Shown piece after piece: positions 1 through 64,000 of a DNA stretch of 64,000 nt (position 1 is the stretch's first letter; every line of letters begins with the position of its first letter). The notes below the pieces were generated by a model, which did no database searches, had not been told where the DNA came from, and worked only from the letters and a program-made list of their open reading frames with translations. A program made the translations under genes and the position numbers. The stretch is taken from assembly GCA_016235045.1 (NCBI GenBank), contig JACRME010000004.1, positions 124,001 to 188,000 on the forward strand, given 5' to 3'. The DNA comes from Nitrosomonadales bacterium. GTDB lineage: Bacteria > Pseudomonadota > Gammaproteobacteria > Burkholderiales > Gallionellaceae.

Positions 1-1140
1 CACCTGAGAGATCAATGTGTAGGTGGGGGTTACCGGCATCATGCCCAGGTAGCCCAGACCGATGAAACTGATCACGAAAGAAGCCAGGAATGCCTTGTAG
101 ATCGGACCGCGATAGCGGATCGACTTGACCTTGCCGCGATCCAGCCATGGAAGGAATACGATAGCGATTGCGCCGATACCCATCGCGATCACACCCGGGA
201 ATTGCGAACCAAACATGGGCGGTACCGCGCGCAGGATGGCGTAATAGGGAGTGAAATACCAGACAGGCGCAATATGGGCCGGCGTCTGCATCGGATTGGC
301 CGGCATGAAATTATTGGCTTCGAGGAAATATCCGCCCATATCCGGCGCAAAGAACACGATCGCGCAGAACACCATGAGGAAAATCACCACCGCCACCATA
401 TCTTTCACGGTGTAGTAAGGATGGAACGGAATGCCATCAAGCGGAATACCGTTGGAACCTTTATTCTTCTTGATTTCGATGCCGTCAGGATTGTTCGAAC
501 CGACCGCATGCAAGGCAATGAGATGCACGAAAACGATGCCCGCCAGAACCAGCGGAATCGCGGCCACGTGCAACGCAAAGAAGCGATTCAGCGTCGCATC
601 CGAAATCACGTAATCGCCGCGGATCAGCACGGACAGCTCATTGCCGACGAAAGGCACGGAAGAGAACAGGTTGACGATCACCTGCGCGCCCCAGAACGAC
701 ATCTGGCCCCACGGCAACAGGTAGCCCATGAAAGCTTCGGCCATCAGCGCCAGATAAATGACCACACCGATGATCCACAGCAATTCGCGCGGCTTGCGGT
801 AGGAGCCGTACATCATACCGCGGAACATATGCAGGTACACAACCACGAAGAACAATGAAGCACCGGTGGAGTGAATGTAGCGCATCAGCCAGCCCGACTG
901 CACGTCGCGCATGATGTATTCGACCGATGCGAAGGCAAATAGCGCGTCCGGCTTGTAACTCATGGTCAGGAAGATGCCGCTCAACACCTGGATGACGAAC
1001 ACCAGCAGCGACAGGGAGCCGAAGAAATACCAGAAATTGAAGTTTTTCGGGGCGTAGTATTCGGACAGGTGGTACTTCCAGGTTTCGATCAGCGGGAAAC
1101 GCTCATCGACCCAGCCAATAAAATCGTTCAATAATTTCAT
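1..1140 (-). CDS. petB: Cytochrome b of the bc1 complex (partial, C-terminus cut by window edge)
   Basis: This is the membrane subunit of ubiquinol:cytochrome c oxidoreductase, which binds hemes bL and bH and forms the Qo and Qi quinone sites. Reading leftward from ATG at 1140 gives 380 residues with no stop before the window edge. It carries the cytochrome b transmembrane pattern, paired histidines in two helices (IHSTGA/YLHMF and LHVAAI/VHLIALH), and a Qo-loop PVWY motif in the position of mitochondrial PEWY; PVWY is the known beta/gammaproteobacterial form. The start overlaps the petA stop by one base (TAATG), so the two are translationally coupled. petC (cytochrome c1) is expected just beyond position 1. 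Confidence 0.95.
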   Translation of the reverse strand, partial: MKLLNDFIGWVDERFPLIETWKYHLSEYYAPKNFNFWYFFGSLSLLVFVIQVLSGIFLTMSYKPDALFAFASVEYIMRDVQSGWLMRYIHSTGASLFFVVVYLHMFRGMMYGSYRKPRELLWIIGVVIYLALMAEAFMGYLLPWGQMSFWGAQVIVNLFSSVPFVGNELSVLIRGDYVISDATLNRFFALHVAAIPLVLAGIVFVHLIALHAVGSNNPDGIEIKKNKGSNGIPLDGIPFHPYYTVKDMVAVVIFLMVFCAIVFFAPDMGGYFLEANNFMPANPMQTPAHIAPVWYFTPYYAILRAVPPMFGSQFPGVIAMGIGAIAIVFLPWLDRGKVKSIRYRGPIYKAFLASFVISFIGLGYLGMMPVTPTYTLISQV

Positions 1141-1745
1141 TATGCAGCTCCCTTTTTCTTGTCATCACCAATCAACAGCAGGTTGTCGCTGAGGTATTGG
1201 TGCGGGGGAATGATCAGATTGGTCGGTGCGGGCGAACCCTTGTAAACGCGTGCGGCCATATCGAAACGCGAACCGTGGCACGGGCAGAACCAGCCGCCGG
1301 CCCAAGCGGTTCCCAAGTCGGCAGGCGCCACTTCGGGACGGTAGCTTGGCGAGCAGCCCAGATGGGTGCAGATACCGATCACGACAAAAATCTCGGGTTT
1401 GATGGAGCGGTTGGGGTTGTTGCAGTAGTCCGGCTGTTGCGGCACCGAACCGGTCGGGTCGGTCAACTCTTCGTCATGCTTGGGCAACAAATCGAGCATT
1501 TCCTGATTGCGGCGCACGATCCAAACCGGCTTGCCTTGCCATTCGACGACTTTCATCGTTCCAGGCTCGATAGCGCCGATATCCACTTCCACAGGCGCTC
1601 CCGCAGCCTTGGCGCGTTCGCTGGGCATAAAACTCATTACAAACGGCGTTGCAACGCCCACTGCTGCCACCCCACCTGCCGCCGAGGTAGCGGCAAGCAA
1701 TAATCGCCGCTTGCTGCGATCTACTTTGTCAGTCATGACACTCAT
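1140..1745 (-). CDS. petA: Ubiquinol-cytochrome c reductase iron-sulfur (Rieske) subunit
   Basis: Rieske [2Fe-2S] protein of the bc1 complex, which passes an electron from ubiquinol at Qo to cytochrome c1. It has 201 residues. A twin-arginine-like start (SKRRLLLAA) precedes an N-terminal membrane anchor at about residues 15-38. The cluster boxes CTHLGC (C126, H128, C131) and CPCHGS (C154, C156, H157) are intact. A second in-frame ATG at 1736 (MTDK) sits at better distance from the AGGAAGG ribosome site and may be the true start. It is first in a leftward petAB(C) operon. Confidence 0.95.
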   Translation of the reverse strand: MSVMTDKVDRSKRRLLLAATSAAGGVAAVGVATPFVMSFMPSERAKAAGAPVEVDIGAIEPGTMKVVEWQGKPVWIVRRNQEMLDLLPKHDEELTDPTGSVPQQPDYCNNPNRSIKPEIFVVIGICTHLGCSPSYRPEVAPADLGTAWAGGWFCPCHGSRFDMAARVYKGSPAPTNLIIPPHQYLSDNLLLIGDDKKKGAA

Positions 1746-2139
1746 CCCTTCCTAAAATAAAAAAACGCTTCACTTTCAGCCAACGCATATATTCGGGCTG
1801 ATAACAATACTGGCCTGCCTATCAACTTGTTTTAACGACATCGGGAACAGAACGGATCATGCCAATCGAGCTCCCCAGGGAGCGCCCCACATCGCGACCA
1901 TCACCACAACCAGCAATGTTACCCAGTAACACCCCCTGCCGCAAGCACACGCTTAGAAAATCAGATAATTCCATTCCTCATACCCTGTTTGGCTTTCATT
2001 ACGCCCCTCTTGGTCGAATTCGGCCAAATAAACAACCACAATACAAAATGCCTTGAATTTTAATCCCCCCGACGCCACGCAGAAAACCTTGCCCGATTCT
2101 TGTACACTCTCGACCACAATGAATACAGGGAGAACGGTA
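1746..2139. other. Divergent intergenic region petA / mgtC
   Basis: About 394 bases separate the two divergent genes, with no convincing gene. For petA a possible sigma70 promoter can be read on the minus strand: TTGATA at 1825-1820, a 16-base spacer and TATCAG at 1803-1798. The open stretch around 1859-2056 lacks a ribosome site and protein-like composition. No clear operator was found. Confidence 0.4.
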
Positions 2140-2889
2140 ATGAACGCTCTATCGTTTACGAATCTGTCCACATACTGGTCTGCCCAGGAAATGGCGACCA
2201 ACGCAGTAGTGTTCCTGAATCTGCTCGGCGCGCTCGTACTCGGATTGGTCGTTGGCTATGAACGCTCCTATCACGGACGAGCCGCTGGAATGCGCACTTA
2301 CGGCCTCGTCTGCATGGCCGCGGCGGCGCTTACCGTCATTGCCGGCTACCCCTCCTATTGGTATGGCGGCCAGACGAACACCTTTCTCGCAGCAGATCCC
2401 ACTCGCGTCATCCAGGGCATTGTTACCGGCATCGGCTTTCTCGGCGCCGGGGTCATCATGCGGGACGGACTCAATATCAGCGGCCTTACCACCGCCGCCT
2501 CCATCTGGGCCTGTTCGGTCATCGGGATTATGGTCGGTGTCGGTTTCTACGCATCCGCAATTTTGCTCACTTTCCTTTCAGCGATGAGCATGATGTGGAT
2601 ATCGAAACTGGAAAACTGGCTACCTTCCCGCCCTGCCATCGCCATCACGCTCGAATTCGAGCGAAATTTTGTGCCTCAGGAAAATACCCTGCGCGCCGTC
2701 GTCTCCTCCCACGGTTACGAAGTTGCCACCGGCTCCTTCTCCATCCGCTCCAGCAATGAAAAACTGGAATGGCATTTCGTGGCCATCGCCCTCAGCAAGA
2801 ATAGTGGCGTGGCAATGAACGAATTAGCCAGCGGGCTGAGTACGCTGCAAGGCGTTGAAGACTTCTCTCTCTCTCACGCCAGAAACTAA
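2140..2889 (+). CDS. mgtC: MgtC/SapB family inner-membrane protein
   Basis: The 249-residue product has about five hydrophobic segments in the first 150 residues, including the family segment LVLGLVVGYERSYHGRAAGMRT and the following GIGFLGAGVIMRDG stretch, and then a soluble C-terminal ACT-like tail of roughly 90 residues. MgtC proteins are linked to growth at low magnesium and to modulation of the F1Fo ATPase; which role applies here cannot be told. ATG 2140 was chosen over upstream ATG 2119 because AGGGAG lies 7 bases before it. The gene stands alone and converges on the ferredoxin gene. Confidence 0.85.
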   Translation: MNALSFTNLSTYWSAQEMATNAVVFLNLLGALVLGLVVGYERSYHGRAAGMRTYGLVCMAAAALTVIAGYPSYWYGGQTNTFLAADPTRVIQGIVTGIGFLGAGVIMRDGLNISGLTTAASIWACSVIGIMVGVGFYASAILLTFLSAMSMMWISKLENWLPSRPAIAITLEFERNFVPQENTLRAVVSSHGYEVATGSFSIRSSNEKLEWHFVAIALSKNSGVAMNELASGLSTLQGVEDFSLSHARN

Positions 2890-2910
2890 GCTCGAAAATT
2901 CGTTTTTCGG

Positions 2911-3168
<258 letters not shown>

Positions 3169-3318
3169 TCAGTCCTCCTTTGCATTGACCATACTCTGTT
3201 GCCGGCTGAACCGGCCCAGACGGCAAAATTTTGAATTTTTAGCGACCGACGCAGGTAGCGATGCGCAGACATTTGCGCCTGACATCCTTAAGTACAAGAC
3301 CCGGGCTCCCCGCACTCC

Positions 3319-3350
3319 AAAAAAAAACTGTGGCGCATTGCGCCACAGTT
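3319..3350 (-). terminator. Intrinsic terminator of the leftward small RNA
   Basis: A perfect 11-bp stem (AACTGTGGCGC paired with GCGCCACAGTT, 3-base loop) is followed on the minus strand by an uninterrupted T run (3325-3319). It points leftward, but no protein gene reads into it from the right: the only coding neighbour, the EBP, runs rightward from 3565. It therefore ends a non-coding transcript. Confidence 0.85.
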
Positions 3351-3423
3351 CGAAGCTGACGGACGGGAGCGTCCAGTCAGGGAGAATTGAACCTGCGTTA
3401 CTTCAATCTGTCCGTAAAGCTTA
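3319..3423 (-). ncRNA. Predicted sigma54-dependent small regulatory RNA, about 105 nt
   Basis: Predicted from promoter, terminator and fold, not from homology. Transcription from the -24/-12 element at 3449-3434 would start near 3423 and end in the T run at 3319. The transcript shows three stem-loops: ATTGAA/TTCAAT (3407-3402 with 3391-3386, 10-base loop); a 10-bp stem with one bulged U and the loop CUCC (3380-3356); and the terminator stem (3350-3326). A single-stranded CUCCC lies between the first two. Two CUCC/CUCCC stretches complementary to GGAG ribosome sites suggest a translation-repressing antisense RNA. No convincing ORF lies inside. The layout beside an EBP parallels Vibrio qrr1 beside luxO. 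Confidence 0.65.
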
Positions 3424-3433
3424 TTTTATTAAT

Positions 3434-3449
3434 AGCAATCACTGTGCCA
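3434..3449 (-). promoter_or_regulatory. Sigma54 (-24/-12) promoter for the small RNA
   Basis: On the minus strand TGGCAC (3449-3444) and TTGCT (3438-3434) are separated by 5 bases, which gives the canonical GG-N10-GC spacing of RpoN promoters. It faces away from the EBP gene and 11 bases upstream of the predicted RNA start. Match to the consensus TGGCACG-N4-TTGCW is exact except for the base after TGGCAC. Confidence 0.75.
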
Positions 3450-3533
3450 CTTCTCTCGTGTTTTGCTAATTTTGATTTCTATCAGCCGGATACTGTCTGT
3501 CGGCCGGGATGAAACAGGAAATAAAGGTTGATA

Positions 3534-3555
3534 GTTACGCCACAAATGACATAAC
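3534..3555. promoter_or_regulatory. Candidate upstream activator site (inverted repeat)
   Basis: GTTACGCCA and TGACATAAC form an imperfect inverted repeat (two mismatches) around CAAA. It lies about 90 bases upstream of the small-RNA sigma54 promoter, a normal distance for an EBP site, and only 9 bases before the EBP start codon, so the same site could give autoregulation. The assignment is an inference from position. Confidence 0.3.
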
Positions 3556-3564
3556 ATAACTGCC

Positions 3565-4908
3565 ATGACCGCCACAAATAACAGCGTACCTGTCCAGCCC
3601 GAAATCCCCGCAAACTTGCTCAACTTGCTCGACAGCTTCCCCGATCCCAAGATTTTGCTTGATGGGCAATATCGAATCATTGCTGCCAACGCGGCCTACC
3701 AGCGGGAATTCGGTCCTCAACGGAAAATCGAAGGAAAGTTCTGTTATGAACTCTCCCATCACTACGACAAGCCCTGCGACCAGGTTGGGGAAAATTGCCC
3801 GTTGCGGGACTCAATCGAAAGCGGGGAACCCAACCGCGTCCTGCACGTACATCACACCTCGTCCGGCAGGGAACATGTGGAAGTGGAGGTAGTGCCCGTC
3901 AAAGACGAAACAGGAACCACGATCTATTTCATGGAAACGATGCACTCCCTGCGCCGCGCCCGGGATGGCGCGCGCGACAGGGAAATGGTTGGATACTCGC
4001 GCCCGTTCAACCGCATGCTCGAGCTCGCAAAACGAGTCGCCGTTCGGGAGAGCTCAGTACTGCTTCTAGGGGAGTCCGGCACGGGCAAGGAACTGGTTGC
4101 CCATGCCATCCATGACATGAGTCCAAGAGCGTCCGCGCCGTTCGTGGCGGTGGAATGCTCCGGACTCACGGAAACACTATTTGAAAGTGAAATGTTCGGT
4201 TATGAAAAAGGGGCTTTTACCGGCGCCGTGGGTCGCAAGATCGGGTTAGTGGAGGCGGTGTGCGGCGGCACCCTGTTTCTGGACGAGGTGGGCGACATTC
4301 CCCTGTCGCTTCAGGTCAAGTTGTTGCGCTTGATGGAGGCCGGGACTTACCGCCGCATCGGCGGTCTGGAGCCGCTGCGCGCCGATTTCCGCCTGGTTGC
4401 CGCAACCCACCGGAATCTGGCGGAAATGGTGCAGCAAGGCACTTTCCGCCAGGATTTGTTTTTCCGCATCAATGTCTTCCCCATCCAGTTGCCGCCGTTG
4501 CGCGAGCGTACGGAAGACTTGCCAATGCTGATTACCAGCCTGCTTTCGCGTCTGGAACCGGGTCGAAAAATCACGCTCAGCGAAGAAGCCCTGGATACGC
4601 TGAAGCACCACGTCTTCCCCGGCAACGTGCGGGAACTGCGCAACATCCTGGAACGCGCGCTGATCATGGTGGACGGCAACACCATCCAGCCCCAGCACCT
4701 TTTTCTGGACACCATGAAAAACGGCAAGGCGATTTCGGAAACGGCCCCCCTGGAAGAAATAGCCCCATTGGACAGCCTGGAAAGGCGCTACCTGACCTGG
4801 GCTGCAAATCACTTCCAGGGCGACCGCAAAACCCTGGCAGATAAACTGGGCATCAGCGAGCGCACTTTGTACCGGAAACTCAAGAGTCTGGATTCAAACC
4901 CGGCCTGA
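3565..4908 (+). CDS. Sigma54-dependent transcriptional activator with Cys-containing PAS sensor
   Basis: The 447-residue enhancer-binding protein has three parts. Residues about 16-130 form a PAS domain with C60, H65/H66, C71 and C78 (FCYEL...PCDQVGENCPL), a Cys/His pattern that could hold a redox-active pair or metal. Residues about 140-375 form the AAA+ core with Walker A GESGTGKE (169-176), the sigma54 contact loop GAFTGA (216-221) and Walker B GGTLFLDE (234-241). A Fis-type helix-turn-helix (LADKLGISERTLYRKL) ends the protein. There is no receiver domain, so the signal is probably sensed directly by PAS. Its nearest target is the divergent sigma54 promoter at 3434-3449. Confidence 0.9.
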   Translation: MTATNNSVPVQPEIPANLLNLLDSFPDPKILLDGQYRIIAANAAYQREFGPQRKIEGKFCYELSHHYDKPCDQVGENCPLRDSIESGEPNRVLHVHHTSSGREHVEVEVVPVKDETGTTIYFMETMHSLRRARDGARDREMVGYSRPFNRMLELAKRVAVRESSVLLLGESGTGKELVAHAIHDMSPRASAPFVAVECSGLTETLFESEMFGYEKGAFTGAVGRKIGLVEAVCGGTLFLDEVGDIPLSLQVKLLRLMEAGTYRRIGGLEPLRADFRLVAATHRNLAEMVQQGTFRQDLFFRINVFPIQLPPLRERTEDLPMLITSLLSRLEPGRKITLSEEALDTLKHHVFPGNVRELRNILERALIMVDGNTIQPQHLFLDTMKNGKAISETAPLEEIAPLDSLERRYLTWAANHFQGDRKTLADKLGISERTLYRKLKSLDSNPA

Positions 4909-4970
4909 GGAAAGCGCAACACGGCATCCTTGCCGGGCCAGATCGCATCGAATGCCGGTAGTTGAGCCGC

Positions 4971-6752
4971 TTATTCTCCCGTCAGGCTCCCGGTATCGCC
5001 GCGGCCTTCGATTATATCGACCAAACGATTCACGAAATACGGCGCGACACGACCCGCAAAAGCCGAACCTGGATGAGAATCCGAACTGTCGGCATTTTCA
5101 TCGAGCAGGTAATTGGTTCCCCCCGTTTCAAGTTCGTAAAAATCCCAGACATAGATATTGTCGCCGGACTCATCCCAAGTGCCTTTCACCCAATCAAAAA
5201 AGATTCTGGCACGCGCGGCCTTCGCCACTGTCGTATCGGCGGCCCGCAGGGCGGCTCCGGTCCAGACGATAAATTTCTTGTCCGGAAACTGGAGCATTCT
5301 CGTTTTGAGCGCAGCATACTGAAGGTAGTAGTTCTCCAAAGTCTGGCCTCCCGAGCTCACATCCGGCGTTCCGGAATCCGGTTCAATGTCGCTTACCGGG
5401 AAACAATGCTTGAACACGATGACGTCGTAATTTTGCGTTAATGCTTCCAAATCGAACTGTCCGGACGTATCAGTGGTATTTACCCACAGGTTCCAGTAAT
5501 CATATGGGTTGTTGCTTCCCAAAGGATAGGTATTGGACGGGTACCAAAGCTCATCTATCACGTAATTTGTTCCATGAGCCGTATTGTAGGTATCCAACCC
5601 ACCTGGAATGGTCTGTATTCCATCTCCCTCCCAAATATAGAAACCGGTACTGTGATGAAGAAGGAGAATGCGCACAGTTCCTGCCGGAGGAGCCGCCCGC
5701 GTAGTGAACCTCCATACGCGATTGTTTGCCATGGCATTGCCTGCCGCATCCCTGACTCCCGTAGTCACGGTGGCAGTGTATTGAGTTGAATATGCGAGCG
5801 CGCTTGACGGGGTCAAGGTTGCGGTGGTGCCACTGTATGCGACCGTGCCTGTCACGCCGTTATTCAGACTGAAGGTTGCAGTGGTCACTGTCGATGCATT
5901 CATGTTCTCGCTAAAGGTGGCGCTCACCGCTGTGTTTACCGCAACGCCGGTTGCGTTATTTGCAGGGTTTGTCGCCGTGATGGTCGGCGGGGTGCTATCC
6001 GGTGCGGTGCCGGTCGTGAATGTCCACACGCGGTTGCTTGCCATGGCATTTCCTGCCGCATCCCTGACTCCCGTGGTCACGGTGGCGGTATACGGGGTTG
6101 AATAGGCAAGCGCGCTTGACGGGGTAAAGGTCGCCGTGGTGCCGTTGTAGGCGACCGTGCCTGGCACGCTGGTCGCACCGTTTTTCAAGGTAACGTTGCT
6201 GGTGGTCAAAGTCGACGCGTTCATGTTCTCGCTGAAGGTGGCGGTGACCGCCGCATTTACGGCAACTCCGGTGGCGTTATTTGCCGGGCTTGTCGCCGTG
6301 ACGGTGGGAGCAGTGGTGTCGGCGGCTGTACCGGTTGTGAACGACCACGCGTAGGGGCTTTCCATCGCATTTCCGGCAGCGTCCCTGACACCTGTGGTTA
6401 TTGTGGCTGTGTACGTTGTCGAATTAGCCAGATTTCCTGAAGGAGTAAAAGTGGCGGTCGTGCCGGTGACGGCGACCGAACCTGTCACACCGTTATTCAA
6501 GGTAAAAGTGGCTGATGAAACAGTGGATGCAGTCATCGCCTCGCTGAAAGTGGCGGTGACAGCACCATTTATGGCAAAGGCGGTGTCGCTTGCCGCCGGA
6601 CTGGTCGATGTCACTGTAGGCGCAATTAAATCTGTCGGCATTACGGGATCCGCTTTCTTTCCAACATCGCCCGCTCCGCCACCGCACCCCGACAACACCC
6701 AAGCAAATATAAAAGCAAAGACGATAAAGAATTTTGAAAAGTTGGAATTCAT
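4971..6752 (-). CDS. Lipoprotein with three Ig-like (SbsA/Big_5) repeats and SGNH-like C-terminal domain
   Basis: The 593-residue product starts with a lipoprotein signal peptide whose lipobox LSGC puts the lipidated cysteine at residue 23. ATG 6752 was chosen for this signal peptide; the frame stays open for 42 more codons upstream. Three repeats of about 105 residues follow, each with APTVT..SPA, TFSE(N/A)MNAST and YTATVTTGVRDAAGNAM. The last 215 or so residues begin ILLLHHSTGFY and end with DSSDSHPG, a D-x-x-H arrangement as in SGNH/GDSL hydrolases, so a cell-surface esterase or lyase role is possible but unproven. The gene is monocistronic and converges on the EBP gene. Confidence 0.75.
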   Translation of the reverse strand: MNSNFSKFFIVFAFIFAWVLSGCGGGAGDVGKKADPVMPTDLIAPTVTSTSPAASDTAFAINGAVTATFSEAMTASTVSSATFTLNNGVTGSVAVTGTTATFTPSGNLANSTTYTATITTGVRDAAGNAMESPYAWSFTTGTAADTTAPTVTATSPANNATGVAVNAAVTATFSENMNASTLTTSNVTLKNGATSVPGTVAYNGTTATFTPSSALAYSTPYTATVTTGVRDAAGNAMASNRVWTFTTGTAPDSTPPTITATNPANNATGVAVNTAVSATFSENMNASTVTTATFSLNNGVTGTVAYSGTTATLTPSSALAYSTQYTATVTTGVRDAAGNAMANNRVWRFTTRAAPPAGTVRILLLHHSTGFYIWEGDGIQTIPGGLDTYNTAHGTNYVIDELWYPSNTYPLGSNNPYDYWNLWVNTTDTSGQFDLEALTQNYDVIVFKHCFPVSDIEPDSGTPDVSSGGQTLENYYLQYAALKTRMLQFPDKKFIVWTGAALRAADTTVAKAARARIFFDWVKGTWDESGDNIYVWDFYELETGGTNYLLDENADSSDSHPGSAFAGRVAPYFVNRLVDIIEGRGDTGSLTGE

Positions 6753-7009
6753 TTTGCGCACCCCAATATTGTATGAAATCAAATTATTAACAGGTTTGTC
6801 GTAAAACAGGCACGGCGAAAATCCGCAGAGCGGCCTTGCCGCAGCGACTCGATTCAGACCATTCAACCACATACCCATACTTATTGACAGGTTATTGGGA
6901 CAATGACAGTCGCACGAGGTTCAAGAAAAAAGCTACAGGTCCAACTTGCAGGTGAAAACCAGAGGAAAGAAGTAGGGTATGAAAATCGCGTATCGAAGGC
7001 GACTGCTGG

Positions 7010-7756
7010 CTAAACCGGAATGTCCTGATCGAAGAAGCGGTGCTCCAACCCGAACCGCGCAGCCAAATGCTCGCCCAAAGCCTGTACCCCGTAGCGCTCG
7101 GTGGCGTGATGTCCGGCCGCAATGAAGGCAACGCCGGTCTCTTGTGCGACATGCACGTTCTGCTCCGAAATCTCCCCCGTCAGGAAGGCATCCACCCCCA
7201 GCGCCACGGCCTGCTCGAAATAGCTCTGACCGCCGCCGCTGCACCATGCGATGCGGGCGATGTTGGGATTGGCATGGCCAATGACCTGGGGGGAGCGTTG
7301 CAGGATGTGCTCGATATGCCGGGTGAGTTGCTGCAGAGTCTGCGGTTGAACCAGCGCCCCGTATACGGCGATATCCTGCTCGCCGAAGCGCCCCTGCTCG
7401 ACGAAGCCGAGCATCTCGCCGAGTTGGGCGTTGTTCCCAAATTCGGGGTGGGCATCGAGCGGCAGATGATAGGCCAGCAGACTGACGTCATGCTTGAGCA
7501 AGTGGGCAACTCGGCGCTTCTTGATACCGCTGATGGCGAAATCTTCGCTGCGCCAGAAATACCCGTGATGCACGAGGATGGCGTCCGCCCCCCAGGCTGT
7601 GGCCGCCTCCAGCACGGCTTGCGAGGCGGTGACGCCGGAAGCAATACGCCGCACTTCGGCGCGTCCTTCGACTTGCAGCCCATTTGGGCAGTAGTCACGA
7701 AAACGGCTGACTGTCAGCGCGCTTTCGATATAATCTCGCAATTCCATCAATCGCAT
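7010..7756 (-). CDS. Nif3-like dinuclear metal center protein (YbgI/DUF34)
   Basis: The 248-residue member of the Nif3/YbgI family has the family metal ligands: VHHGYFW, HLPLDAHPEFGNN and, near the C-terminus, AGHHATERYG. These proteins form toroidal hexamers with a two-metal site; a GTP cyclohydrolase-like or repair role has been proposed and is not settled. ATG 7756 follows GGGG by 8 bases; MELRDY at 7747 is an alternative. It is divergent from htrA with only 37 bases between the starts. Confidence 0.9.
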   Translation of the reverse strand: MRLMELRDYIESALTVSRFRDYCPNGLQVEGRAEVRRIASGVTASQAVLEAATAWGADAILVHHGYFWRSEDFAISGIKKRRVAHLLKHDVSLLAYHLPLDAHPEFGNNAQLGEMLGFVEQGRFGEQDIAVYGALVQPQTLQQLTRHIEHILQRSPQVIGHANPNIARIAWCSGGGQSYFEQAVALGVDAFLTGEISEQNVHVAQETGVAFIAAGHHATERYGVQALGEHLAARFGLEHRFFDQDIPV

Positions 7757-7793
7757 CGGGTTCGCCCCATCAATTTAGCGGTTTAATCATATC

Positions 7794-8951
7794 ATGCGCA
7801 AATTCTGGCTTTTGTTCGCCCAAGCTACCACCGTCGGTCTGGCAATGCTGTTCGTTATCCATACGCTCAGGCCGTCGCTGCTGCCCAATGCCGCTCGCAG
7901 CGGTGTAGTCACGTTGTATGAAAGCGCCATAAACGGTGGCGGCGACCTGCCGACAGTGGGTTTCAGCAAGGCTGCGCAAAAAGTCATGCCCGCGGTGGTC
8001 AACATTTTCACCAGCAGCGAGGTCAAGACCCCTTCTGCCCCCTTCATGGACGATCCGCGCTTCCGTTTCTTTTTCGGCGACGAATTCGACAACAACATCC
8101 CGCAGCAGAGCTCCAGCCTCGGTTCCGGCGTTATCGTCAGCCACGACGGCTACATTCTCACCAACCATCACGTCGTTGAAGCGGCCGACGAGATTGAGGT
8201 TGCACTTGCCGACGGGCGGACAGCTAAAGGACATATCATCGGTTCGGATCCCGACACCGATCTGGCCGTCATCAAGGTGGATATCGGCGAGAACCTGCCC
8301 GCCATTACGTTCGGGCAATCGGACCAGGCGCATGTGGGCGATATCGTGCTGGCCATCGGCAATCCGTTCGGCGTCGGGCAGACGGTCACTATGGGCATCA
8401 TCAGCGCATTGAAGCGCAACCACTTGGGACTGAGCACTTTCGAAAACTTCATCCAGACCGATGCCGCCATCAACCCCGGCAACTCGGGCGGTGCGCTGGC
8501 GGATGTGGAAGGCAACCTGCTCGGCATCAACAGCGCGATCTATTCCCCCAACGGCGGTTCGCTCGGCATCGGCTTTGCCATCCCGACCAGCACGGCCAAA
8601 AAGGTCATGGAACAGATCATCCAGAGCGGTTCGGTAACGCGCGGCTGGGTGGGAATTGCGGTACAGGAACTCACGCCGGAACTGGCCGAATCGTTCAAGC
8701 TGAAAGACACCCAGGGCGTACTGATCGCGGAAGTCGTGCGCGGAAGCCCGGCAGACAAGGCCGGTATCAAGGCCGGAGATATTCTGGTCAGCATCGACGG
8801 CAAGCCGCTGGCCGATTCCACCGTCATGCTGGAGACCATCTCGGCGCTGGCGCCGGGGAAAGTGGCTTTGCTCAAGCTGATGCGCAACCAGTCGGAGGTC
8901 GCGATCCAGGTCAAGGTGGGCAAACGACCCAAGCCCAAGGCTCAGGAATAA
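7794..8951 (+). CDS. Membrane-anchored HtrA/DegS-type serine protease, one PDZ domain
   Basis: The 385-residue periplasmic protease has an N-terminal signal anchor (about residues 5-25), a trypsin-like domain with H126 (TNHHVVE), D156 (DTDLAVIK) and S231 (GNSGGAL), and a single C-terminal PDZ domain (about 265-375). The single PDZ and the anchor resemble DegS more than two-PDZ DegP/DegQ; beta-proteobacterial copies beside nif3 are often called Do-like. DegS cleaves the anti-sigma factor RseA in enterics, but no rse genes lie in this window, so the substrate is unknown. Confidence 0.9.
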   Translation: MRKFWLLFAQATTVGLAMLFVIHTLRPSLLPNAARSGVVTLYESAINGGGDLPTVGFSKAAQKVMPAVVNIFTSSEVKTPSAPFMDDPRFRFFFGDEFDNNIPQQSSSLGSGVIVSHDGYILTNHHVVEAADEIEVALADGRTAKGHIIGSDPDTDLAVIKVDIGENLPAITFGQSDQAHVGDIVLAIGNPFGVGQTVTMGIISALKRNHLGLSTFENFIQTDAAINPGNSGGALADVEGNLLGINSAIYSPNGGSLGIGFAIPTSTAKKVMEQIIQSGSVTRGWVGIAVQELTPELAESFKLKDTQGVLIAEVVRGSPADKAGIKAGDILVSIDGKPLADSTVMLETISALAPGKVALLKLMRNQSEVAIQVKVGKRPKPKAQE

Positions 8952-8970
8952 GGCAACAACGGAAGACGCC

Positions 8971-9690
8971 TCATTTGCTGCGCGGGGTCACCCAGGCAGC
9001 CACCACGATCCCGGCCTCGTAGAGCAACCAGAGCGGAATCGCCAGCATGAGTTGCGAGACGACATCGGGCGGGGTAAATATCGCCCCGACCACAAAAGCG
9101 CCGACGATGACATAAGAACGTATCTCGCGCAGCTTCGCCACCGACACCACGCCCATCCGCACCAGCACCACCACGGCCACCGGCACCTGAAAGGTGATGC
9201 CGAACGCCATGAACATGCCGAGCACGAAGCTGAGATATTTGTCGATATCGGTCATGACCGCCACGCCTTGCGGCGCTGCCGCGACAATGAAACCGAACAC
9301 CACGGGAAATACCACGAAATAGGCGAAGGCCATGCCGCAGAAAAACAGCAGCGTGCTGGCGACGATGAGCGGCAGCACCAGTTTTTTCTCGTGCGCATAC
9401 AATCCGGGCGCGACGAAGCGCCAGCCCTGGTACAGGACATAAGGCAATACGATGAGGAAGGCCGCCATCATCGTCACCTTGAGCGGCACGAAGAACGGCG
9501 TCGTTACATCGGTGGCGATCATCTGGCCGCCCTGCGGCAGCTTGGCCAGCAACGGGTGCGCCAGCATGGCATAGAGGTCGGATGCCCACGGAAACAAACA
9601 TACGAACACCAGCAACAGCGCGATCACGACGTTCATCAAGCGTGAACGCAACTCGATCAGATGGGCAATTAAGGATTCGCTCGTGCTCAT
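8971..9690 (-). CDS. tatC: Twin-arginine translocase subunit TatC
   Basis: Receptor subunit of the Tat system, which exports folded proteins such as the Rieske subunit encoded at 1140-1745. The 239-residue product has six hydrophobic segments and begins MSTSESLIAHLIELRSRL, the typical TatC N-terminus, so ATG 9690 was taken although the frame is open to 9753. It is the last gene of the leftward his-HIT-tat string and converges on htrA. Only 74 bases separate it from tatA, so no tatB fits between them. Confidence 0.95.
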   Translation of the reverse strand: MSTSESLIAHLIELRSRLMNVVIALLLVFVCLFPWASDLYAMLAHPLLAKLPQGGQMIATDVTTPFFVPLKVTMMAAFLIVLPYVLYQGWRFVAPGLYAHEKKLVLPLIVASTLLFFCGMAFAYFVVFPVVFGFIVAAAPQGVAVMTDIDKYLSFVLGMFMAFGITFQVPVAVVVLVRMGVVSVAKLREIRSYVIVGAFVVGAIFTPPDVVSQLMLAIPLWLLYEAGIVVAAWVTPRSK

Positions 9691-9764
9691 TGGGTGGGTA
9701 TCTGGGTGAAACGGGTTGTGCGGCCTGTCCGTCGCCGGCAGGTACATCCGCAAATCAGGCGGCT

Positions 9765-9977
9765 TTAACTGTTCGAGTTGGTTTTATCTTTGACTTCGCC
9801 TTCGATGGTTTTGGTGTCCTGTGGCCTGGATGGCTCCTCTTCCCCCTTCATGCCTTCCTTGAAGCCTTTTACCGCCCCGCCCAGGTCGCTGCCGATATTG
9901 CGCAGTTTTTTGGTGCCGAAAATCAGCACCACGACCAGCAATACAATCAACCAATGCCAGATACTGAATGAACCCAT
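9765..9977 (-). CDS. tatA: Twin-arginine translocase subunit TatA
   Basis: Pore-forming Tat subunit of 70 residues. One N-terminal transmembrane helix is followed by [20 protein letters not shown] (hinge plus amphipathic helix) and a short acidic/polar tail. The helix starts with SIWHWL, as in TatA rather than the glutamate-containing start of TatB. It lies 14 bases downstream of the HIT gene. Confidence 0.95.
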
Positions 9978-9991
9978 TTTGCTCTCCTCGA

Positions 9992-10342
9992 TTAATCCCG
10001 TTTAACCATGGGCGGGATGTTGCCGCCGCCGATAACGTGAACATGTAAGTGAAACACTTCCTGCCCGCCGCCTTTGCCGCTATTGATGACGGTGCGGAAA
10101 CCGTTCTCCAGCCCCTGCTCTCGCGCCAGCCTGGGGGCAAGCAACAGCATCTTGCCGAGCAGGGCGGCGTGCTTCTCGTTGGCATCCAGCAACGAACCCA
10201 GATGCAGTTTTGGAACAAGCATGAAATGTACCGGCGCGACCGGATTGATGTCATGGAAGGCGAACACATCGCCATCCTCGTAAACTTTGCGGCTCGGGAT
10301 TTCGCCACGCGCGATCTTGCAGAAAAGGCAGTTTTCGCTCAT
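9992..10342 (-). CDS. HIT family nucleotide-binding protein (HinT-like)
   Basis: Histidine-triad purine nucleoside phosphoramidase of 116 residues. It has the N-terminal zinc-type pattern CLFCKI and the catalytic triad HLHVHV near residue 100. Its ATG overlaps the hisE stop (ATGA), so it is translated with the his genes; this his-HIT-tat order is common in betaproteobacteria. Confidence 0.92.
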
Positions 10343-10656
10343 TTTCGGCTCGCTTTCTCCTCGATGCCGGACACGCCTTCGCGGCGCGCCAGCTCTTTCA
10401 GCACATCGTCGGCACTCAACCCTTTGTGCGCCAGCAGCACCAGGCTGTGGAACCAGAGATCGGCAACTTCGTATACCAAATGTTGACTGTCTGCATCCTT
10501 GGCTGCCAGCAATACTTCGCCCGCCTCCTCGATCACTTTCTTCAGGATGGCATCGTCACCCTTGCTGAACAGTTTCGCGGCGTAAGAGGACTCGGGCGCG
10601 GCGTGCTTGCGCGCCTCCAGCGTCTCGGTCAGTCGTTGCAGAATGTCGCTGCTCAT
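10339..10656 (-). CDS. hisE: Phosphoribosyl-ATP pyrophosphatase
   Basis: Second step of histidine synthesis, PR-ATP to PR-AMP. The 105-residue MazG-like all-alpha protein has [15 protein letters not shown] and [13 protein letters not shown] metal-binding helices. ATG 10656 overlaps the hisI stop by four bases (ATGA). hisE and hisI are separate genes here, not fused as in enterics. Confidence 0.95.
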
Positions 10657-11042
10657 CGCTTGTATATCTCGTCCGGGTTCTTCAACACCGCATCCGTTTC
10701 CACCCACGCGCCGTTTTCCAGCTTGCTGTAAAAACAGCTTTCGCGCCCGGTGTGGCAGGCAATGCCGCCTTTCTGCTCCACTTGCAGCAGGATCACATCG
10801 GCATCGCAGTCGATGCGAATCTCTTTCACCTTCTGCGTGTGCCCGGACTCTTCGCCCTTGTGCCACAGTTTCTTGCGCGAGCGCGACCAGTATATCGCCT
10901 CACCGGTCTCGGCCGTGCGTTTAAGCGCCTCGCGGTTCATCCAGGCAACCATGAGTACGCGACCGGTGGCCGCGTCCTGTGCGATGGCGGGAACCAGGCC
11001 GTCTGCCGACCAATTTACTTTATTCAGCCAGCTTTCGGTCAT
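10653..11042 (-). CDS. hisI: Phosphoribosyl-AMP cyclohydrolase
   Basis: Third step of histidine synthesis, opening the purine ring of PR-AMP. It has 129 residues with the family motifs [27 protein letters not shown] and the metal-binding [13 protein letters not shown] plus [10 protein letters not shown]. The gap to hisF (11043-11151) is occupied by a palindromic dispersed repeat. Confidence 0.95.
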
Positions 11043-11054
11043 TTAAACCCCAAT

Positions 11055-11138
11055 TCAGCCACAGAGAACACAGAGTTCACAGAGAATGCAGCTAATCCTT
11101 CAAGTGCAGCGGGTTTTCTCTGTGTGCTCTGTGGCAAA
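11055..11138. repeat. Dispersed palindromic repeat, copy A (hisI-hisF gap)
   Basis: An 84-base element begins TCAGCCACAGAG and ends CTCTGTGTGCTCTGTGGCAAA, so that its arms pair through CACAGAG/CTCTGTG units. A second copy of the same size and design lies at 38843-38926 between fliH and fliI. Both sit inside operons between genes. No coding potential. Confidence 0.8.
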
Positions 11139-11151
11139 TTGTTTTTCGTAT

Positions 11152-11910
11152 TCACAGTCGCACCTCGATACCCTGTTTCGCCATGTACTCCTTCGCCTGC
11201 TGCACCGTGTATTCGCCGAAGTGAAAGATGCTGGCCGCCAGCACCGCATCCGCACCACCAATCTTCACGCCGTCGGCGAGATGCTGCAGGTTGCCTACGC
11301 CGCCGCTGGCGATCACCGGAATCTCCAGCGCATCGGTCACGGCGCGCGTCAGCGCCAGGTCAAAACCTTTCTTCTGCCCGTCCTGATCCATGCTGGTCAG
11401 CAGGATCTCGCCCGCGCCCAGCGTCTGCATCTTCTTTGCCCACTCCACCGCATCCAGTCCGGTCGCCTTGCGGCCGCCGTGGGTGAACACCTCCCACTTG
11501 CCCGGCGCGACCTGCTTGGCGTCGATGGCCACCACGATGCATTGCGAACCATAGCGCGCCGACGCATCTGCCACCAGTTGCGGATTGACCACGGCAGAAG
11601 TGTTGATGCTCACTTTGTCCGCCCCGGCATTGAGCAGGTTGCGCACATCCTGCACTTCGCGCACGCCGCCGCCGACGGTCAGCGGGATGAACACCTGCTC
11701 CGCCACTTTTTCGATGATATGGAAAATGATGCTGCGGTCGTCGGAACTGGCGGTGATGTCGAGGAAGGTGAGCTCGTCGGCCCCCTGATCGTCATAACGC
11801 TTGGCGATCTCGACCGGGTCGCCCGCGTCGCGCAGTTCGACGAAGCTGACGCCCTTGACCACGCGACCGGCGGTCACGTCCAGACAGGGAATGATGCGTT
11901 TTGCCAGCAT
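11152..11910 (-). CDS. hisF: Imidazole glycerol phosphate synthase, cyclase subunit
   Basis: A 252-residue (beta-alpha)8 barrel that uses ammonia from HisH to make IGP and AICAR. It begins [20 protein letters not shown], with the catalytic aspartate in CLDV and the second in the DGQKKGFD region. ATG 11910 overlaps the hisA stop by one base (TGATG). Confidence 0.97.
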
Positions 11911-12671
11911 CAGATCACCGCGGGCGACAGCTCGTCCGCCAGCGCTTGCGCCGCCTTGAAATCCAGCGTGCCTTCGTAAATGGCGCGGCCGGTAATGGCG
12001 GCAGTGATGCCCTCGGAGCGCACGGCACACAGGGCGCGTACGTCATCCAGGTTGGTGATGCCGCCGCTGGCGATGACCGGCACGTGCAATGGCCGCGCCA
12101 GTTCCACCGTGGCTTCGATGTTCACGCCGGTCATCATGCCGTCGCGTCCGATGTCGGTATAGATGATGGCTTCCACGCCGTAACCCTCGAAGCGCTGCGC
12201 CAGGTCGGCCACGTCGTGGCCGGTGAGCTTGGACCAGCCGTCCACCGCCACCTTGCCGCCCTTGGCGTCGAGGCCGACCATGATGTGGCCGGGGAACGCG
12301 TCGCAGGCTTCGTGCAGGAAGCCCGGCACCTTCACCGCGGCGGTGCCGATGATGACGTAGGTCACACCGATATCGAGGTAACGTTCGATGGTCTCCAGGT
12401 CGCGAATGCCGCCGCCCAGTTGCACCGGAATCTCGCCGCCCACAGCCTCGACGATGCCGCGCACGGCGGCTTCATTCTTGGGTTTGCCGGCAAAAGCGCC
12501 GTTCAGGTCGACCAGGTGCAACCGGCGCGCGCCCTGTGCCAGCCAGTGCCTGGCCATGGCGGAGGGATCGTCGGAGAACACGGTCGCGCCCTCCATCACG
12601 CCCTGGCGCAGGCGCACGCATTGGCCGTCTTTCAAATCGATCGCGGGAATGATCAGCGTTTTAGTATCCAT
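11910..12671 (-). CDS. hisA: ProFAR isomerase (1-(5-phosphoribosyl)-5-[(...)amino]imidazole-4-carboxamide isomerase)
   Basis: Fourth step of histidine synthesis. The 253-residue barrel has [14 protein letters not shown] at the start (catalytic Asp) and [13 protein letters not shown] for the second acid and phosphate site. It is homologous to HisF encoded immediately downstream and is translationally coupled to it. Confidence 0.97.
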
Positions 12672-12697
12672 GATTGATTTCGGTGAATTATGAATAG

Positions 12698-13336
12698 CTA
12701 CAAAGGATTCCAGTTAATGAAATTCTGCAGCAGCTTCAAGCCTGCTGCAGCGCTTTTTTCCGGGTGGAACTGAACGGCAAACAAGTTATCACGCGCCGCC
12801 GCGCAGACAAAGGGCTGCGGATAGTCGCTGGTGGCTTGCACCAGACCCGCATCACCCGGCTGCACATGGTAGCTGTGCACGAAATAGAAGCGCGCGTCCT
12901 GATCGATGCCGCGCCACAACGGATGATCGCCATGATGAACCTGGTTCCAGCCCATGTGCGGCACCTTCAGCTTGTTGCCTTGCGCATCGTGCAAACCGGA
13001 GGCGAAGCGTTTGACCGGCCCCTGAAACATGCCGAGGCATGGCGTATCGCCTTCCTCGCTGTGCTCGAACAGTACTTGCAATCCCATGCAAATCCCCAGG
13101 AAGGGCTTGCCTTCGCTGACCACCCCGGCGATCACCCGGTCGAGGTGGCGGGCACGGATTTCGCGCATGCAGTCGGGTGCAGCCCCCTGGCCGGGAAATA
13201 CCACCCTTGCGGCTGATGCGATCACGTCGGGCTCGCCCGTCACGATGATGTTTGCGCCCGGCGCCACCTTGCGCACGGCCTGTTGCACCGAGCGCAAGTT
13301 GCCCATGCCGTAATCTACGACTGCGATATCAACCAT
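12698..13336 (-). CDS. hisH: Imidazole glycerol phosphate synthase, glutaminase subunit
   Basis: Class I glutamine amidotransferase of 212 residues that supplies ammonia to HisF. The nucleophile is in GICMGLQ and the His/Glu pair in VQFHPEKS; the oxyanion region is FPGQGAAP. Gaps to hisB (6 bases) and hisA (26 bases) indicate one operon. Confidence 0.97.
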
Positions 13337-13342
13337 GATTGG

Positions 13343-13930
13343 TTATAGCGTTCCCTTGGTGGAAGGCATGACGCCCGTCATGCGCGGATCAAGCTCCAGC
13401 GCGACGCGCAGGGCACGGCCGAACGCCTTGAAGATGGTCTCGGCCTGATGGTGGGCGTTGTCGCCCGCCAAGTTGTCGATGTGCAGCGTCACCAGGGCGT
13501 GATTGACGAAGCCCTGGAAGAATTCACGTATCAGGTCGACCTCGAATTCGCCGACATTGGAGCGCACGAACTCGGCATTGAACACCAGCCCGGGACGGCC
13601 GGAGATGTCCAGCACCACGCGCGACAAGGCCTCGTCCAGCGGCACATAGGCATGGCCGTAACGGCGCAGGCCCTTCTTGTCGCCGATGGCCTGGGTGAAC
13701 GCCTGCCCCAGCGTAATGCCGATGTCTTCCACGGTGTGGTGCGCGTCGATGTGCAGATCGCCCTTGGCATCGATGGCCAGATCGAGCAAACCGTGGCGTG
13801 CAATCTGGTCCAGCATGTGCTCGAGGAACGGCAGGCCGGTGTCCAGCTTGACCTTGCCGGAGCCGTCCAGATTCAGCTCGACGTCGATTCTGGTCTCCAG
13901 GGTGTTGCGTGTGACTTTTGCGCTGCGCAT
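13343..13930 (-). CDS. hisB: Imidazoleglycerol-phosphate dehydratase
   Basis: Sixth step of histidine synthesis. The 195-residue monofunctional enzyme (no N-terminal phosphatase domain) has the manganese-binding [13 protein letters not shown] and [15 protein letters not shown] motifs. Confidence 0.97.
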
Positions 13931-13938
13931 GTTTCGCC

Positions 13939-15030
13939 TTATGCGAGTTGGTTAATGGTGTCCTGCAATGCCGCAACAAATTTCTTGTTCTCGTCCGGCG
14001 CTCCCACCGTGACGCGCAGGCAATCGGTCAGGGCCGGGTGCCCGCCGTTCAGGTTCTTGATCAGCACGCCGCGCCGTTTCAACCCCTCAAATACCTGCGT
14101 TGCCTTGCCCACGCGGAACAGGATGAAATTGGCTTCGCTGGAATACGTCCGCACCCCGACAACCGCATTCAAAGCCGCCAACAGTTTGGCGCGCTCCTGT
14201 TTGATGCGTTCCGCCTGCGCCAGCAGCACATCGTGATGCTGCAGCAACCTGGCCGCGACCAGTTGCGGCAGAACGCCCACATTATACGGTAAGCGCAGTT
14301 TTTCCAACTGCTCCAGCCAGGCCCCGGAACCCGCGAGAAAACCCAGACGCAACCCCGCCATCCCCAGCTTGGAGAAAGTCCGCATGACCAGCAGGTTGTC
14401 GTACTGCGCCAGGAGCGGAATGAAACTGTCGCGGGCAAAGGCGTAATAGGCCTCGTCCACCACCACCAGGCCGGGAGCCGCCTCGATAATCTGCTTGATC
14501 GCCGCCGCGTCGAACAGGTTGCCGGTCGGGTTGTTGGGATAGGCCAAAAATACCAGGGCGGGCTGCTCGCGCTGGATGGCATCCAGCATCGCTTTGCGGT
14601 CGAGCGCAAAATCTTCGTCCAGCGGCACGCCGACATATTTCATGCCGACAAAGGTGGCGATCATCCTGTACATGACAAACGACGGCTCGACGCTCAGCAG
14701 CACCGCACCGGGCCTGGCAACGGCCAGCGCCAGCAACTGGATGATCTCGTCGGAACCGTTGCCGAGCAGAACCTCCATGCCGGGCGGCAGATTCGTCACC
14801 TGGCCGATAGCGGCTTTGAGTTGTTGCGCCCCGGCGTCGGGATAGCGGTTGATCTCGGCATCCGCAACCAGCCGCGCGATTTCGTCGCGCAATGCCTGCG
14901 GCAACAGGTAGGGATTTTCCATCGCATCCAGCTTGATCATGCCGCTGGCAGGGGGTACATGGTATGCATTCAGCCCCAGCAGTTCCGGGCGGAGCAGGTT
15001 GGCGGGAACGACGGGGCGGGCGGAAGACAT
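13939..15030 (-). CDS. hisC: Histidinol-phosphate aminotransferase
   Basis: PLP enzyme of 363 residues with the lysine in [14 protein letters not shown] and the substrate motif YPNNPTGN. It is the first gene of the leftward operon hisC-B-H-A-F-I-E-HIT-tatA-tatC. hisG and hisD, often just upstream in betaproteobacteria, are absent: the next gene at 15134 is a divergent kinase. Confidence 0.96.
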
Positions 15031-15133
15031 AAAGTGGCGGATTCGGTAACAGCCGGTATTCTACCGAAATATCCCGCCTAGTGCGCAGCGCGGGCGCCGC
15101 TTATAATCCGGACACCCATATGGAAAATAATGA

Positions 15134-16645
15134 ATGACTGCCAAAAAACTCAGCGTATTGCTGGTCGAGTCTTCGAGCGCCGATGCACAGCACACCCTGA
15201 ACAAACTTACTCAGGCAGGCTATCTGTTGGAGCATCGCCGCGTAGACAGCGCCAGGAGCATGAAGGCGGCCCTCCACAAGGGGCAGTTCGATGTCGTGCT
15301 GTGCAGCTACGATCCCCCGGGCTTCGGCGGGTTGCCTGCGCTCGAACTGCTGCAAAACAGCGGCGTGGACATCCCCTTCCTTTTCCTCTCGCACGATTTG
15401 CGCGAGGAGACCATCATCTACACCATGCAGCACGGCGCTGACGACTACATCTTCAAGGGCAGCCTGAACCGCCTCGCACCGGCGATCGAACACAACCTGC
15501 GCGAAGCGCGCATCCGCCAGGAACACCGTTCCGCCCAATTGGCGCTGCAGGAAAACCAGACCCGCCTGCATGCCTTTGTCGCCGATTTGCCGGGCATGGC
15601 CTACCAGATGCTGATGAAGAGCGACGGCAGCATCTCATACCCCTACATCAGCGAAGGTTGCCAGGCATTGCTGGGGATCACCCCGCAGGATTTGACCCAT
15701 GTCGTCATGCTGTTCGAGGCGCTGTTGCACCCCGACGATTTGACGTCCTACCAGAACAGCATGCAGGCCTCCGCCCGAAATCTTTCGTTCTGGAACTGGG
15801 AAGGCCGCATCCTCACCATGCCGGATAACGAAGTCAAATGGATCAACCTGCGCTGCAGCCCGCGCAAGACGCCGCAGGGAATCCAGTGGGAAGGCATCAT
15901 CTTCAACATCACGCAAAGCAAGGAAGCGGAACTGGAAATCAAGCGTTCCAAGGTGCAACTGCGCGAACTCTCCTCGCACATCCAGGACGTGCGCGAGCAG
16001 GAACGCATCGCCATCGCCCGCGAGATACACGACGACATGGGCAGCACGCTGACCGCCATCAAACTGGATATCGCCTGGATGGGCAGCCGCCTGAAGAATG
16101 ATCCGGCCCTCGCCGAAAAAGCCAAAAGCATCGAGACCCTGGTGGACAAATGCACCGAAGCGGCCGGCAACATCTCGCGCAGCCTGCGGCCGAGCGTGCT
16201 GGATACGTTCGGCATCGTGGCGGCGATCGAAATGGAAGCGGATGAGTTCGAGCAGCGCACCCGCATCTCCTGCATCTTCGAATCGAAGGACGAAGGGCCG
16301 GCGCTCCCGCCGGACATTTCCATCGCCCTGTTCCGCATCCTGCAGGAAGCTTTGGCCAACATCATCAAACATGCCTCAGCCAGCGAGGTCGCCGTAAATA
16401 TCCACAACCACAAAGATGGCGTTGTGCTGACAGTTCAAGACAATGGCAAGGGACTCACCGACGCAGACCGCGCCAAGCCCCGCTCATTCGGCTTACGCGG
16501 CATCCGCGAACGGGTAGAATGCTTCGGCGGGGAAGTCCGGGTGGACAGCCAACCCGGGCGCGGAACGCAGATCGGCGTTTATATCCCCCACGAGGCCAGC
16601 AACAAATCGGCTGACAGCCTGTTGGCGCAACAAAACCTATTCTGA
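15134..16645 (+). CDS. NarL-type sensor histidine kinase with degenerate receiver and PAS domains
   Basis: The 503-residue cytoplasmic kinase has an N-terminal receiver-like domain (1-115), a PAS/PAC module (about 143-265), a HisKA_3 domain with phosphorylated H299 (IAREIHDDMGSTLTAIK) and a HATPase_c domain with the N box ALANIIKHA and G boxes DNGKGL and GLRGIRER. The receiver keeps S86 and K108 but has S58 where the phosphorylated Asp should be, and E12-S13 where an acidic pair is expected, so it probably cannot be phosphorylated. No membrane segment is seen. TATAAT at 15102-15107 may be its -10 box. The partner regulator starts 12 bases downstream. Confidence 0.88.
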   Translation: MTAKKLSVLLVESSSADAQHTLNKLTQAGYLLEHRRVDSARSMKAALHKGQFDVVLCSYDPPGFGGLPALELLQNSGVDIPFLFLSHDLREETIIYTMQHGADDYIFKGSLNRLAPAIEHNLREARIRQEHRSAQLALQENQTRLHAFVADLPGMAYQMLMKSDGSISYPYISEGCQALLGITPQDLTHVVMLFEALLHPDDLTSYQNSMQASARNLSFWNWEGRILTMPDNEVKWINLRCSPRKTPQGIQWEGIIFNITQSKEAELEIKRSKVQLRELSSHIQDVREQERIAIAREIHDDMGSTLTAIKLDIAWMGSRLKNDPALAEKAKSIETLVDKCTEAAGNISRSLRPSVLDTFGIVAAIEMEADEFEQRTRISCIFESKDEGPALPPDISIALFRILQEALANIIKHASASEVAVNIHNHKDGVVLTVQDNGKGLTDADRAKPRSFGLRGIRERVECFGGEVRVDSQPGRGTQIGVYIPHEASNKSADSLLAQQNLF

Positions 16646-16657
16646 AGAGCGACACCG

Positions 16658-17290
16658 ATGATAAAAGTGTTGATAGCCGACGATCACGCGCTCATCCGCA
16701 AGGGTCTGAAGCAATTGCTGGACGACACCGACGACATGCGCGTCACGGGCGAAGCCGAGAACGGCATGCAAACCATACGCATGGTGGATGAAACGCCTTT
16801 CGACGTGGTTCTGCTCGACATCAGCATGCCGGACAAGCATGGCGTCGACGTGCTCAAGCAGCTCAAGATCAACCATCCGCAACTGCCGGTGCTGATGCTC
16901 AGCATGCACCCGGAAGAACAATACGCCCTGCGCTCCATGAAGGCCGGGGCGGCGGGCTATCTCAACAAGCAGAGCGCGCCGGCACAACTGGTGACCGCCA
17001 TCCGCCAGGTCGCCAGCGGCAAAAAGTACATCAGCACCGAACTGGCCGAACAACTGGCCAACGGCCTGTCGCAGGGCTACCAGGAGTTGTTGCACCAGAC
17101 GCTGTCCAACCGCGAATACCAGACGCTGTGCCTGATGGCCTCCGGCAAGAAACTCAGCGAGATGGCGGACATCATGTCGCTCAGCCCCAAGACGGTCAGC
17201 GTATACCGCTCGCGCCTGCTGGAAAAAATGAAACTGAAAAACAACGCCGAAGCCATCCACTACGCCATCAGCAACCACCTGATCGAGTAG
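16658..17290 (+). CDS. NarL/FixJ family response regulator
   Basis: The 210-residue regulator has an N-terminal receiver with the acidic pair in IADDHALIRKG, phospho-acceptor D54 (VLLDISMPD) and the conserved lysine in YLNKQSAP. A LuxR-type helix-turn-helix follows (LSNREYQTLCLMASGKKLSE, then LSPKTVSVYRSRLLEKM). It lies 12 bases after the kinase, its obvious partner. Targets are unknown. Confidence 0.92.
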   Translation: MIKVLIADDHALIRKGLKQLLDDTDDMRVTGEAENGMQTIRMVDETPFDVVLLDISMPDKHGVDVLKQLKINHPQLPVLMLSMHPEEQYALRSMKAGAAGYLNKQSAPAQLVTAIRQVASGKKYISTELAEQLANGLSQGYQELLHQTLSNREYQTLCLMASGKKLSEMADIMSLSPKTVSVYRSRLLEKMKLKNNAEAIHYAISNHLIE

Positions 17291-17432
17291 CCGGAGCGGA
17301 ACAACATCCATGCGCACGCGGCCGAACTGGAGTCTTCCCGAAATTAGCCCGGTAAACTGCCGCTTTTCGTCGCTTGATGCCTGCCCCGCTGCCGGATAAT
17401 GTGCACCATGAACTTATTCCGCATGCCGGCAC

Positions 17433-19097
17433 ATGACTAACCCAAAGTCTCCCTCGGATATCGCGCGCGAAACGCTCACGGCGCTCGCCTCGAAGAAACT
17501 TGCGCCAACGCCGGAGAACTACTCGCAGATGTACCACGAGATCGGCGGCGAACCGGCACCGGTTCCGTCAGTCGAGACGGGTGCAACCACCAGCAAAGGC
17601 CAGCTCGTTCCGGCCTGGTCGGAACTGATACGCGACCTGCTGCGCCAACTGGAAACACCGCACAAAGGCATCACCATCACACGCAAGAAAGACGGACTGG
17701 AAACGGTATTGACCCGTTTTTCCCGGGATCCGGAAGTGCTGTTCGGCAAATTGCAGGGGCTACTACGCTCCTGGTCGGCGGCACCCACCGCCCCCGGCCC
17801 CGACGAACTGGTTCCTGCCGTCACGCCGGGGCCGGGGGCGGCTCCGGCAGCCCCTCCCGTTCAGGCATCCACACCCGCTGTCGCCACGTCGGGGGCTGGA
17901 CACCAGGAACTCATCAATCAACTGCGCGAACTGCTGGCGCAGACGCTGGAAAACACCCTCGCCGCCCAACCCGAACTGGGCGGCGAGATACAGGCGCTGA
18001 TCGCGCAAGTTCGCGCCACCGACAACAAGGATCGGCTCAACGACCTCGCCAGGCAGTTGCGCCAGTTCTGGCTCAAGCTGGAACTGCGCGGCGGCGACAA
18101 GGCCAGGATACAGGAGGGGTTGGTACGCCTGCTGCGCCTGCTCGTGGAAAACGTCAGCGAGATGGTGGAAGACGACAAATGGCTGCACGGCCAGATCGCC
18201 GCCTTGCAGGACATCATCTCCCATCCGCTGGACAAACGCTCCATTGCCGACGCCGAACGCAATCTGCGCGATGCCATCATCAAGCAAGGTTCGCTCAAGC
18301 AAAGCCTGACCGACGCCAAGGCAACCCTGAAGAGCATGATGACCACCTTCATCGACCGCCTGGGCGACCTGACCGAAAGTACCGGGGAGTACCACAACAA
18401 GATCGAGGGCTATACCCAGAAAATCGGCAAGGCGGACAACCTGACCGAACTCAGCCACATCCTCAAGGACGTCATGCACGACACGCGCATCATCCAGGCC
18501 AGCGCCATGCGCTCGCACGAGGAATTGCTCAGTTCCAAGAAACAGGCGGACGAGGCCGAGGCACGCATCAAGGAACTGGAACAGGAACTGGAACAGGTCA
18601 GCGAACTGGTGCGCGAGGATCAGCTCACCGGCGCACTCAACCGCCGCGGGCTGGACGAAACCATAGAACGCGAACTGAAACGCGCCGACCGCAGCAGATC
18701 CGCCGTCAGCGTCGCCCTGCTCGATATCGACAATTTCAAGCAGTTGAACGACACGATCGGGCACCAGGCGGGCGACCGCGCGCTGAAACACCTGACCCAG
18801 GTCATTAAAGAAACGCTGCGTCCTGCCGATTCGGTAGGACGCTACGGCGGCGAGGAATTCCTCATCGTGTTGCCGGATACCGACCTGAAGGCGGCCATCG
18901 AGGCCATGCAACGCCTGCAACGCGACCTGACCAAGAAGTTCTTTCTGCATAACAATGAACGGATCCTGGTCACATTCAGCGCCGGCGTTGCCCTGCGCGG
19001 CCCAGACGAGGATGCCGAAGACCTTGTCGGCCGTGCCGACAAGGCCATGTACAAGGCCAAACTGGCCGGCAAAAACCGGGTGGAGGCTGCGCCATGA
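17433..19097 (+). CDS. Diguanylate cyclase (GGDEF) with long helical N-terminus
   Basis: The 554-residue protein has a C-terminal GGDEF domain (about 390-550) with active-site GGEEF near residue 471 and an upstream RPAD inhibitory site (RxxD, five residues before GGEEF), so it should make c-di-GMP and be product-inhibited. The first 380 residues contain an alanine/proline-rich linker (about 115-155) and long coiled-coil helices (about 290-395); no transmembrane segment is seen. It lies directly upstream of fliC, and the c-di-GMP effector YcgR is encoded at 25557, which suggests a motility role. Confidence 0.88.
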   Translation: MTNPKSPSDIARETLTALASKKLAPTPENYSQMYHEIGGEPAPVPSVETGATTSKGQLVPAWSELIRDLLRQLETPHKGITITRKKDGLETVLTRFSRDPEVLFGKLQGLLRSWSAAPTAPGPDELVPAVTPGPGAAPAAPPVQASTPAVATSGAGHQELINQLRELLAQTLENTLAAQPELGGEIQALIAQVRATDNKDRLNDLARQLRQFWLKLELRGGDKARIQEGLVRLLRLLVENVSEMVEDDKWLHGQIAALQDIISHPLDKRSIADAERNLRDAIIKQGSLKQSLTDAKATLKSMMTTFIDRLGDLTESTGEYHNKIEGYTQKIGKADNLTELSHILKDVMHDTRIIQASAMRSHEELLSSKKQADEAEARIKELEQELEQVSELVREDQLTGALNRRGLDETIERELKRADRSRSAVSVALLDIDNFKQLNDTIGHQAGDRALKHLTQVIKETLRPADSVGRYGGEEFLIVLPDTDLKAAIEAMQRLQRDLTKKFFLHNNERILVTFSAGVALRGPDEDAEDLVGRADKAMYKAKLAGKNRVEAAP

Positions 19098-19157
19098 CCG
19101 CCCGCAGGGCGAGTGTCAGGCGGCGTACCCCCTGCGGGTGCTGCGCCATGACCGCCC
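19086..19157 (+). repeat. 18-bp direct repeat at the end of the GGDEF gene
   Basis: GCTGCGCCATGACCGCCC occurs at 19086-19103, spanning the stop codon of the diguanylate cyclase gene, and again at 19140-19157, 54 bases later. It probably reflects a small tandem duplication of the 3' end. No gene starts from either ATG. Confidence 0.5.
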
Positions 19158-19240
19158 ATTCGGGACGGGCAATTGGCGGCCGCCCCCTTACAGGTGCGGC
19201 AACATGAGGCTTTTCCCCCGCTGCAGGCTTCATCCGGCTC

Positions 19241-19267
19241 TAAAGTTTTCCCCCAACGCTCCGATAA
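19241..19267 (+). promoter_or_regulatory. Sigma28 (FliA) promoter of fliC
   Basis: TAAAGTTT (19241-19248), 11 bases, then TCCGATAA (19260-19267), one mismatch to the FliA consensus TAAAGTTT-N11-GCCGATAA. It leaves a leader of about 90 bases before the flagellin start codon and its GGAGAA ribosome site. Confidence 0.88.
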
Positions 19268-19362
19268 CTGGTTCAACGGCGGTTGCCAAGCTTCATGAAA
19301 CGGCAAACCAAAGTTCGCGGCGAAATGACCGCAAAAGTGGATCAAGCTAAAGGAGAACTAAA

Positions 19363-20850
19363 ATGTCCCTCATTATCAACACCAACGTCGCATCGCTGAA
19401 CGCCCAGCGCAACCTGAACGCTTCGAAAGACGCGCTGGCAACATCGTTGCAGCGCCTGTCTTCTGGCTTGCGCATCAACAGTGCTCGCGACGACGCTGCC
19501 GGTATGGCCATCAGCGAGCGCATGACATCGCAGATCAACGGCCTGAACCAGGCAGCCCGCAACGCCAACGACGGCGTTTCTCTGGCGCAAACTGCTGAGG
19601 GCGCGCTGCAACAGTCCAGCGACATTCTGCAGCGTATCCGCGAACTGTCGATTCAATCGGCCAACTCCTCGAACTCCACAACGGACCGTGCCTCGTTGAA
19701 CTCGGAAGTGAACCAGCTGATTTCCGAACTGGATCGTATCGCCAACTCCACCTCCTTCAACGGCTTGAAGCTGCTGGACGGAACTTATCAAGGCCAGCAA
19801 TTCCAGGTGGGTGCGGATGCCAACCAGACCATCGGCGTTTCCGTGGCTGGCGCTCGCGCCACCGACTTGCAGAACAATACCGTTGCACTGCAAGGCACCA
19901 ATACCACCGACTTGGGCGGCGCCATCATCAGCACCGCGACCGGCACCGCTCCGGCCAACACGATCGCCGCGCAAACCCTGACCATCGCGGGTTCTGCCGG
20001 TACCGCCGCCGTGACGGTTGCCGTCACCTCTTCTGCAGCCGCAATTGCAACTGCAGTGAATGCCAATACCGCATCCACCGGCGTCAAGGCTTCTGCCACC
20101 ACCTCGGCGACCTTGAGCGGCCTGACCGCGGGCACCATTTCCTTCGCCCTGAACGGCGGCGGCACAGCCACCACCATCAGCGCGACCGTGGGAGCGGGCG
20201 GCACCGTATCCGGAGTTGCAGCCGCGATCAACGCCGTTTCCGGCAAGACCGGCGTAACCGCCACTGCCAACGCCGCCGGCACCGCACTGACGCTGACGCA
20301 GGCAGCCGGTAACGACCTGACCCTCACCGGCTTCACCAGTTCGGGCGGCGGTACTGCCACACTGGATGGCGCCAACGCGGCAGCTGCGATCACGTTGACC
20401 CCGGCGGCAGCCACCGATTCGGCACGCGTGCTCGGTACCGTATCGCTGTTCTCCGACGCCGGCTTCACTGCGGTATCTTCCGTCGCCGCCGGTGCCGGTA
20501 GCGTGTTGGGAACCACCGTGACCGCAGCCACTGCCGCAAACGTCAGCGCGGTGGACATCAGCACCATCGCAGGCGCCAACACCGCAGTCGGCATCGTGGA
20601 CGCGGCTCTGTCGCAGATCAGCAAGATGCGTGCGGACATGGGTGCGGTGCAAAACCGTTTCACCGCGACCATCGCCAACCTGCAGACTGCGTCCGAGAAC
20701 CTGAGCGCCGCACGTAGCCGTATCCGCGACGCAGACTTCGCCGCAGAAACCGCGATCATGACCCGTAACCAGATCCTGCAACAAGCCGGTACGGCGATGT
20801 TGGCCCAGGCGAATGCGCTGCCCAACACCGTATTGACGCTGTTGAGGTAA
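19363..20850 (+). CDS. fliC: Flagellin
   Basis: Filament subunit of 495 residues. The conserved N-terminal D0/D1 part ([24 protein letters not shown]-like [19 protein letters not shown]) and C-terminal part ([25 protein letters not shown] region) flank a central domain of about 250 residues that is almost entirely Ala, Thr, Gly, Val and Ser. That low-complexity, Ser/Thr-rich, surface-exposed domain is a plausible glycan acceptor for the glycosylation island at 26341-35085. It is expressed from the sigma28 promoter at 19241 and followed by its own terminator. Confidence 0.97.
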
Positions 20851-20878
20851 GAGGTGAGGTGACGAGTCAGTAAGACCA

Positions 20879-20907
20879 CCCGGTCGGAGCGATCCGGCCG
20901 GGCTTTT
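20879..20907 (+). terminator. Intrinsic terminator after fliC
   Basis: A 10-bp stem (CCCGGTCGGA with TCCGGCCGGG, one G-U pair) closed by a GCGA tetraloop is followed by CTTTT. It would end or attenuate the abundant flagellin transcript before flaG. Confidence 0.75.
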
Positions 20908-20927
20908 GAACACAAAGGAGAGGCACC

Positions 20928-21299
20928 ATGCTTATCCAGAATGCAACGAGCAGCTCAGTACCGGCTCCCCGCGTCATGAATGACGGAGGTGGAACGCCGG
21001 CTGTCGCCGCTTCAAAGCCGGATGTCGCACCCGTCGATGCGCCCAAGGTCGAGGACAAGGCTGCCCAGCTATCGCCCACGCAACTGCAGGAAGCGGTCGA
21101 CAAGCTGAACAGTGCAATGAAACAGATCGATTCCGCGCTGACCTTCAGCATAGACCGGGAAACCAAAAGGACGATCATCCGCGTCATCGATTCCAAGACC
21201 GGGGATACCATCAAGCAATATCCGTCCGAGGAAGCGCTCGCGCTCACCCGTGCGGTGGACAAGATGCAACAAGGACTTCTGCTCAGGCAAAAGGCCTGA
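20928..21299 (+). CDS. flaG: FlaG family flagellar protein
   Basis: 123-residue protein of the FlaG/YvyC family, thought to influence filament length. The N-terminal 40 residues are proline/alanine-rich and the C-terminal half has the family core: LTFSIDRETKRTIIRVIDSKTGD and QYPSEEAL. An AAAGGAGAGG ribosome site precedes the ATG. It lies between fliC and fliD as in many polar flagellates. Confidence 0.88.
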   Translation: MLIQNATSSSVPAPRVMNDGGGTPAVAASKPDVAPVDAPKVEDKAAQLSPTQLQEAVDKLNSAMKQIDSALTFSIDRETKRTIIRVIDSKTGDTIKQYPSEEALALTRAVDKMQQGLLLRQKA

Positions 21300-21314
21300 T
21301 CGACCGAGGATATC

Positions 21315-23315
21315 GTGGCTACCATTTCATCTGCAGGCGTTGGCTCGGGTCTCGACGTAAACGGCATCGTGACGCAGCTCATGACGCTGGAGCGCCGGCC
21401 CATCACGCTGCTGAATACCAAGGAGGCCAGCTACCAGGCGCAGATATCCGCCTACGGTTTGCTCAAGGGGGCGGTAGGAAGCTTCCAGAGCGCATTGTTG
21501 GGTCTCAGCAGCGCCGGCAGTTTCCAGAGTTTGTCCGCCACCCCGGCCGACAACTCCATCGTCACCGCTTCGGCTTCCAGCGCGGCAGTCGCAGGCAGCT
21601 ACACCCTCGAGGTCTCCCAATTGGCGAAGTCGCAGAATCTGGTCGCCACGGGGCAGGCCAGCACCACCGCCAGCATCGGCAACGGAACCGTCACCATCGA
21701 TTTCGGCACGATCAGTATCGGCAGCGGCTCATTCGATGCGGTTACCGGAAAATATACCGGCGCGTCGTTCACCTCGAACGGCAACGGCGCCAAGACGCTG
21801 ACCATCGATGCGTCCAACAACTCGCTTTCCGGGATTCGCGACGCCATCAATGCGGCCAATATCGGCGTCACCGCGACCATCATCAACGACGGCAGCACGA
21901 CGCCATACCGGCTTTCGCTGAGTTCCAACAACATGGGGCAGAGCAACAGCCTGAAAATCTCGGTTGCGGGAGATGCCGCGCTCGCCAACCTGCTCGGCCA
22001 GGACCCGGCCGGCGTGCAGAACATGTCCGAAGTAGCGACGGCGCAGAACGCCTCGCTCAAAGTCAACGGCGTTGCCATCAGCAAAACATCGAACACAGTC
22101 ACCGACGTGATCCCCGGCGTGACGCTCAACTTGCTGAAGCAGACCACCAGCGCAACGTCGCTGACCGTGGCAAGAGACAGCGCCTCCGTGCAATCCTCGG
22201 TCGGCAACTTCGTCCAGGCCTATAACGACCTGAACAGCACCCTGAAGAACCTGTCCGGCTACGATGCCGCCACGCAAAAGGGCGGCATCCTGCAGGGCGA
22301 CTCAACGGTGTTGCAGTTGCAATCGCAGATACGCTCGATCCTCACGCGCTCCATCACCAACACTTCCGGCAGCCTCACCACCCTGTCGCAGATCGGCGTC
22401 TCGTTCCAGCGCGACGGATCGCTGGCGCTGGATTCGACCAAATTGAGCAGCGCGATCGCCAGCAACTTCAGCGACATCGCCGCGCTGTTCGCCGAAACCG
22501 GCAGAACGACCGACAGCCTGGTCAGCTTCACCTCGAACACCGGCAGCACCAAGGTCGGCACCTACGCCGTGAACATCACCCGGCTGGCGACCCAGGGTTC
22601 GCTGACAGGATCCGCTGCGCCGGTTTCGACCACCATCGTCGCCGGCGTAAACGATGCGCTGGATATTTCGCTGAACGGCAAGGCCGCCAGCATCGTGCTG
22701 GCGGCAGGAAGTTACACCGCCGCCGCGCTGGCAGCCGAATTGCAATCCAAAATCAACGGCGTCAGCGATTTCGCCAGCAACGCTCTGGCGGTCACCGTCA
22801 CCCAGAGCGGCGGGGCTTTTACCTTGACTTCCACAACCTACGGCGCCAGTTCCGCGGTAGCCGCAACCGGCGGCAACGGTCTGGCCAACCTGCTCGGAAC
22901 CCCCACCCAGGTTTTCGGCGTGGATGTCGAAGGCACCCTGGGCGGACAGGCAGCGACCGCGTCCGGACAGAGCCTGATCGGCACAGGCGATGCCGAGGGC
23001 CTGAAGATATTGGTGAGCGGCGGCGCATTGGGCGACCGCGGCAACGTGAGTTATTCGCAAGGCTATGCGTACAACCTGAACGTGCTTGCCACCAACCTGC
23101 TCAGTTCGGACGGCGCGCTCAACAGCCGCACCACCGGCATCACTTCCACAATCGACGAGATCGGCAAACAACGCACGGCGCTGGAAAGGCGCATGGTTGC
23201 GATTGAAGCGCGCTATCGCGCGCAGTTTACCCAACTGGATACCCTGCTGAGCAGCATGAACCAGACCAGCACTTATCTGACACAGCAACTGAATGCGTTG
23301 CAATCGCTAAATTAA
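21315..23315 (+). CDS. fliD: Flagellar filament cap protein
   Basis: HAP2, the pentameric cap that folds flagellin at the filament tip. The 666 residues include the FliD N-terminal motif (SAGVGSGLDVNGIVTQLM) and a C-terminal coiled-coil part (IGKQRTALERRMVAIEARYRAQFTQL.. MNQTSTYLTQQL). The start is GTG 21315, with GAGG 6 bases before it. Part of flaG-fliDST. Confidence 0.95.
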   Translation: MATISSAGVGSGLDVNGIVTQLMTLERRPITLLNTKEASYQAQISAYGLLKGAVGSFQSALLGLSSAGSFQSLSATPADNSIVTASASSAAVAGSYTLEVSQLAKSQNLVATGQASTTASIGNGTVTIDFGTISIGSGSFDAVTGKYTGASFTSNGNGAKTLTIDASNNSLSGIRDAINAANIGVTATIINDGSTTPYRLSLSSNNMGQSNSLKISVAGDAALANLLGQDPAGVQNMSEVATAQNASLKVNGVAISKTSNTVTDVIPGVTLNLLKQTTSATSLTVARDSASVQSSVGNFVQAYNDLNSTLKNLSGYDAATQKGGILQGDSTVLQLQSQIRSILTRSITNTSGSLTTLSQIGVSFQRDGSLALDSTKLSSAIASNFSDIAALFAETGRTTDSLVSFTSNTGSTKVGTYAVNITRLATQGSLTGSAAPVSTTIVAGVNDALDISLNGKAASIVLAAGSYTAAALAAELQSKINGVSDFASNALAVTVTQSGGAFTLTSTTYGASSAVAATGGNGLANLLGTPTQVFGVDVEGTLGGQAATASGQSLIGTGDAEGLKILVSGGALGDRGNVSYSQGYAYNLNVLATNLLSSDGALNSRTTGITSTIDEIGKQRTALERRMVAIEARYRAQFTQLDTLLSSMNQTSTYLTQQLNALQSLN

Positions 23316-23340
23316 CTGCAAAAACCTTTAGGAGCAGATC

Positions 23341-23808
23341 ATGAACGCAGCCGCCGGAATCAAAGCATATTCTAACGTCAGCCTTGAATCGAGCCTGGGC
23401 GCTGCCGATCCGCACAAACTGGTGCTGATGTTGTACCAGGGCGCTTTGCTCGCGATCGCCGCGGCCAAAAACCACATGCTGCGCAGCGAAACCGCCGCCA
23501 AGGGCGCTTCCGTCAGCAAAGCCATCATGATCATCGACGAGGGCCTGAAATCGATCCTCAACATGGAAGCCGGGGGCGCGCTTGCCCAGAACCTCGCCGA
23601 CCTGTACGACTATATGGACCGGCGCCTGCTGCAGGCCAACCTCAACAACGACCCGGCCATGCTGGACGAGGTCAGCAAGCTGCTCACCGAACTCAAGGGT
23701 GCGTGGGAAGCCATACGCCAGCCGGATGCCGCGCCGGTGCCTGCCGTGCCGCAACCGCCCGCTGCGGCTGCCCAGAAGCAGGCCGCGCTCGTTTACGGAA
23801 GGGGCTGA
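23341..23808 (+). CDS. fliS: Flagellin export chaperone
   Basis: 155-residue FliS, which binds the flagellin C-terminus and prevents early assembly. The four-helix core (YSNVSLESSLGAADPHKLVLMLYQGAL) is typical; the last 30 residues form a proline/alanine-rich tail beyond the usual length of about 125-130. Confidence 0.95.
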   Translation: MNAAAGIKAYSNVSLESSLGAADPHKLVLMLYQGALLAIAAAKNHMLRSETAAKGASVSKAIMIIDEGLKSILNMEAGGALAQNLADLYDYMDRRLLQANLNNDPAMLDEVSKLLTELKGAWEAIRQPDAAPVPAVPQPPAAAAQKQAALVYGRG

Positions 23809-23811
23809 GGA

Positions 23812-24132
23812 ATGTCCTTACTCCTTGAGGATTACCAGCGCCTTTCCGGCATTACCGGACAGATGCGCGAAGCTGCCGTCGGCGGCGATTGGGATCGCCT
23901 GATCTCGCTGGAGCAGGAATGCCATCGCAAGGTCGAAGAAATCAAGCCGCGCGACATCATCCCGGCCAACGCGGACGAACGTGCGCAGAAGATCGCGCTG
24001 CTCAAGAAAATCCTTGCCGACGATGCCGACATACGCAGCCGCACCGAAAGCTGGATGGAACAGTTGCAGCGCATCATGCAAAGCAGCCGCAGCGAGCAGC
24101 GCCTGCAAAAAACCTATCTGGCCAATTACTGA
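23812..24132 (+). CDS. fliT: FliT-like flagellar chaperone
   Basis: 106-residue helical protein three bases after fliS. It has the short FliT pattern with a heptad-like helix (WDRLISLEQECHRKVEEI) and a charged C-terminus. FliT in enterics binds FliD and restrains FlhDC; whether a regulatory role exists here is unknown. Identification rests on position, size and weak sequence features. Confidence 0.75.
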   Translation: MSLLLEDYQRLSGITGQMREAAVGGDWDRLISLEQECHRKVEEIKPRDIIPANADERAQKIALLKKILADDADIRSRTESWMEQLQRIMQSSRSEQRLQKTYLANY

Positions 24133-24147
24133 TCGTTCCAACGATGC

Positions 24148-25221
24148 ATGCTGCCCGCCAACCTCATCTCCACGCTCAAGGCGCTCGCGCTCAACGATAA
24201 GCCGCTCATCACGGCCACGCCGGACAAGAACGTCCCGAACGCGGCCAAGCAATTCGAACCCGGGCAAAAAGTGCAGGGCACGGTGCAGGCGCAAATTTCG
24301 CCCAGCGTATACAACGTGCGCGTCGCCAACCAGTTGCTGCAGATGCAACTCCCGAATTCCATACGCTCCGGCGACATCATCACCCTGCAAGTCGTGTCCC
24401 TGCAGCCGCGCCTGACTTTTACGCTGGCCGCCTCGTCCAATCCGGTCTCCACACCCGAGTCGCTCAGCGCCACTTCGCGCCTGCTCTCTTCGCTATCGCA
24501 GCAGCCGCTGGAAAAAAGCTATGTGCGCCCCCTCCAGAGTTCGCCGCTATGGACGGGCGAACAGCCGCTGCCCGACACGACACTGCTTGCCGGCAAACTG
24601 CACGATGCGCTGAGCCACAGCGGGCTGTTCTACGAATCGCATCAGGCGCAATGGATCGCGGGAACGCGCCCCACCACGCAGTTGTTGCTGGAGCCGCAAA
24701 ACAAGCTGCCCCCGAATCAATCCGCCCAGCCCGCTGCGCCGCAAACCCTGCCCGCGCAAAACCAGGACGCCCGGACTGTCGACACGCCCGGAAAAACACC
24801 CGCACCCGTCCCGGCCGGGAGCGAACAGCGCATTGCCGCGCCCAATATCCCGGAACACCTGCAACCGCTGGTCCAGCAGCAGTTGAACGCACTGGAAACG
24901 CATCAGGTGCTGTGGCAAGGGCAAGTATGGCAAGGCCAGGAGATGCGCTGGGAAGTGCACGAGGAATCGCCCCATCGCAACGCGCAAGGAGTCGAAGAGG
25001 GTCAGTGGATCACCCGCATCAGCTTGGACTTGCCCAATCTCGGCGGCATCTCGGCGCGCCTGAGTTTCAACGGCAATGCCCTGAATCTGTCGTTCGACGT
25101 GGCCGATGCGCAAACCCGCGACAAGCTGGGCAGCGCCAGTTCGCAACTGATCGCCGCCCTGTCCGAACGCGGCATTCCCGTCACCCATACCCAGATTACC
25201 CGGAATGAGTACGCCGGATAA
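24148..25221 (+). CDS. FliK-like hook-length control domain protein
   Basis: 357 residues. The N-terminal half is an OB-like stretch (FEPGQKVQGTVQAQI...NVRVANQLLQMQLP) followed by a Pro/Gln-rich linker. The C-terminal 120 residues resemble the Flg_hook domain of FliK (ITRISLDLPNLGGISARLSFNGNALNLSFDVAD). A second, standard fliK is at 40826. It overlaps the FlhB-like gene by 17 bases; FliK and FlhB act together in export-specificity switching, so this looks like a small paralogous pair. Confidence 0.7.
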   Translation: MLPANLISTLKALALNDKPLITATPDKNVPNAAKQFEPGQKVQGTVQAQISPSVYNVRVANQLLQMQLPNSIRSGDIITLQVVSLQPRLTFTLAASSNPVSTPESLSATSRLLSSLSQQPLEKSYVRPLQSSPLWTGEQPLPDTTLLAGKLHDALSHSGLFYESHQAQWIAGTRPTTQLLLEPQNKLPPNQSAQPAAPQTLPAQNQDARTVDTPGKTPAPVPAGSEQRIAAPNIPEHLQPLVQQQLNALETHQVLWQGQVWQGQEMRWEVHEESPHRNAQGVEEGQWITRISLDLPNLGGISARLSFNGNALNLSFDVADAQTRDKLGSASSQLIAALSERGIPVTHTQITRNEYAG

Positions 25222-25546
25222 AAGCCCAACCAGGCAGATGGCGGTCGCCCTCGCCTACCGCAACGGCGATGCCGCCCCCAAGGTGGTTGCCAGCGGCCGC
25301 GGCCTGATCGCGCAGGCCATCATCGAGCGCGCCCGGGAACACGGCGTCTATGTGCACGAGTCCGAAGAACTGGTCGGCATGCTGATGCAGGTGGAACTGG
25401 ATCAGCACATCCCGCCGCAGCTTTATCTGGCCGTGGCGGAACTGCTGGCCTGGCTATACCGTTTGGAACGGGGCGAAACCACCGCAATTCCCCGTACTGC
25501 ACCAATTGCAAACCCGCTACAATCTGCTCAGGTAAAACCACGTTGA
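25205..25546 (+). CDS. FlhB C-terminal-domain-like (EscU/YscU/FlhB cytoplasmic) protein
   Basis: 113-residue soluble protein equivalent to the cytoplasmic tail of FlhB: AVALAYRNGDAAPKVVASGRGLIAQAIIERAREHG, then the IPPQLYLAVAELLAWLYRLE end. It has no membrane segments, and the NPTH autocleavage motif that precedes this part in FlhB is missing. Such stand-alone proteins are called FlhB2/FhlB and can substitute for the cleaved FlhB tail in some bacteria. Full-length flhB is not in the window. Confidence 0.8.
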   Translation: MSTPDKSPTRQMAVALAYRNGDAAPKVVASGRGLIAQAIIERAREHGVYVHESEELVGMLMQVELDQHIPPQLYLAVAELLAWLYRLERGETTAIPRTAPIANPLQSAQVKPR

Positions 25547-25556
25547 CGATAGCCCC

Positions 25557-26318
25557 ATGCGCACCAAAGAGATTCCGCTGAAGATAGAGCTGTTTTCCAA
25601 AGACGACGAAAACGACTACCTGATCGGCAACCCCAAAGAGATCGTATCCATCCTGCAAACAATCGCGCAGCGCAAGTCGCGCGTCGCCCTGTACTACAAC
25701 GAAGGCATCAGCATGGTATTGACCCTGATCCTGGCCGCCGACGAAAACGGCGTCTGGATCGATGCCGCCTCCAACCCGCTCGACAACCGCCTCATCGAGC
25801 GCAGCAAGCGCATCATCTTCGTGAGCACCCACAATCAGGCCAAGGTGCAGTTCGTCGCCGACGATGTCGTGCTGGGAACGTATGAAGGCGCACCCGCTTT
25901 CAGCCTGGCCTTGCCGCGAAAACTGCTGCGCCTGCAACGGCGCGACTATTACCGCCTGGTCGCCCCGGAAGCGAATGCACCCAAATGCATCATTCACCCT
26001 GTCCCCAATCAGGCACATGTCCAGCAGGAAATCACCATCATGGATATCAGCATCGGCGGCGTTGCGCTGGTGTGCGAGGCCAGCGGGATCGAACTGCAAC
26101 CGGGCATGGTGTACGAACACTGCCGCATCGAACTCCCCGATATCGGGGGAGTGGAGGCCACCATCGAGGTGAAGAACAGCCTTGAAATTACCGACCGCAA
26201 CGGCAAGGTAAAGCGCCGCGCAGGCTGCGTGTTTGTCAAACCGGACGGCAAGACCACCATGCTGTTGCAGCGCTATGTCGCGCAATTGCAGCAGCAGCTT
26301 GCCAGCCTGAAACGCTGA
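25557..26318 (+). CDS. ycgR: Flagellar brake protein YcgR (c-di-GMP binding, PilZ)
   Basis: 253 residues: YcgR N-terminal domain (1-115) and a PilZ domain (about 118-240) with the c-di-GMP motifs RLQRRDYYRL (RxxxR type) and DISIGGVALVC (D-x-S-x-x-G). c-di-GMP-bound YcgR slows the motor at the MotA/FliG/FliM interface. Located 10 bases after the FlhB-like gene and close to the GGDEF gene at 17433. Confidence 0.93.
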   Translation: MRTKEIPLKIELFSKDDENDYLIGNPKEIVSILQTIAQRKSRVALYYNEGISMVLTLILAADENGVWIDAASNPLDNRLIERSKRIIFVSTHNQAKVQFVADDVVLGTYEGAPAFSLALPRKLLRLQRRDYYRLVAPEANAPKCIIHPVPNQAHVQQEITIMDISIGGVALVCEASGIELQPGMVYEHCRIELPDIGGVEATIEVKNSLEITDRNGKVKRRAGCVFVKPDGKTTMLLQRYVAQLQQQLASLKR

Positions 26319-26340
26319 CTGCCCCCATCTTGGCTTTGGC

Positions 26341-27459
26341 TCAATCGCCTGTGGACAATTGAATAAACAACGCGCTCCCCATTACAAAGGCGGTGGCAAC
26401 CCTGGATCGATTGCTTTCAAGAAACTCGTCGCTAACCCGTTGTGGCCCATCGCCAAAAGGCCAGACATAGTCGTCAAAGACAATCCATCCGCCATCGACT
26501 ACAAACTCTCCCCACGCTTCGATATCGGCTTTCGCCGAGTCGTAGCTGTGATTGCCGTCGATATGCAGGATCGCGATATGGCCGCAATAATCCGTCGTCC
26601 CGAATGACGGGGTTGCGGCACGGCGGTGCTCGCGATAATACTTTGCGCCATCCGTCGAAAGCATGCGCAAATAATTGACATGATTTGAATTGTAAGGAAG
26701 CAGGTTCATCTCGAAAACGATTAGCGCTTCCCCGGCATCTACCTGGGAAAATGCCCGATCGACCATTGCATTTGCATCCTTGGAGACAATGCCTTCGTTC
26801 GTCCAGGGATCCACGCACAGCAACTTCCCGATCCCGTAACAACGCGCCAGCCTGGCCAATATAAAAGCGGACTTTCCCCACCAGCTTCCAATCTCGACGA
26901 TATCTCCCGTTGCGGAATATCGGGCAATTTCGCATAAGGCGCAGATTTTTTCATGATCGCACATGCCGGGGATCAACTCCGCGTGCCGGAACAAGGCGGC
27001 GAGTTCGATTTCCGACATTGGCGGTCTGATTGCCTTGTCGGCCGAAATCGAAAGCGGCCTGTTGAGCAAGGCACTGGCATGGTTCCGCGCCGCTCGATAC
27101 CCGCTCAATTCCGCGTTGACCGGCGAGTCATTCATTAAATGCACCCCGGGGGCCACATCCTTCAGAACGCGATTCAGGTGATCCCACACCACAGCATTGG
27201 GCGAGAAAATCCCGCCTATATCGAATTTTAAAATAGCCTGCTTAAGCGCCTCGTCAAACCCGGGCTGCGTGACATAGGGAAGAAATGCCCAGTCGGGATA
27301 TTGTTCGCGCGAAACATCGTACTCGAGCGAAGAAGCGCCAATGACGGCTCTTCCCTCGCTGCGGCATTTCTGCAGATATTCAAGCGAACGCGGCATTCCG
27401 CCGGGAAAAACCAAAATTGGCTTGCTTGCGTTTCCAGTCGGTTCGGTGTGGCTCGTCAT
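26341..27459 (-). CDS. Class I methyltransferase with N-terminal nucleotide-binding-like domain
   Basis: 372 residues in two parts. The first 140 (ILVFPGGMPRSLEYLQKCRSEGRAVIG ... DIGGIFSPNAVVWDHLNRV) resemble the pre-ATP-grasp Rossmann domain of carboxylate-amine ligases. The second (about 165-372) is a Methyltransf_24-like SAM domain with motif I DIVEIGSWWGKSAF, LLCVDPWTN, an acidic HIDGNHSYDSAKAD and FDDYVWP. Last gene of the leftward sugar island. Likely an O-methyltransferase on a glycan; the substrate is unknown. Confidence 0.7.
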   Translation of the reverse strand: MTSHTEPTGNASKPILVFPGGMPRSLEYLQKCRSEGRAVIGASSLEYDVSREQYPDWAFLPYVTQPGFDEALKQAILKFDIGGIFSPNAVVWDHLNRVLKDVAPGVHLMNDSPVNAELSGYRAARNHASALLNRPLSISADKAIRPPMSEIELAALFRHAELIPGMCDHEKICALCEIARYSATGDIVEIGSWWGKSAFILARLARCYGIGKLLCVDPWTNEGIVSKDANAMVDRAFSQVDAGEALIVFEMNLLPYNSNHVNYLRMLSTDGAKYYREHRRAATPSFGTTDYCGHIAILHIDGNHSYDSAKADIEAWGEFVVDGGWIVFDDYVWPFGDGPQRVSDEFLESNRSRVATAFVMGSALFIQLSTGD

Positions 27460-27516
27460 GTTTCACCCAATTCAGGAATGTACGTTGCGGCAAACCTGCA
27501 AAATCCGGCGTTTTGA

Positions 27517-27984
27517 TCACCCATGCCCTGCCGCGCCCGGCAAATACAGGCTCATGCATACGAATGATTCCTTCACCCCGTTTACGACAAACCCGTTCTT
27601 CCGGTACAAGGCGATGGCCGGCATATTGTCGCCCGCGACCTCCAGGCTGACCTGCTGCATCCCGGTCTTTTTCGCATATTCCATGCACTGCTTCAGCAAA
27701 TTCGCGGCGATGCCTTTGCCCGTCCACGCTTTCAGCACGCTGACAGTCGAGATGAAAGCAATATGCCGTTCCCGGTCGTTGCAGTAGGCCGCCACCAATC
27801 CGACCAGCAGACCGCCCGACCACGCTTCGAACCGCATCGACTTGCTTGCGAGTTTTTCCGCATAGTCGCTTATCGCAACCCGGCTGCTCAGAGCTGGCAT
27901 GAAATCGGCATCGCAACTCGACAGATGCCCTGCGATTTGCTCCGCAGAAGCCTTGTTCAAAACGTATTCGAGCTCCGTTGTCAT
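27517..27984 (-). CDS. GNAT family N-acetyltransferase
   Basis: 155-residue acetyl-CoA-dependent acyltransferase. The GNAT core is visible: VSVLKAWTGKGIAANLLKQC (pyrophosphate loop, here AWTGKGIA) and LEVAGDNMPAIALYRKNGF. Its ATG overlaps the stop of the next upstream gene (ATGA). In this context N-acylation of a sugar amine made by the DegT aminotransferase is a reasonable guess. Confidence 0.82.
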   Translation of the reverse strand: MTTELEYVLNKASAEQIAGHLSSCDADFMPALSSRVAISDYAEKLASKSMRFEAWSGGLLVGLVAAYCNDRERHIAFISTVSVLKAWTGKGIAANLLKQCMEYAKKTGMQQVSLEVAGDNMPAIALYRKNGFVVNGVKESFVCMSLYLPGAAGHG

Positions 27985-28949
27985 CGCTCCAATACCGCCA
28001 GCCCGAAACCGAAGCGTCCGAACTCATTGCCGTTGTAGAGCAGATACACCCTGCCGTCGCACTCGAACGCATGCGGATAGCACAGCATGTCCGCATCCCA
28101 AGCGCCCGGCGTGGTATTCAGCCGCGGATTCGTGTCGTCGCGTGTCCAGTTCGCCAGATCGTCCGACCAGGCATGGCCGATGCGGTAGCCGCGCGCCGCG
28201 TTCTTCCTGAAATCGAAAGACTGCCGGTAACAGAAGAACATGTGGAAACGGCCGTCGATTTCGATCACCGACGGCAATGCCTGGCTTTCATCCGCGCCCA
28301 GACGATCGGGGATGATTTGCCGCGCCTCCTCCTTGACCCAGTCGACCCCGTCGCCGGAAACCGCATGCCCGATCTTGTAGGTGCGATCCGGCGGCATTTC
28401 CGGCGAGAAGCGCTTCCAGCCGGTGCCGAATATGTACCACATGTGGAATACGCCGCCGATGACCTTCACGAAGCCGTCGCCCACCAGACAGGGCTCATGC
28501 AGCGATGCCGCCAGCACGGGCCCGTTGCCCAGGCGCTGGAAGCTGAGGCCGTTATCGCGGCTGACCGCCAGGCCGATGGCCGTATCCACCGACACCGATA
28601 CGCGGCGATTCCAGCCGCAGGTATAGCCGTATACGGCATCGCCGTGACGCATGACGCTCATCGGGAAAATGCCGTGTTCGTCGAAGCAGCCCAGTTCGCC
28701 CAGCGGGATCACGGTCCGGTCGGACACGCGGATCACCTCGCGCAGGTTCTTCTGCATGTCAACGAAGGCAATATGGCTGAGGTATTTGCCGTTGCGCTTG
28801 TCCACGGCGCGGGTGGAGAAATAAATGCGCACGAAATCGTCGAACACCAGGGCCTGGGGCGATTGCGCGAATTCAACGCAGTCGTCCGGCAACCGATGTT
28901 GGGTCGGGTCGAAAATCCGGCCCAGCTTGTTCCACTTCATTGCCGTCAT
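27981..28949 (-). CDS. Beta-propeller, glycosidase-like protein (paralog of 29740-30714)
   Basis: 322 residues from ATG 28949 (AAGG 8 bases upstream; the frame continues further but the preceding gene ends at 28952). The repeated pattern of VYFSTR, GLAVSRDNGLSFQRLGNGPV, HMWYIFGTGW, KIGHAVSGDGVDWV and MFFCYR is that of five-bladed propellers of the GH43/GH32/GH130 fold. It is about the same length as, and clearly related to, the protein at 29740-30714. Catalytic acids cannot be assigned with confidence. No signal peptide, so it should be cytoplasmic and may bind or trim a sugar nucleotide or glycan. Confidence 0.7.
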   Translation of the reverse strand: MTAMKWNKLGRIFDPTQHRLPDDCVEFAQSPQALVFDDFVRIYFSTRAVDKRNGKYLSHIAFVDMQKNLREVIRVSDRTVIPLGELGCFDEHGIFPMSVMRHGDAVYGYTCGWNRRVSVSVDTAIGLAVSRDNGLSFQRLGNGPVLAASLHEPCLVGDGFVKVIGGVFHMWYIFGTGWKRFSPEMPPDRTYKIGHAVSGDGVDWVKEEARQIIPDRLGADESQALPSVIEIDGRFHMFFCYRQSFDFRKNAARGYRIGHAWSDDLANWTRDDTNPRLNTTPGAWDADMLCYPHAFECDGRVYLLYNGNEFGRFGFGLAVLER

Positions 28950-28951
28950 CG

Positions 28952-29695
28952 CTATGGCCTTGGCCGCGCAATCGCATAGATGTCGGCACACATATCGGGA
29001 TATTCATGCCCGAGCTTGTACAACCCCTCGCATTGCGCTGCGCCCAGAATTCCCGAATCGATCATTTTGTCCATCTGAAAGTCGGCCAGGAATTTGAAGA
29101 AGATGCCACCCTGCGCAATGATTTCGAATCCGGCCGACTCCAGCTCCCGATTCAGCGTGACCCTGTCGTAGACGCGGCGATGCCCGCCCCGCAGGTCATT
29201 GGGGGTCAAGTCGTAGAGGTCTTCGATCAGCCCCATATGCCGTGCCAGTTGCCTCGACAAAGCTCGCGCATTCGGCACAGCCGCGATGAAGCAGCCCTGG
29301 GGCTTGAGTGCCTTCCTGACCATTTCCAGAACTGCCGGCACGTCGAACAGGTGTTCCAGGACATGCGAGGCAAATACCGAATCGTATTTATCCCCCGGTT
29401 TGAACTCCTCGAACAGGCTGCAAAAATACGCCGCATTGGGGATATTCCTCTGCCTGGTCTGCTTGATGAATTCTTCGGAACCGTCGACGATATCCAGGCG
29501 ATCCACCAGGGGAGCGATCAGCTCGGACATGTAGCCGATTTCGCAGCCCAGCTCCAGCGCCCTGCCACCATTCATGTACGGCTTGAATGTGCGCATCTCC
29601 AGTTCGCGCATCAGCCGTTGCTGGCTGGAGTCGTTGGAGGTAATGTAATTCGAGGCATAACCCTCGATCAGCTTTTTCTCGTTCGCGTTATCCAT
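28952..29695 (-). CDS. SAM-dependent methyltransferase
   Basis: 247 residues with SAM motif I ALELGCEIGYMSEL, acidic post-I residue in LDIVDGSEEF, and motif SVFASHVLEHLFDVPAVL of the Methyltransf_11/23 type. It is sandwiched between the two propeller genes, 2 bases from the downstream one. Likely modifies the glycan made by the island; substrate unknown. Confidence 0.85.
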   Translation of the reverse strand: MDNANEKKLIEGYASNYITSNDSSQQRLMRELEMRTFKPYMNGGRALELGCEIGYMSELIAPLVDRLDIVDGSEEFIKQTRQRNIPNAAYFCSLFEEFKPGDKYDSVFASHVLEHLFDVPAVLEMVRKALKPQGCFIAAVPNARALSRQLARHMGLIEDLYDLTPNDLRGGHRRVYDRVTLNRELESAGFEIIAQGGIFFKFLADFQMDKMIDSGILGAAQCEGLYKLGHEYPDMCADIYAIARPRP

Positions 29696-29739
29696 GGTCT
29701 TCCTTCATGCCTGAGAAATTAAAATCGTAAGCGCCTTCT

Positions 29740-30714
29740 TCAGTTCCCGCTGTCCGCCTCATATCGCTCCAGCCTGGCCAGGCCAAAGCCGTACTTTCCC
29801 ATTTGATTGCCCAGATAGAGCATGTAAACGTCGCCATCAAGTTCGAACACGTGCGGGAACGAAACCATTTCCGAATCCCAGCCTTCCTCCGAAATGTCGA
29901 TGCCCGCCTTCGAATCGTCCCTGACCCAGTTCACCAGATCGTCCGAACAGGCATAACCGATCCGGTAACCGCCCTCCTTGCACCGGTAGTTCACGCTATA
30001 CCGGTAGCAGAAAAACATGTGGTATTTGCCTTCGAAGAACAGCACGTCCGGACTTGCCTGACACTCGTTTTCTTCGATCTTCCACGGTATGATGTTCCGG
30101 TCCAGCTTCTTCCAGTTGATCGCATCGGCCGAAGTCGCCATGCGGATTTGATAGACCGGCTCCGGCCTGCCATCCCCCGCGACCCATTTTTTTCCGGCGC
30201 TATACCAGAGATACCATTGGCCGTTGAATTTCCTGATTTTTGGCACCGTCAGGAAAAACGGTTCGTTGAGGGAGCAGGACAACGCCGGGCCATTGCCCAG
30301 CCGGGCGAACGTTTCTCCCCCGTCACGACTGATGGCCGCGCCGATCGAAATCGTGAAAGGCACCGATTCGCACCGCGTGTATCCGACGTAATACGCGAGC
30401 ACGTCTTCTTCTTTCCTGGTGACCGAAGTGAAATACGTGCCGAATTCGTCGAACGTCCCCAACTCCCCCAACTCCAGCAACGGGTTCTCGCTTATCCGCA
30501 CGATCTCAGACAGGTTGTTCCGGTTCAGTTCGACGAAGGCGGAAAGGCTCACGTAATTCCCGGCGGCATCCGCCGGCGGCCGGCACGCAAAATAGACGCG
30601 CACGACATCGTCAAGCACCAGCGCCGAGGGAGCCTGCGCAAACTCCTTCAGCCAGCTGCGCCCCTGCACGTCCTGCGGCGTGAATACCTTGCCCAGTTTT
30701 TTCCAGTGGAACAT
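29740..30714 (-). CDS. Beta-propeller, glycosidase-like protein (paralog of 27981-28949)
   Basis: 324 residues beginning MFHWKKLGKVFTPQDV, matching the MKWNKLGRIFDP start of its paralog. Shared landmarks: ALVLDDVVRVYFACR, GAAISRDGGETFARLGNGPA, QWYLWYSAGKKW, MATSADAINWKKL, MFFCYRYS, GYACSDDLVNWVRDDS and a MGKYGFGLARLERYE end. It starts 3 bases after the wbqC-like gene ends. A tandem-type duplication with a methyltransferase now between the copies. Confidence 0.7.
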   Translation of the reverse strand: MFHWKKLGKVFTPQDVQGRSWLKEFAQAPSALVLDDVVRVYFACRPPADAAGNYVSLSAFVELNRNNLSEIVRISENPLLELGELGTFDEFGTYFTSVTRKEEDVLAYYVGYTRCESVPFTISIGAAISRDGGETFARLGNGPALSCSLNEPFFLTVPKIRKFNGQWYLWYSAGKKWVAGDGRPEPVYQIRMATSADAINWKKLDRNIIPWKIEENECQASPDVLFFEGKYHMFFCYRYSVNYRCKEGGYRIGYACSDDLVNWVRDDSKAGIDISEEGWDSEMVSFPHVFELDGDVYMLYLGNQMGKYGFGLARLERYEADSGN

Positions 30715-30717
30715 GGT

Positions 30718-31419
30718 TCAGACCAATTCGTAGTTGGCGGCGACCTGATGCCGGAGGGCATCGGGCGCATTGAACATCATCGCGTCGACTATCGACAATG
30801 CCGGAACGAACGCACCGCCAAACTGCGGATACTCGAACCGCCCGGATTTTATGAATTTCAAGTCGATGCCTTTGTCCCGGAACGCCTCTTTCGAGTACAG
30901 CTCGACTCCGCCGATGGCGTTCACGTAAGTGCCCGCCCCCATTGCCTCGCACAGCGCCAGCACCTTGTCCTGGTTTTTCAGTCCGTGATCGATGGCAATG
31001 CCGGAGGAAACCAGAATCCTTGTCGGGATTCCCAGGTGCTCGCATATCCTGGTTATCGAGTGATGCAGGAATCGAAACAGATTCGGGTCTTCAAACCGCA
31101 CGATCTGCTCCAGCAAGGGGAACGTCTGCTCGAAACAGGGCGCGCGCCGGTATGCCTCCCTGAATTGATTCAGCAGTTTGTCGCGGTTGAAATCGGCCGC
31201 CAGCTCCCGCTCGCACACATCCAGTGAATCCGAATCGCTTTTCAGCGGCAGCGAGAACATCGCGTCCCTGCCGTTCCGCAGCATGCGGTTGCGGTTGATC
31301 CACCCCTTCTTGGTGTACTTGATGTTGTCGTATACGACGAAGGTGTCCACCGCGGCGATCAGTTGGAAATAGCCGGGGTAAGGAAGGAAGTACGGCTGCA
31401 TGATGGCCAGGCTCTTCAT
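30718..31419 (-). CDS. WbqC-like family protein
   Basis: 233 residues with the family N-terminus IMQPYFLPYPGYFQLIAAVD and YDNIKYTKKGWINRNR. WbqC-like proteins are found in O-antigen and flagellin-glycan clusters with DegT aminotransferases and are thought to take part in amino-sugar acylation; the reaction is not firmly known. Lies 7 bases downstream of the DegT gene. Confidence 0.88.
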   Translation of the reverse strand: MKSLAIMQPYFLPYPGYFQLIAAVDTFVVYDNIKYTKKGWINRNRMLRNGRDAMFSLPLKSDSDSLDVCERELAADFNRDKLLNQFREAYRRAPCFEQTFPLLEQIVRFEDPNLFRFLHHSITRICEHLGIPTRILVSSGIAIDHGLKNQDKVLALCEAMGAGTYVNAIGGVELYSKEAFRDKGIDLKFIKSGRFEYPQFGGAFVPALSIVDAMMFNAPDALRHQVAANYELV

Positions 31420-31426
31420 GCCCGGT

Positions 31427-32545
31427 TCAGTTCCTGATCAGGTCGACAATGGCATCGACCTGTTCGTCGGCGAGTGCGGGGTAAATCGGCAGGCAGATCA
31501 CCTGCTCCGCCACCTTCTTTGCCACCGGCAGGTTTGCATGAGCCGCCGACGGCATGCCGCGATACATCGGAAAATCGCTGATCAGCGGGTAGAAATAGCG
31601 GCGCACATATACCCCGTTATCCCGCAACTTCTGGTACAGGACATCGCGGCTGAGCGGATAGTCGGGCTGCACCAGAACCGGGAAGTAGGCATAGTTGGAC
31701 ACTTTTTCGCCTGCGGCCGCCAGGCAGTGAATGCCCTTTGCCCCGGCCAGCGCCTCCCGGTACCGGGCGTCGATGACTTTGCGCTGCTGCAGCGCCGCAT
31801 CGATCCCTTTCAATTGCAGCAAACCGAAAGCCGCATTGATCTCGCTCATCTTGCCGTTGATGCCGGCGGCCACCACCGTCACCTCGTCCACAAAACCGAA
31901 GTTCTTCAGGTGGTCGATCCGCAGTTTGGTCTTGGCATCGTGGCAAATGATGGCGCCGCCCTCGAAGGTGTTGAACACCTTGGTGGCATGGAAACTCAGC
32001 ACCGACAGATCGCCGTGGTTGAGCACGCTGTCGTTGCGGTACTGCACGCCGAACGCGTGCGCCGCATCGTAGATGACTTTCAGCCCGTAGTTGTCCGCGA
32101 TTTTCTCGATGCGATCCACGTCGCAGGGATGGCCGTAGCAATGCACCGGCATGATGGCCGTGGTTTGCGGCGTGATCGCCGCTTCGATCTTGTCCGGATC
32201 GAGATTGAGCGTGACCGGGTCGATGTCCACAAACACCGGCTTGATCCCGTTCCACAGCAGGGAGTGCGCCGTCGCCACGAACGAATACGGCGTGGTGATC
32301 ACCTCCCCGGTGATGCGCAACGATTGCAGCGCGGTAATGAGCGCCATGGTGCCGCTGGTGAACAGGGCCACGTGTTTGACGCCCAGGTATCCGCACAGCG
32401 CCTGCTCCAGTTGCTGGTGAAAGGGGCCGTTGTTGGTCAGCCACTTGCTGTCCCAGATCTGCTGCAGGTAAGGAATGAATTCCTCCAGCGGCGGCAACAA
32501 TGGTTGCGTCACATAGATCGGCGTTGTCGCTTTGCGTCCCGTCAT
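31427..32545 (-). CDS. DegT/DnrJ/EryC1/StrS sugar aminotransferase
   Basis: 372-residue PLP enzyme that transaminates a nucleotide-linked keto sugar. The cofactor lysine is K189 in SFHATKVFNTFEGGAI; TSGTMAL and YDAAHAFG are also conserved. The sequence resembles VioA/QdtB/FdtB-type enzymes, which make 4- or 3-amino-deoxy hexoses. The matching dehydratase is not in this window. ATG overlaps the stop of the upstream glycosyltransferase gene. Confidence 0.9.
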   Translation of the reverse strand: MTGRKATTPIYVTQPLLPPLEEFIPYLQQIWDSKWLTNNGPFHQQLEQALCGYLGVKHVALFTSGTMALITALQSLRITGEVITTPYSFVATAHSLLWNGIKPVFVDIDPVTLNLDPDKIEAAITPQTTAIMPVHCYGHPCDVDRIEKIADNYGLKVIYDAAHAFGVQYRNDSVLNHGDLSVLSFHATKVFNTFEGGAIICHDAKTKLRIDHLKNFGFVDEVTVVAAGINGKMSEINAAFGLLQLKGIDAALQQRKVIDARYREALAGAKGIHCLAAAGEKVSNYAYFPVLVQPDYPLSRDVLYQKLRDNGVYVRRYFYPLISDFPMYRGMPSAAHANLPVAKKVAEQVICLPIYPALADEQVDAIVDLIRN

Positions 32546-35085
32546 TTCCCGCCCTCTCTGTCCACTTCAATCACCTGTTGCCGGGTCACGCCGAACGGCA
32601 CCGGCATCAAGCCCGCGCACCAGCGCGCCCACTTGCCCCGAAAGGCCGTTTCCAGGTCTCGAGTATACGCAACCGGATCGCTATTCGTTTTCGACATCAT
32701 CAGCTCGCGCAGCCCCTGCCGGGTCGCATCCAGCCCGGTCAACTCATGCGTCATCCGGATGGCCAGCGCTTCATAGCCGGCTTCGTCCTGCGCCACGAAT
32801 TGCGGCAATCCGGCAATGCCCATGACCGCGGCACCGACGCGCGAAATCGCGCGGTCTCCCGCCAGCGTCACCACCGGAACCCCCATCCACAGCGCATGCA
32901 GCGACGTCGTTCCGCCGTTGTAGGGAAAAGGATCGAGCGCCAGGTCGACCTGATGGTGCAGGGCGAGATACTCTTTCATGTGCAGGCGCGGCTGCAGCAG
33001 CAGGCGCTCCGCGCCCACCCCGTATTTGGCGAACAGGTCGAGCAGCCATTTCTCCTGCGTGGCATGCGCATTGCCCAGCATCATGCGCGCGGCCGGTGCC
33101 GCCTTGAGGATGCGCGCCCACAAGGCGATGACCTTCTCGTTGAATTTGGACGGATTGTTGAGGCTGGCAAAGGTGAACGGCGCCCCGGCCAATGCCGGAA
33201 GTTTGTTCACCGGCGGCGCATTCACATCCGGCCGAAACACCGCGGAAGCCGACAGCCGCACCACGCTTTCGGTATGGAATGCATCGGTCAGGCCGGGCGG
33301 GTCGAGGTACGCATCGGTCAAGCGGTAATCCATTGCCACCAACCCGGTCGTTCCGCAATAGCCCATCCAGGTAACCTGCAACGGCGCCGGTTTGCGCGCA
33401 AACAGCGGCAGCCGGTTGCCCGCCGTGTGCCCCGACAGATCCACCAGGATGTCGATCCCGTCCGCCCGTATCTGCGCATCCAGTTGCGCATCACTCATCC
33501 TGTCGCACTGGCGCCAACGATCCGCCAAACTGCGCAGGCGCGCACTCATGGCGTCCTGTTGCGCATGGTTGTAATAGCAATAGACCTCGAACTTCGCCTT
33601 GTCGTGATTCGCCAGGATGGGCTCGATGAAATATGCCATGGCATGGTCGCGCAGATCGGCGGAGACGTAGCCGACCTTCAGGCGGCGCCCCGCCTCGCGC
33701 GAATTGCCGTGAGGCAGCCGGGCATTTTTCGACGCCGCCTCGAATTGCTCGCCAAACTTGCGGCTTTCCGCAAACATCGCCGCCGGGGTCAATTTGTCGT
33801 CGTACAGCAGCGTCAGCAGCAGGTTGCTCCACGCCACCGCATGATCCGGCTTCAGTTCCAGCGCCTTGCGATAGGCCCGCACCGATTCGTCGATTCGCCC
33901 CAGCCAGGGCAGCGCATTGCCGATATTGATATAAGGCTCGACGTAGTCCGGCGCCAGTTCGATCGCCCGTTCGCTCGCCTCGATGGATTCCCGATGCCGC
34001 CCGATCTCTCTCAGCACCACACCGAGGTTGTTGTGCGCCGCCACATGCGCGGGCGACACCTGGATCGCTTTCCGGTAATACTCTATCGCCTCAATGCGTT
34101 TGCCCTGTTCCGACAGCACGCAGCCCATGTTGTACCAGGCCTCCGCATACTCCGGCCTGAGCAGCGATGCGCGGCGATAGTATTCGAGCGCGTCATCCGG
34201 TTGGCCCCGGTCTTTGGCTATGTTCCCCAGCGTGCACAGCGCTTCGACAAAGTCCGGCTTGAGTGCCAGCGCCAGGGCGCCATGCCTGGCCGCCTCGTCG
34301 AATCGCCCCATGTCCTTCAGCGCGTTGGCCAGGTTGTTGTGCGCCGACGCGTGATCGGGACGCAACGCCAGCGCTTTCCGGTAATTCAGTTCCGCCTCTT
34401 CGCCTCGCCCCGTTTCGGCCAGCAGCAATCCGATGTTGTTATAGGCGTCCGGGAAATCGGGCTTGTACCTCAGCGCTTCCAGATTGCTCGCCAGCGCCGC
34501 TTCGCGCTGCCCCTGATTTCTCAGCGTGATGCCAAGGTTGTAGTGGGCTTCGGCATAATCCGGCTTGAGTTCGAGCGCCTTGCGGTAATGCGCCTGCGCC
34601 TCGTCGTTCCGTCCCAGCACGTTGAACAGGTGCCCCAGGTTGTTGTAGGCCTCGAAATTGTCCGGCTGCAATTCGATAATTTTGCGGTAATTGTCAAGGG
34701 CTGCGTCATGCAGCCCCAGCGCGATATACACCGGGCCGATATTGCACAAGTAGAGCGGAATCGAGGGCGCAATCCGGATCGCGCGCTCGATGAGATCGCG
34801 CGCCAATTCATGCATGCCGGTCTGGTGCGCAATCAGTCCCAGCAGATGCAACGCATCCGCGTGATCGGGCTGTATCTGGAGCACTTGCTGGTAAATGTCG
34901 GCGGCCTGCTGGTACCGTCCCGCCTGCTGGTGTTCCACCGCGGTCTGGATCGCTTCGTTCAGTTCTGCCCGGACGTCCCGAACCGTGCCGCCCGATACGG
35001 CGGCTTCGGTTTTACCGAGACAGCATTTCTTGTATTTTTTGCCGCTTCCGCAAGGACACGGGTCGTTCCGTCCCGGTGCATCCAT
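32542..35085 (-). CDS. SEC-C / TPR / O-GlcNAc transferase-like (GT41) glycosyltransferase
   Basis: 847 residues. The N-terminus has a SEC-C zinc motif (GRNDPCPCGSGKKYKKCC, residues 5-22), followed by about a dozen TPRs (about 40-440, each with A..YRKALEL.P) and a SPINDLY/OGT catalytic domain (about 480-840: VGYVSADLRDHA, DILVDLSGHTAGNRL, QVTWMGYCGTTG, FNEKVIALWARIL, DPFPYNGGTTSLHALWMGVP). The GT41 fold modifies Ser/Thr of proteins, so it is the prime candidate to attach the island's sugar to flagellin. It is the first gene of the leftward island. The SEC-C fusion is unusual; the usual SEC-C partner is the secretion motor or other proteins. Confidence 0.88.
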   Translation of the reverse strand: MDAPGRNDPCPCGSGKKYKKCCLGKTEAAVSGGTVRDVRAELNEAIQTAVEHQQAGRYQQAADIYQQVLQIQPDHADALHLLGLIAHQTGMHELARDLIERAIRIAPSIPLYLCNIGPVYIALGLHDAALDNYRKIIELQPDNFEAYNNLGHLFNVLGRNDEAQAHYRKALELKPDYAEAHYNLGITLRNQGQREAALASNLEALRYKPDFPDAYNNIGLLLAETGRGEEAELNYRKALALRPDHASAHNNLANALKDMGRFDEAARHGALALALKPDFVEALCTLGNIAKDRGQPDDALEYYRRASLLRPEYAEAWYNMGCVLSEQGKRIEAIEYYRKAIQVSPAHVAAHNNLGVVLREIGRHRESIEASERAIELAPDYVEPYINIGNALPWLGRIDESVRAYRKALELKPDHAVAWSNLLLTLLYDDKLTPAAMFAESRKFGEQFEAASKNARLPHGNSREAGRRLKVGYVSADLRDHAMAYFIEPILANHDKAKFEVYCYYNHAQQDAMSARLRSLADRWRQCDRMSDAQLDAQIRADGIDILVDLSGHTAGNRLPLFARKPAPLQVTWMGYCGTTGLVAMDYRLTDAYLDPPGLTDAFHTESVVRLSASAVFRPDVNAPPVNKLPALAGAPFTFASLNNPSKFNEKVIALWARILKAAPAARMMLGNAHATQEKWLLDLFAKYGVGAERLLLQPRLHMKEYLALHHQVDLALDPFPYNGGTTSLHALWMGVPVVTLAGDRAISRVGAAVMGIAGLPQFVAQDEAGYEALAIRMTHELTGLDATRQGLRELMMSKTNSDPVAYTRDLETAFRGKWARWCAGLMPVPFGVTRQQVIEVDREGGK

Positions 35086-35106
35086 CGTAGCCCCTAAGAG
35101 TTGGAA

Positions 35107-35424
35107 TCACACCTGCATGTTCATGATGTCGTTATAGGCCGCCACCACCTTGTTGCGCACCTGCACCGCCGTCTGGAACGAGATGTTGGCCTTCTGCATG
35201 GCGATCATCGTATCACTCAGGCTCACCTTGTCGTCGCCCAGCACAAAGGCTTTCTGCAACTCCTCGGCCCGGTGTTGCGCCTGATTGACGCCATCCAGGG
35301 AAGACTTCAGCACATTGGCAAAATCCACACCACCCGCCGCCGGCGCCTGCGCCGGTTGCCCCTGGGCAGCAGCCATTGCGGCACGCATCTGGGCCAGCAA
35401 ACTATCTACATTGGAAACGTTCAT
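35107..35424 (-). CDS. fliE: Flagellar hook-basal body protein FliE
   Basis: MS-ring/rod junction protein, 105 residues from ATG 35424, ending in the conserved KVSLSDTMIAMQKANISFQT..VRNKVVAAYNDIMNMQV. GGAGG lies 11 bases before this ATG and 5 bases before an in-frame GTG at 35430, which may be the real start. It is transcribed away from fliF, whereas in most relatives fliE leads the fliEFGHIJK operon. Confidence 0.93.
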   Translation of the reverse strand: MNVSNVDSLLAQMRAAMAAAQGQPAQAPAAGGVDFANVLKSSLDGVNQAQHRAEELQKAFVLGDDKVSLSDTMIAMQKANISFQTAVQVRNKVVAAYNDIMNMQV

Positions 35425-35592
35425 GGTCACAGTAACCTCCTTTTGCCATGGAGGCACTGTACGCGCCGGACCGGCCGGCCTAGCACCGGAAAAGCGCCCG
35501 ATTTACCCCGCTTTTCGGCATACTGATCTTGCCTCGCAGGCAGATAATGCGCAGCGTGAGGGAGTGACCCTTGTTCCACCTGGAAGATAAGC

Positions 35593-37236
35593 ATGGCTGA
35601 TACCAACCCCAATTCGAATGCTTCCCTGACCCGGCTGCTCTTCGGCATGCCCAACCAGCAAAAGCTCGGTCTTATCGTTGCCGTCGCCTCGACAGTCGCA
35701 CTGCTGGCAGGGTTGTTCATGTGGGGACAGACGCCGGATTACCGCGTGCTCTACGCCAACATGTCCGAACGCGATGGCGGCGCGGTCATTGAGGCGCTGC
35801 AACAACAAAACGTTCCCTACAAGTTCTCCGAGGGCGGCACGCTGATGGTGCCCGCCGACAAAGTGCACGAGATGCGCCTGCAAATGGCCGCCAAAGGCCT
35901 GCCCAAGGGCGGCACGGTCGGCTTCGAACTGATGGAAAACCAGAAATTCGGCACCAGCCAGTTCCTGGAGCAGGTGAATTACCAGCGCGCGCTGGAGGGT
36001 GAATTGGCGCGCTCGGTGGAAACCATGGCCTCGGTCGCCAGTGCGCGCGTGCATCTGGCCATTCCCAAGCAGACGGTGTTTGCCCGGGAGCAGCAAAAGC
36101 CCAGCGCCTCGGTCGTGCTCGCGCTGAACGCCGGCCATACCCTGGAGGCGGGGCAGGTCAGTTCGATCGTGCACCTGATCTCCAGCAGCGTTCCCAACAT
36201 GCCGTCGCAGGCCGTGACCGTGGTAGACCAGAACGGAACCCTGCTGAGTTCGGCGCGCGACAGCGCCGCCGAGCAATTGATGGACGCCACCCAGCTCAAG
36301 TACGTGCGCCAGATCGAGCAGGATTACGTCAAGCGCATCGAGGATATCCTGATCCCGATCACGGGCTTGCAGAACGTGCGCGCGCAAGTGACCGCCAGCC
36401 TCGATTTCGCGCAGACCGAGCAGACCGCCGAATTGTATAAACCCAACCAGCCGCCCAACCAGGCCGCAGTGCGCAGCCTGCAAACGCTGGAGACGCTGAA
36501 CGGCACGACCGGCACCGGCGGCGTGCCCGGGGCGCTCTCCAACCAGCCGCCGGTTCCCGCGACCGCACCCATCGTCGCTCCTGCCACCGCCCTGCCCGGA
36601 GTAGCCGGCACCAATAATGCCGCCAGCAACACGCACAAGGAACTGACCACCAACTACGAAGTGGATCGCACCATCCAGCACACCAAGCAGCCGGTGGGCA
36701 GCATCCAGCGGCTGTCCATTGCCGTGGTGGTGAACAACCCCAGCATTACCGCCAAGGACGGCAAGGTTACTACCCGCCCCTACACCGACGCCGAAAAAGC
36801 GCAGATCACTGCACTGGTGAAGGAAACGGTCGGCTTCGACGCGAAGCGCGGCGACAGCTTCAACCTGCTCAACAGCGCCTTCAACAATACCCAGCCGGAA
36901 GCCCTGCCGGAAATTCCGCTATGGAAACAGCCCGACATCATTGCCATGGCCAAGGATGCCCTCAAGTTCGTGCTGATCGCGGGCGGTATCGGCTTCCTTT
37001 TGTTCGGCGTCATTAAACCTGCGTTCAAAACCATTGTCGAACAAAGCGCGGCGCAGGAAGAAGCATGGGCGACCAATCAGGTCACGCATCACGCGGGCAA
37101 TGCCAGCGGGATGTATGCGGCCCAGCAAAATGCCAACTCCTACGAGGACAACCTGCAGCTCGCCAAACAGTTGGCGAAGGAAGACCCCAAGATCGTCGCC
37201 TCGGTGGTCAAGGAATGGGTGAACAAAGATGAGTGA
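35593..37236 (+). CDS. fliF: Flagellar MS-ring protein
   Basis: 547 residues with two membrane helices (about 28-46 and 450-470), ring-building motifs around YKFSEGGTLMVPADKVHEMR and SASVVL, and a C-terminal FliG-binding tail (LAKEDPKIVASVVKEWVNKDE). First gene of the rightward fliF-R run. The gap 35431-35592 should hold promoters for fliE and fliF, but no convincing sigma54 or sigma28 site was found. Confidence 0.96.
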   Translation: MADTNPNSNASLTRLLFGMPNQQKLGLIVAVASTVALLAGLFMWGQTPDYRVLYANMSERDGGAVIEALQQQNVPYKFSEGGTLMVPADKVHEMRLQMAAKGLPKGGTVGFELMENQKFGTSQFLEQVNYQRALEGELARSVETMASVASARVHLAIPKQTVFAREQQKPSASVVLALNAGHTLEAGQVSSIVHLISSSVPNMPSQAVTVVDQNGTLLSSARDSAAEQLMDATQLKYVRQIEQDYVKRIEDILIPITGLQNVRAQVTASLDFAQTEQTAELYKPNQPPNQAAVRSLQTLETLNGTTGTGGVPGALSNQPPVPATAPIVAPATALPGVAGTNNAASNTHKELTTNYEVDRTIQHTKQPVGSIQRLSIAVVVNNPSITAKDGKVTTRPYTDAEKAQITALVKETVGFDAKRGDSFNLLNSAFNNTQPEALPEIPLWKQPDIIAMAKDALKFVLIAGGIGFLLFGVIKPAFKTIVEQSAAQEEAWATNQVTHHAGNASGMYAAQQNANSYEDNLQLAKQLAKEDPKIVASVVKEWVNKDE

Positions 37237-38218
37237 TGCCGGAGTCAACAAGAGCGCCATCCTGCTCATGACGCTGGGCGCCAACGAGGCGGCAGATGTG
37301 ATGAAATATCTGGAGCCGAAAGAGGTGCAAAAAATCAGCACCGCCATGGTGACGCTGCGCAACCTGTCGCGCGAACAGATATCCAACGTGTTCGACGAAT
37401 TCCATCAGGTTGCCTCCGAAAAAACCACCATCGGCATGGACTCCAGCGAATACATCCGCGACATGCTGACCAAGGCGCTGGGCGACGACAAGGCCGCCGG
37501 CCTGCTCGACCGCATCCTGCACAACAGCGACACCAGCGGCATTGAGAGCCTGAAATGGATGGATCCGGCTTCCGTATCCGACCTGATCGCCAACGAGCAC
37601 CCGCAAATCATCGCCACCATCATGGTGCACCTGGAACCGGAACAGGCGGCCGCCGTGATGGCGCTGCTGCCCGAGCGCATCCGCAACGACGTGATGCTGC
37701 GCATCGCCACGCTGGACAGCGTGCAACCGGCCGCGCTGCAGGAACTGAACGACGTGCTGGTCAAACTGCTTGCCGGCAATGCGGTGGGCAAGAAGAGTAT
37801 ACGCGGCGGCATCAAGACCGCAGCCGAAATCCTCAACTACATGGGCAACCAGGAAGCGGTGCTGGAATCGGTGCGCGGCCACGATGCCGAACTGGCGCAG
37901 AAGATGATGGACGAGATGTTCGTGTTCGAGGACCTGCTCGAAGTGGAAGACCGCGGCATCCAGCTTATCCTGCGCGAGGTGCAATCCGAATCGCTCATCG
38001 TCGCACTCAAGGGCGCCAGCGAAGAATTGCGCGAAAAGATTTTCAAGAACATGTCGCAACGCGCCGCCGAGATGCTGCGCGAAGACCTGGAAGCCAAGGG
38101 CCCGGTCCGGCTCAGCGAAGTGGAGTCCGAGCAGAAGGAAATTCTCAAGGTCGTGCGCCGCCTGGCCGACGAAGGCCAGGTAATGCTCGGCGGCAAGGGA
38201 GAGGAAGCCTATGTCTGA
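37229..38218 (+). CDS. fliG: Flagellar motor switch protein FliG
   Basis: 329-residue rotor protein with the EHPQIIATIMVHLEPEQAA middle domain and the charged C-terminal torque helix around MFVFEDLLEVEDRGIQLILREV. Overlaps fliF by 8 bases and fliH by 8 bases. Confidence 0.97.
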   Translation: MSDAGVNKSAILLMTLGANEAADVMKYLEPKEVQKISTAMVTLRNLSREQISNVFDEFHQVASEKTTIGMDSSEYIRDMLTKALGDDKAAGLLDRILHNSDTSGIESLKWMDPASVSDLIANEHPQIIATIMVHLEPEQAAAVMALLPERIRNDVMLRIATLDSVQPAALQELNDVLVKLLAGNAVGKKSIRGGIKTAAEILNYMGNQEAVLESVRGHDAELAQKMMDEMFVFEDLLEVEDRGIQLILREVQSESLIVALKGASEELREKIFKNMSQRAAEMLREDLEAKGPVRLSEVESEQKEILKVVRRLADEGQVMLGGKGEEAYV

Positions 38219-38834
38219 CCTCGACACCGCAGCGGAAACCGCTCCCGAAAAACTCACAGCGTGGCAGCGCTGGGAACTGCCCTCGTTCGAGTCCCAGCGC
38301 GGCTTGCGCCCGGGCGAAGTGACGCTGACCACGGCCGCACAGGTCGAGGCCATACAACGCCAGGCGCGCGACGAAGGCTTCCGCAACGGCTACGCCGAAG
38401 GCGTGCAAAAGGCAGCCCAGGAAAACCAGCGCCTCGCTGCGTTGATCGACGCGCTGGCACAGCAGGTGGACGAACAAATCGCGCACGAATTGCTCGACCT
38501 GTCGCTGGATGTCGCACGCCAGATGCTGCACCAGGCGCTCAGGGTGAACCCGGAACTGGTGCTCGGCGTGGTGCGCGAAGCCATCGGCTCGCTGCCGCAC
38601 TTCAACCAGGGTGCGCATCTGGTATTGCATCCGGACGATGCCGCCCTGGTGCGCGAACGCATGGGCGAGCAGCTCACGCATGCCGGCTGGAAGATTTTCG
38701 AGGATGCCCGTATCGAGCGCGGCGGAGCGCGCTTCGAGACGGCCAACAGCCAGATCGACGCCTCGCCGGAAGCGCGCTGGAAACGCGTGGTCGCCGCGCT
38801 GGGGCAAGACACGACGTGGTTGATAGAAGAATGA
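38211..38834 (+). CDS. fliH: Flagellar assembly protein FliH
   Basis: 207-residue regulator of the FliI ATPase. GFRNGYAEGVQKAAQE is the glycine-repeat helix and the C-terminal half is V/A-type ATPase subunit E-like. It is separated from fliI by 103 bases, almost all of which is a dispersed repeat. Confidence 0.93.
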   Translation: MSDLDTAAETAPEKLTAWQRWELPSFESQRGLRPGEVTLTTAAQVEAIQRQARDEGFRNGYAEGVQKAAQENQRLAALIDALAQQVDEQIAHELLDLSLDVARQMLHQALRVNPELVLGVVREAIGSLPHFNQGAHLVLHPDDAALVRERMGEQLTHAGWKIFEDARIERGGARFETANSQIDASPEARWKRVVAALGQDTTWLIEE

Positions 38835-38842
38835 ACAAACAC

Positions 38843-38926
38843 TCAGCCACAGAGCACACAGAGATCGGGCAACAGCATCTCTCCCGCAGTGGTTTTCTCT
38901 GTGAACTCTGTGTCCTCTGTGGCAAA
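38843..38926. repeat. Dispersed palindromic repeat, copy B (fliH-fliI gap)
   Basis: 84-base element beginning TCAGCCACAGAGCACACAGA and ending TGTCCTCTGTGGCAAA, the same design and size as copy A at 11055-11138. The arms can fold into a long hairpin in the mRNA, inside an operon and 11 bases before the fliI start. Confidence 0.8.
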
Positions 38927-38937
38927 AAGGGTTTTTG

Positions 38938-40338
38938 ATGAACCTCCACCAACAACGCTGGCAAGACGTGCTGCACCTGAACCGCGACATGGTCGCGCAG
39001 AGTACGCCTTTGCTGGTGAGCGGCCGCCTGACCAAGGTGACCGGGCTGGTGATGGAAGCGGTCGGCCTGCGCATGGCAGTGGGCAGCACCTGCTGGATCG
39101 AATTGCCGAACAACCGCATCGAAGCGGAAGTCGTCGGGTTTGCCGGGGACAAGTTGTTCCTGATGCCGGAAAACGACGTGCAGGGCCTGGTGCCCGGTGC
39201 GCGCGTGGCCCCCTCCGAACCGGTGCGCGCCCCTGTCGCCATCGGGCAGCGGCAGCCGCCGCGCAGGCGCAGCGCCGACCTGGCGCGGCATCTTCCGGTC
39301 GGCGAGCATTTGCTGGGACGCGTGCTCGACGGCGCCGGCCGTCCGCTCGACCAATACGGGGCGCTGCTGGACAGCAGGAGCGCACCGCTGCAGAGCCGCC
39401 CGATCAACCCGCTGGAACGCGCCGCGATCAAGGACGCGCTGGATGTCGGCGTGCGCGCCATCAACAGCCTGCTCACCGTCGGCCGCGGTCAGCGCATGGG
39501 CCTGTTCTCCGGTTCCGGCGTCGGCAAGAGCGTGCTGCTCGGCATGATGGCGCGCTACACCAGCGCCGACGTGATCGTGGTCGGGCTGATCGGCGAGCGC
39601 GGGCGCGAAGTGAAGGAATTCATCACCGACATCCTGGGCAAGGAAGGCCTCAAGCGCTCGGTGGTGGTCGCCGCGCCGGCCGACACCAGCCCGCTGATGC
39701 GATTGCAGGGGGCGGCCTATGCCACCACCATCGCCGAATATTTCCGCGATCAGGGCAAGAACGTGCTGCTGATCATGGATTCGCTCACCCGCTACGCGAT
39801 GGCGCAACGCGAAATCGCGCTGGCCATCGGCGAACCGCCCGCCACCAAGGGCTATCCGCCCTCGGTGTTTGCCAAGTTGCCGCAACTGGTCGAACGCGCG
39901 GGCAACGGTGCCGAAGGCGGCGGCTCCATTACCGCGTTCTACACCGTGCTGACCGAGGGCGACGACCAGCAGGATCCCATCGCCGACAGCGCCCGCGCGA
40001 TCCTCGACGGGCACATCGTGCTGTCGCGGCGCCTGGCCGAAGCGGGACATTACCCGGCCATCGATATCGAAGCGTCGATCAGCCGCGCCATGAACCATCT
40101 GGTCAGCCCGCAGCATTTTCAGCAGGTGCAACGCTTCAAGCATCTGTATGCGCATTACCAGCGCAACCACGACCTGATCAGCGTCGGCGCCTATGTGCAG
40201 GGCAGCGATCCGTTGCTGGACGAAGCCATCCAGTTGTATCCCCGTCTGGAGCACTTTCTCAAGCAGGGCATGTACGAGTCGGAGGCGTATGCTGCAAGCA
40301 AGGGGAAGTTTTCCGAATTGTTCCCGAACGAAAGTTGA
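38938..40338 (+). CDS. fliI: Flagellum-specific ATPase FliI
   Basis: F1-beta-like export ATPase of 466 residues with Walker [13 protein letters not shown], Walker [12 protein letters not shown] and the ERGREVKEF segment. ATG 38938 is preceded by AAGGG at 6 bases. Confidence 0.97.
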
Positions 40339-40347
40339 TGAACCAAC

Positions 40348-40809
40348 ATGATCAAGCCCTTTTCACTGCAACCCCTGGTTCACCTGGCGCAACAGCAGAA
40401 CGATGCCGCCACCAAGAAGCTTGGCCAGCTCAACAAGCAGCATCAGACCGCCCAGCAGAAGCTGGATGCGTTGCAGCAGTACCGCAAGGACTACCAGTTG
40501 AAATTCCAGGAGGAAGCCAGGCACGGCATGGCGCCGACGGACATGAAAAATTTCCAGGATTTCATCGCCCGTCTGGATCAGGCCATCCAGCAACAGACTG
40601 CGGTGATCGAGAAGGCCAAGGCCGGCGTGCAAAGCGGGCGCACCGAACTGATGGACACGACACGCAAGATGAAATCGTTCGACACCCTGGCGCAGCGCCA
40701 TTTCGAGGCGGAAAAGAAACAGGAAGCCAAGAGCGAGCAACGCATACAGGATGAATTCACCGGACGCTTCGCCGCCCGCCGGGCAGCGGAAAAAGACGGC
40801 GACAAATAA
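40348..40809 (+). CDS. fliJ: Flagellar export protein FliJ
   Basis: 153-residue coiled-coil stalk of the export ATPase; nearly all helical with many Gln/Lys residues and the FliJ pattern in the first 60 residues. Located 9 bases after fliI. Confidence 0.9.
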   Translation: MIKPFSLQPLVHLAQQQNDAATKKLGQLNKQHQTAQQKLDALQQYRKDYQLKFQEEARHGMAPTDMKNFQDFIARLDQAIQQQTAVIEKAKAGVQSGRTELMDTTRKMKSFDTLAQRHFEAEKKQEAKSEQRIQDEFTGRFAARRAAEKDGDK

Positions 40810-40825
40810 TCACAGGAGCAAGCAC

Positions 40826-41965
40826 ATGACCAATTTGCCCATCACCTCCAGCGCCCCGCAAACCGCGGCCTCGGTGCAGACCGCCAATGGAGCGGAGAGC
40901 GGCGACGCCCAAAGCACCCAACCCTTCGGCGAAGTGCTGGCACGCCAGATCGGCGAACCGGCGGCGAAAGATGCCAAGGCCGGGGACAAGCTGGCCGTCG
41001 AGGCGCTGGCGCAACTCGGCGCCGATGCCAACGCCGGCAAGCCGGATGTTGCCGACGACAAGCGGAACGAAATTGCCGCCACGGACAATACGACGACGCT
41101 GCCGACCGACATGCTGGCCGCCCTGCTGCCGCAAGTCATGAATTCCTCCAGCGTGAAAACCGCGAGCGCGCCCGCAACGGACGCCAAATCCGGCAGCAGT
41201 GCCATCGATGCCGGCGCGGCTACGGGCAAGCGCAGCATTGCCGCAGCGAAGGCGGAATCAAGCGCCGCCGGCGCCGTCATCGATGCCGATACCGCCGCGA
41301 AAGCGACCACCGGGGCGAACCCCGCGGCGCAGGTCGCGCAACCCGCTTTTGCCGCGGCACTCGCCGCATCGGCCAACCGCACGGCTCCCGCCGCCGACGC
41401 GAGTGCCGCCGTGCGCGCGGCGGTCGCGGAGGTGCCGCAACCGAATACCCCGCTGCAACCGAACGCCGCCGCGCTCGCTTCATTGCAGAATACCGCGGCA
41501 AGCATGGCCGCACCGGCCATGCAACCCGTGCAACTGGCAATCGACACGCCGGTCAACCAGAACAAATGGAACGACGAATTCAGCCAGAAGATCACCTGGC
41601 TGGCCACTTCCAGCCAGAACCAGACCGCCGAACTGCATCTCAACCCGCCGCAACTGGGGCCGCTGGATGTGGTGATCAAGGTCAGCGGCGACCAGGCCAC
41701 CGCGCTGTTCACCTCGCCGCACGCCGCCGTGCGCGATGCGGTGGAGCAGGCGCTGCCCCGGCTGCGCGACATGATGGCCGATAACGGCATCATGCGGGGC
41801 AATGCCACCGTCAGCGACCAGGCACCGCGCGACCCGAACCAGAGCGGCACGCAACGCGCAGCCGCGACCGGCAACGACATCCGGGAAACGCCCGCGACCG
41901 GCACCGGCGCCGCCCGGGTATCCCCAATCTCGCGTCATAACGGTATAGTGGACACCTTCGCCTGA
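40826..41965 (+). CDS. fliK: Flagellar hook-length control protein FliK
   Basis: 379 residues from ATG 40826 (AGGAG 7 bases upstream). A long Ala-rich, disordered N-terminal ruler is followed by the Flg_hook domain (about 245-340: WLATSSQNQTAELHLNPPQL, LGPLDVVIKVSGDQATALF). This is the main fliK, in the standard place after fliJ. Confidence 0.93.
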   Translation: MTNLPITSSAPQTAASVQTANGAESGDAQSTQPFGEVLARQIGEPAAKDAKAGDKLAVEALAQLGADANAGKPDVADDKRNEIAATDNTTTLPTDMLAALLPQVMNSSSVKTASAPATDAKSGSSAIDAGAATGKRSIAAAKAESSAAGAVIDADTAAKATTGANPAAQVAQPAFAAALAASANRTAPAADASAAVRAAVAEVPQPNTPLQPNAAALASLQNTAASMAAPAMQPVQLAIDTPVNQNKWNDEFSQKITWLATSSQNQTAELHLNPPQLGPLDVVIKVSGDQATALFTSPHAAVRDAVEQALPRLRDMMADNGIMRGNATVSDQAPRDPNQSGTQRAAATGNDIRETPATGTGAARVSPISRHNGIVDTFA

Positions 41966-42056
41966 AGGTGAAATAAGGTCGGTTTTCAGCCCTATTCCAC
42001 TGATGGCAGGTGCAAGTTCGACTCCATAATGCCAATCAACCACAAGGAATTGCGAG

Positions 42057-42686
42057 ATGCAAAAACCACCCGCCAAATCAGCGCCAGCCCCCGCCGCCAA
42101 GGAAGAAGCGCCCGCTGCTGCGCCACCGAAAAGCAAGAAGATGCTGGTCATCGTCGGCGCTGTGCTGCTGGTTGCCGCTGCCGTCGGAGCAGGCTGGTTC
42201 TTCGGCAAAGGCTCTGCGCCGTCCAGCGAATCCGCAGCAGAACATGAAGAAGGGGCGAAAAATGCCGAACCTGCGCATGAAGCGAAGTTCATCCCGCTGG
42301 GCGAGAATTTCACCGTCAACCTGCTGCGCGAAGAGGGCGACCAATACCTGCAGGCCGGCATTACGCTGAAGATCCTGCAGCCGGAACTGGAAGAAAAGAT
42401 CAAAACCCTGATGCCGGAAATCCGCAGCAAGCTGCTGTTCCTGCTTTCCAGCAAGAAACCTTCCGAACTGCAGACGCTGGAAGGCAAGAAGAAATTGATC
42501 TCGGAAATCATCGGTGTCGTCGATGGCGTGCTCGGCCTGGGCGGTGCTCCCGCCGAAGCGGCGGCGCCCGAAGCCGCACCGGCCGGGGAGGGAGCAGCTT
42601 CCGCACCGGCTGAAGCCCATCAGGCCGCCGAGGCCAAAACCACAGGCGTGGTAGACGTGCTGTTTACCTCCTTCATCATCCAGTGA
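42057..42686 (+). CDS. fliL: Flagellar basal body-associated protein FliL
   Basis: 209 residues: a cytoplasmic Pro/Ala-rich start, one membrane helix (about 29-47), a FliL periplasmic domain (FIPLGENFTVNLLREEGDQY, LLFLLSSKKPSELQTLEGKK), and a low-complexity Ala/Glu insert of about 45 residues (about 150-195) before the C-terminal VLFTSFIIQ. The insert is longer than in most FliL. Confidence 0.93.
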   Translation: MQKPPAKSAPAPAAKEEAPAAAPPKSKKMLVIVGAVLLVAAAVGAGWFFGKGSAPSSESAAEHEEGAKNAEPAHEAKFIPLGENFTVNLLREEGDQYLQAGITLKILQPELEEKIKTLMPEIRSKLLFLLSSKKPSELQTLEGKKKLISEIIGVVDGVLGLGGAPAEAAAPEAAPAGEGAASAPAEAHQAAEAKTTGVVDVLFTSFIIQ

Positions 42687-42701
42687 GCATGAGCTGACGC
42701 C

Positions 42702-43706
42702 ATGAGCAAGGAATTTCTCTCCCAGGACGAAGTCGACTCGCTGCTGCGGGGCGTCACCGGCGAAGCCGAAGAGGCCAAGGCCGAGGTTCCCGAAGGAGAG
42801 GTGCGTCCCTACAACATGGCGACGCAGGAGCGCATCGTGCGCGGGCGCATGCCCACCATGGAGATCATCAACGAGCGCTTCGCGCGGCTGTTCCGCATCG
42901 CGCTGTACAACTTCATCCACCGCAGTTCCGAGGTTTCGGTCGGGCCGGTGAAGGTGATGAAGTTTTCCGAGTTCATCCGCAACCTGCCGGTTCCCGCCAA
43001 CCTGAACCTGGTGCAGGTCAAGCCGCTGCGCGGCAATGCCCTGTTCATCTTCGATCCGAACCTGGTGTTCACGGTGGTCGACAGCCTGTTCGGCGGCGAC
43101 GGGCGTTTCCATACGCGCGTCGAAGGCCGCGAGTTCACCCAGACCGAGCACCGCATCATCCAGAAACTGCTGGAAGTGCTGTTCCAGGCCTACGGCAAGT
43201 CGTGGGATCCGGTCTACAAGCTGGATTTCGAGTTCGTGCGCTCGGAGGTGAATCCGCAGTTCGCCAACATCGCCACGCCGAACGAGGTGGTGGTGGTGAC
43301 CACCTTCGAGGTGGAATTCACCGGCGTCGGCGGCTCCATCCATGTCTGCATGCCCTACGCAATGATCGAGCCGATCCGCGAACTGCTGTACAGCACGATG
43401 CAGGGCGATCACGTCATCGCCGACAAGCGCTGGCTGCACATGCTGTCCAAGCAGATTCAGTCTGCCGAAATCGAGCTTACCGCCGTGCTCGGCCACGCCC
43501 AGATGAACCTGGACCACGTGCTAAAAATGCATAACGGCGACGTCATCCCGCTGGAGGTGGAAGACAACATCCAGGTGCTGGTCGACGGCGTGCCGGTGAT
43601 GGAATGCAAGTATGGCGCGTCCAACGGACAGTATGCGCTGAAGGTGGAAAGAATGATGGCTTCCGAACCTGGCGAGCCGCTCAACGGAGGAATTAAACAT
43701 GGCTGA
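42702..43706 (+). CDS. fliM: Flagellar motor switch protein FliM
   Basis: 334-residue switch protein. It starts with the CheY-binding segment FLSQDEVDSLLRGV, has the GGxG-type middle domain (VGPVKVMKF, FGGDGRF) and the C-terminal SpoA fold. Overlaps fliN by 8 bases. Confidence 0.97.
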   Translation: MSKEFLSQDEVDSLLRGVTGEAEEAKAEVPEGEVRPYNMATQERIVRGRMPTMEIINERFARLFRIALYNFIHRSSEVSVGPVKVMKFSEFIRNLPVPANLNLVQVKPLRGNALFIFDPNLVFTVVDSLFGGDGRFHTRVEGREFTQTEHRIIQKLLEVLFQAYGKSWDPVYKLDFEFVRSEVNPQFANIATPNEVVVVTTFEVEFTGVGGSIHVCMPYAMIEPIRELLYSTMQGDHVIADKRWLHMLSKQIQSAEIELTAVLGHAQMNLDHVLKMHNGDVIPLEVEDNIQVLVDGVPVMECKYGASNGQYALKVERMMASEPGEPLNGGIKHG

Positions 43707-44091
43707 AGAAACCAAAGAACAGATCAGCGCGGACGACTGGGGCGCCGCCATGGCGGAGCAAGCCTCGTCCACCCCGGCCCAGCCGGCCGTATTCGAGCAA
43801 TTCGGCGGGGCGGGCGGTGCGACGGCGCACAACGACCTGGACATGATCCTCGACATCCCGGTGCAGCTCACGGTGGAACTGGGACGCACCAAGATGCCGA
43901 TCAAGAACCTGCTGCAACTGGCACAGGGTTCGGTGGTGGAACTGGCCGGCATGGCGGGCGAACCGCTGGACGTGCTGATCAACGGCTTCCTTATCGCGCA
44001 GGGCGAAGTGGTGGTGGTGAACGACAAGCTGGGCATCCGCCTCACCGACATCATCACCCCGTCGGAGCGCCTGCGCCGCATCAACAAATAG
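43699..44091 (+). CDS. fliN: Flagellar motor switch protein FliN
   Basis: 130 residues with the SpoA core DIPVQLTVELGRTKMPIKNL and VNDKLGIRLTDIITPSERL. Forms the lower C-ring and binds FliH. Confidence 0.97.
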   Translation: MAEETKEQISADDWGAAMAEQASSTPAQPAVFEQFGGAGGATAHNDLDMILDIPVQLTVELGRTKMPIKNLLQLAQGSVVELAGMAGEPLDVLINGFLIAQGEVVVVNDKLGIRLTDIITPSERLRRINK

Positions 44092-44104
44092 CCGGATTAC
44101 CCTC

Positions 44105-44551
44105 ATGCCGACACGTCTCCTTGCTGCCCTTGCTGCAGCATTTTTCTCCCCGCTCGCCCTGGCCGCAGACACGACGCGCCCGGCCTACGTGCCGCCGCCT
44201 GCAGCCGCCTTGTCGTCGGGCAGCGTATTGCAAGTCATCCTGAGCCTGTTGCTGGTGCTGGCCGCCGTGGTGGTGGTTGGCTGGATACTGAAGCGCATCA
44301 ACCTGCCGCAGCAGGGCGCGGGCAACGCACTCAAGGTTATCAGCGGCGTTGCCGTCGGCCAGCGCGAGCGCATCGTGCTGGTGGAGGTGAACGACACCTG
44401 GCTGGTGGTCGGCGTCGCCCCCGGGCAGGTGAATGCGCTGCATACCATGCCGAAAGGCACACTGCCTTCCGCGTCCGGTGCCGCCACCGGCGACGACGGC
44501 AAATTCCAGGTTTGGCTGAAGCAGATGATGGAGAAGCGCAATGCGCCCTAG
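44105..44551 (+). CDS. fliO: Flagellar biosynthetic protein FliO
   Basis: 148 residues: signal-like N-terminus, one membrane helix (about 40-60) and a small cytoplasmic domain with [20 protein letters not shown]. FliO helps assemble the FliP ring. It overlaps fliP by 11 bases. Confidence 0.9.
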
Positions 44552-45287
44552 CAGACTGTTCCTGCTTGCCTTGCTGCTCGCGTTCGCCGCAACTGCGCAC
44601 GCGGCCGAAACCGGCCTGCTCGCGCTGAACAGCACGCCCACCCCGGGCGGCGGTCAGACCTACACGCTCAGCCTGCAAACGCTGATCCTGATTTCCTCGC
44701 TAACGTTCCTGCCCGCCATCCTGCTGATGATGACCGGCTTTACGCGAATCATCATCGTGCTGTCGCTGTTGCGCTCCGCGGTCGGCACGCCCTCCTCGCC
44801 GCCGAACCAGGTGCTGGTCGGGCTGGCGCTGTTCCTGACCTTTTTCGTGATGGCCCCGGTATTCGACAAGATTTACACCGACGCCTACCTGCCCTACAGC
44901 GAAAACAAGATCACGTTGCAGCAGGCTTACGACAAGGGCAGCGCGCCGCTGAAAACCTTCATGCTGCGCCAGACGCGCGAGGCCGATCTCGCATTGTTCG
45001 TGCGCATCTCGGAAAGCCCGCCGCTGGAAAGCGCGGAGGATGTGCCGCTCAAGATACTGGTGCCCGCCTATGTCACCAGCGAATTGAAGACCGCGTTCCA
45101 GATCGGCTTTGTGGTGTTCATCCCGTTCCTCATCATCGACATGGTGGTGGCGAGCGTGCTGATGTCCATGGGTATGATGATGCTGTCGCCCGCCATCATC
45201 TCGCTGCCATTCAAGATCATGCTGTTCGTTTTGGCGGACGGCTGGAACCTGCTGATCGGTTCGCTGGTACAGAGCTTCTATACTTGA
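44541..45287 (+). CDS. fliP: Flagellar export gate protein FliP
   Basis: 248 residues with a cleavable signal peptide (first 21 or so), then the FliP core [38 protein letters not shown] and a hydrophobic end. Main ring-former of the FliPQR gate. Confidence 0.97.
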
Positions 45288-45353
45288 AGGCAGTCGCCAG
45301 CTATTAGTCGCCGGTTTTTGTTAAAACGAAACCGCGAAGCAACAGCCCCACTG

Positions 45354-45387
45354 ACAACTTACAACTTACAACTTACTACTTACCACT
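45354..45387 (+). repeat. Heptanucleotide tandem repeat upstream of fliQ
   Basis: Three perfect ACAACTT units and two near copies (ACTACTT, then ACCACT) lie in the 113-base fliP-fliQ gap, ending just before the GAGG ribosome site of fliQ. A seven-base repeat outside a reading frame could change in copy number; no evidence for function. Confidence 0.7.
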
Positions 45388-45400
45388 AGAGGTAAACAAA

Positions 45401-45670
45401 ATGACCCCCGAATCGGTAATGACCATAGGTCAGCAAGCGCTGGAACTGACCATGATGGTGTCGGCGCCCATGCTGCTCACCGCGCTTATCATCGGCCTGA
45501 TCGTCAGCATTTTCCAGGCCGCGACGCAGATCAACGAAATGACGCTGTCGTTTATTCCCAAGCTGGTCGGCATATTCGTCGTGACCATCGTCTCCGGCCC
45601 GTGGATGATCGGCATCATGCTCGATTACATGACGCGGCTGTACAGCAGCATTCCGTACATGGTAGGTTAA
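45401..45670 (+). CDS. fliQ: Flagellar export gate protein FliQ
   Basis: 89 residues, two membrane helices, with LIVSIFQAATQINEMTLSFIPKL, the family signature. GAGG lies 8 bases before the ATG. Confidence 0.97.
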   Translation: MTPESVMTIGQQALELTMMVSAPMLLTALIIGLIVSIFQAATQINEMTLSFIPKLVGIFVVTIVSGPWMIGIMLDYMTRLYSSIPYMVG

Positions 45671-45698
45671 AACCCCAAGCGGACACCCCGACCTCGCC

Positions 45699-46487
45699 AT
45701 GATCAGCTTCACCAGCGCCCAGCTGACTGCTTGGTTCGCCGCCTTCATTTTCCCGCTCGCGCGCATCCTGGCCCTGATTGCCAGCGCGCCCATCCTGGGC
45801 AACCGTCAGGTTCCCGCGCGCATCAAAGTCGGACTGGCGTTCGCCATCACCGTCATCGTCGCGCCGACCCTCGACATCCCGGCCGGTCTCGATCCTGCAT
45901 CGGCGCAGGGCCTGTTTATCCTGATGCAGCAGATCGTCGCCGGGCTCATCATGGGTTTCGCCCTGCGGCTCGTATTTACCGCGGTGGAAATGGCAGGCGA
46001 TATTGCGGGCTTGCAAATGGGATTGGGGTTTGCCAGCTTTTACGACCCGCAGAACGCCTCGTTCACGCCCATCGTCGCGCAGTTTCTCGGCATCATCGCC
46101 GCACTGGTTTTTCTCGCCGCCGACGGCCATCTCTACATGCTGGCGGCAATGTACGACAGCTTCCGCGAATTCCCCATCGGGGCCGGCGTGCCTTCCGCCA
46201 ATGCGTTCCGCACGATCGCCGAATGGGGCGGCTCCCTGTTCAACAACGCCCTGCAATTCGCGTTGCCGCTGATCGGCGCACTGCTCATCGCCAACCTCGC
46301 CCTCGGCATCCTCACGCGCAGCGCACCGCAGCTCAACATCTTCGCGGTCGGCTTCCCGATCACCATCGCCATCGGCTTCGCCGCCCTGATGCTCACCATC
46401 CCCTACCTCGCCCCGCTGATGGAGTACTTCACCCACTCTGCGCTGGATTCCGTATCGCGCGCCATGCAGCAGCTTGGCGGGCGTTGA
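45699..46487 (+). CDS. fliR: Flagellar export gate protein FliR
   Basis: 262 residues, about six membrane helices, with RILALIASAPILGNRQVPARIKVGL and GLQMGLGFASFYDPQN. Last gene of the fliF-R run; flhB and flhA do not follow. Confidence 0.96.
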   Translation: MISFTSAQLTAWFAAFIFPLARILALIASAPILGNRQVPARIKVGLAFAITVIVAPTLDIPAGLDPASAQGLFILMQQIVAGLIMGFALRLVFTAVEMAGDIAGLQMGLGFASFYDPQNASFTPIVAQFLGIIAALVFLAADGHLYMLAAMYDSFREFPIGAGVPSANAFRTIAEWGGSLFNNALQFALPLIGALLIANLALGILTRSAPQLNIFAVGFPITIAIGFAALMLTIPYLAPLMEYFTHSALDSVSRAMQQLGGR

Positions 46488-46587
46488 ACGAGCGCTTCCC
46501 TCTCTACCCATTGATATGAATTGATTTTCCGGCAGGTGCCATTTGCTCCAGCCACATCGGCAACGCATGTACTCGGCCCGATTCGTT

Positions 46588-46602
46588 GACCAAAGTTTGG
46601 TC
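46588..46602. promoter_or_regulatory. Perfect palindrome in the fliR-downstream gap
   Basis: GACCAAA-G-TTTGGTC is a perfect 7-bp inverted repeat lying 69 bases before the small ORF at 46671. It includes TTGACC, which could be a -35 box, but no good -10 follows. It could be an operator; there is no T run for a terminator. The rest of 46488-46670 shows nothing else. Confidence 0.35.
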
Positions 46603-46670
46603 GAAGAGTAGCCTCGAATGGCAGTGCACCAACGCAGATGCCTGCTGCAAATGCTCCGCAGGAGGACATC

Positions 46671-46925
46671 ATGAAACGTCCAAACGAACCCAGCCGCACC
46701 GAGCCAGCGAATTTCCCGAGCGCGGAAAAAAACGGTGCAAAGGCGCCCGAAATACCCGGTTTCGTGTTTCATCCCGCTCGTCGCGCATCCGATACCTGCC
46801 CAATCTCCAGGTTGCCTGCCGACTCGGAATGCCCTCCGACTTCCCCAAAAATCCATGAGTTGCGAGAGCGATATGCAGCCCAACAAACGGTAGTTGCTCG
46901 CCTGAAATCGCGTCTCCCGAACTAG
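46671..46925 (+). CDS. Hypothetical small protein, 84 residues
   Basis: Not recognised. ATG 46671 is preceded by a strong AGGAGG ribosome site 5 bases away. The protein is polar, rich in Pro, Arg and Ser, with no membrane segment; a short helix (ELRERYAAQQTVVARLKSRL) ends it. Only the ribosome site supports it, so it may be spurious. It lies alone between fliR and the hemerythrin. Confidence 0.4.
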   Translation: MKRPNEPSRTEPANFPSAEKNGAKAPEIPGFVFHPARRASDTCPISRLPADSECPPTSPKIHELRERYAAQQTVVARLKSRLPN

Positions 46926-47072
46926 TTTCGATTTGGAGCAGGCCAATTCTTGTTCGGCAAGCTGCCCGGCCCGCGGTCACGATTCCGTCGAAAACTGTCG
47001 CTTATACGTCATCCGAACAGTGACTTAGGCATTTCACCCTTGATTTCATGGCGCGTTTAATATCCACACAGC

Positions 47073-47088
47073 TGGCACGTGTTTTGCA
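47073..47088 (+). promoter_or_regulatory. Sigma54 (-24/-12) promoter of the bacteriohemerythrin gene
   Basis: TGGCACG (47073-47079), four bases, TTGCA (47084-47088): an exact match to TGGCACG-N4-TTGCW with GG-N10-GC spacing. The expected start is near 47099, leaving a leader of about 88 bases before the hemerythrin ATG. An ACTGTCG...CGAACAGT inverted repeat at about 46989-47015 could be an activator site. Confidence 0.85.
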
Positions 47089-47186
47089 ATAATCAAGCAC
47101 GTACAGTTAAAATGGTTTCTTTGACTCCCCCGCAAAGCATTAACGACGGTGGAGTCGGGATGAACCGCAATCGACAGGGTAATGCC

Positions 47187-47642
47187 ATGGCCAAGACAAT
47201 ATGGACTTCAAATCTGAACACCGGGATTGAAGCGATCGACAAACAGCACAGAAAGATTGTGGACTACATCAACCAGCTTGACGATGCGATAAGCAGCGGA
47301 AGAAAGAAGGAACTCGTCGCCAAAGTGATCGACAGTCTGGCGGACTACACCTATTCCCACTTCAAATATGAAGAAAGATTGCTGGAAGAAGTCAGTTACC
47401 CCTTCCTGAAAGCGCACAGGAATATTCACCAGATCTTTATCCGGCGCCTTGGCGAATATCAGGTGCGATTCAAGCGCGGCGAAGACATTTCCGAAGAATT
47501 GCACATGATGATGTTCAACTGGTTGTTCGGCCATATCAAGCACGACGATATGGACTATGTAGCAGCCGTAGGCAATCTGTCGCTCCCGGATGATGCGGCG
47601 GAAGAAAACAGAAAAGGCTTCTTCGGCAAACTTTTCGGCTGA
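47187..47642 (+). CDS. Bacteriohemerythrin
   Basis: 151-residue non-heme diiron oxygen-binding protein. With ATG 47187 the ligands fall at H21, H58, E62, H77, H81, H116 and D121, almost the numbering of Methylococcus McHr, which supports this start (AGGG 7 bases before); ATG 47160 with GGAG is the alternative. It is a single-domain soluble form and could deliver or buffer oxygen. It is the only gene in the window with a perfect sigma54 promoter directly in front. An ATCCGG hairpin at 47662-47679 follows. Confidence 0.92.
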   Translation: MAKTIWTSNLNTGIEAIDKQHRKIVDYINQLDDAISSGRKKELVAKVIDSLADYTYSHFKYEERLLEEVSYPFLKAHRNIHQIFIRRLGEYQVRFKRGEDISEELHMMMFNWLFGHIKHDDMDYVAAVGNLSLPDDAAEENRKGFFGKLFG

Positions 47643-47801
47643 TTGCCCTGCTCCGCAGATGCCGGATTTTTCCATCCGGAATTATTCGACTTGGCGTCAC
47701 GACTATTTCAATCCCTGCAGCCTGGATAGTAGCGTCGCGCGGCACGCTGCACATTCCCTGTCCAAAACCATTTTACCTTGTCGTCTTTGGCTGGCTCCGG
47801 A

Positions 47802-47842
47802 TTGACGATAATCAATAGACTTGGACCCGGGGTGGCTATACT
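47802..47842 (+). promoter_or_regulatory. FNR/Anr-type box and -10 element of ubiUVT
   Basis: TTGACGATAATCAA (47802-47815) differs by one base from the FNR consensus TTGAT-N4-ATCAA. A TATACT -10 box lies at 47837-47842; with a start near 47849 the box is centred at about -40.5, the class II activating position. In E. coli ubiUV is reported to be activated by Fnr, so anaerobic or microaerobic induction is expected here. Confidence 0.65.
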
Positions 47843-47868
47843 TGCATTCTTTGCACCATGATATTTTT

Positions 47869-48882
47869 ATGCCGCACGCCAACATCCCCCAGCTCATCTG
47901 CCCCGCCGGCAGCCTGCCTGCCCTGAAGGCAGCGATCGATAACGGCGCCGACGCCGTCTATCTCGGCTACAAGAACGACACCAACGCGCGCAATTTCGCC
48001 GGGCTCAACTTCGACGACAAGGCGCTGCGCGAAGGCATTCGCTATGCGCAATCGAAGCACCGCGAAGTACTGATGGCGATCAACACCTTCGCCCAGCCCG
48101 GCCGTGTCGCCGGCTGGCAGCGCGCCGTCGACGGTGCCGCCGCGCTCGGCGTGAACGCGGTGATCCTCGCCGACGTCGGCCTGCTCGACTACGCTTCCAA
48201 ACGCCACCCCGATCTGCGCCTGCATCTGTCGGTACAGGGCTCGGCCACCAGCTACGAGGCAGTGAATTTTGCACAACGCGAATTCGGGGTGCGCCGTGCG
48301 GTGCTGCCGCGCGTGCTGACACTGGCGCAGGTGGAGAACGTGATCAAGCACACCACGGTCGAGATCGAGGTGTTCGGCTTCGGCAGCCTGTGCGTGATGA
48401 ACGAAGGCCGCTGCTGGCTTTCCTCCTATGCCACCGGCGAATCGCCCAATACAGTGGGCGCGTGCTCACCGGCCAAATACGTCAAATGGGAGAAATCGCC
48501 GGGCATGATGTCCACGCGCCTCAACGGCATCCTGATCGACCGCTTCGGCGACAACGAAGCTGCCGGTTACCCGACCCTGTGCAAGGGTCGTTTCGAGGTG
48601 AACGGTGCGACCTATTACGCACTGGAAGAACCGACCAGCCTGAACGTGCTGGAAATACTGCCAGAAATCGCCAGGATCGGCGTGGCGGCCATCAAGGTCG
48701 AAGGTCGGCAGCGTAGCCCCACCTATGTGGCGCAGGTCACCAAGGCCATGCGTGCCGCGCTGGATACGCTGGCCCGCGATGGCGAGCGTTACCTGGTAAA
48801 ACAGGCCTGGCAGGCGGAACTGGCCAAAGTATCGGAAGGCAGCCAGGCAACACTGGGGGCCTACAGCCGTCCCTGGAGATAA
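47869..48882 (+). CDS. ubiU: O2-independent ubiquinone hydroxylation protein UbiU (peptidase U32 family)
   Basis: 337 residues from ATG 47869 (start chosen at [20 protein letters not shown], the family start). The four [4Fe-4S] cysteines are C175, C182, C199 and C238. UbiU works with UbiV to hydroxylate the ubiquinone ring without oxygen, probably using prephenate as oxygen donor. First gene of ubiUVT, behind an FNR-type box. Annotated peptidase U32, but not a protease by known function. Confidence 0.94.
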
Positions 48883-48886
48883 GCGC

Positions 48887-49768
48887 ATGAAACTCGCTCT
48901 TGGTCCCCTGCTGTATTTCTGGCCCAAACAAACCGTGCTCGATTTCTACGCCGAAATGGCGCAGAACCCGGCTCTCGACATCATCTACGTGGGCGAAGTG
49001 GTATGCTCGCGCCGCCAGCAATTGCGCGTGGCCGACTGGATCGCGCTGGCGCGCACACTCTCCGATGCAGGCAAAGAAGTCGTCGTCTCGGCGCAGGCGC
49101 TGCTCGAATCGGAAAGCGACCTCAAGTCGTTGCGCCGCCTGATGGACGAAGCCAACTGCAAGGTCGAGGCCAACGACCTCGGCGCGGTGAACATCGCCTC
49201 CGGCCGCCCCTTCGTCGCCGGGCCGCACCTAAACATCTACAACGAATCCACGCTGGCCACTTACGCACGCTACGGCATGCAGCGCTGGGTGCCGCCGCTG
49301 GAAGCCGACCGCAAACTGATCGAGATGCTGCACCGCAGCCGTCCCGCCGGGATGGAAACCGAGGTCTTCGTGTACGGCAAGTTGGCGCTGGCTTTCTCGG
49401 CGCGCTGCTTCACCGCGCGGCATTACGACCTCAACAAGGACGACTGCCAGTTCAAGTGCATGGAACACCCGGACGGAATCACCCTGAAAACGCGCGAAGG
49501 ACAACCGTTCCTGACCATCAACGGCATCCAGACCATGTCGGCGCAGAGCTATAATCTGCTCAACGAAGTGCCGGACATGCTGAAGATGGGCATCGACATC
49601 ATCCGCGTCAGTCCGCAGTCGCAACATATGCCCGAAATCATTGCCGCATTCGACGCGGCACGAAAAGGCGAAACGCCACATCCGAATACCGGCGCATGGT
49701 GCGCCGACGGTCTGGTGGATGGTTACTGGTTTAGCGATGCCGGTATTGCGCAGCATCACTTGGCCTGA
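48887..49768 (+). CDS. ubiV: O2-independent ubiquinone hydroxylation protein UbiV
   Basis: 293 residues with the UbiV cysteine set: C40 (VGEVVCSRR) and the group FSARC...DDCQFKC. Start ATG 48887 lies 4 bases after ubiU. Forms the UbiU-UbiV heterodimer. Confidence 0.94.
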
Positions 49769-49794
49769 ATTGACGAACTGCAAGGAGTGAAAAA

Positions 49795-50235
49795 ATGAAC
49801 ATACCGAAATTCAAGTTGCCCGGATTGGTTGCGCGCATCGGTGGTCATCTGCCGCAATGGCCGCACTCCCTGACGCTCATCGCCGGACTGAACGCCGCCG
49901 TCAAGATGAAGTTGCTACCGCTGGATAGTCTTGCCTTGCTGGAAGGCCGCACCTTCTTCGTCGAAGTGCTGGATACCGGCGGACAGGCGAACTTCACTTA
50001 CCGCAACGGTCTGTTCCGTCCGCTGTTCTCGGCATCGCAGACACCGGATCTGTCCTTCCGCGCCAACCTGTCCGCATACATGCAAATGCTGGCCCGCCAG
50101 GAAGACCCGGACACCCTGTTCTTCAATCGCGAACTGTCGATCGAGGGCGATACCGAGCTGGGTCTGGTGGTGAAGAATATGCTGGACGCAGTGGAGTGGC
50201 CGCAGATGCCGAAGCTGCCCGGCTTTAGCCACTGA
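49795..50235 (+). CDS. ubiT: Ubiquinone biosynthesis accessory factor UbiT (SCP2 domain)
   Basis: 146 residues with a SCP2 lipid-binding domain (FFNRELSIEGDTELGLVVKNMLD). UbiT replaces UbiJ in the anaerobic pathway and carries the lipophilic intermediates. AAGGAG lies before ATG 49795. Closes the operon. Confidence 0.93.
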   Translation: MNIPKFKLPGLVARIGGHLPQWPHSLTLIAGLNAAVKMKLLPLDSLALLEGRTFFVEVLDTGGQANFTYRNGLFRPLFSASQTPDLSFRANLSAYMQMLARQEDPDTLFFNRELSIEGDTELGLVVKNMLDAVEWPQMPKLPGFSH

Positions 50236-50248
50236 GCGGGGGAATTGG

Positions 50249-50277
50249 TGGGTATCGCTACGCTCAACCCATCCTAC
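50249..50277 (+). repeat. REP-like element, copy 1
   Basis: GGGTATCGCTACGCTCAACC plus CATCCTAC; located 14 bases after ubiT. Same orientation as copy 3, opposite to copy 2. Confidence 0.85.
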
Positions 50278-50315
50278 AATCCGGATTGCATGCACCAGTT
50301 GGAACAGAGAAAAAC

Positions 50316-50346
50316 GTAGGATGGGTTGAGCGTAGCGATACCCATC
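50316..50346 (-). repeat. REP-like element, copy 2 (inverted)
   Basis: The reverse complement of copies 1 and 3, placed 12 bases before the RAYT start. Copies 1 and 2 together form a long inverted repeat (REPIN-like) around a 38-base spacer. Confidence 0.85.
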
Positions 50347-50357
50347 GAAACCAACCA

Positions 50358-50846
50358 ATGACCAACTACCGCCGCAGCAACGTCGCCGGAGCCAGTTATT
50401 TCTTCACCGTCAATCTCGCCGACCGTTCTCAATCCCTGCTGACCGAACACATCGCATCATTACGCAGTGTTTTCGAATATACCCGTCAGCGCCATCCCTT
50501 CACCGTCGATGCCTTTGTGATATTGCCGGAGCATATTCATGCAATCTGGACGCTACCCGAAAGTAACAGCGATTTTGCATTGCGCTGGCGTTTGATCAAG
50601 TTTGCGTTCTCACGCAGCCTACCGCATGTCGAGAACCGCTCAAAAAGCAGAATAAGCAAAGGCGAACGAGGTATCTGGCAGCGGCGATATTGGGAACACC
50701 TCATCCGCGACGAAGCCGATTTTGCGCGGCATGTCGATTACATCCACATCAACCCGGTCAAGCATGGATTGGTGCCTCGAGTGGTGGATTGGCCGCTTTC
50801 GTCATTTCATCGTTATGTGCGAGAGGGTGTGGTACCGATAGATTGA
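50358..50846 (+). CDS. REP-associated tyrosine transposase (RAYT, IS200-like Y1)
   Basis: 162-residue HUH single-strand transposase. H59 and H61 (PEHIHAIW) bind the metal, Y128 (HVDYIHINPVKHG) is the nucleophile, and WQRRYWEHLIRD is the RAYT signature. ATG 50358 follows the inverted REP copy. It is a single-copy, domesticated-type element that mobilises the flanking REP-like repeats (50249, 50316, 50896). Confidence 0.92.
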   Translation: MTNYRRSNVAGASYFFTVNLADRSQSLLTEHIASLRSVFEYTRQRHPFTVDAFVILPEHIHAIWTLPESNSDFALRWRLIKFAFSRSLPHVENRSKSRISKGERGIWQRRYWEHLIRDEADFARHVDYIHINPVKHGLVPRVVDWPLSSFHRYVREGVVPID

Positions 50847-50895
50847 GCGGGAGATGCGGGGGCGAGTTGGGAATGTGGGGAGCCACGGGGTGATT

Positions 50896-50926
50896 GATGG
50901 GTATCGCTACGCTCAACCCATCCTAC
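50896..50926 (+). repeat. REP-like element, copy 3
   Basis: GATGGGTATCGCTACGCTCA followed by ACCCATCCTAC, identical in core to copy 1, 50 bases after the RAYT stop. It bounds the REP/RAYT unit on the right. Confidence 0.85.
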
Positions 50927-50965
50927 GCTGCTAAGACACCCAGCACTCCGGATTTTCCGATAAGT

Positions 50966-50998
50966 ACAAAGGGCAGAACCGCAGGTTCTGCCCTTTGT
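50966..50998 (-). terminator. Intrinsic terminator after the isochorismatase gene
   Basis: A perfect 15-bp stem (ACAAAGGGCAGAACC / GGTTCTGCCCTTTGT, 3-base loop) lies 17 bases past the stop codon at 51016. The symmetric A/T-rich ends could let it work in both directions, shielding the RAYT unit too. Confidence 0.8.
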
Positions 50999-51015
50999 AA
51001 TTCCTGCTGAACAAT

Positions 51016-51582
51016 TCATTTAACCAGCTTCGACAACCTCTTGAACGACTCCGTCCCGGCAATCTTCAACAACTGAAACACGACCGCCTCCGTACACGTA
51101 GGCACCGCCCCGGCCAACACCATGGCTTCGATGGCGGTCTGGCGGTTGTCGCTGCTGCGGCTCATCACGGCATCCTTGACCACATGCACGTTGAACCCGC
51201 CATCCAGCAATTCGATGACGGTTTGCAGTACGCAGACGTGGGTCTCCATGCCTGCGACAATGATCTGCGTTCTGCCGCTGTCTTTCAGTTGTTTGACGAA
51301 AGCCTCATTGCCGCAGCAACTGAACGTCAGTTTTTCATGACAGGGTGCCGCTGGCGCCTTTTCCTTGAGCACGGCCAGGGTTGGCCCCAGCCCTTTGACA
51401 TACTGCTCGGTGAAGATCACCGGCACGGCCAGTTCCTTGGCGCTTTCCAGGAGAATGCAGGCATTCCTGGTCAGTTGGCGCAATACATCCCGATCCATGG
51501 CCGCGCAGAGTTTTTCCTGCACATCGACAACGACCAGCACGGCCCGATCTGGCTCGATCAGGAATTTGCTTTTGACTGACAT
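51016..51582 (-). CDS. Isochorismatase-family cysteine hydrolase
   Basis: 188 residues from ATG 51582 (GGAGAAGCG before it). The catalytic Asp is D20 (VVVDVQE), with a Lys in HEKLTF and the Cys in METHVCVLQT. YcaC/nicotinamidase-like hydrolases share this triad; substrate unknown. Cofactor or metal residues are not clear. Confidence 0.85.
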   Translation of the reverse strand: MSVKSKFLIEPDRAVLVVVDVQEKLCAAMDRDVLRQLTRNACILLESAKELAVPVIFTEQYVKGLGPTLAVLKEKAPAAPCHEKLTFSCCGNEAFVKQLKDSGRTQIIVAGMETHVCVLQTVIELLDGGFNVHVVKDAVMSRSSDNRQTAIEAMVLAGAVPTCTEAVVFQLLKIAGTESFKRLSKLVK

Positions 51583-51664
51583 CGCTTCTCCATCTAAAAA
51601 CCTCAGTGTCCAGTATAACGCCCCAACGGGACAGCACCGAATTGGCAGGCACTCGGGTGAACCG

Positions 51665-52966
51665 CTAACCGGCACGCAGCGCGCAAACAAACTGCCCATC
51701 CACCGGGCTGCCCGATTCCATCCTGATCACCACGTCATCGATCGTTTGGATATTGAATCCGGAGTTTTTCAGTCTTTCGGCCAGGTAGACCGGATGATGG
51801 CTGTACCTGCCGCTGATGTTCAACTGATAGGCAAGATCGTGCGCCCCGGCCAGCTTCTCGGTGCTGAACAGCAGCATGCCGCCGGAGTTGAGATTGCGCC
51901 GGATCAGCGCAAGGACTTCGTCCAGCCGCCCCAGGTAGATGAATGTATCCATGCAGGTGATCAGGTCGTACTGTTCGCGCGAGGCTTGCAGGAAATCCGC
52001 GATATCCGATTTGTGCAATTGCCGGTACACCTGCTTGGCGGCGCATAACTCCAGCATGGCCTGGCTGAGGTCGACACCCACCAATACCTTCGCGCAGGGC
52101 TTCAATACCTCGCCCACCATGCCGGTGCCGCAGCCCAGATCCAGCACGTCCAGGCTGGAGGGAGGAATATCGAGCGCCGCGAGATAATCCTGCACCAGTT
52201 GCGGCCCGCAGTATTTCAACCTGCCCAGGACATTTTCAAACGTGTTGGCGAAGGCGTCGAACGTCAGTTCGATAAACTGCTTGCTGCATTGTGCCGGCAC
52301 TTGTTGTCCGCGATAGGCGGCCAGCAGATGCAGTGCCACCGGGTTGTCCGGTTCCACGATCAGCCATTTTTCGAAGAGCGCAATCGCATCGTCGACCCGC
52401 CCCAATTCGTAGTAGGCCTGCCCCAACGCGATCATCGATTTGTTGCTGGCCGGGGCAACGGCAATGCCGCGATAATTGAAATGCCGCGCTTCATCGTAGC
52501 GTTCCTGTTTCAGGCATAGCGCCGCCAGCAAATAGAAGGCATCCGCGCAATTGGGGTCGATGCCGGTCGCCGCGAGGTAGCAATGCTCGGCCTGGGCCGG
52601 CTGCCGGTTCGATTCGTATGCCGCACCCAGATTGGTCCAGTAAAAATACTTGTCCGGGTCGATTTCAATCGCCCTGGAAAACGCGTCTACAGCCGTCGCA
52701 AGTCCCTGCCTGGCAAGCACGATGCCCAGATTGAAATGCCATTCGGCGTGGCTGGCGTCCAGGGCAATGGCGGCGGTTATTTGCTCCAGTGCCTCCGGCA
52801 GCCGGTCGGTTTGCTGCAGCAGGTATCCCAGGTAGTGCCGGGCACCCGCATCGGCGGGATTGTCCAGGATGATTTCCCGGTACAGCGTCTCGGCTGCAAC
52901 CCTGTCTCCGTCAAGATGTTTGCGCAGCGCTGAGGAAAACTTCGGATTGTGTTCTTGCTCGGCCAT
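51665..52966 (-). CDS. TPR-repeat methyltransferase
   Basis: 433 residues from ATG 52966 (an in-frame GTG at 53029 is possible). About six TPRs (1-215) precede a class I SAM domain with LDVLDLGCGTGMVGEVL, VGVDLSQAMLELC and FSTEKL. Proteins of this TPR-methyltransferase type are often called FlbA-like or trans-aconitate-type; the target is unknown. It lies upstream of the flg block, transcribed in the same direction, 82 bases before the isochorismatase gene. Confidence 0.82.
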   Translation of the reverse strand: MAEQEHNPKFSSALRKHLDGDRVAAETLYREIILDNPADAGARHYLGYLLQQTDRLPEALEQITAAIALDASHAEWHFNLGIVLARQGLATAVDAFSRAIEIDPDKYFYWTNLGAAYESNRQPAQAEHCYLAATGIDPNCADAFYLLAALCLKQERYDEARHFNYRGIAVAPASNKSMIALGQAYYELGRVDDAIALFEKWLIVEPDNPVALHLLAAYRGQQVPAQCSKQFIELTFDAFANTFENVLGRLKYCGPQLVQDYLAALDIPPSSLDVLDLGCGTGMVGEVLKPCAKVLVGVDLSQAMLELCAAKQVYRQLHKSDIADFLQASREQYDLITCMDTFIYLGRLDEVLALIRRNLNSGGMLLFSTEKLAGAHDLAYQLNISGRYSHHPVYLAERLKNSGFNIQTIDDVVIRMESGSPVDGQFVCALRAG

Positions 52967-53115
52967 TGGGAGGTGGTTCGCATATTTGGAGGCGCATTCA
53001 GCATAGTGGATGACCCGGGTTGCGTCCACAATTGAATGTGTCTCGCCCCCGCTCCAGCCTGGGTGAAATGCTTTCGTCTTTGAGGATTTTGCAGCGGGGA
53101 AAAACGCGGCGCAAT

Positions 53116-53134
53116 TCCCGGCGCCGCCGGGAAA
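53116..53134 (-). terminator. GC-rich hairpin after flgL
   Basis: A perfect 8-bp stem (TTCCCGGC / GCCGGGAA, 3-base loop) 11 bases past the flgL stop on the minus strand. No T run follows it directly, so terminator activity is uncertain. Confidence 0.4.
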
Positions 53135-53144
53135 AATGGCGTGA

Positions 53145-54386
53145 CTAGATATAGTTGAACAGCGACAGCTTGGACACCTGCGCGAAGGATTGCTGTGCCG
53201 CCTGCAACACCATGTTCTGTTGCGTGAGGTCGCTGATGGCCTTGTTGTAGTCCGTGTCCTGAATCTGCGACAGGGTCTGCTTGAATTGCAGGCTCAGTTC
53301 ATCGCCCGTGACCTGCAAAGCATCTATCTCGCGCATGCGCGATCCCATGGTGGCGCGTACCCCGAGAATATTGTTCAGCCCCTGGTCAAGATTGCCCATG
53401 GCATCGCTCAGCCCCTGGTTGTACGCGGCGGTCGTCACGACGTTGCCCGCCGCCACCGGAGAATTGAGCGTGTTGATCAGATTGGAGAGGGTGGCGAAGA
53501 TGCTCTGGTTCGAGCTCGGGGTAACGTTAAACGTGTCGCCATTCGCCGGAGCACCCGTCACATCGAACTGAATGCCGTTGAAGGTGATGGCCTGCCCGCT
53601 GACATAGGGCACGTTGGTCATCCCCGGCACGGCGACCCCGGGTGGAGCTACCGTGGTCACATCGGTAACGCTGAAGGTCGTCACTGGCGGCACCGTTGCC
53701 GTCACGGTGAAGGCAACCTGATAGTCCTGGCCGGTATACAGCGTCGGATTGGTCACCATACCCGGGCTGATCACGCCGCTGCCGGTATTGGTCGCTACAG
53801 GCGCCGCCAGGAAGGTTCCGTTTCCGTTGCGCACGCGCATGAACATATCCGAGCCGACATCGGTGCCGGCGATTTGACGCGAAGCGCTGACCTGGATATT
53901 GCGTTTGATGTCGTCGCCCTGGTACTGGACGCCGGTCGCGGTTTCGACAAAAGGTTTGGTGCTGCCCTGTGCGCCCGAGAAAAGAAAATTTCCCACGCCA
54001 TCGGTACTATTGGCCAGGCCCAGCAACTCCTGCAGGCGCCCCTGCAGTTCGGTGGCGAGGGAACGGCGGTCGGACTGATTCAGCGACGAATTGCCTGCAT
54101 TCAGCGCGACCGTCTTTGCATCCTGCAGCAACAGCGTGACGCTTTGCAGGATGCCTTCGGAAAGGGACAGGGTGTTCATCGCTGCGGTGCGGTTGGTGGC
54201 GTATTGGGTGTTCGCCGCGTCGGACTGGTTCAATTCGGTGACGCGGGCCGCGGCCGCAGGATCGTCCGCCGGCGACAGGATGCGCCTGCCGGTCGAGATT
54301 TGTTGTTGCGTTTGTCCGATCCTCACCTGAAGATTGTTCAGATTGCTGACATTTTCACTGAAGAGTGTGCTGGTACTGATGCGCAT
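53145..54386 (-). CDS. flgL: Flagellar hook-filament junction protein FlgL
   Basis: 413 residues from ATG 54386 (MRISTSTLFSENVSNLNNLQ). Conserved N-terminal QISTGRRILSPADDPAAAARV and C-terminal SLQFKQTLSQIQDTDYNKAISDLTQQNMVLQA frame a variable middle part. Co-transcribed with flgK from the sigma28 promoter at 56380. Confidence 0.95.
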   Translation of the reverse strand: MRISTSTLFSENVSNLNNLQVRIGQTQQQISTGRRILSPADDPAAAARVTELNQSDAANTQYATNRTAAMNTLSLSEGILQSVTLLLQDAKTVALNAGNSSLNQSDRRSLATELQGRLQELLGLANSTDGVGNFLFSGAQGSTKPFVETATGVQYQGDDIKRNIQVSASRQIAGTDVGSDMFMRVRNGNGTFLAAPVATNTGSGVISPGMVTNPTLYTGQDYQVAFTVTATVPPVTTFSVTDVTTVAPPGVAVPGMTNVPYVSGQAITFNGIQFDVTGAPANGDTFNVTPSSNQSIFATLSNLINTLNSPVAAGNVVTTAAYNQGLSDAMGNLDQGLNNILGVRATMGSRMREIDALQVTGDELSLQFKQTLSQIQDTDYNKAISDLTQQNMVLQAAQQSFAQVSKLSLFNYI

Positions 54387-54393
54387 GATAGTC

Positions 54394-56313
54394 CTAGCCT
54401 CCCAGTTGCAATATGGTGTCGAACATGGTGTTGGCGATCTGCATCGCCTTGGCCGCCGCCTGATAGGCCTGCTGATAGCGCAGCAGGTTGGCCGCCTCTT
54501 CATCCAGGTTGACGCCGGATACCGATTGCTGCGACTTGGTCACCTGCTCCAGCAGGCTGGTCTGCGCCTGGCTGGTAACCGTCAGTTCGCGCGTCTGGCT
54601 GCCCACCTGTCCGATCAATTGCCCGTACGCCCCCTGATAGCTGGTGGTGCCGTTTGCCAGCGTATTGGCGGTCTGCAGCGCAGCCATCAGCAGCATGTTG
54701 CTGCCGTCGGTGGTGGCGTTGGTGTTCTGCGAGACGGTAAAGACATCGCCCGCGGATGGAGCGCCGCTGATCTGGGTCGTCCAGCCGTTGATGGTGATCG
54801 CGGCACCGGAAGTGTAAGCCTGCGGGCCCACCGGAGCGCCGGTCCCGGTGACGGTATAGGTCGTCGGCGGATTGTCGAAAGTAATGGTGATCGGCTGCTG
54901 CAAATTCGCATCCAGCGGCAGTCCGGGAACCACGGTAGCTGCGGCAATGACGCCCGTACCCAGGTTGCTGATCGTTGCATTGGAACGGATCGGGGACGCC
55001 GCCGCGATTTTGGTCGGGTCGGCGATGTTGAGCGCGATGACATTCGCACCGTCCACCGTGGGCCGCACGAGGAACGAATCGCCGGTGACGTTGGCGCCGG
55101 TCAATTGCAGGGTGATGCCGGTTCCGGCAACAACCTGTCCTGCCGTCATTGCCGCAACGGAGTACGGCCCCCCGACCAGGGCGAAGGTGGCGGAATCGTA
55201 AACGTTGTAGTTGGTGCCGTCGAACTGGACGCTGTAGTCTTTGGCGGTCAATGCCGACACGCTGTTGACCGTCGCGGTGATTGCGCCCGCGCCGGTGTTG
55301 TTGGAAGAAGGCGTCACGCGCGGCGTGGCCATGCTGAACATGTTGCCGCCCAGCGCGCCCTTCAGGTCGACGCCTTGTTGCTGCTGCTGGTTGATTGTGT
55401 CGGCCAGCCCCATGGCGATGCGTCCCAGCGCATTCACTGCGGGATCGAGCACGGTCTGGCGGAAGCCGAGAAACGCCCCGATGTTGCCACCCTGCAAGGC
55501 GCTCTGCTGGATGTTGGTCAAGGTTCCGTTGTTGTTGTAGGCAATATCGACCGATGACGGATCGGTGGCGGAGGCGACCGTTTGCAGGGTCGAAGCCTGA
55601 TTGCCGATCACCAGCGACTGCCCGGTGCCGATGAACACGTTCATCGAGCCGTCCGACTGCTTCATCGTCGAAACGCGCACTTCCTGGCTGAGCTGGAAGA
55701 CCAGTTGGTCGCGCTGATCCATCAGGTCGTTGGGCGGCTGGTTGGGCGTGTTGGCCTGCAACTGCACGATTTTTTCGTTGAGTGCGGCGATCTGTTTTGC
55801 GTAGCTGTTCACCAGCGTCACGCTGTTGGAAATCTGCCCGCTGAGATCCCCGCGAATCTGGTTCAGGTTCCGGTCCAGCGACTGAAAGCGGCTTGCCAGC
55901 GTTTGCGCGCTGCCGAGCAGCGCTTGCCGCGCCGGAACGGACTGGGGCGAGTTGGCGACGGAATTCACCGCGCCGAAGAAATCCTGCAGCGCCGGCGTCA
56001 GGCCGCCGCTGGAATCCCCCAGCAGATTGCTTAATTGCTGCGACAGGGCGAGCTGGGTGTTCAGGTTGGACGATTGGGTTTGCGCTTCCAGCACCTGGGC
56101 GCCGAGAAACTGGTCGTAGCGGCGCAACACGTTCGTCACGCTGACGCCCTGGCCGAAGAATCCGGCACCCGTGTTCTGCGGCAACTGCGCGGCCTGGAGA
56201 ATCTCCTGGCGCGAATAACCCGGAGTACTGGCATTGGCGATGTTGTGCGTGGTCGTCGCGATTCCCGCCTGCGCGGCATTTAGCGCGCTTACTCCGATGC
56301 CGTAGATATTCAT
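54394..56313 (-). CDS. flgK: Flagellar hook-associated protein FlgK
   Basis: 639 residues. N-terminal GVSALNAAQAGIATTTHNIANASTPGYSRQEI and C-terminal GVNLDEEAANLLRYQQAYQAAAKAMQIANTMFDTIL are characteristic. Middle region is low-complexity Thr/Ala/Gly rich. Late gene; promoter inside flgJ end. Confidence 0.96.
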   Translation of the reverse strand: MNIYGIGVSALNAAQAGIATTTHNIANASTPGYSRQEILQAAQLPQNTGAGFFGQGVSVTNVLRRYDQFLGAQVLEAQTQSSNLNTQLALSQQLSNLLGDSSGGLTPALQDFFGAVNSVANSPQSVPARQALLGSAQTLASRFQSLDRNLNQIRGDLSGQISNSVTLVNSYAKQIAALNEKIVQLQANTPNQPPNDLMDQRDQLVFQLSQEVRVSTMKQSDGSMNVFIGTGQSLVIGNQASTLQTVASATDPSSVDIAYNNNGTLTNIQQSALQGGNIGAFLGFRQTVLDPAVNALGRIAMGLADTINQQQQQGVDLKGALGGNMFSMATPRVTPSSNNTGAGAITATVNSVSALTAKDYSVQFDGTNYNVYDSATFALVGGPYSVAAMTAGQVVAGTGITLQLTGANVTGDSFLVRPTVDGANVIALNIADPTKIAAASPIRSNATISNLGTGVIAAATVVPGLPLDANLQQPITITFDNPPTTYTVTGTGAPVGPQAYTSGAAITINGWTTQISGAPSAGDVFTVSQNTNATTDGSNMLLMAALQTANTLANGTTSYQGAYGQLIGQVGSQTRELTVTSQAQTSLLEQVTKSQQSVSGVNLDEEAANLLRYQQAYQAAAKAMQIANTMFDTILQLGG

Positions 56314-56353
56314 ATTCGATCCTTTTGCCGCTTGGCAGCTCTACATGGTTTGG

Positions 56354-56380
56354 CTATCGGCAATAAATTTCTTAACTTTA
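56354..56380 (-). promoter_or_regulatory. Sigma28 (FliA) promoter of flgKL
   Basis: On the minus strand TAAAGTTA (56380-56373), 11 bases, GCCGATAG (56361-56354). It matches the FliA consensus at 14 of 16 positions with exact spacing and overlaps the last codon of flgJ. This allows flgKL to be made late, after hook completion. Confidence 0.88.
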
Positions 56381-57235
56381 GGCTCGCGCCCGGATGCCGC
56401 CGATCACGCCGACCAATTTTTCCGCATAGCGCGGGTCGGTGGCATAGCCCGCCTGCTGCAGCGCCTGCGCGAATCCGTTGGCGTCCTCCTGCGCCATCAC
56501 CCCTGCGTAGCGGGGGTTATTGCTCAGCAGTTTTGCGTAATCCCGGAACGACTCGGCATAGGAGCCGTAGGCACGGAAGCGCTCCACCTGCTTGCTCGCG
56601 ACGCCGTTGCAGTATTCGGTGGTGGTCACTTCGGCCACCTTGCCGTTCCAATCCTTGCCCGCCTTGATGCCGAACAGGTTGTGGCTGTCGCTGCCGTCGG
56701 CCATCCTGATTTCGCGCTTGCCCCAGCCGCTTTCCAGCGCGGCCTGCCCCAGGATGAGGTGCGCCGGAACGCCGGTGGCACGGCTGGCCTGCTCGGCCGG
56801 AACCCTCAACTTGTCGACGAAGGATTGCTGGACATCCGCCTTGTAAGCGGACGGAATGGCACTCGCTATGACAGTCTCCGGCGCGACCGCCACCGTCGCA
56901 GCCGGCTCATTGGCCGGCATCTCCGCGGCCTGCGTGCGGCTGAGTTGTTTCACCATGACTTCCGCCAGGCCCACGCCGCGCGAGGTCGCCATGCTCTGCG
57001 CCAACTGCTGGTCGAGCATGCCGGTAAACATCCGCGTCTGTTCGCTGTCGAAAATTCCGTCCTGTGGCGTCGCCTCGCGCATGCTCTTCAGCATCATGTT
57101 CAGGAACACCGTCTCGAATTGCTGCGCCGCCAGCTTCAACGCCTGCTCGGGAGACTGTTTGGCCTGCAACCTCAGTTTGTCCAGCCCCTGGCTGTCGATC
57201 GCCAAGCCGCCGATGTCTGTGCCGGAGATCGCCAT
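56378..57235 (-). CDS. flgJ: Flagellar rod assembly protein/muramidase FlgJ
   Basis: 285 residues: N-terminal rod-binding domain (LKLAAQQFETVFLNMMLKSMREA) and a C-terminal GH73 glucosaminidase domain (ATGVPAHLILGQAALESGWGKREI, with the catalytic Glu in LESGWG). Cuts peptidoglycan for rod passage. 5 bases after flgI. Confidence 0.95.
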   Translation of the reverse strand: MAISGTDIGGLAIDSQGLDKLRLQAKQSPEQALKLAAQQFETVFLNMMLKSMREATPQDGIFDSEQTRMFTGMLDQQLAQSMATSRGVGLAEVMVKQLSRTQAAEMPANEPAATVAVAPETVIASAIPSAYKADVQQSFVDKLRVPAEQASRATGVPAHLILGQAALESGWGKREIRMADGSDSHNLFGIKAGKDWNGKVAEVTTTEYCNGVASKQVERFRAYGSYAESFRDYAKLLSNNPRYAGVMAQEDANGFAQALQQAGYATDPRYAEKLVGVIGGIRARA

Positions 57236-57240
57236 GATGT

Positions 57241-58347
57241 CTAGATCACTTCCAGTTCCGCGCGCAAAGCGCCCGAGGCCTTCATCGCCTGCAAAATCGC
57301 CAGCATGTCCTGCGGCGTCGCGCCGATGGAATTGAGCGCCTTGACCACATCGCCCAGATCCACGCCGCGTTTCAGGAACAGCAGGTTGCCCTTGTCCGCC
57401 CTGATGTCGATGGCGGCATTGGTCACTTCCGTGGTCTGCCCCTGCGCCAGCGGCGCGGGCTGGCTCACCGTGTTTTCGGCGCTGATCACCACCGTGAGAT
57501 TGCCGTGTGCCACCGCGCAGTCGTCCAGCGCGACATGCTGGTTCATCACCACCGATCCGGTGCGCGCGTTGACGATGACCTTGGCGCTGCCGGTTGCCGC
57601 ATCCACCAGCAGATTCTCGATGCGCGAGATGAACACGACGCGCGCGCTGCCCAGCGGCGCCTTGACTTGTATGGTGCGCGCATCGAGCGCCGCCGCGATT
57701 TCCGCCGGCGGCTCGATCTCGCGGTCGATGACATCCGCCAGGCGCGTCGCGGTGGTGAAGTCCGCGGTATTCAGTTCGAGATAGATGTATTCGCCCTGCC
57801 CCACCGAAGTCGGCACGGAACGCTCCACCGTCGCGCCGCCGGGTATGCGCCCGACGCTCAGGTGGTTGACCTGCGCCTTGGAGCCACCCGCCGCCGCACC
57901 GGCGCCGCTCACCAGCAAATTGCCCTGCGCCATGGCGTACACCTGTCCGTCTGCGCCTTTCAACGGCGTCATGATCAGCGTGCCGCCGCGCAGGCTTTTC
58001 GCATTGCCGATGGAGGATACGGTGATATCGATGGTCTGTCCCGGGCGCGCAAACGGCGGCAGCGAAGCCGTCACCGTCACCGCCGCGATATTTTTCAGTT
58101 GCAGGCTGGTGCCGGGCGGCAGGGTGACGCCCATCTGCGCCAGCATGGTGATGGTGCTCTGCACCGTGAACGGGGTCTGCGTGGTCTGGTCGCCGCTGCC
58201 GTCCAGGCCCACCACCAGCCCGTAACCGAGCAACTGGTTCTCGCGCACGCCCAAGATGGTGGCGATATCCTTGACCCGCTCGGCGGATGCCGCCAGCGAA
58301 AGCGCCATCAACAGCGCGGCGGCGAACGATTTGATCCAGGCATTCAT
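57241..58347 (-). CDS. flgI: Flagellar P-ring protein FlgI
   Basis: 368 residues with a signal peptide (first 22 or so) and ERVKDIATILGVRENQLLGYGLVVGLDGSGD, DIRADKGNLLFLKRGVDLGDVVKALNSIGA. Periplasmic ring subunit assembled with FlgA. Confidence 0.96.
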   Translation of the reverse strand: MNAWIKSFAAALLMALSLAASAERVKDIATILGVRENQLLGYGLVVGLDGSGDQTTQTPFTVQSTITMLAQMGVTLPPGTSLQLKNIAAVTVTASLPPFARPGQTIDITVSSIGNAKSLRGGTLIMTPLKGADGQVYAMAQGNLLVSGAGAAAGGSKAQVNHLSVGRIPGGATVERSVPTSVGQGEYIYLELNTADFTTATRLADVIDREIEPPAEIAAALDARTIQVKAPLGSARVVFISRIENLLVDAATGSAKVIVNARTGSVVMNQHVALDDCAVAHGNLTVVISAENTVSQPAPLAQGQTTEVTNAAIDIRADKGNLLFLKRGVDLGDVVKALNSIGATPQDMLAILQAMKASGALRAELEVI

Positions 58348-58356
58348 GCGACCTCC

Positions 58357-59034
58357 CTAGAACGGCAGAATGGAGAAGAAGAAGCGGTTGAACATGGTGG
58401 TCACCGCCGCCGCATCGATATTCTGCGCGCCCTTGTATTCGACATGCACCTCCGCGACCTGCGTGGATTGCACGGTATTGCTGCTGCTGATGGTGGACGG
58501 ATTCACCACGCCGGAGAAGCGCACATACTCTTCCGCGTGCTTGATCGCCACCTGCTTTTCGCCCGCAACGCGCAGGTTGCCGTTGGGCAGCACTTCGGTC
58601 ACGGTCACGGTGATCGCGCCGGAGAAGCTGTTGCTGCCGGAATTGTCGCTCTTGCTGGCGGATTTGACCGCGGTGCTGCCGGTCATGCCCATCGGGAATT
58701 CCACGGCCGTGCCCGCTGCCCCGGCGGTGACGGTGGGCGTGCTCAGGGCGATGCTGCCGCTGTTGTCGGCGCTGCTGCCCGATTTGCCGGAAGCAGATGT
58801 CGTTTCGACGATATTGATGATGAGCACGTCGCCGACGTTGCGCGCGCGCCTGTCCTCGAACAGGGGACGTTCGCCCGCGCCGGCCTGGAAGATCGCGCCG
58901 TTGTTCGCCGGTTCCTGCGCCGCCTGCGATATCGGCCGCGCGGTCAGCGGTTGCTTGATGTTGGTGGAAGGTACGCAGGCGCCCAGCAGCGCCGCCATCG
59001 CCACAATCCCCGCCACATTGATCGCCTTACCCAT
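58357..59034 (-). CDS. flgH: Flagellar L-ring lipoprotein FlgH
   Basis: 225 residues from ATG 59034 (GAGGTG just upstream). Lipobox LLGAC puts the lipid on Cys 20 or so. The family segments RRARNVGDVLIINIVETTSA and NGNLRVAGEKQV are present. The reading frame is open well upstream as a shadow of flgG. Confidence 0.95.
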   Translation of the reverse strand: MGKAINVAGIVAMAALLGACVPSTNIKQPLTARPISQAAQEPANNGAIFQAGAGERPLFEDRRARNVGDVLIINIVETTSASGKSGSSADNSGSIALSTPTVTAGAAGTAVEFPMGMTGSTAVKSASKSDNSGSNSFSGAITVTVTEVLPNGNLRVAGEKQVAIKHAEEYVRFSGVVNPSTISSSNTVQSTQVAEVHVEYKGAQNIDAAAVTTMFNRFFFSILPF

Positions 59035-59042
59035 GATGCACC

Positions 59043-59825
59043 TCACATCTGCGACAATTTCTGCAGCATCTGGTCCGAGGTGGAGATCGCCTTGGAATTG
59101 ATCTCGTATGCGCGCTGCGCCTGGATCATGTTCACCAGCTCTTCCACCACGTTCACGTTGGATGTCTCGACGTACCCCTGGCTCAATGTTCCCGCGCCGT
59201 TGGTGCCCGGCACGTTGGTGCTGGGCGTGCCGGACGCGGCGGTCTCCAGGTACAGGTTCTGGCCTTTGCTTTCCAGTCCGGACGCGTTGATGAACGTCGC
59301 CAGTTGCAGGCTGCCGACCTGCACCGGTGCCGCCACTCCCGGCTGCGTGACCGTGACCACGCCGTCCTGACCGATGGTGACGGTGGTGGCGTTGGCGGGA
59401 ATCGTGATCGCCGGTTGCACCACGAAGCCGTTGGCCGTGACGATCTGTCCCTGGCTGTCGCGCTGGAAAGAGCCGTCGCGGGTATAAGCCGTCGTTCCGT
59501 CCGGCATCAATACCTGGAAGAAGCCATCGCCCTGGATCGCCACATCCAGCAGGTTGCTGGTCTGTTGCAGGTTGCCCTGGGTGTGAATGCGCTCGGCCGC
59601 AATGGGACGCACGCCGGTGCCGATCTGCAAGCCGGAAGGCACTTGCGTCTGTTGCGACGACTGCGCGCCGGGCTGGCGCAGGTTCTGGTACAGCAAGTCC
59701 TCGAACACCGCGCGCGAGCGTTTGAAACCGGTGGTGCTGACGTTGGCCAGGTTGTTGGAGATCACGTCCATCTGCGTCTGTTGCGCTTCCAGGCCGGTCT
59801 TCGATATCCACAGGGAACGTATCAT
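59043..59825 (-). CDS. flgG: Flagellar distal rod protein FlgG
   Basis: 260 residues. [34 protein letters not shown] at the start and [23 protein letters not shown] at the end are diagnostic. Confidence 0.97.
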
Positions 59826-59842
59826 GACAAGTATCCTTTTAG

Positions 59843-60586
59843 TTAACCGCCAATGCTGAGCAGGCTGGCGGCCTGCCTGGCGTTGTTGTCCGCCGTTTGC
59901 AGCATCTTCATCTGCATGTCGAACTGGCGTGCCAGCGTGATCATGTTGACCATCGCCTCCACGGTGTTCACGTTGCTGCTTTCCAGGCTGCCCGCCACGA
60001 CCGTCACATTCGCATCGGCATCGGCAGCGTTGCCGTCTTTGGTGCGGAACAATGCATCTTCGCCGCGCACCAACTGGTTCTCCGGCGGATTGACCAGCTT
60101 GAGGCGCCCGACCACCACCACGCTGTTTTTCTGGCTGGTGCTGGGCACGGTCGAGATGGTGCCGTCCTTGGCAATGCTCACCTGCGTGTCGGGCGGAATC
60201 GTGATCGGACCGGCATCGCCGACCACGTTCAGCCCGCCGCTCGTCTGCAGGATGCCGCTGGGCAATACCTGAAGCGCGCCGTTGCGGGTATAGGCTTCCT
60301 TGCCGCTGGCATCCTCGACGGCAATCCAGCCTTTGCCATCGACGGCCACATCCAGTTCGCGTCCGGTGGATTGCATCACGCCCGGCGAAAAATCGGTCCC
60401 CGCCGTCGAGTCGACCACGAAAGAGCGTGTGGGCAACCCCTCCCCGTTCAGCGGCACGCTGCGAAAAGCATCGATGGTGGCGCGAAAACCCGGCGTATTG
60501 GTATTGGCCAGATTCTGCGACACCGACGCCTGCTGCTGCAGCGTGTGCGAAGCGCCGGTCATCGCGGTGTAAATCAGCCTGTCCAT
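59843..60586 (-). CDS. flgF: Flagellar proximal rod protein FlgF
   Basis: 247 residues with [34 protein letters not shown] and C-terminal [23 protein letters not shown]. 17 bases upstream of flgG. Confidence 0.96.
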
Positions 60587-60625
60587 ATCACCCTCCCAGA
60601 TGCGAATTCATTCGCAGCAAATTAT

Positions 60626-61849
60626 TTATCGCAAGTTGACGATGGTCTGCAGCACCTGGTCCTGCGTCTTCACCGTCTGCGCATTGGCCTGATACACGCG
60701 CTGCGCGGTGATCATGTTGACCAGTTCGGCCGTCAGGTCGACGTTGGAATCCTCCACCGCCGAAGTCTGCAGCACGCCCAGGCTGGCCGATCCCGGCGCA
60801 CCCACCAGCGGCGTGCCCGAAGTCGACGTCTCCGCCCATTGGTTGCCACCCAGGGGCTGCAGGCCTTGTGCGTTGCTGAAATTGGCCAACACCACCTGCC
60901 CCAGCGTCCGGGTCTGACCGTTGGAATAACGGCCGGAGATGATGCCGTCGGCACCCGTGCTGAAACCGGTCATATGCCCGGAGGTGAATCCGTCCTGGCT
61001 CAGCGAGTTCACGCCGAAGGTGGTGCCGAACTGCGAGGTGCTGGCGAAGTCGATGGTCAACGTCTGCGCGGCAGCGCCTGCCGGCGTGAACGCTGTCGAG
61101 GTCACCGCCGCCGCGGGTGTCGCCAGCGTGCCGTTGGTATTGAAGGTCATTGCCGTCAACGGGGCATTGGCCGCCTGCGTGTTGACGCCGTCCACCGTCA
61201 GGTAGGCGTTCCATGCATTGGTGCCGGTCTTGGCGAAATACAGCGAGGCCACATGGCTGCCGCCCAGGCTGTCGTAAACCGTCGCCGAAGTGGAATTGTT
61301 GAAGGTCGCCGCGTTGGTCGGATCGAATGCGGGCACCGCCGGAATGGTTGCCGAATTCGCGTTCAGGTTGAGTCCGGCGGTAATCGCCGTGGTCGCGTTG
61401 GGCAACAGGTCGGCCGTGGAGATCTGGATGTCGGCCGGTGCGGTCGCCACGATCACCCCCGCCGCATTGGGCAGGAACCCCGTCAGGCGATAGCCCTGGT
61501 TGTTGACGATATAGCCGTTCCTGTCCAACTGGAACTGGCCGTTGCGCGTGAACGTGATCGAGCCGTTATTGCTCAGCCGGAAGAATCCGCTGCCGCTCAC
61601 CGCCATATCCAGCGAGTTGTTGGTGGTGGTGATATTGCCCTGGGTGAATTGCTGCGCCACCGTCCCCACGCGCACGCCGATACCCGCCTGCCCGGTACCC
61701 GAACCGGCCAGCGAACTCGCATAAACATCGGCGAATTGCGCCTGCGATTGCTTGAAACCCACGGTGCTGGCGTTGGCAATGTTGTTGCCGATCACATCCA
61801 GACTCTTGGCTGCTGCATTCAGACCGCTCAAACCTTGTTGGAAACCCAT
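60626..61849 (-). CDS. flgE: Flagellar hook protein FlgE
   Basis: 407 residues. It begins GFQQGLSGLNAAAKSLDVIGNNIANASTVGFKQ and ends LTAELVNMITAQRVYQANAQTVKTQDQVLQ. The middle hook D2 part is Ala/Thr/Asn-rich. Confidence 0.97.
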   Translation of the reverse strand: MGFQQGLSGLNAAAKSLDVIGNNIANASTVGFKQSQAQFADVYASSLAGSGTGQAGIGVRVGTVAQQFTQGNITTTNNSLDMAVSGSGFFRLSNNGSITFTRNGQFQLDRNGYIVNNQGYRLTGFLPNAAGVIVATAPADIQISTADLLPNATTAITAGLNLNANSATIPAVPAFDPTNAATFNNSTSATVYDSLGGSHVASLYFAKTGTNAWNAYLTVDGVNTQAANAPLTAMTFNTNGTLATPAAAVTSTAFTPAGAAAQTLTIDFASTSQFGTTFGVNSLSQDGFTSGHMTGFSTGADGIISGRYSNGQTRTLGQVVLANFSNAQGLQPLGGNQWAETSTSGTPLVGAPGSASLGVLQTSAVEDSNVDLTAELVNMITAQRVYQANAQTVKTQDQVLQTIVNLR

Positions 61850-61896
61850 GACAACCTCCTCTTAAAATCGATCACACGCCCTTGGCGCGACGCCCA

Positions 61897-62553
61897 TCAC
61901 AGAATCTGCAGGACTTCACCCAGCCCCACTTCCCCGAGAGAACCCATGTTCAACATGGCTCCCGCGGAAGTCAACGACACGCTGTTCACAATCCCGTAAG
62001 ACAAGGTGGTCGGGGTGCTGCTCTTGCCGCCCAACACTGCCGTCGCGCTGAACGTGTATTTCCCGTCTGCCAGCGGTGCGCCGGTACTGTCGGTGCCATC
62101 CCACTGGAAGCCGATGACCCCGGCGTCCTGAGCCCCCAGTTCCAGCGTGCGCACGACGTTGCCCTTCGAATCCGTAATCGTCACCGTGACCTTGTCGGCC
62201 GGCTGCGCCAGTTGCAGCGCCGCATCGGACTGGCCGCTCAGCAGCGCGATCTCCGAGCCGGGAACCAGCGCCGCATGGCCGATCATGGAAGCCGCCTGCA
62301 GCGATTGCGCCGCCGTCATGCTGTCGCTCAACGCCTGCACGGTGGAATTCAATTTGTCGATGCCGCTGACAGTGGAAAGCTGCGCCATCTGCGAGGTGAC
62401 TTGCGCGTTGTCCATCGGGTTGAGCGGATCCTGGTTCTTCATCTGCGCCACCAGCAACGCCAGGAAACGATCCTGCGTGGCCGCCATTTGCGATGCGGTC
62501 GAGGCCGCACTCGCGGCGGCAGCGGAAGAAGTCGTGCTTTGTACTGTGGTCAT
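61897..62553 (-). CDS. flgD: Hook assembly capping protein FlgD
   Basis: 218 residues with QDRFLALLVAQMKNQDPLNPMDNAQVTSQMAQLSTVSGI and a C-terminal FlgD Ig/Tudor-like part (WDGTDSTGAPLADGKYTFSA). Confidence 0.96.
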   Translation of the reverse strand: MTTVQSTTSSAAAASAASTASQMAATQDRFLALLVAQMKNQDPLNPMDNAQVTSQMAQLSTVSGIDKLNSTVQALSDSMTAAQSLQAASMIGHAALVPGSEIALLSGQSDAALQLAQPADKVTVTITDSKGNVVRTLELGAQDAGVIGFQWDGTDSTGAPLADGKYTFSATAVLGGKSSTPTTLSYGIVNSVSLTSAGAMLNMGSLGEVGLGEVLQIL

Positions 62554-62566
62554 GGCCTAATCTCCC

Positions 62567-62971
62567 TTATTGTCCGATGGTCAGTGTTTTGAGCAGCAGG
62601 GTCTTGGACGTGTTCATCACGTCCACATTATTTTGGTAAGACCGCGAGGCCGAGATCATGTTCACCATTTCGTCCACCGGATTCACGTTGGGCAGGGTCA
62701 CGTAACCCTGCTCGTTGGCCATGGGATGCTTGGGGTCGTACACCACTTTCATCGGCGCGGTGTCTTCCACCACGGCCGAGACCTTGACGCCCTCCCCCAC
62801 CTGCCCCGGAACCGGCGTCGTGCTGAATACCACTTGCTTGGCATGGTAAGGCTTGCCGTCCGGCCCGGTCGTGCTATCGACGTTGGCCAGGTTGCTCGCC
62901 ACGACATTGAGCCGCTGCGACTGTGCCGTCATGGCGGAACCGGCGATGTTGAATATGTTAAACAGGGACAT
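62567..62971 (-). CDS. flgC: Flagellar proximal rod protein FlgC
   Basis: 134 residues: [28 protein letters not shown] at the start; [36 protein letters not shown] at the end. Separated from flgB by 117 bases that contain a hairpin. Confidence 0.96.
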
Positions 62972-63039
62972 GATCGAACCTCCATACCGCTATTCTATGA
63001 ACCTTCAAGCTTGCGCTTCTCTCGCGACCCTCTATCCAT

Positions 63040-63063
63040 CTTTCCCCCGCTGGCGGGAGAAAG
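63040..63063. repeat. Hairpin in the flgB-flgC gap
   Basis: CTTTCCCCCGC and GCGGGAGAAAG pair over 11 bp with one C-A mismatch, around TG. This CCCGCTGGCGGG design resembles short intergenic palindromes dispersed in many betaproteobacteria. It may set the relative level of flgB and downstream genes. Confidence 0.55.
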
Positions 63064-63088
63064 GGCAAACGAGAAACCAATTTTCAAT

Positions 63089-63493
63089 TCACCCTTGCAA
63101 TGCGGCCAGCACATCCTTGGCCTTTTCGCTGACAAATCGCAGGCTGGCCTCGTAACGCAACGCGTTGTCGGCAAATTGCGCCCGCTCCACATCCATTTCA
63201 ACCGTATTCCCGTCCGCACTGGGCTGCAACGGCTTGCGATACATCACCGGTGCACCCATCACGCTTTCCCCCGCCGCCCCGGCCAGATGACCCGGCGCGG
63301 TCGCTGCCACCGTCAACTTGTCGCCGCTGCCCTGCAGCGCGCCTTGCAGGGCGCTGGCGAAATCGATGTCCCTGGCTTTGTAGTTTGGCGTATCGGCATT
63401 GGCAATGTTCGACGCGATCAATTCCTGCCGCGCAGCGCGCAGATTCAGCGCCGTCTGGTGCAAGCGAAACATATCGTCTATCCTGCTGCTCAT
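63089..63493 (-). CDS. flgB: Flagellar proximal rod protein FlgB
   Basis: 134 residues with IDDMFRLHQTALNLRAARQELIASNIANADTPNYKARDIDF. First gene of the leftward flgBCDEFGHIJKL run; GGCGGGAGAA lies before the ATG. The 131-base gap to flgA has no clear sigma54 or sigma28 site. Confidence 0.96.
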   Translation of the reverse strand: MSSRIDDMFRLHQTALNLRAARQELIASNIANADTPNYKARDIDFASALQGALQGSGDKLTVAATAPGHLAGAAGESVMGAPVMYRKPLQPSADGNTVEMDVERAQFADNALRYEASLRFVSEKAKDVLAALQG

Positions 63494-63624
63494 CTCGTTC
63501 TCCCGCCTGTTCGGTCTACTTCACGACTTGCATACTAATCACCGCAAGTCTCCCGCTATCCGACGAATAAGGCTGGAAACCCGTTGTATTTCGCGCTTTA
63601 AAAATTCCCGCCCGGTTCCACAAT

Positions 63625-64000
63625 ATGACCATGAAAAACCTGTGCTTAGCGCTGCTCGTCCTGCTGCATTCCGGGATTTCGCCGGCACACGCAGCAGCAC
63701 AACAAGATCACGCAACAATACGCGCGACCGCACTTGCTTATCTGCAGGAGCAAACTCAATCGCTGCCCGGCAAAGTCAGCCTCCAGGTCGGCGATATCGA
63801 CCCGCGCACGGTGCTGCGCGCTTGCGGCGCACTGGAAGCATTCCTCCCCGCCGGGGCACAACTGATCGGCAAGACCAGTGTCGGCGTGCGCTGCAACCGG
63901 CAACCGGTCTGGTCCGTCTTCCTGCAAGCAACCGTCCGCGTCAACGCAACGTTGCTGGTCTCAAACCGCCCGCTGGCACAGAACACGGTATTGAGCGCGG
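63625..64000 (+). CDS. flgA: Flagella basal body P-ring assembly protein FlgA (partial, 3' end beyond window)
   Basis: Divergent from flgB. Starts at ATG 63625 (or 63631) with a signal peptide ending near ISPAHAAA, followed by the FlgA N-terminal part (ATIRATALAYLQEQTQSLPGKVSLQVGDIDPRT.. CGALEAFLPAGAQLIGKTSVGVRC). About 125 residues are visible; the SAF domain and the stop codon lie beyond 64000. Confidence 0.88.
   Translation, partial: MTMKNLCLALLVLLHSGISPAHAAAQQDHATIRATALAYLQEQTQSLPGKVSLQVGDIDPRTVLRACGALEAFLPAGAQLIGKTSVGVRCNRQPVWSVFLQATVRVNATLLVSNRPLAQNTVLSA

Follow-up and report, generated by a model that had tools for sequence, protein, structure and literature searches.

A conserved, putative sigma54-driven small RNA encoded divergently from a FisR-type activator gene in a Nitrosomonadales bacterium

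What does a sigma54 promoter serve when it lies divergent from an activator gene and is followed by about a hundred nucleotides of seemingly non-coding DNA: a small regulatory RNA, or the leader of the gene beyond? And which signal would switch it on? These questions are raised by a minus-strand segment of the window (the whole 64,000-nucleotide stretch of DNA analysed here) in which a sigma54 promoter, a putative sRNA stretch and a terminator are flanked by the genes for a FisR-type activator and a YfhL-type ferredoxin (Table 1). An earlier note had read the segment as a sigma54 promoter, a stretch of about 105 nt that folds into three stem-loops and has no ORF, a terminator with an 11-bp stem and a T run, and a divergent gene for a sigma54 enhancer-binding protein (EBP) starting 116 bases from the promoter. 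All of these elements were recovered. The promoter matches the sigma54 pattern with 0 mismatches, and the activator ATG at 3565 lies 116 bases from the promoter edge at 3449. With a predicted start at 3423 and a T run ending at 3319, the RNA would measure 105 nt; among ORFs of at least 60 aa, the single one across this stretch is a 130-aa frame on the opposite strand (3077-3469, plus). The 105 nt fold into three stem-loops with -41.2 kcal/mol, a value that 0 of 200 shuffles equalled, and the terminator stem comprises 12 pairs by scan.

Table 1. Coordinates of the features at the locus (positions in the window)
Feature	Position	Strand	Basis
YfhL-family 4Fe-4S dicluster ferredoxin gene, downstream of sRNA	2911..3165	-	NCBIfam NF033683, 137 bits, cut-off 86
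Putative small RNA, ~105 nt, predicted start 3423	3319..3423	-	fold z -4.89; second own-genome copy; homologs; no Rfam family at gathering threshold
Intrinsic terminator with T run	3319..3351	-	12-pair stem by scan at 3351-3325
Hairpin 2, CUGAC..GUCAG around GGACG-CUCC-CGUCC	3356..3380	-	folds; 88% of cells paired
CUCCC motif 2, hairpin 2 loop	3365..3369	-	accessible by partition function; CTCCC here in 16/25 copies
CUCCC motif 1, anti-Shine-Dalgarno-like seed, linker before hairpin 2	3380..3384	-	CTCNCTG in 25/25 copies
Sigma54 -24/-12 promoter TGGCACAGTGATTGCT	3434..3449	-	exact match; TRGCAY-N5-TTGC in 25/25 copies
Putative upstream activator (FisR) site ATGGCAGTTATGTTATGTCATTTGTGGCG, overlapping activator gene start	3538..3566	-	conserved 29-mer
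FisR-type sigma54 activator, Cys60/71/78	3565..4908	+	Pfam PAS_4, AAA+ (Sigma54_activat), HTH_8

Searches of related genomes showed that the RNA is not confined to this locus. A 161-nt DNA query gave matches in 9 of the 61 genomes searched, one of them (L017, in G018) covering only the promoter, and a second sRNA copy was found in the same genome as the window (G000:C30:181022-181136). Covariance model R1, built from 16 sequences of the transcript alone and having no promoter columns, matched 17 of 34 genomes of the genus, 19 of 158 of the family (21 copies), 4 of 22 of a second family, 11 of 399 of the order and 1 of 369 of the class, the last being the own genome. Three of the order-level matches, in G039, G199 and G248, were weak (E 6e-4 to 9e-4) and were dropped because the CTCNCTG core is absent from them. 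In all, two families contribute 25 sRNA copies from 23 genomes, counted on draft genomes whose completeness varies.

The best-conserved parts of the RNA are the linker CUCNCUG (25 of 25 copies), hairpin 2 and the terminator. Over the 25 copies, 94.8% of the pair cells are standard; the terminator helix is 99.6% paired and has three pairs with two-sided changes, and covariation is confined to it, hairpin 2 having no such changes in these copies. The 5′ hairpin was assessed by single-sequence folding. Two CUCC/CUCCC segments had been singled out in the earlier note as possible masks of ribosome sites, one as unpaired and one as lying in a hairpin loop. The loop CUCCC is indeed clearly accessible, whereas the first CUCCC turns out to be largely paired in the window copy. 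The loop motif is missing from 9 of the 25 copies, and in L154 and L161 a later CTCCC sits behind hairpin 2 instead of in its loop. By partition function, and as a prediction only, accessible C-rich tetramers are present in 24 of 25 copies against an expectation of 16.7 from shuffling of the 5′ part, L163 being the copy without one. As is typical of Hfq-dependent sRNAs, the intrinsic terminator has a long U tail (7-10 T in 23 of 25 copies, 5 in L162 and L163), and the genome encodes Hfq.

The promoter is part of the conserved unit. TRGCAY-N5-TTGC begins 46-67 bases ahead of the CTCNCTG core in all 25 copies. Because the copies used to train R1 had come from promoter-bearing queries or patterns, independent evidence for the promoter is provided by the nine copies outside the training set, and the -24/-12 element is present in 9 of these 9. 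The hexamers alone are weak evidence, since the window holds 8 sites with at most one mismatch to the sigma54 pattern (2 of them exact) against 3.67 expected. Over the 3.15-Mb genome, exact sites number 12 against 1 for the reversed control, and the second copy in this genome has an identical 16-base promoter. The other exact match in the window (TGGCACGTGTTTTGCA, 47073-47088, plus) lies at the start of a bacteriohemerythrin-like ORF (47079-47642, GTG start, the true start probably being later; name read from the translation).

Further upstream, the 16 family copies that adjoin an activator gene have in common a 29-base motif (ATGGCAG...TATGCCATTTATGGC) located 86-89 bases before the -24 element. 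A matrix built from these 16 copies, with 2000 mononucleotide shuffles per copy as control, recovers the motif in all five family copies that do not adjoin an activator gene, 77-86 bases before -24, and each of the five (scores 18.8 to 35.3) exceeds all 2000 shuffles. In the second family the motif beats all shuffles in 3 of 4 copies, the score of the fourth being reached by 11 of 2000; it lies 89-121 bases before -24 and scores lower than in the first family. Seven of the 10 exact sigma54 sites that the own genome has besides the sRNA copies (L001, L002, L004-L008; 3 kb each) were scanned for the motif and gave best scores of -4.9 to 9.8, the value of 9.8 at L008 being higher than the 8.5 at L153 in the second family. 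A 22-mer of the element occurs in the own genome with 0 mismatches only at the two sRNA copies, from which the pattern was drawn, and once with two mismatches; at up to three mismatches the total of 28 equals that of the reversed control (28). The sharing of this candidate element, also by copies away from an activator gene, implies control in trans. The two own-genome copies share promoter and upstream element, so that a single activator should act on them both.

The distribution of the RNA follows that of the activator. A homolog of the activator (E<=1e-100) is found in 31 of the 158 family genomes: in 19 of the 19 that have the sRNA and in 12 of the 139 that do not (Fisher p 9e-17, uncorrected for kinship). 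Conversely, none of the 127 family genomes without such a homolog has the sRNA; one of the 127, the incomplete G018, holds, at a contig end, part of a 59% homolog, which fails the E cut-off. In each of the 16 family genomes whose ortholog reaches 75% identity or more, the sRNA lies divergently beside the activator gene; promoter, core and terminator are thus conserved next to EBP orthologs, on which the earlier note had staked its proposal. In the second family an ortholog was observed beside L153 and L154, and at L156 and L161 the adjoining ortholog was read only from similar upstream sequence. Three genomes (G012, G023 and G029) have no activator gene beside the RNA and keep RNA, promoter and upstream element; all three retain a 55-56% FisR homolog elsewhere, and a remnant of the activator N-terminus is legible by eye in the upstream DNA of L145 and L148.

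Whether the RNA acts in its own right has to be weighed against the gene that follows it. In 18 of 25 copies the YfhL-type ferredoxin gene follows on the same strand, its distance from the T run being 44-153 nt, and the sigma54/FisR promoter might therefore own a ferredoxin (-NifX-like-DUF302) operon, the 105 nt being its 5′ leader with a terminator that limits read-through, and free RNA a by-product or a part of attenuation. Gaps of 44-46 nt in three genomes leave little space for a second promoter. Own copy 2 (L020:3166-6372) precedes genes for a hypothetical protein, a NifX-like protein (PF02579), a DUF302 protein and a multihaem cytochrome (PF11783), and in one or another relative the first three of these come after the ferredoxin gene. 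The ferredoxin operon seems to be split in the own genome, both halves retaining promoter and RNA, a situation that also fits a leader. Against a leader, 7 of the 25 copies have no intact ferredoxin gene (own copy 2, both G025 copies and the four second-family copies); at one of the G025 copies, L031, the ferredoxin frame has decayed, as judged by eye, and promoter and RNA look intact. Furthermore, no antiterminator was evident by eye in the 11 folds examined, and the C-rich core is conserved separately from the terminator. A mere terminator would need no seed, and the retention of one counts for action in trans, as do the encoded Hfq and the long U tail of 23 of the 25 copies. On balance we regard a leader or attenuator as a doubtful, if serious, explanation and trans-acting repression as the probable one. 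Both may hold, in the form of an sRNA gene with partial read-through into the downstream gene.

The second question concerns the signal. As had been noticed before, the EBP carries a cysteine-bearing PAS domain (PAS_4, with Cys60, Cys71 and Cys78) where a receiver domain might be expected, and no receiver is present; the protein is not of an undescribed kind but a recognisable FisR-type (sulfane sulfur) activator. It has the N-terminal regulatory domain, the sigma54 AAA+ domain and the Fis-type HTH of FisR proteins, and since the family is a described one, the inducing signal can be predicted by name. Every one of the 17 sequences aligned, a subset of the homologs found, has the three cysteines, and the PAS part gave no match in a solved-structure search. 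FisR of Cupriavidus pinatubonensis shares with the activator three regulatory-domain cysteines, a spacing of 11 between the first two, the AAA+ and Fis HTH domains and a divergent target. It differs in that the divergent target here is a putative small RNA, whereas FisR is associated with a divergent promoter for sulfide-oxidation genes, and in that both zero-mismatch upstream sites in the own genome belong to sRNA copies. The C60-C71 spacing equals that of the C53-C64 pair of the Cupriavidus protein, which is reported to form a tetrasulfide upon exposure to sulfane sulfur (PMC8614764; see also PMC12170894); FisR is described with three conserved cysteines (PMC9774590). The FisR of Acinetobacter baumannii is reported to lack the regulatory cysteines and to respond to sulfide all the same (PMC7315123), so that cysteine conservation is no proof of mechanism.

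The genes facing FisR homologs in other bacteria, named by reading translations, bear on the same point. The closest named homologs among the matches listed are four, at 50-54% identity, and suggest that the host is probably a betaproteobacterium; the activator is 50% identical to the homolog of Burkholderia latens. PDO-, SQR- or TauE-like ORFs lie opposite the homologs in L054 (Oxalobacteraceae) and L055 (B. latens), cytochrome-bd- and SQR-like ORFs opposite that in L052 (Acidovorax) and a NifX-like ORF opposite that in L053 (Accumulibacter); L056 falls in one group with L052, L054 and L055, with PDO-, SQR- or cyd-like ORFs opposite. A divergent sigma54 site was found by pattern in L054 and L056 only, and not in L052, L053 or L055. 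It is unlikely that kinship to FisR misleads on the input and that the activator senses oxygen, nitric oxide or other thiol reagents. The link to sulfane sulfur consists of homology and three cysteines, and some homologs face genes as varied as cytochrome-bd-like and TDT-transporter-like ORFs; on the other hand, the cysteines are invariant throughout the alignment, and PDO- or SQR-like ORFs lie opposite several of the homologs. Other homologs, 42-56% identical (L036, L037, L039, L038, L040, L041), face MBL persulfide-dioxygenase-like, cydX/cydA-like, TDT-transporter-like and SQR-like ORFs, again by reading. L038 and L041 have a divergent exact sigma54 site; L036, L037 and L039 have near matches, and L040 has none. 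L039 also has an exact site about 140 bases behind the activator gene.

The accessible C-rich segments point to ribosome-binding sites as candidate partners of the RNA. The pattern CAGGGAG-N(3-10)-ATG occurs at 62 sites in the own genome against 8 in the reversed control; since GGGAG is an ordinary ribosome site, the 62 are mostly what any good ribosome site would yield. Of 30 loci inspected, 19 begin an ORF of 70 aa or more, and 6 of those were run against Pfam. Genes for a 4Fe-4S dicluster protein (L192), a NifX-like protein (L204), a CBS protein (L194) and a metallo-beta-lactamase-fold protein (L202) are target leads only. The same holds for the window's MgtC-family gene, which runs from 2141; its ribosome site CAGGGAGAACGGTAATG (2126-2142, plus), one of the 62, forms a 9-base perfect complement to the sRNA segment UUCUCCCUG. 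Computed duplex energies were implausibly low and were excluded from target assessment. The same C-rich single-stranded motifs, together with the second copy, would also suit an RNA that, rather than pairing with messenger ribosome sites, titrates Hfq, a translational regulator or another sRNA, and CrcZ sets a precedent for a sigma54-driven titrating RNA; yet neither repeated A-rich Hfq motifs nor loop GGA motifs were seen by eye, and we hold such a sponge to be very improbable. Finally, a chance assembly of promoter-, hairpin- and terminator-like features without a gene is refuted by conservation, namely by the second copy, the homologs, the promoter and the upstream element.

In vibrios, the LuxO-Qrr system combines sigma54-driven sRNAs with an adjoining activator gene, several copies being under one activator. 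The present locus resembles it in that a putative sigma54-driven sRNA adjoins its activator gene and in that more than one copy would answer to one activator. The likeness to Qrr/LuxO on which the earlier note had drawn stands as an analogy of layout and does not extend to kinship: the protein has no receiver domain and scores 240.5 bits with the NCBIfam LuxO model, whose cut-off is 800, and the window has 0 Rfam matches at gathering thresholds and no Qrr in a permissive scan. CrcZ and GlmY likewise have a sigma54 promoter and a dedicated activator, in their case a two-component response regulator answering other signals; Rfam scans revealed no sequence kinship between them and the window RNA.

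A resemblance in sequence to C/U-rich RNAs of Betaproteobacteria stays below threshold. Membership in RF02278 (Betaproteobacteria toxic small RNA; S17/bdhR1) and RF02837 (anti-hemB) was rejected: RF02837 scores 23.4 of the required 49.5 bits in L012 and 18.7 in own copy 2, RF02278 scores 15.4 of 50 in L012, and neither is among the matches of the window copy up to E 5. In a ten-locus scan the RF02837 match of L012 was the only one to these families. This sub-threshold likeness lies in the CUCC-type seed and the terminator; what S17, bdhR1 and anti-hemB have in common with the RNA described here is a C/U-rich seed (of the CCUCCCUG type in the present case), a hairpin and a terminator, and the single-stranded C/U-rich seed complementary to ribosome sites that marks this group is found here by prediction. 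Bordetella S17 (S17S) is reported to repress translation by means of a single-stranded site that complements ribosome sites, and to have a sigmaA promoter, unlike the sigma54 promoter here (PMC11722255). For Burkholderia NcS25, pairing with a Shine-Dalgarno site is predicted (PMC10117139).

Taken as a whole, these data favour, with a probability of roughly 0.6, a FisR/sigma54-induced and probably Hfq-dependent sRNA that would block ribosome sites when sulfane sulfur rises. Judging by homology and by the published chemistry of FisR, sulfane sulfur would modify the PAS-domain cysteines of the activator. The modified protein may then bind the conserved ATGGCA..TGCCAT element and allow sigma54 polymerase to start at 3423, a single activator presumably switching on both own-genome copies. 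The predicted product is an sRNA of about 105 nt with a strong terminator and a U tail, most likely working with Hfq, whose C-rich linker and loop (CCUCCCUG, CUCCC) would pair with ribosome-binding sites and turn selected messages down. The ferredoxin gene is probably expressed as well, by the part of transcription that runs past the terminator.

Neither FisR nor a sigma54-driven sRNA encoded next to its activator (Qrr/LuxO) is new in itself. An sRNA under FisR was not found among the matches listed in full-text literature searches, whose coverage left subscription journals mostly outside, and the sulfane-sulfur sensors in the literature examined switch protein genes. We give even odds to the wider proposal that in this lineage the dedicated output of a FisR-family sensor is a family of anti-Shine-Dalgarno sRNAs, which would silence messages beside the induction of enzymes, and that the RNA unit can outlive the loss of the neighbouring sensor through a related FisR acting in trans. 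If true, the pairing of a FisR-type sensor with a conserved sRNA would give sulfur homeostasis a post-transcriptional branch and would bring a new input signal to the few sigma54-driven sRNAs, and bacteria with the locus would probably answer sulfur stress by regulatory RNA. The locus is experimentally tractable, since it offers a defined promoter, activator, candidate binding site and RNA.

Two observations concern neighbouring sequences. Downstream of the activator gene, the window contains a lipoprotein-like ORF with repeated Ig-like domains, recognised by eye (4971-6878, minus). In G018 (L017:1501-1523), an NAD-epimerase-like ORF, named by reading, is preceded by TGGCACAGTCATTGCTATTAATCG, a promoter that differs little from the one of the sRNA, and the RNA is absent there.
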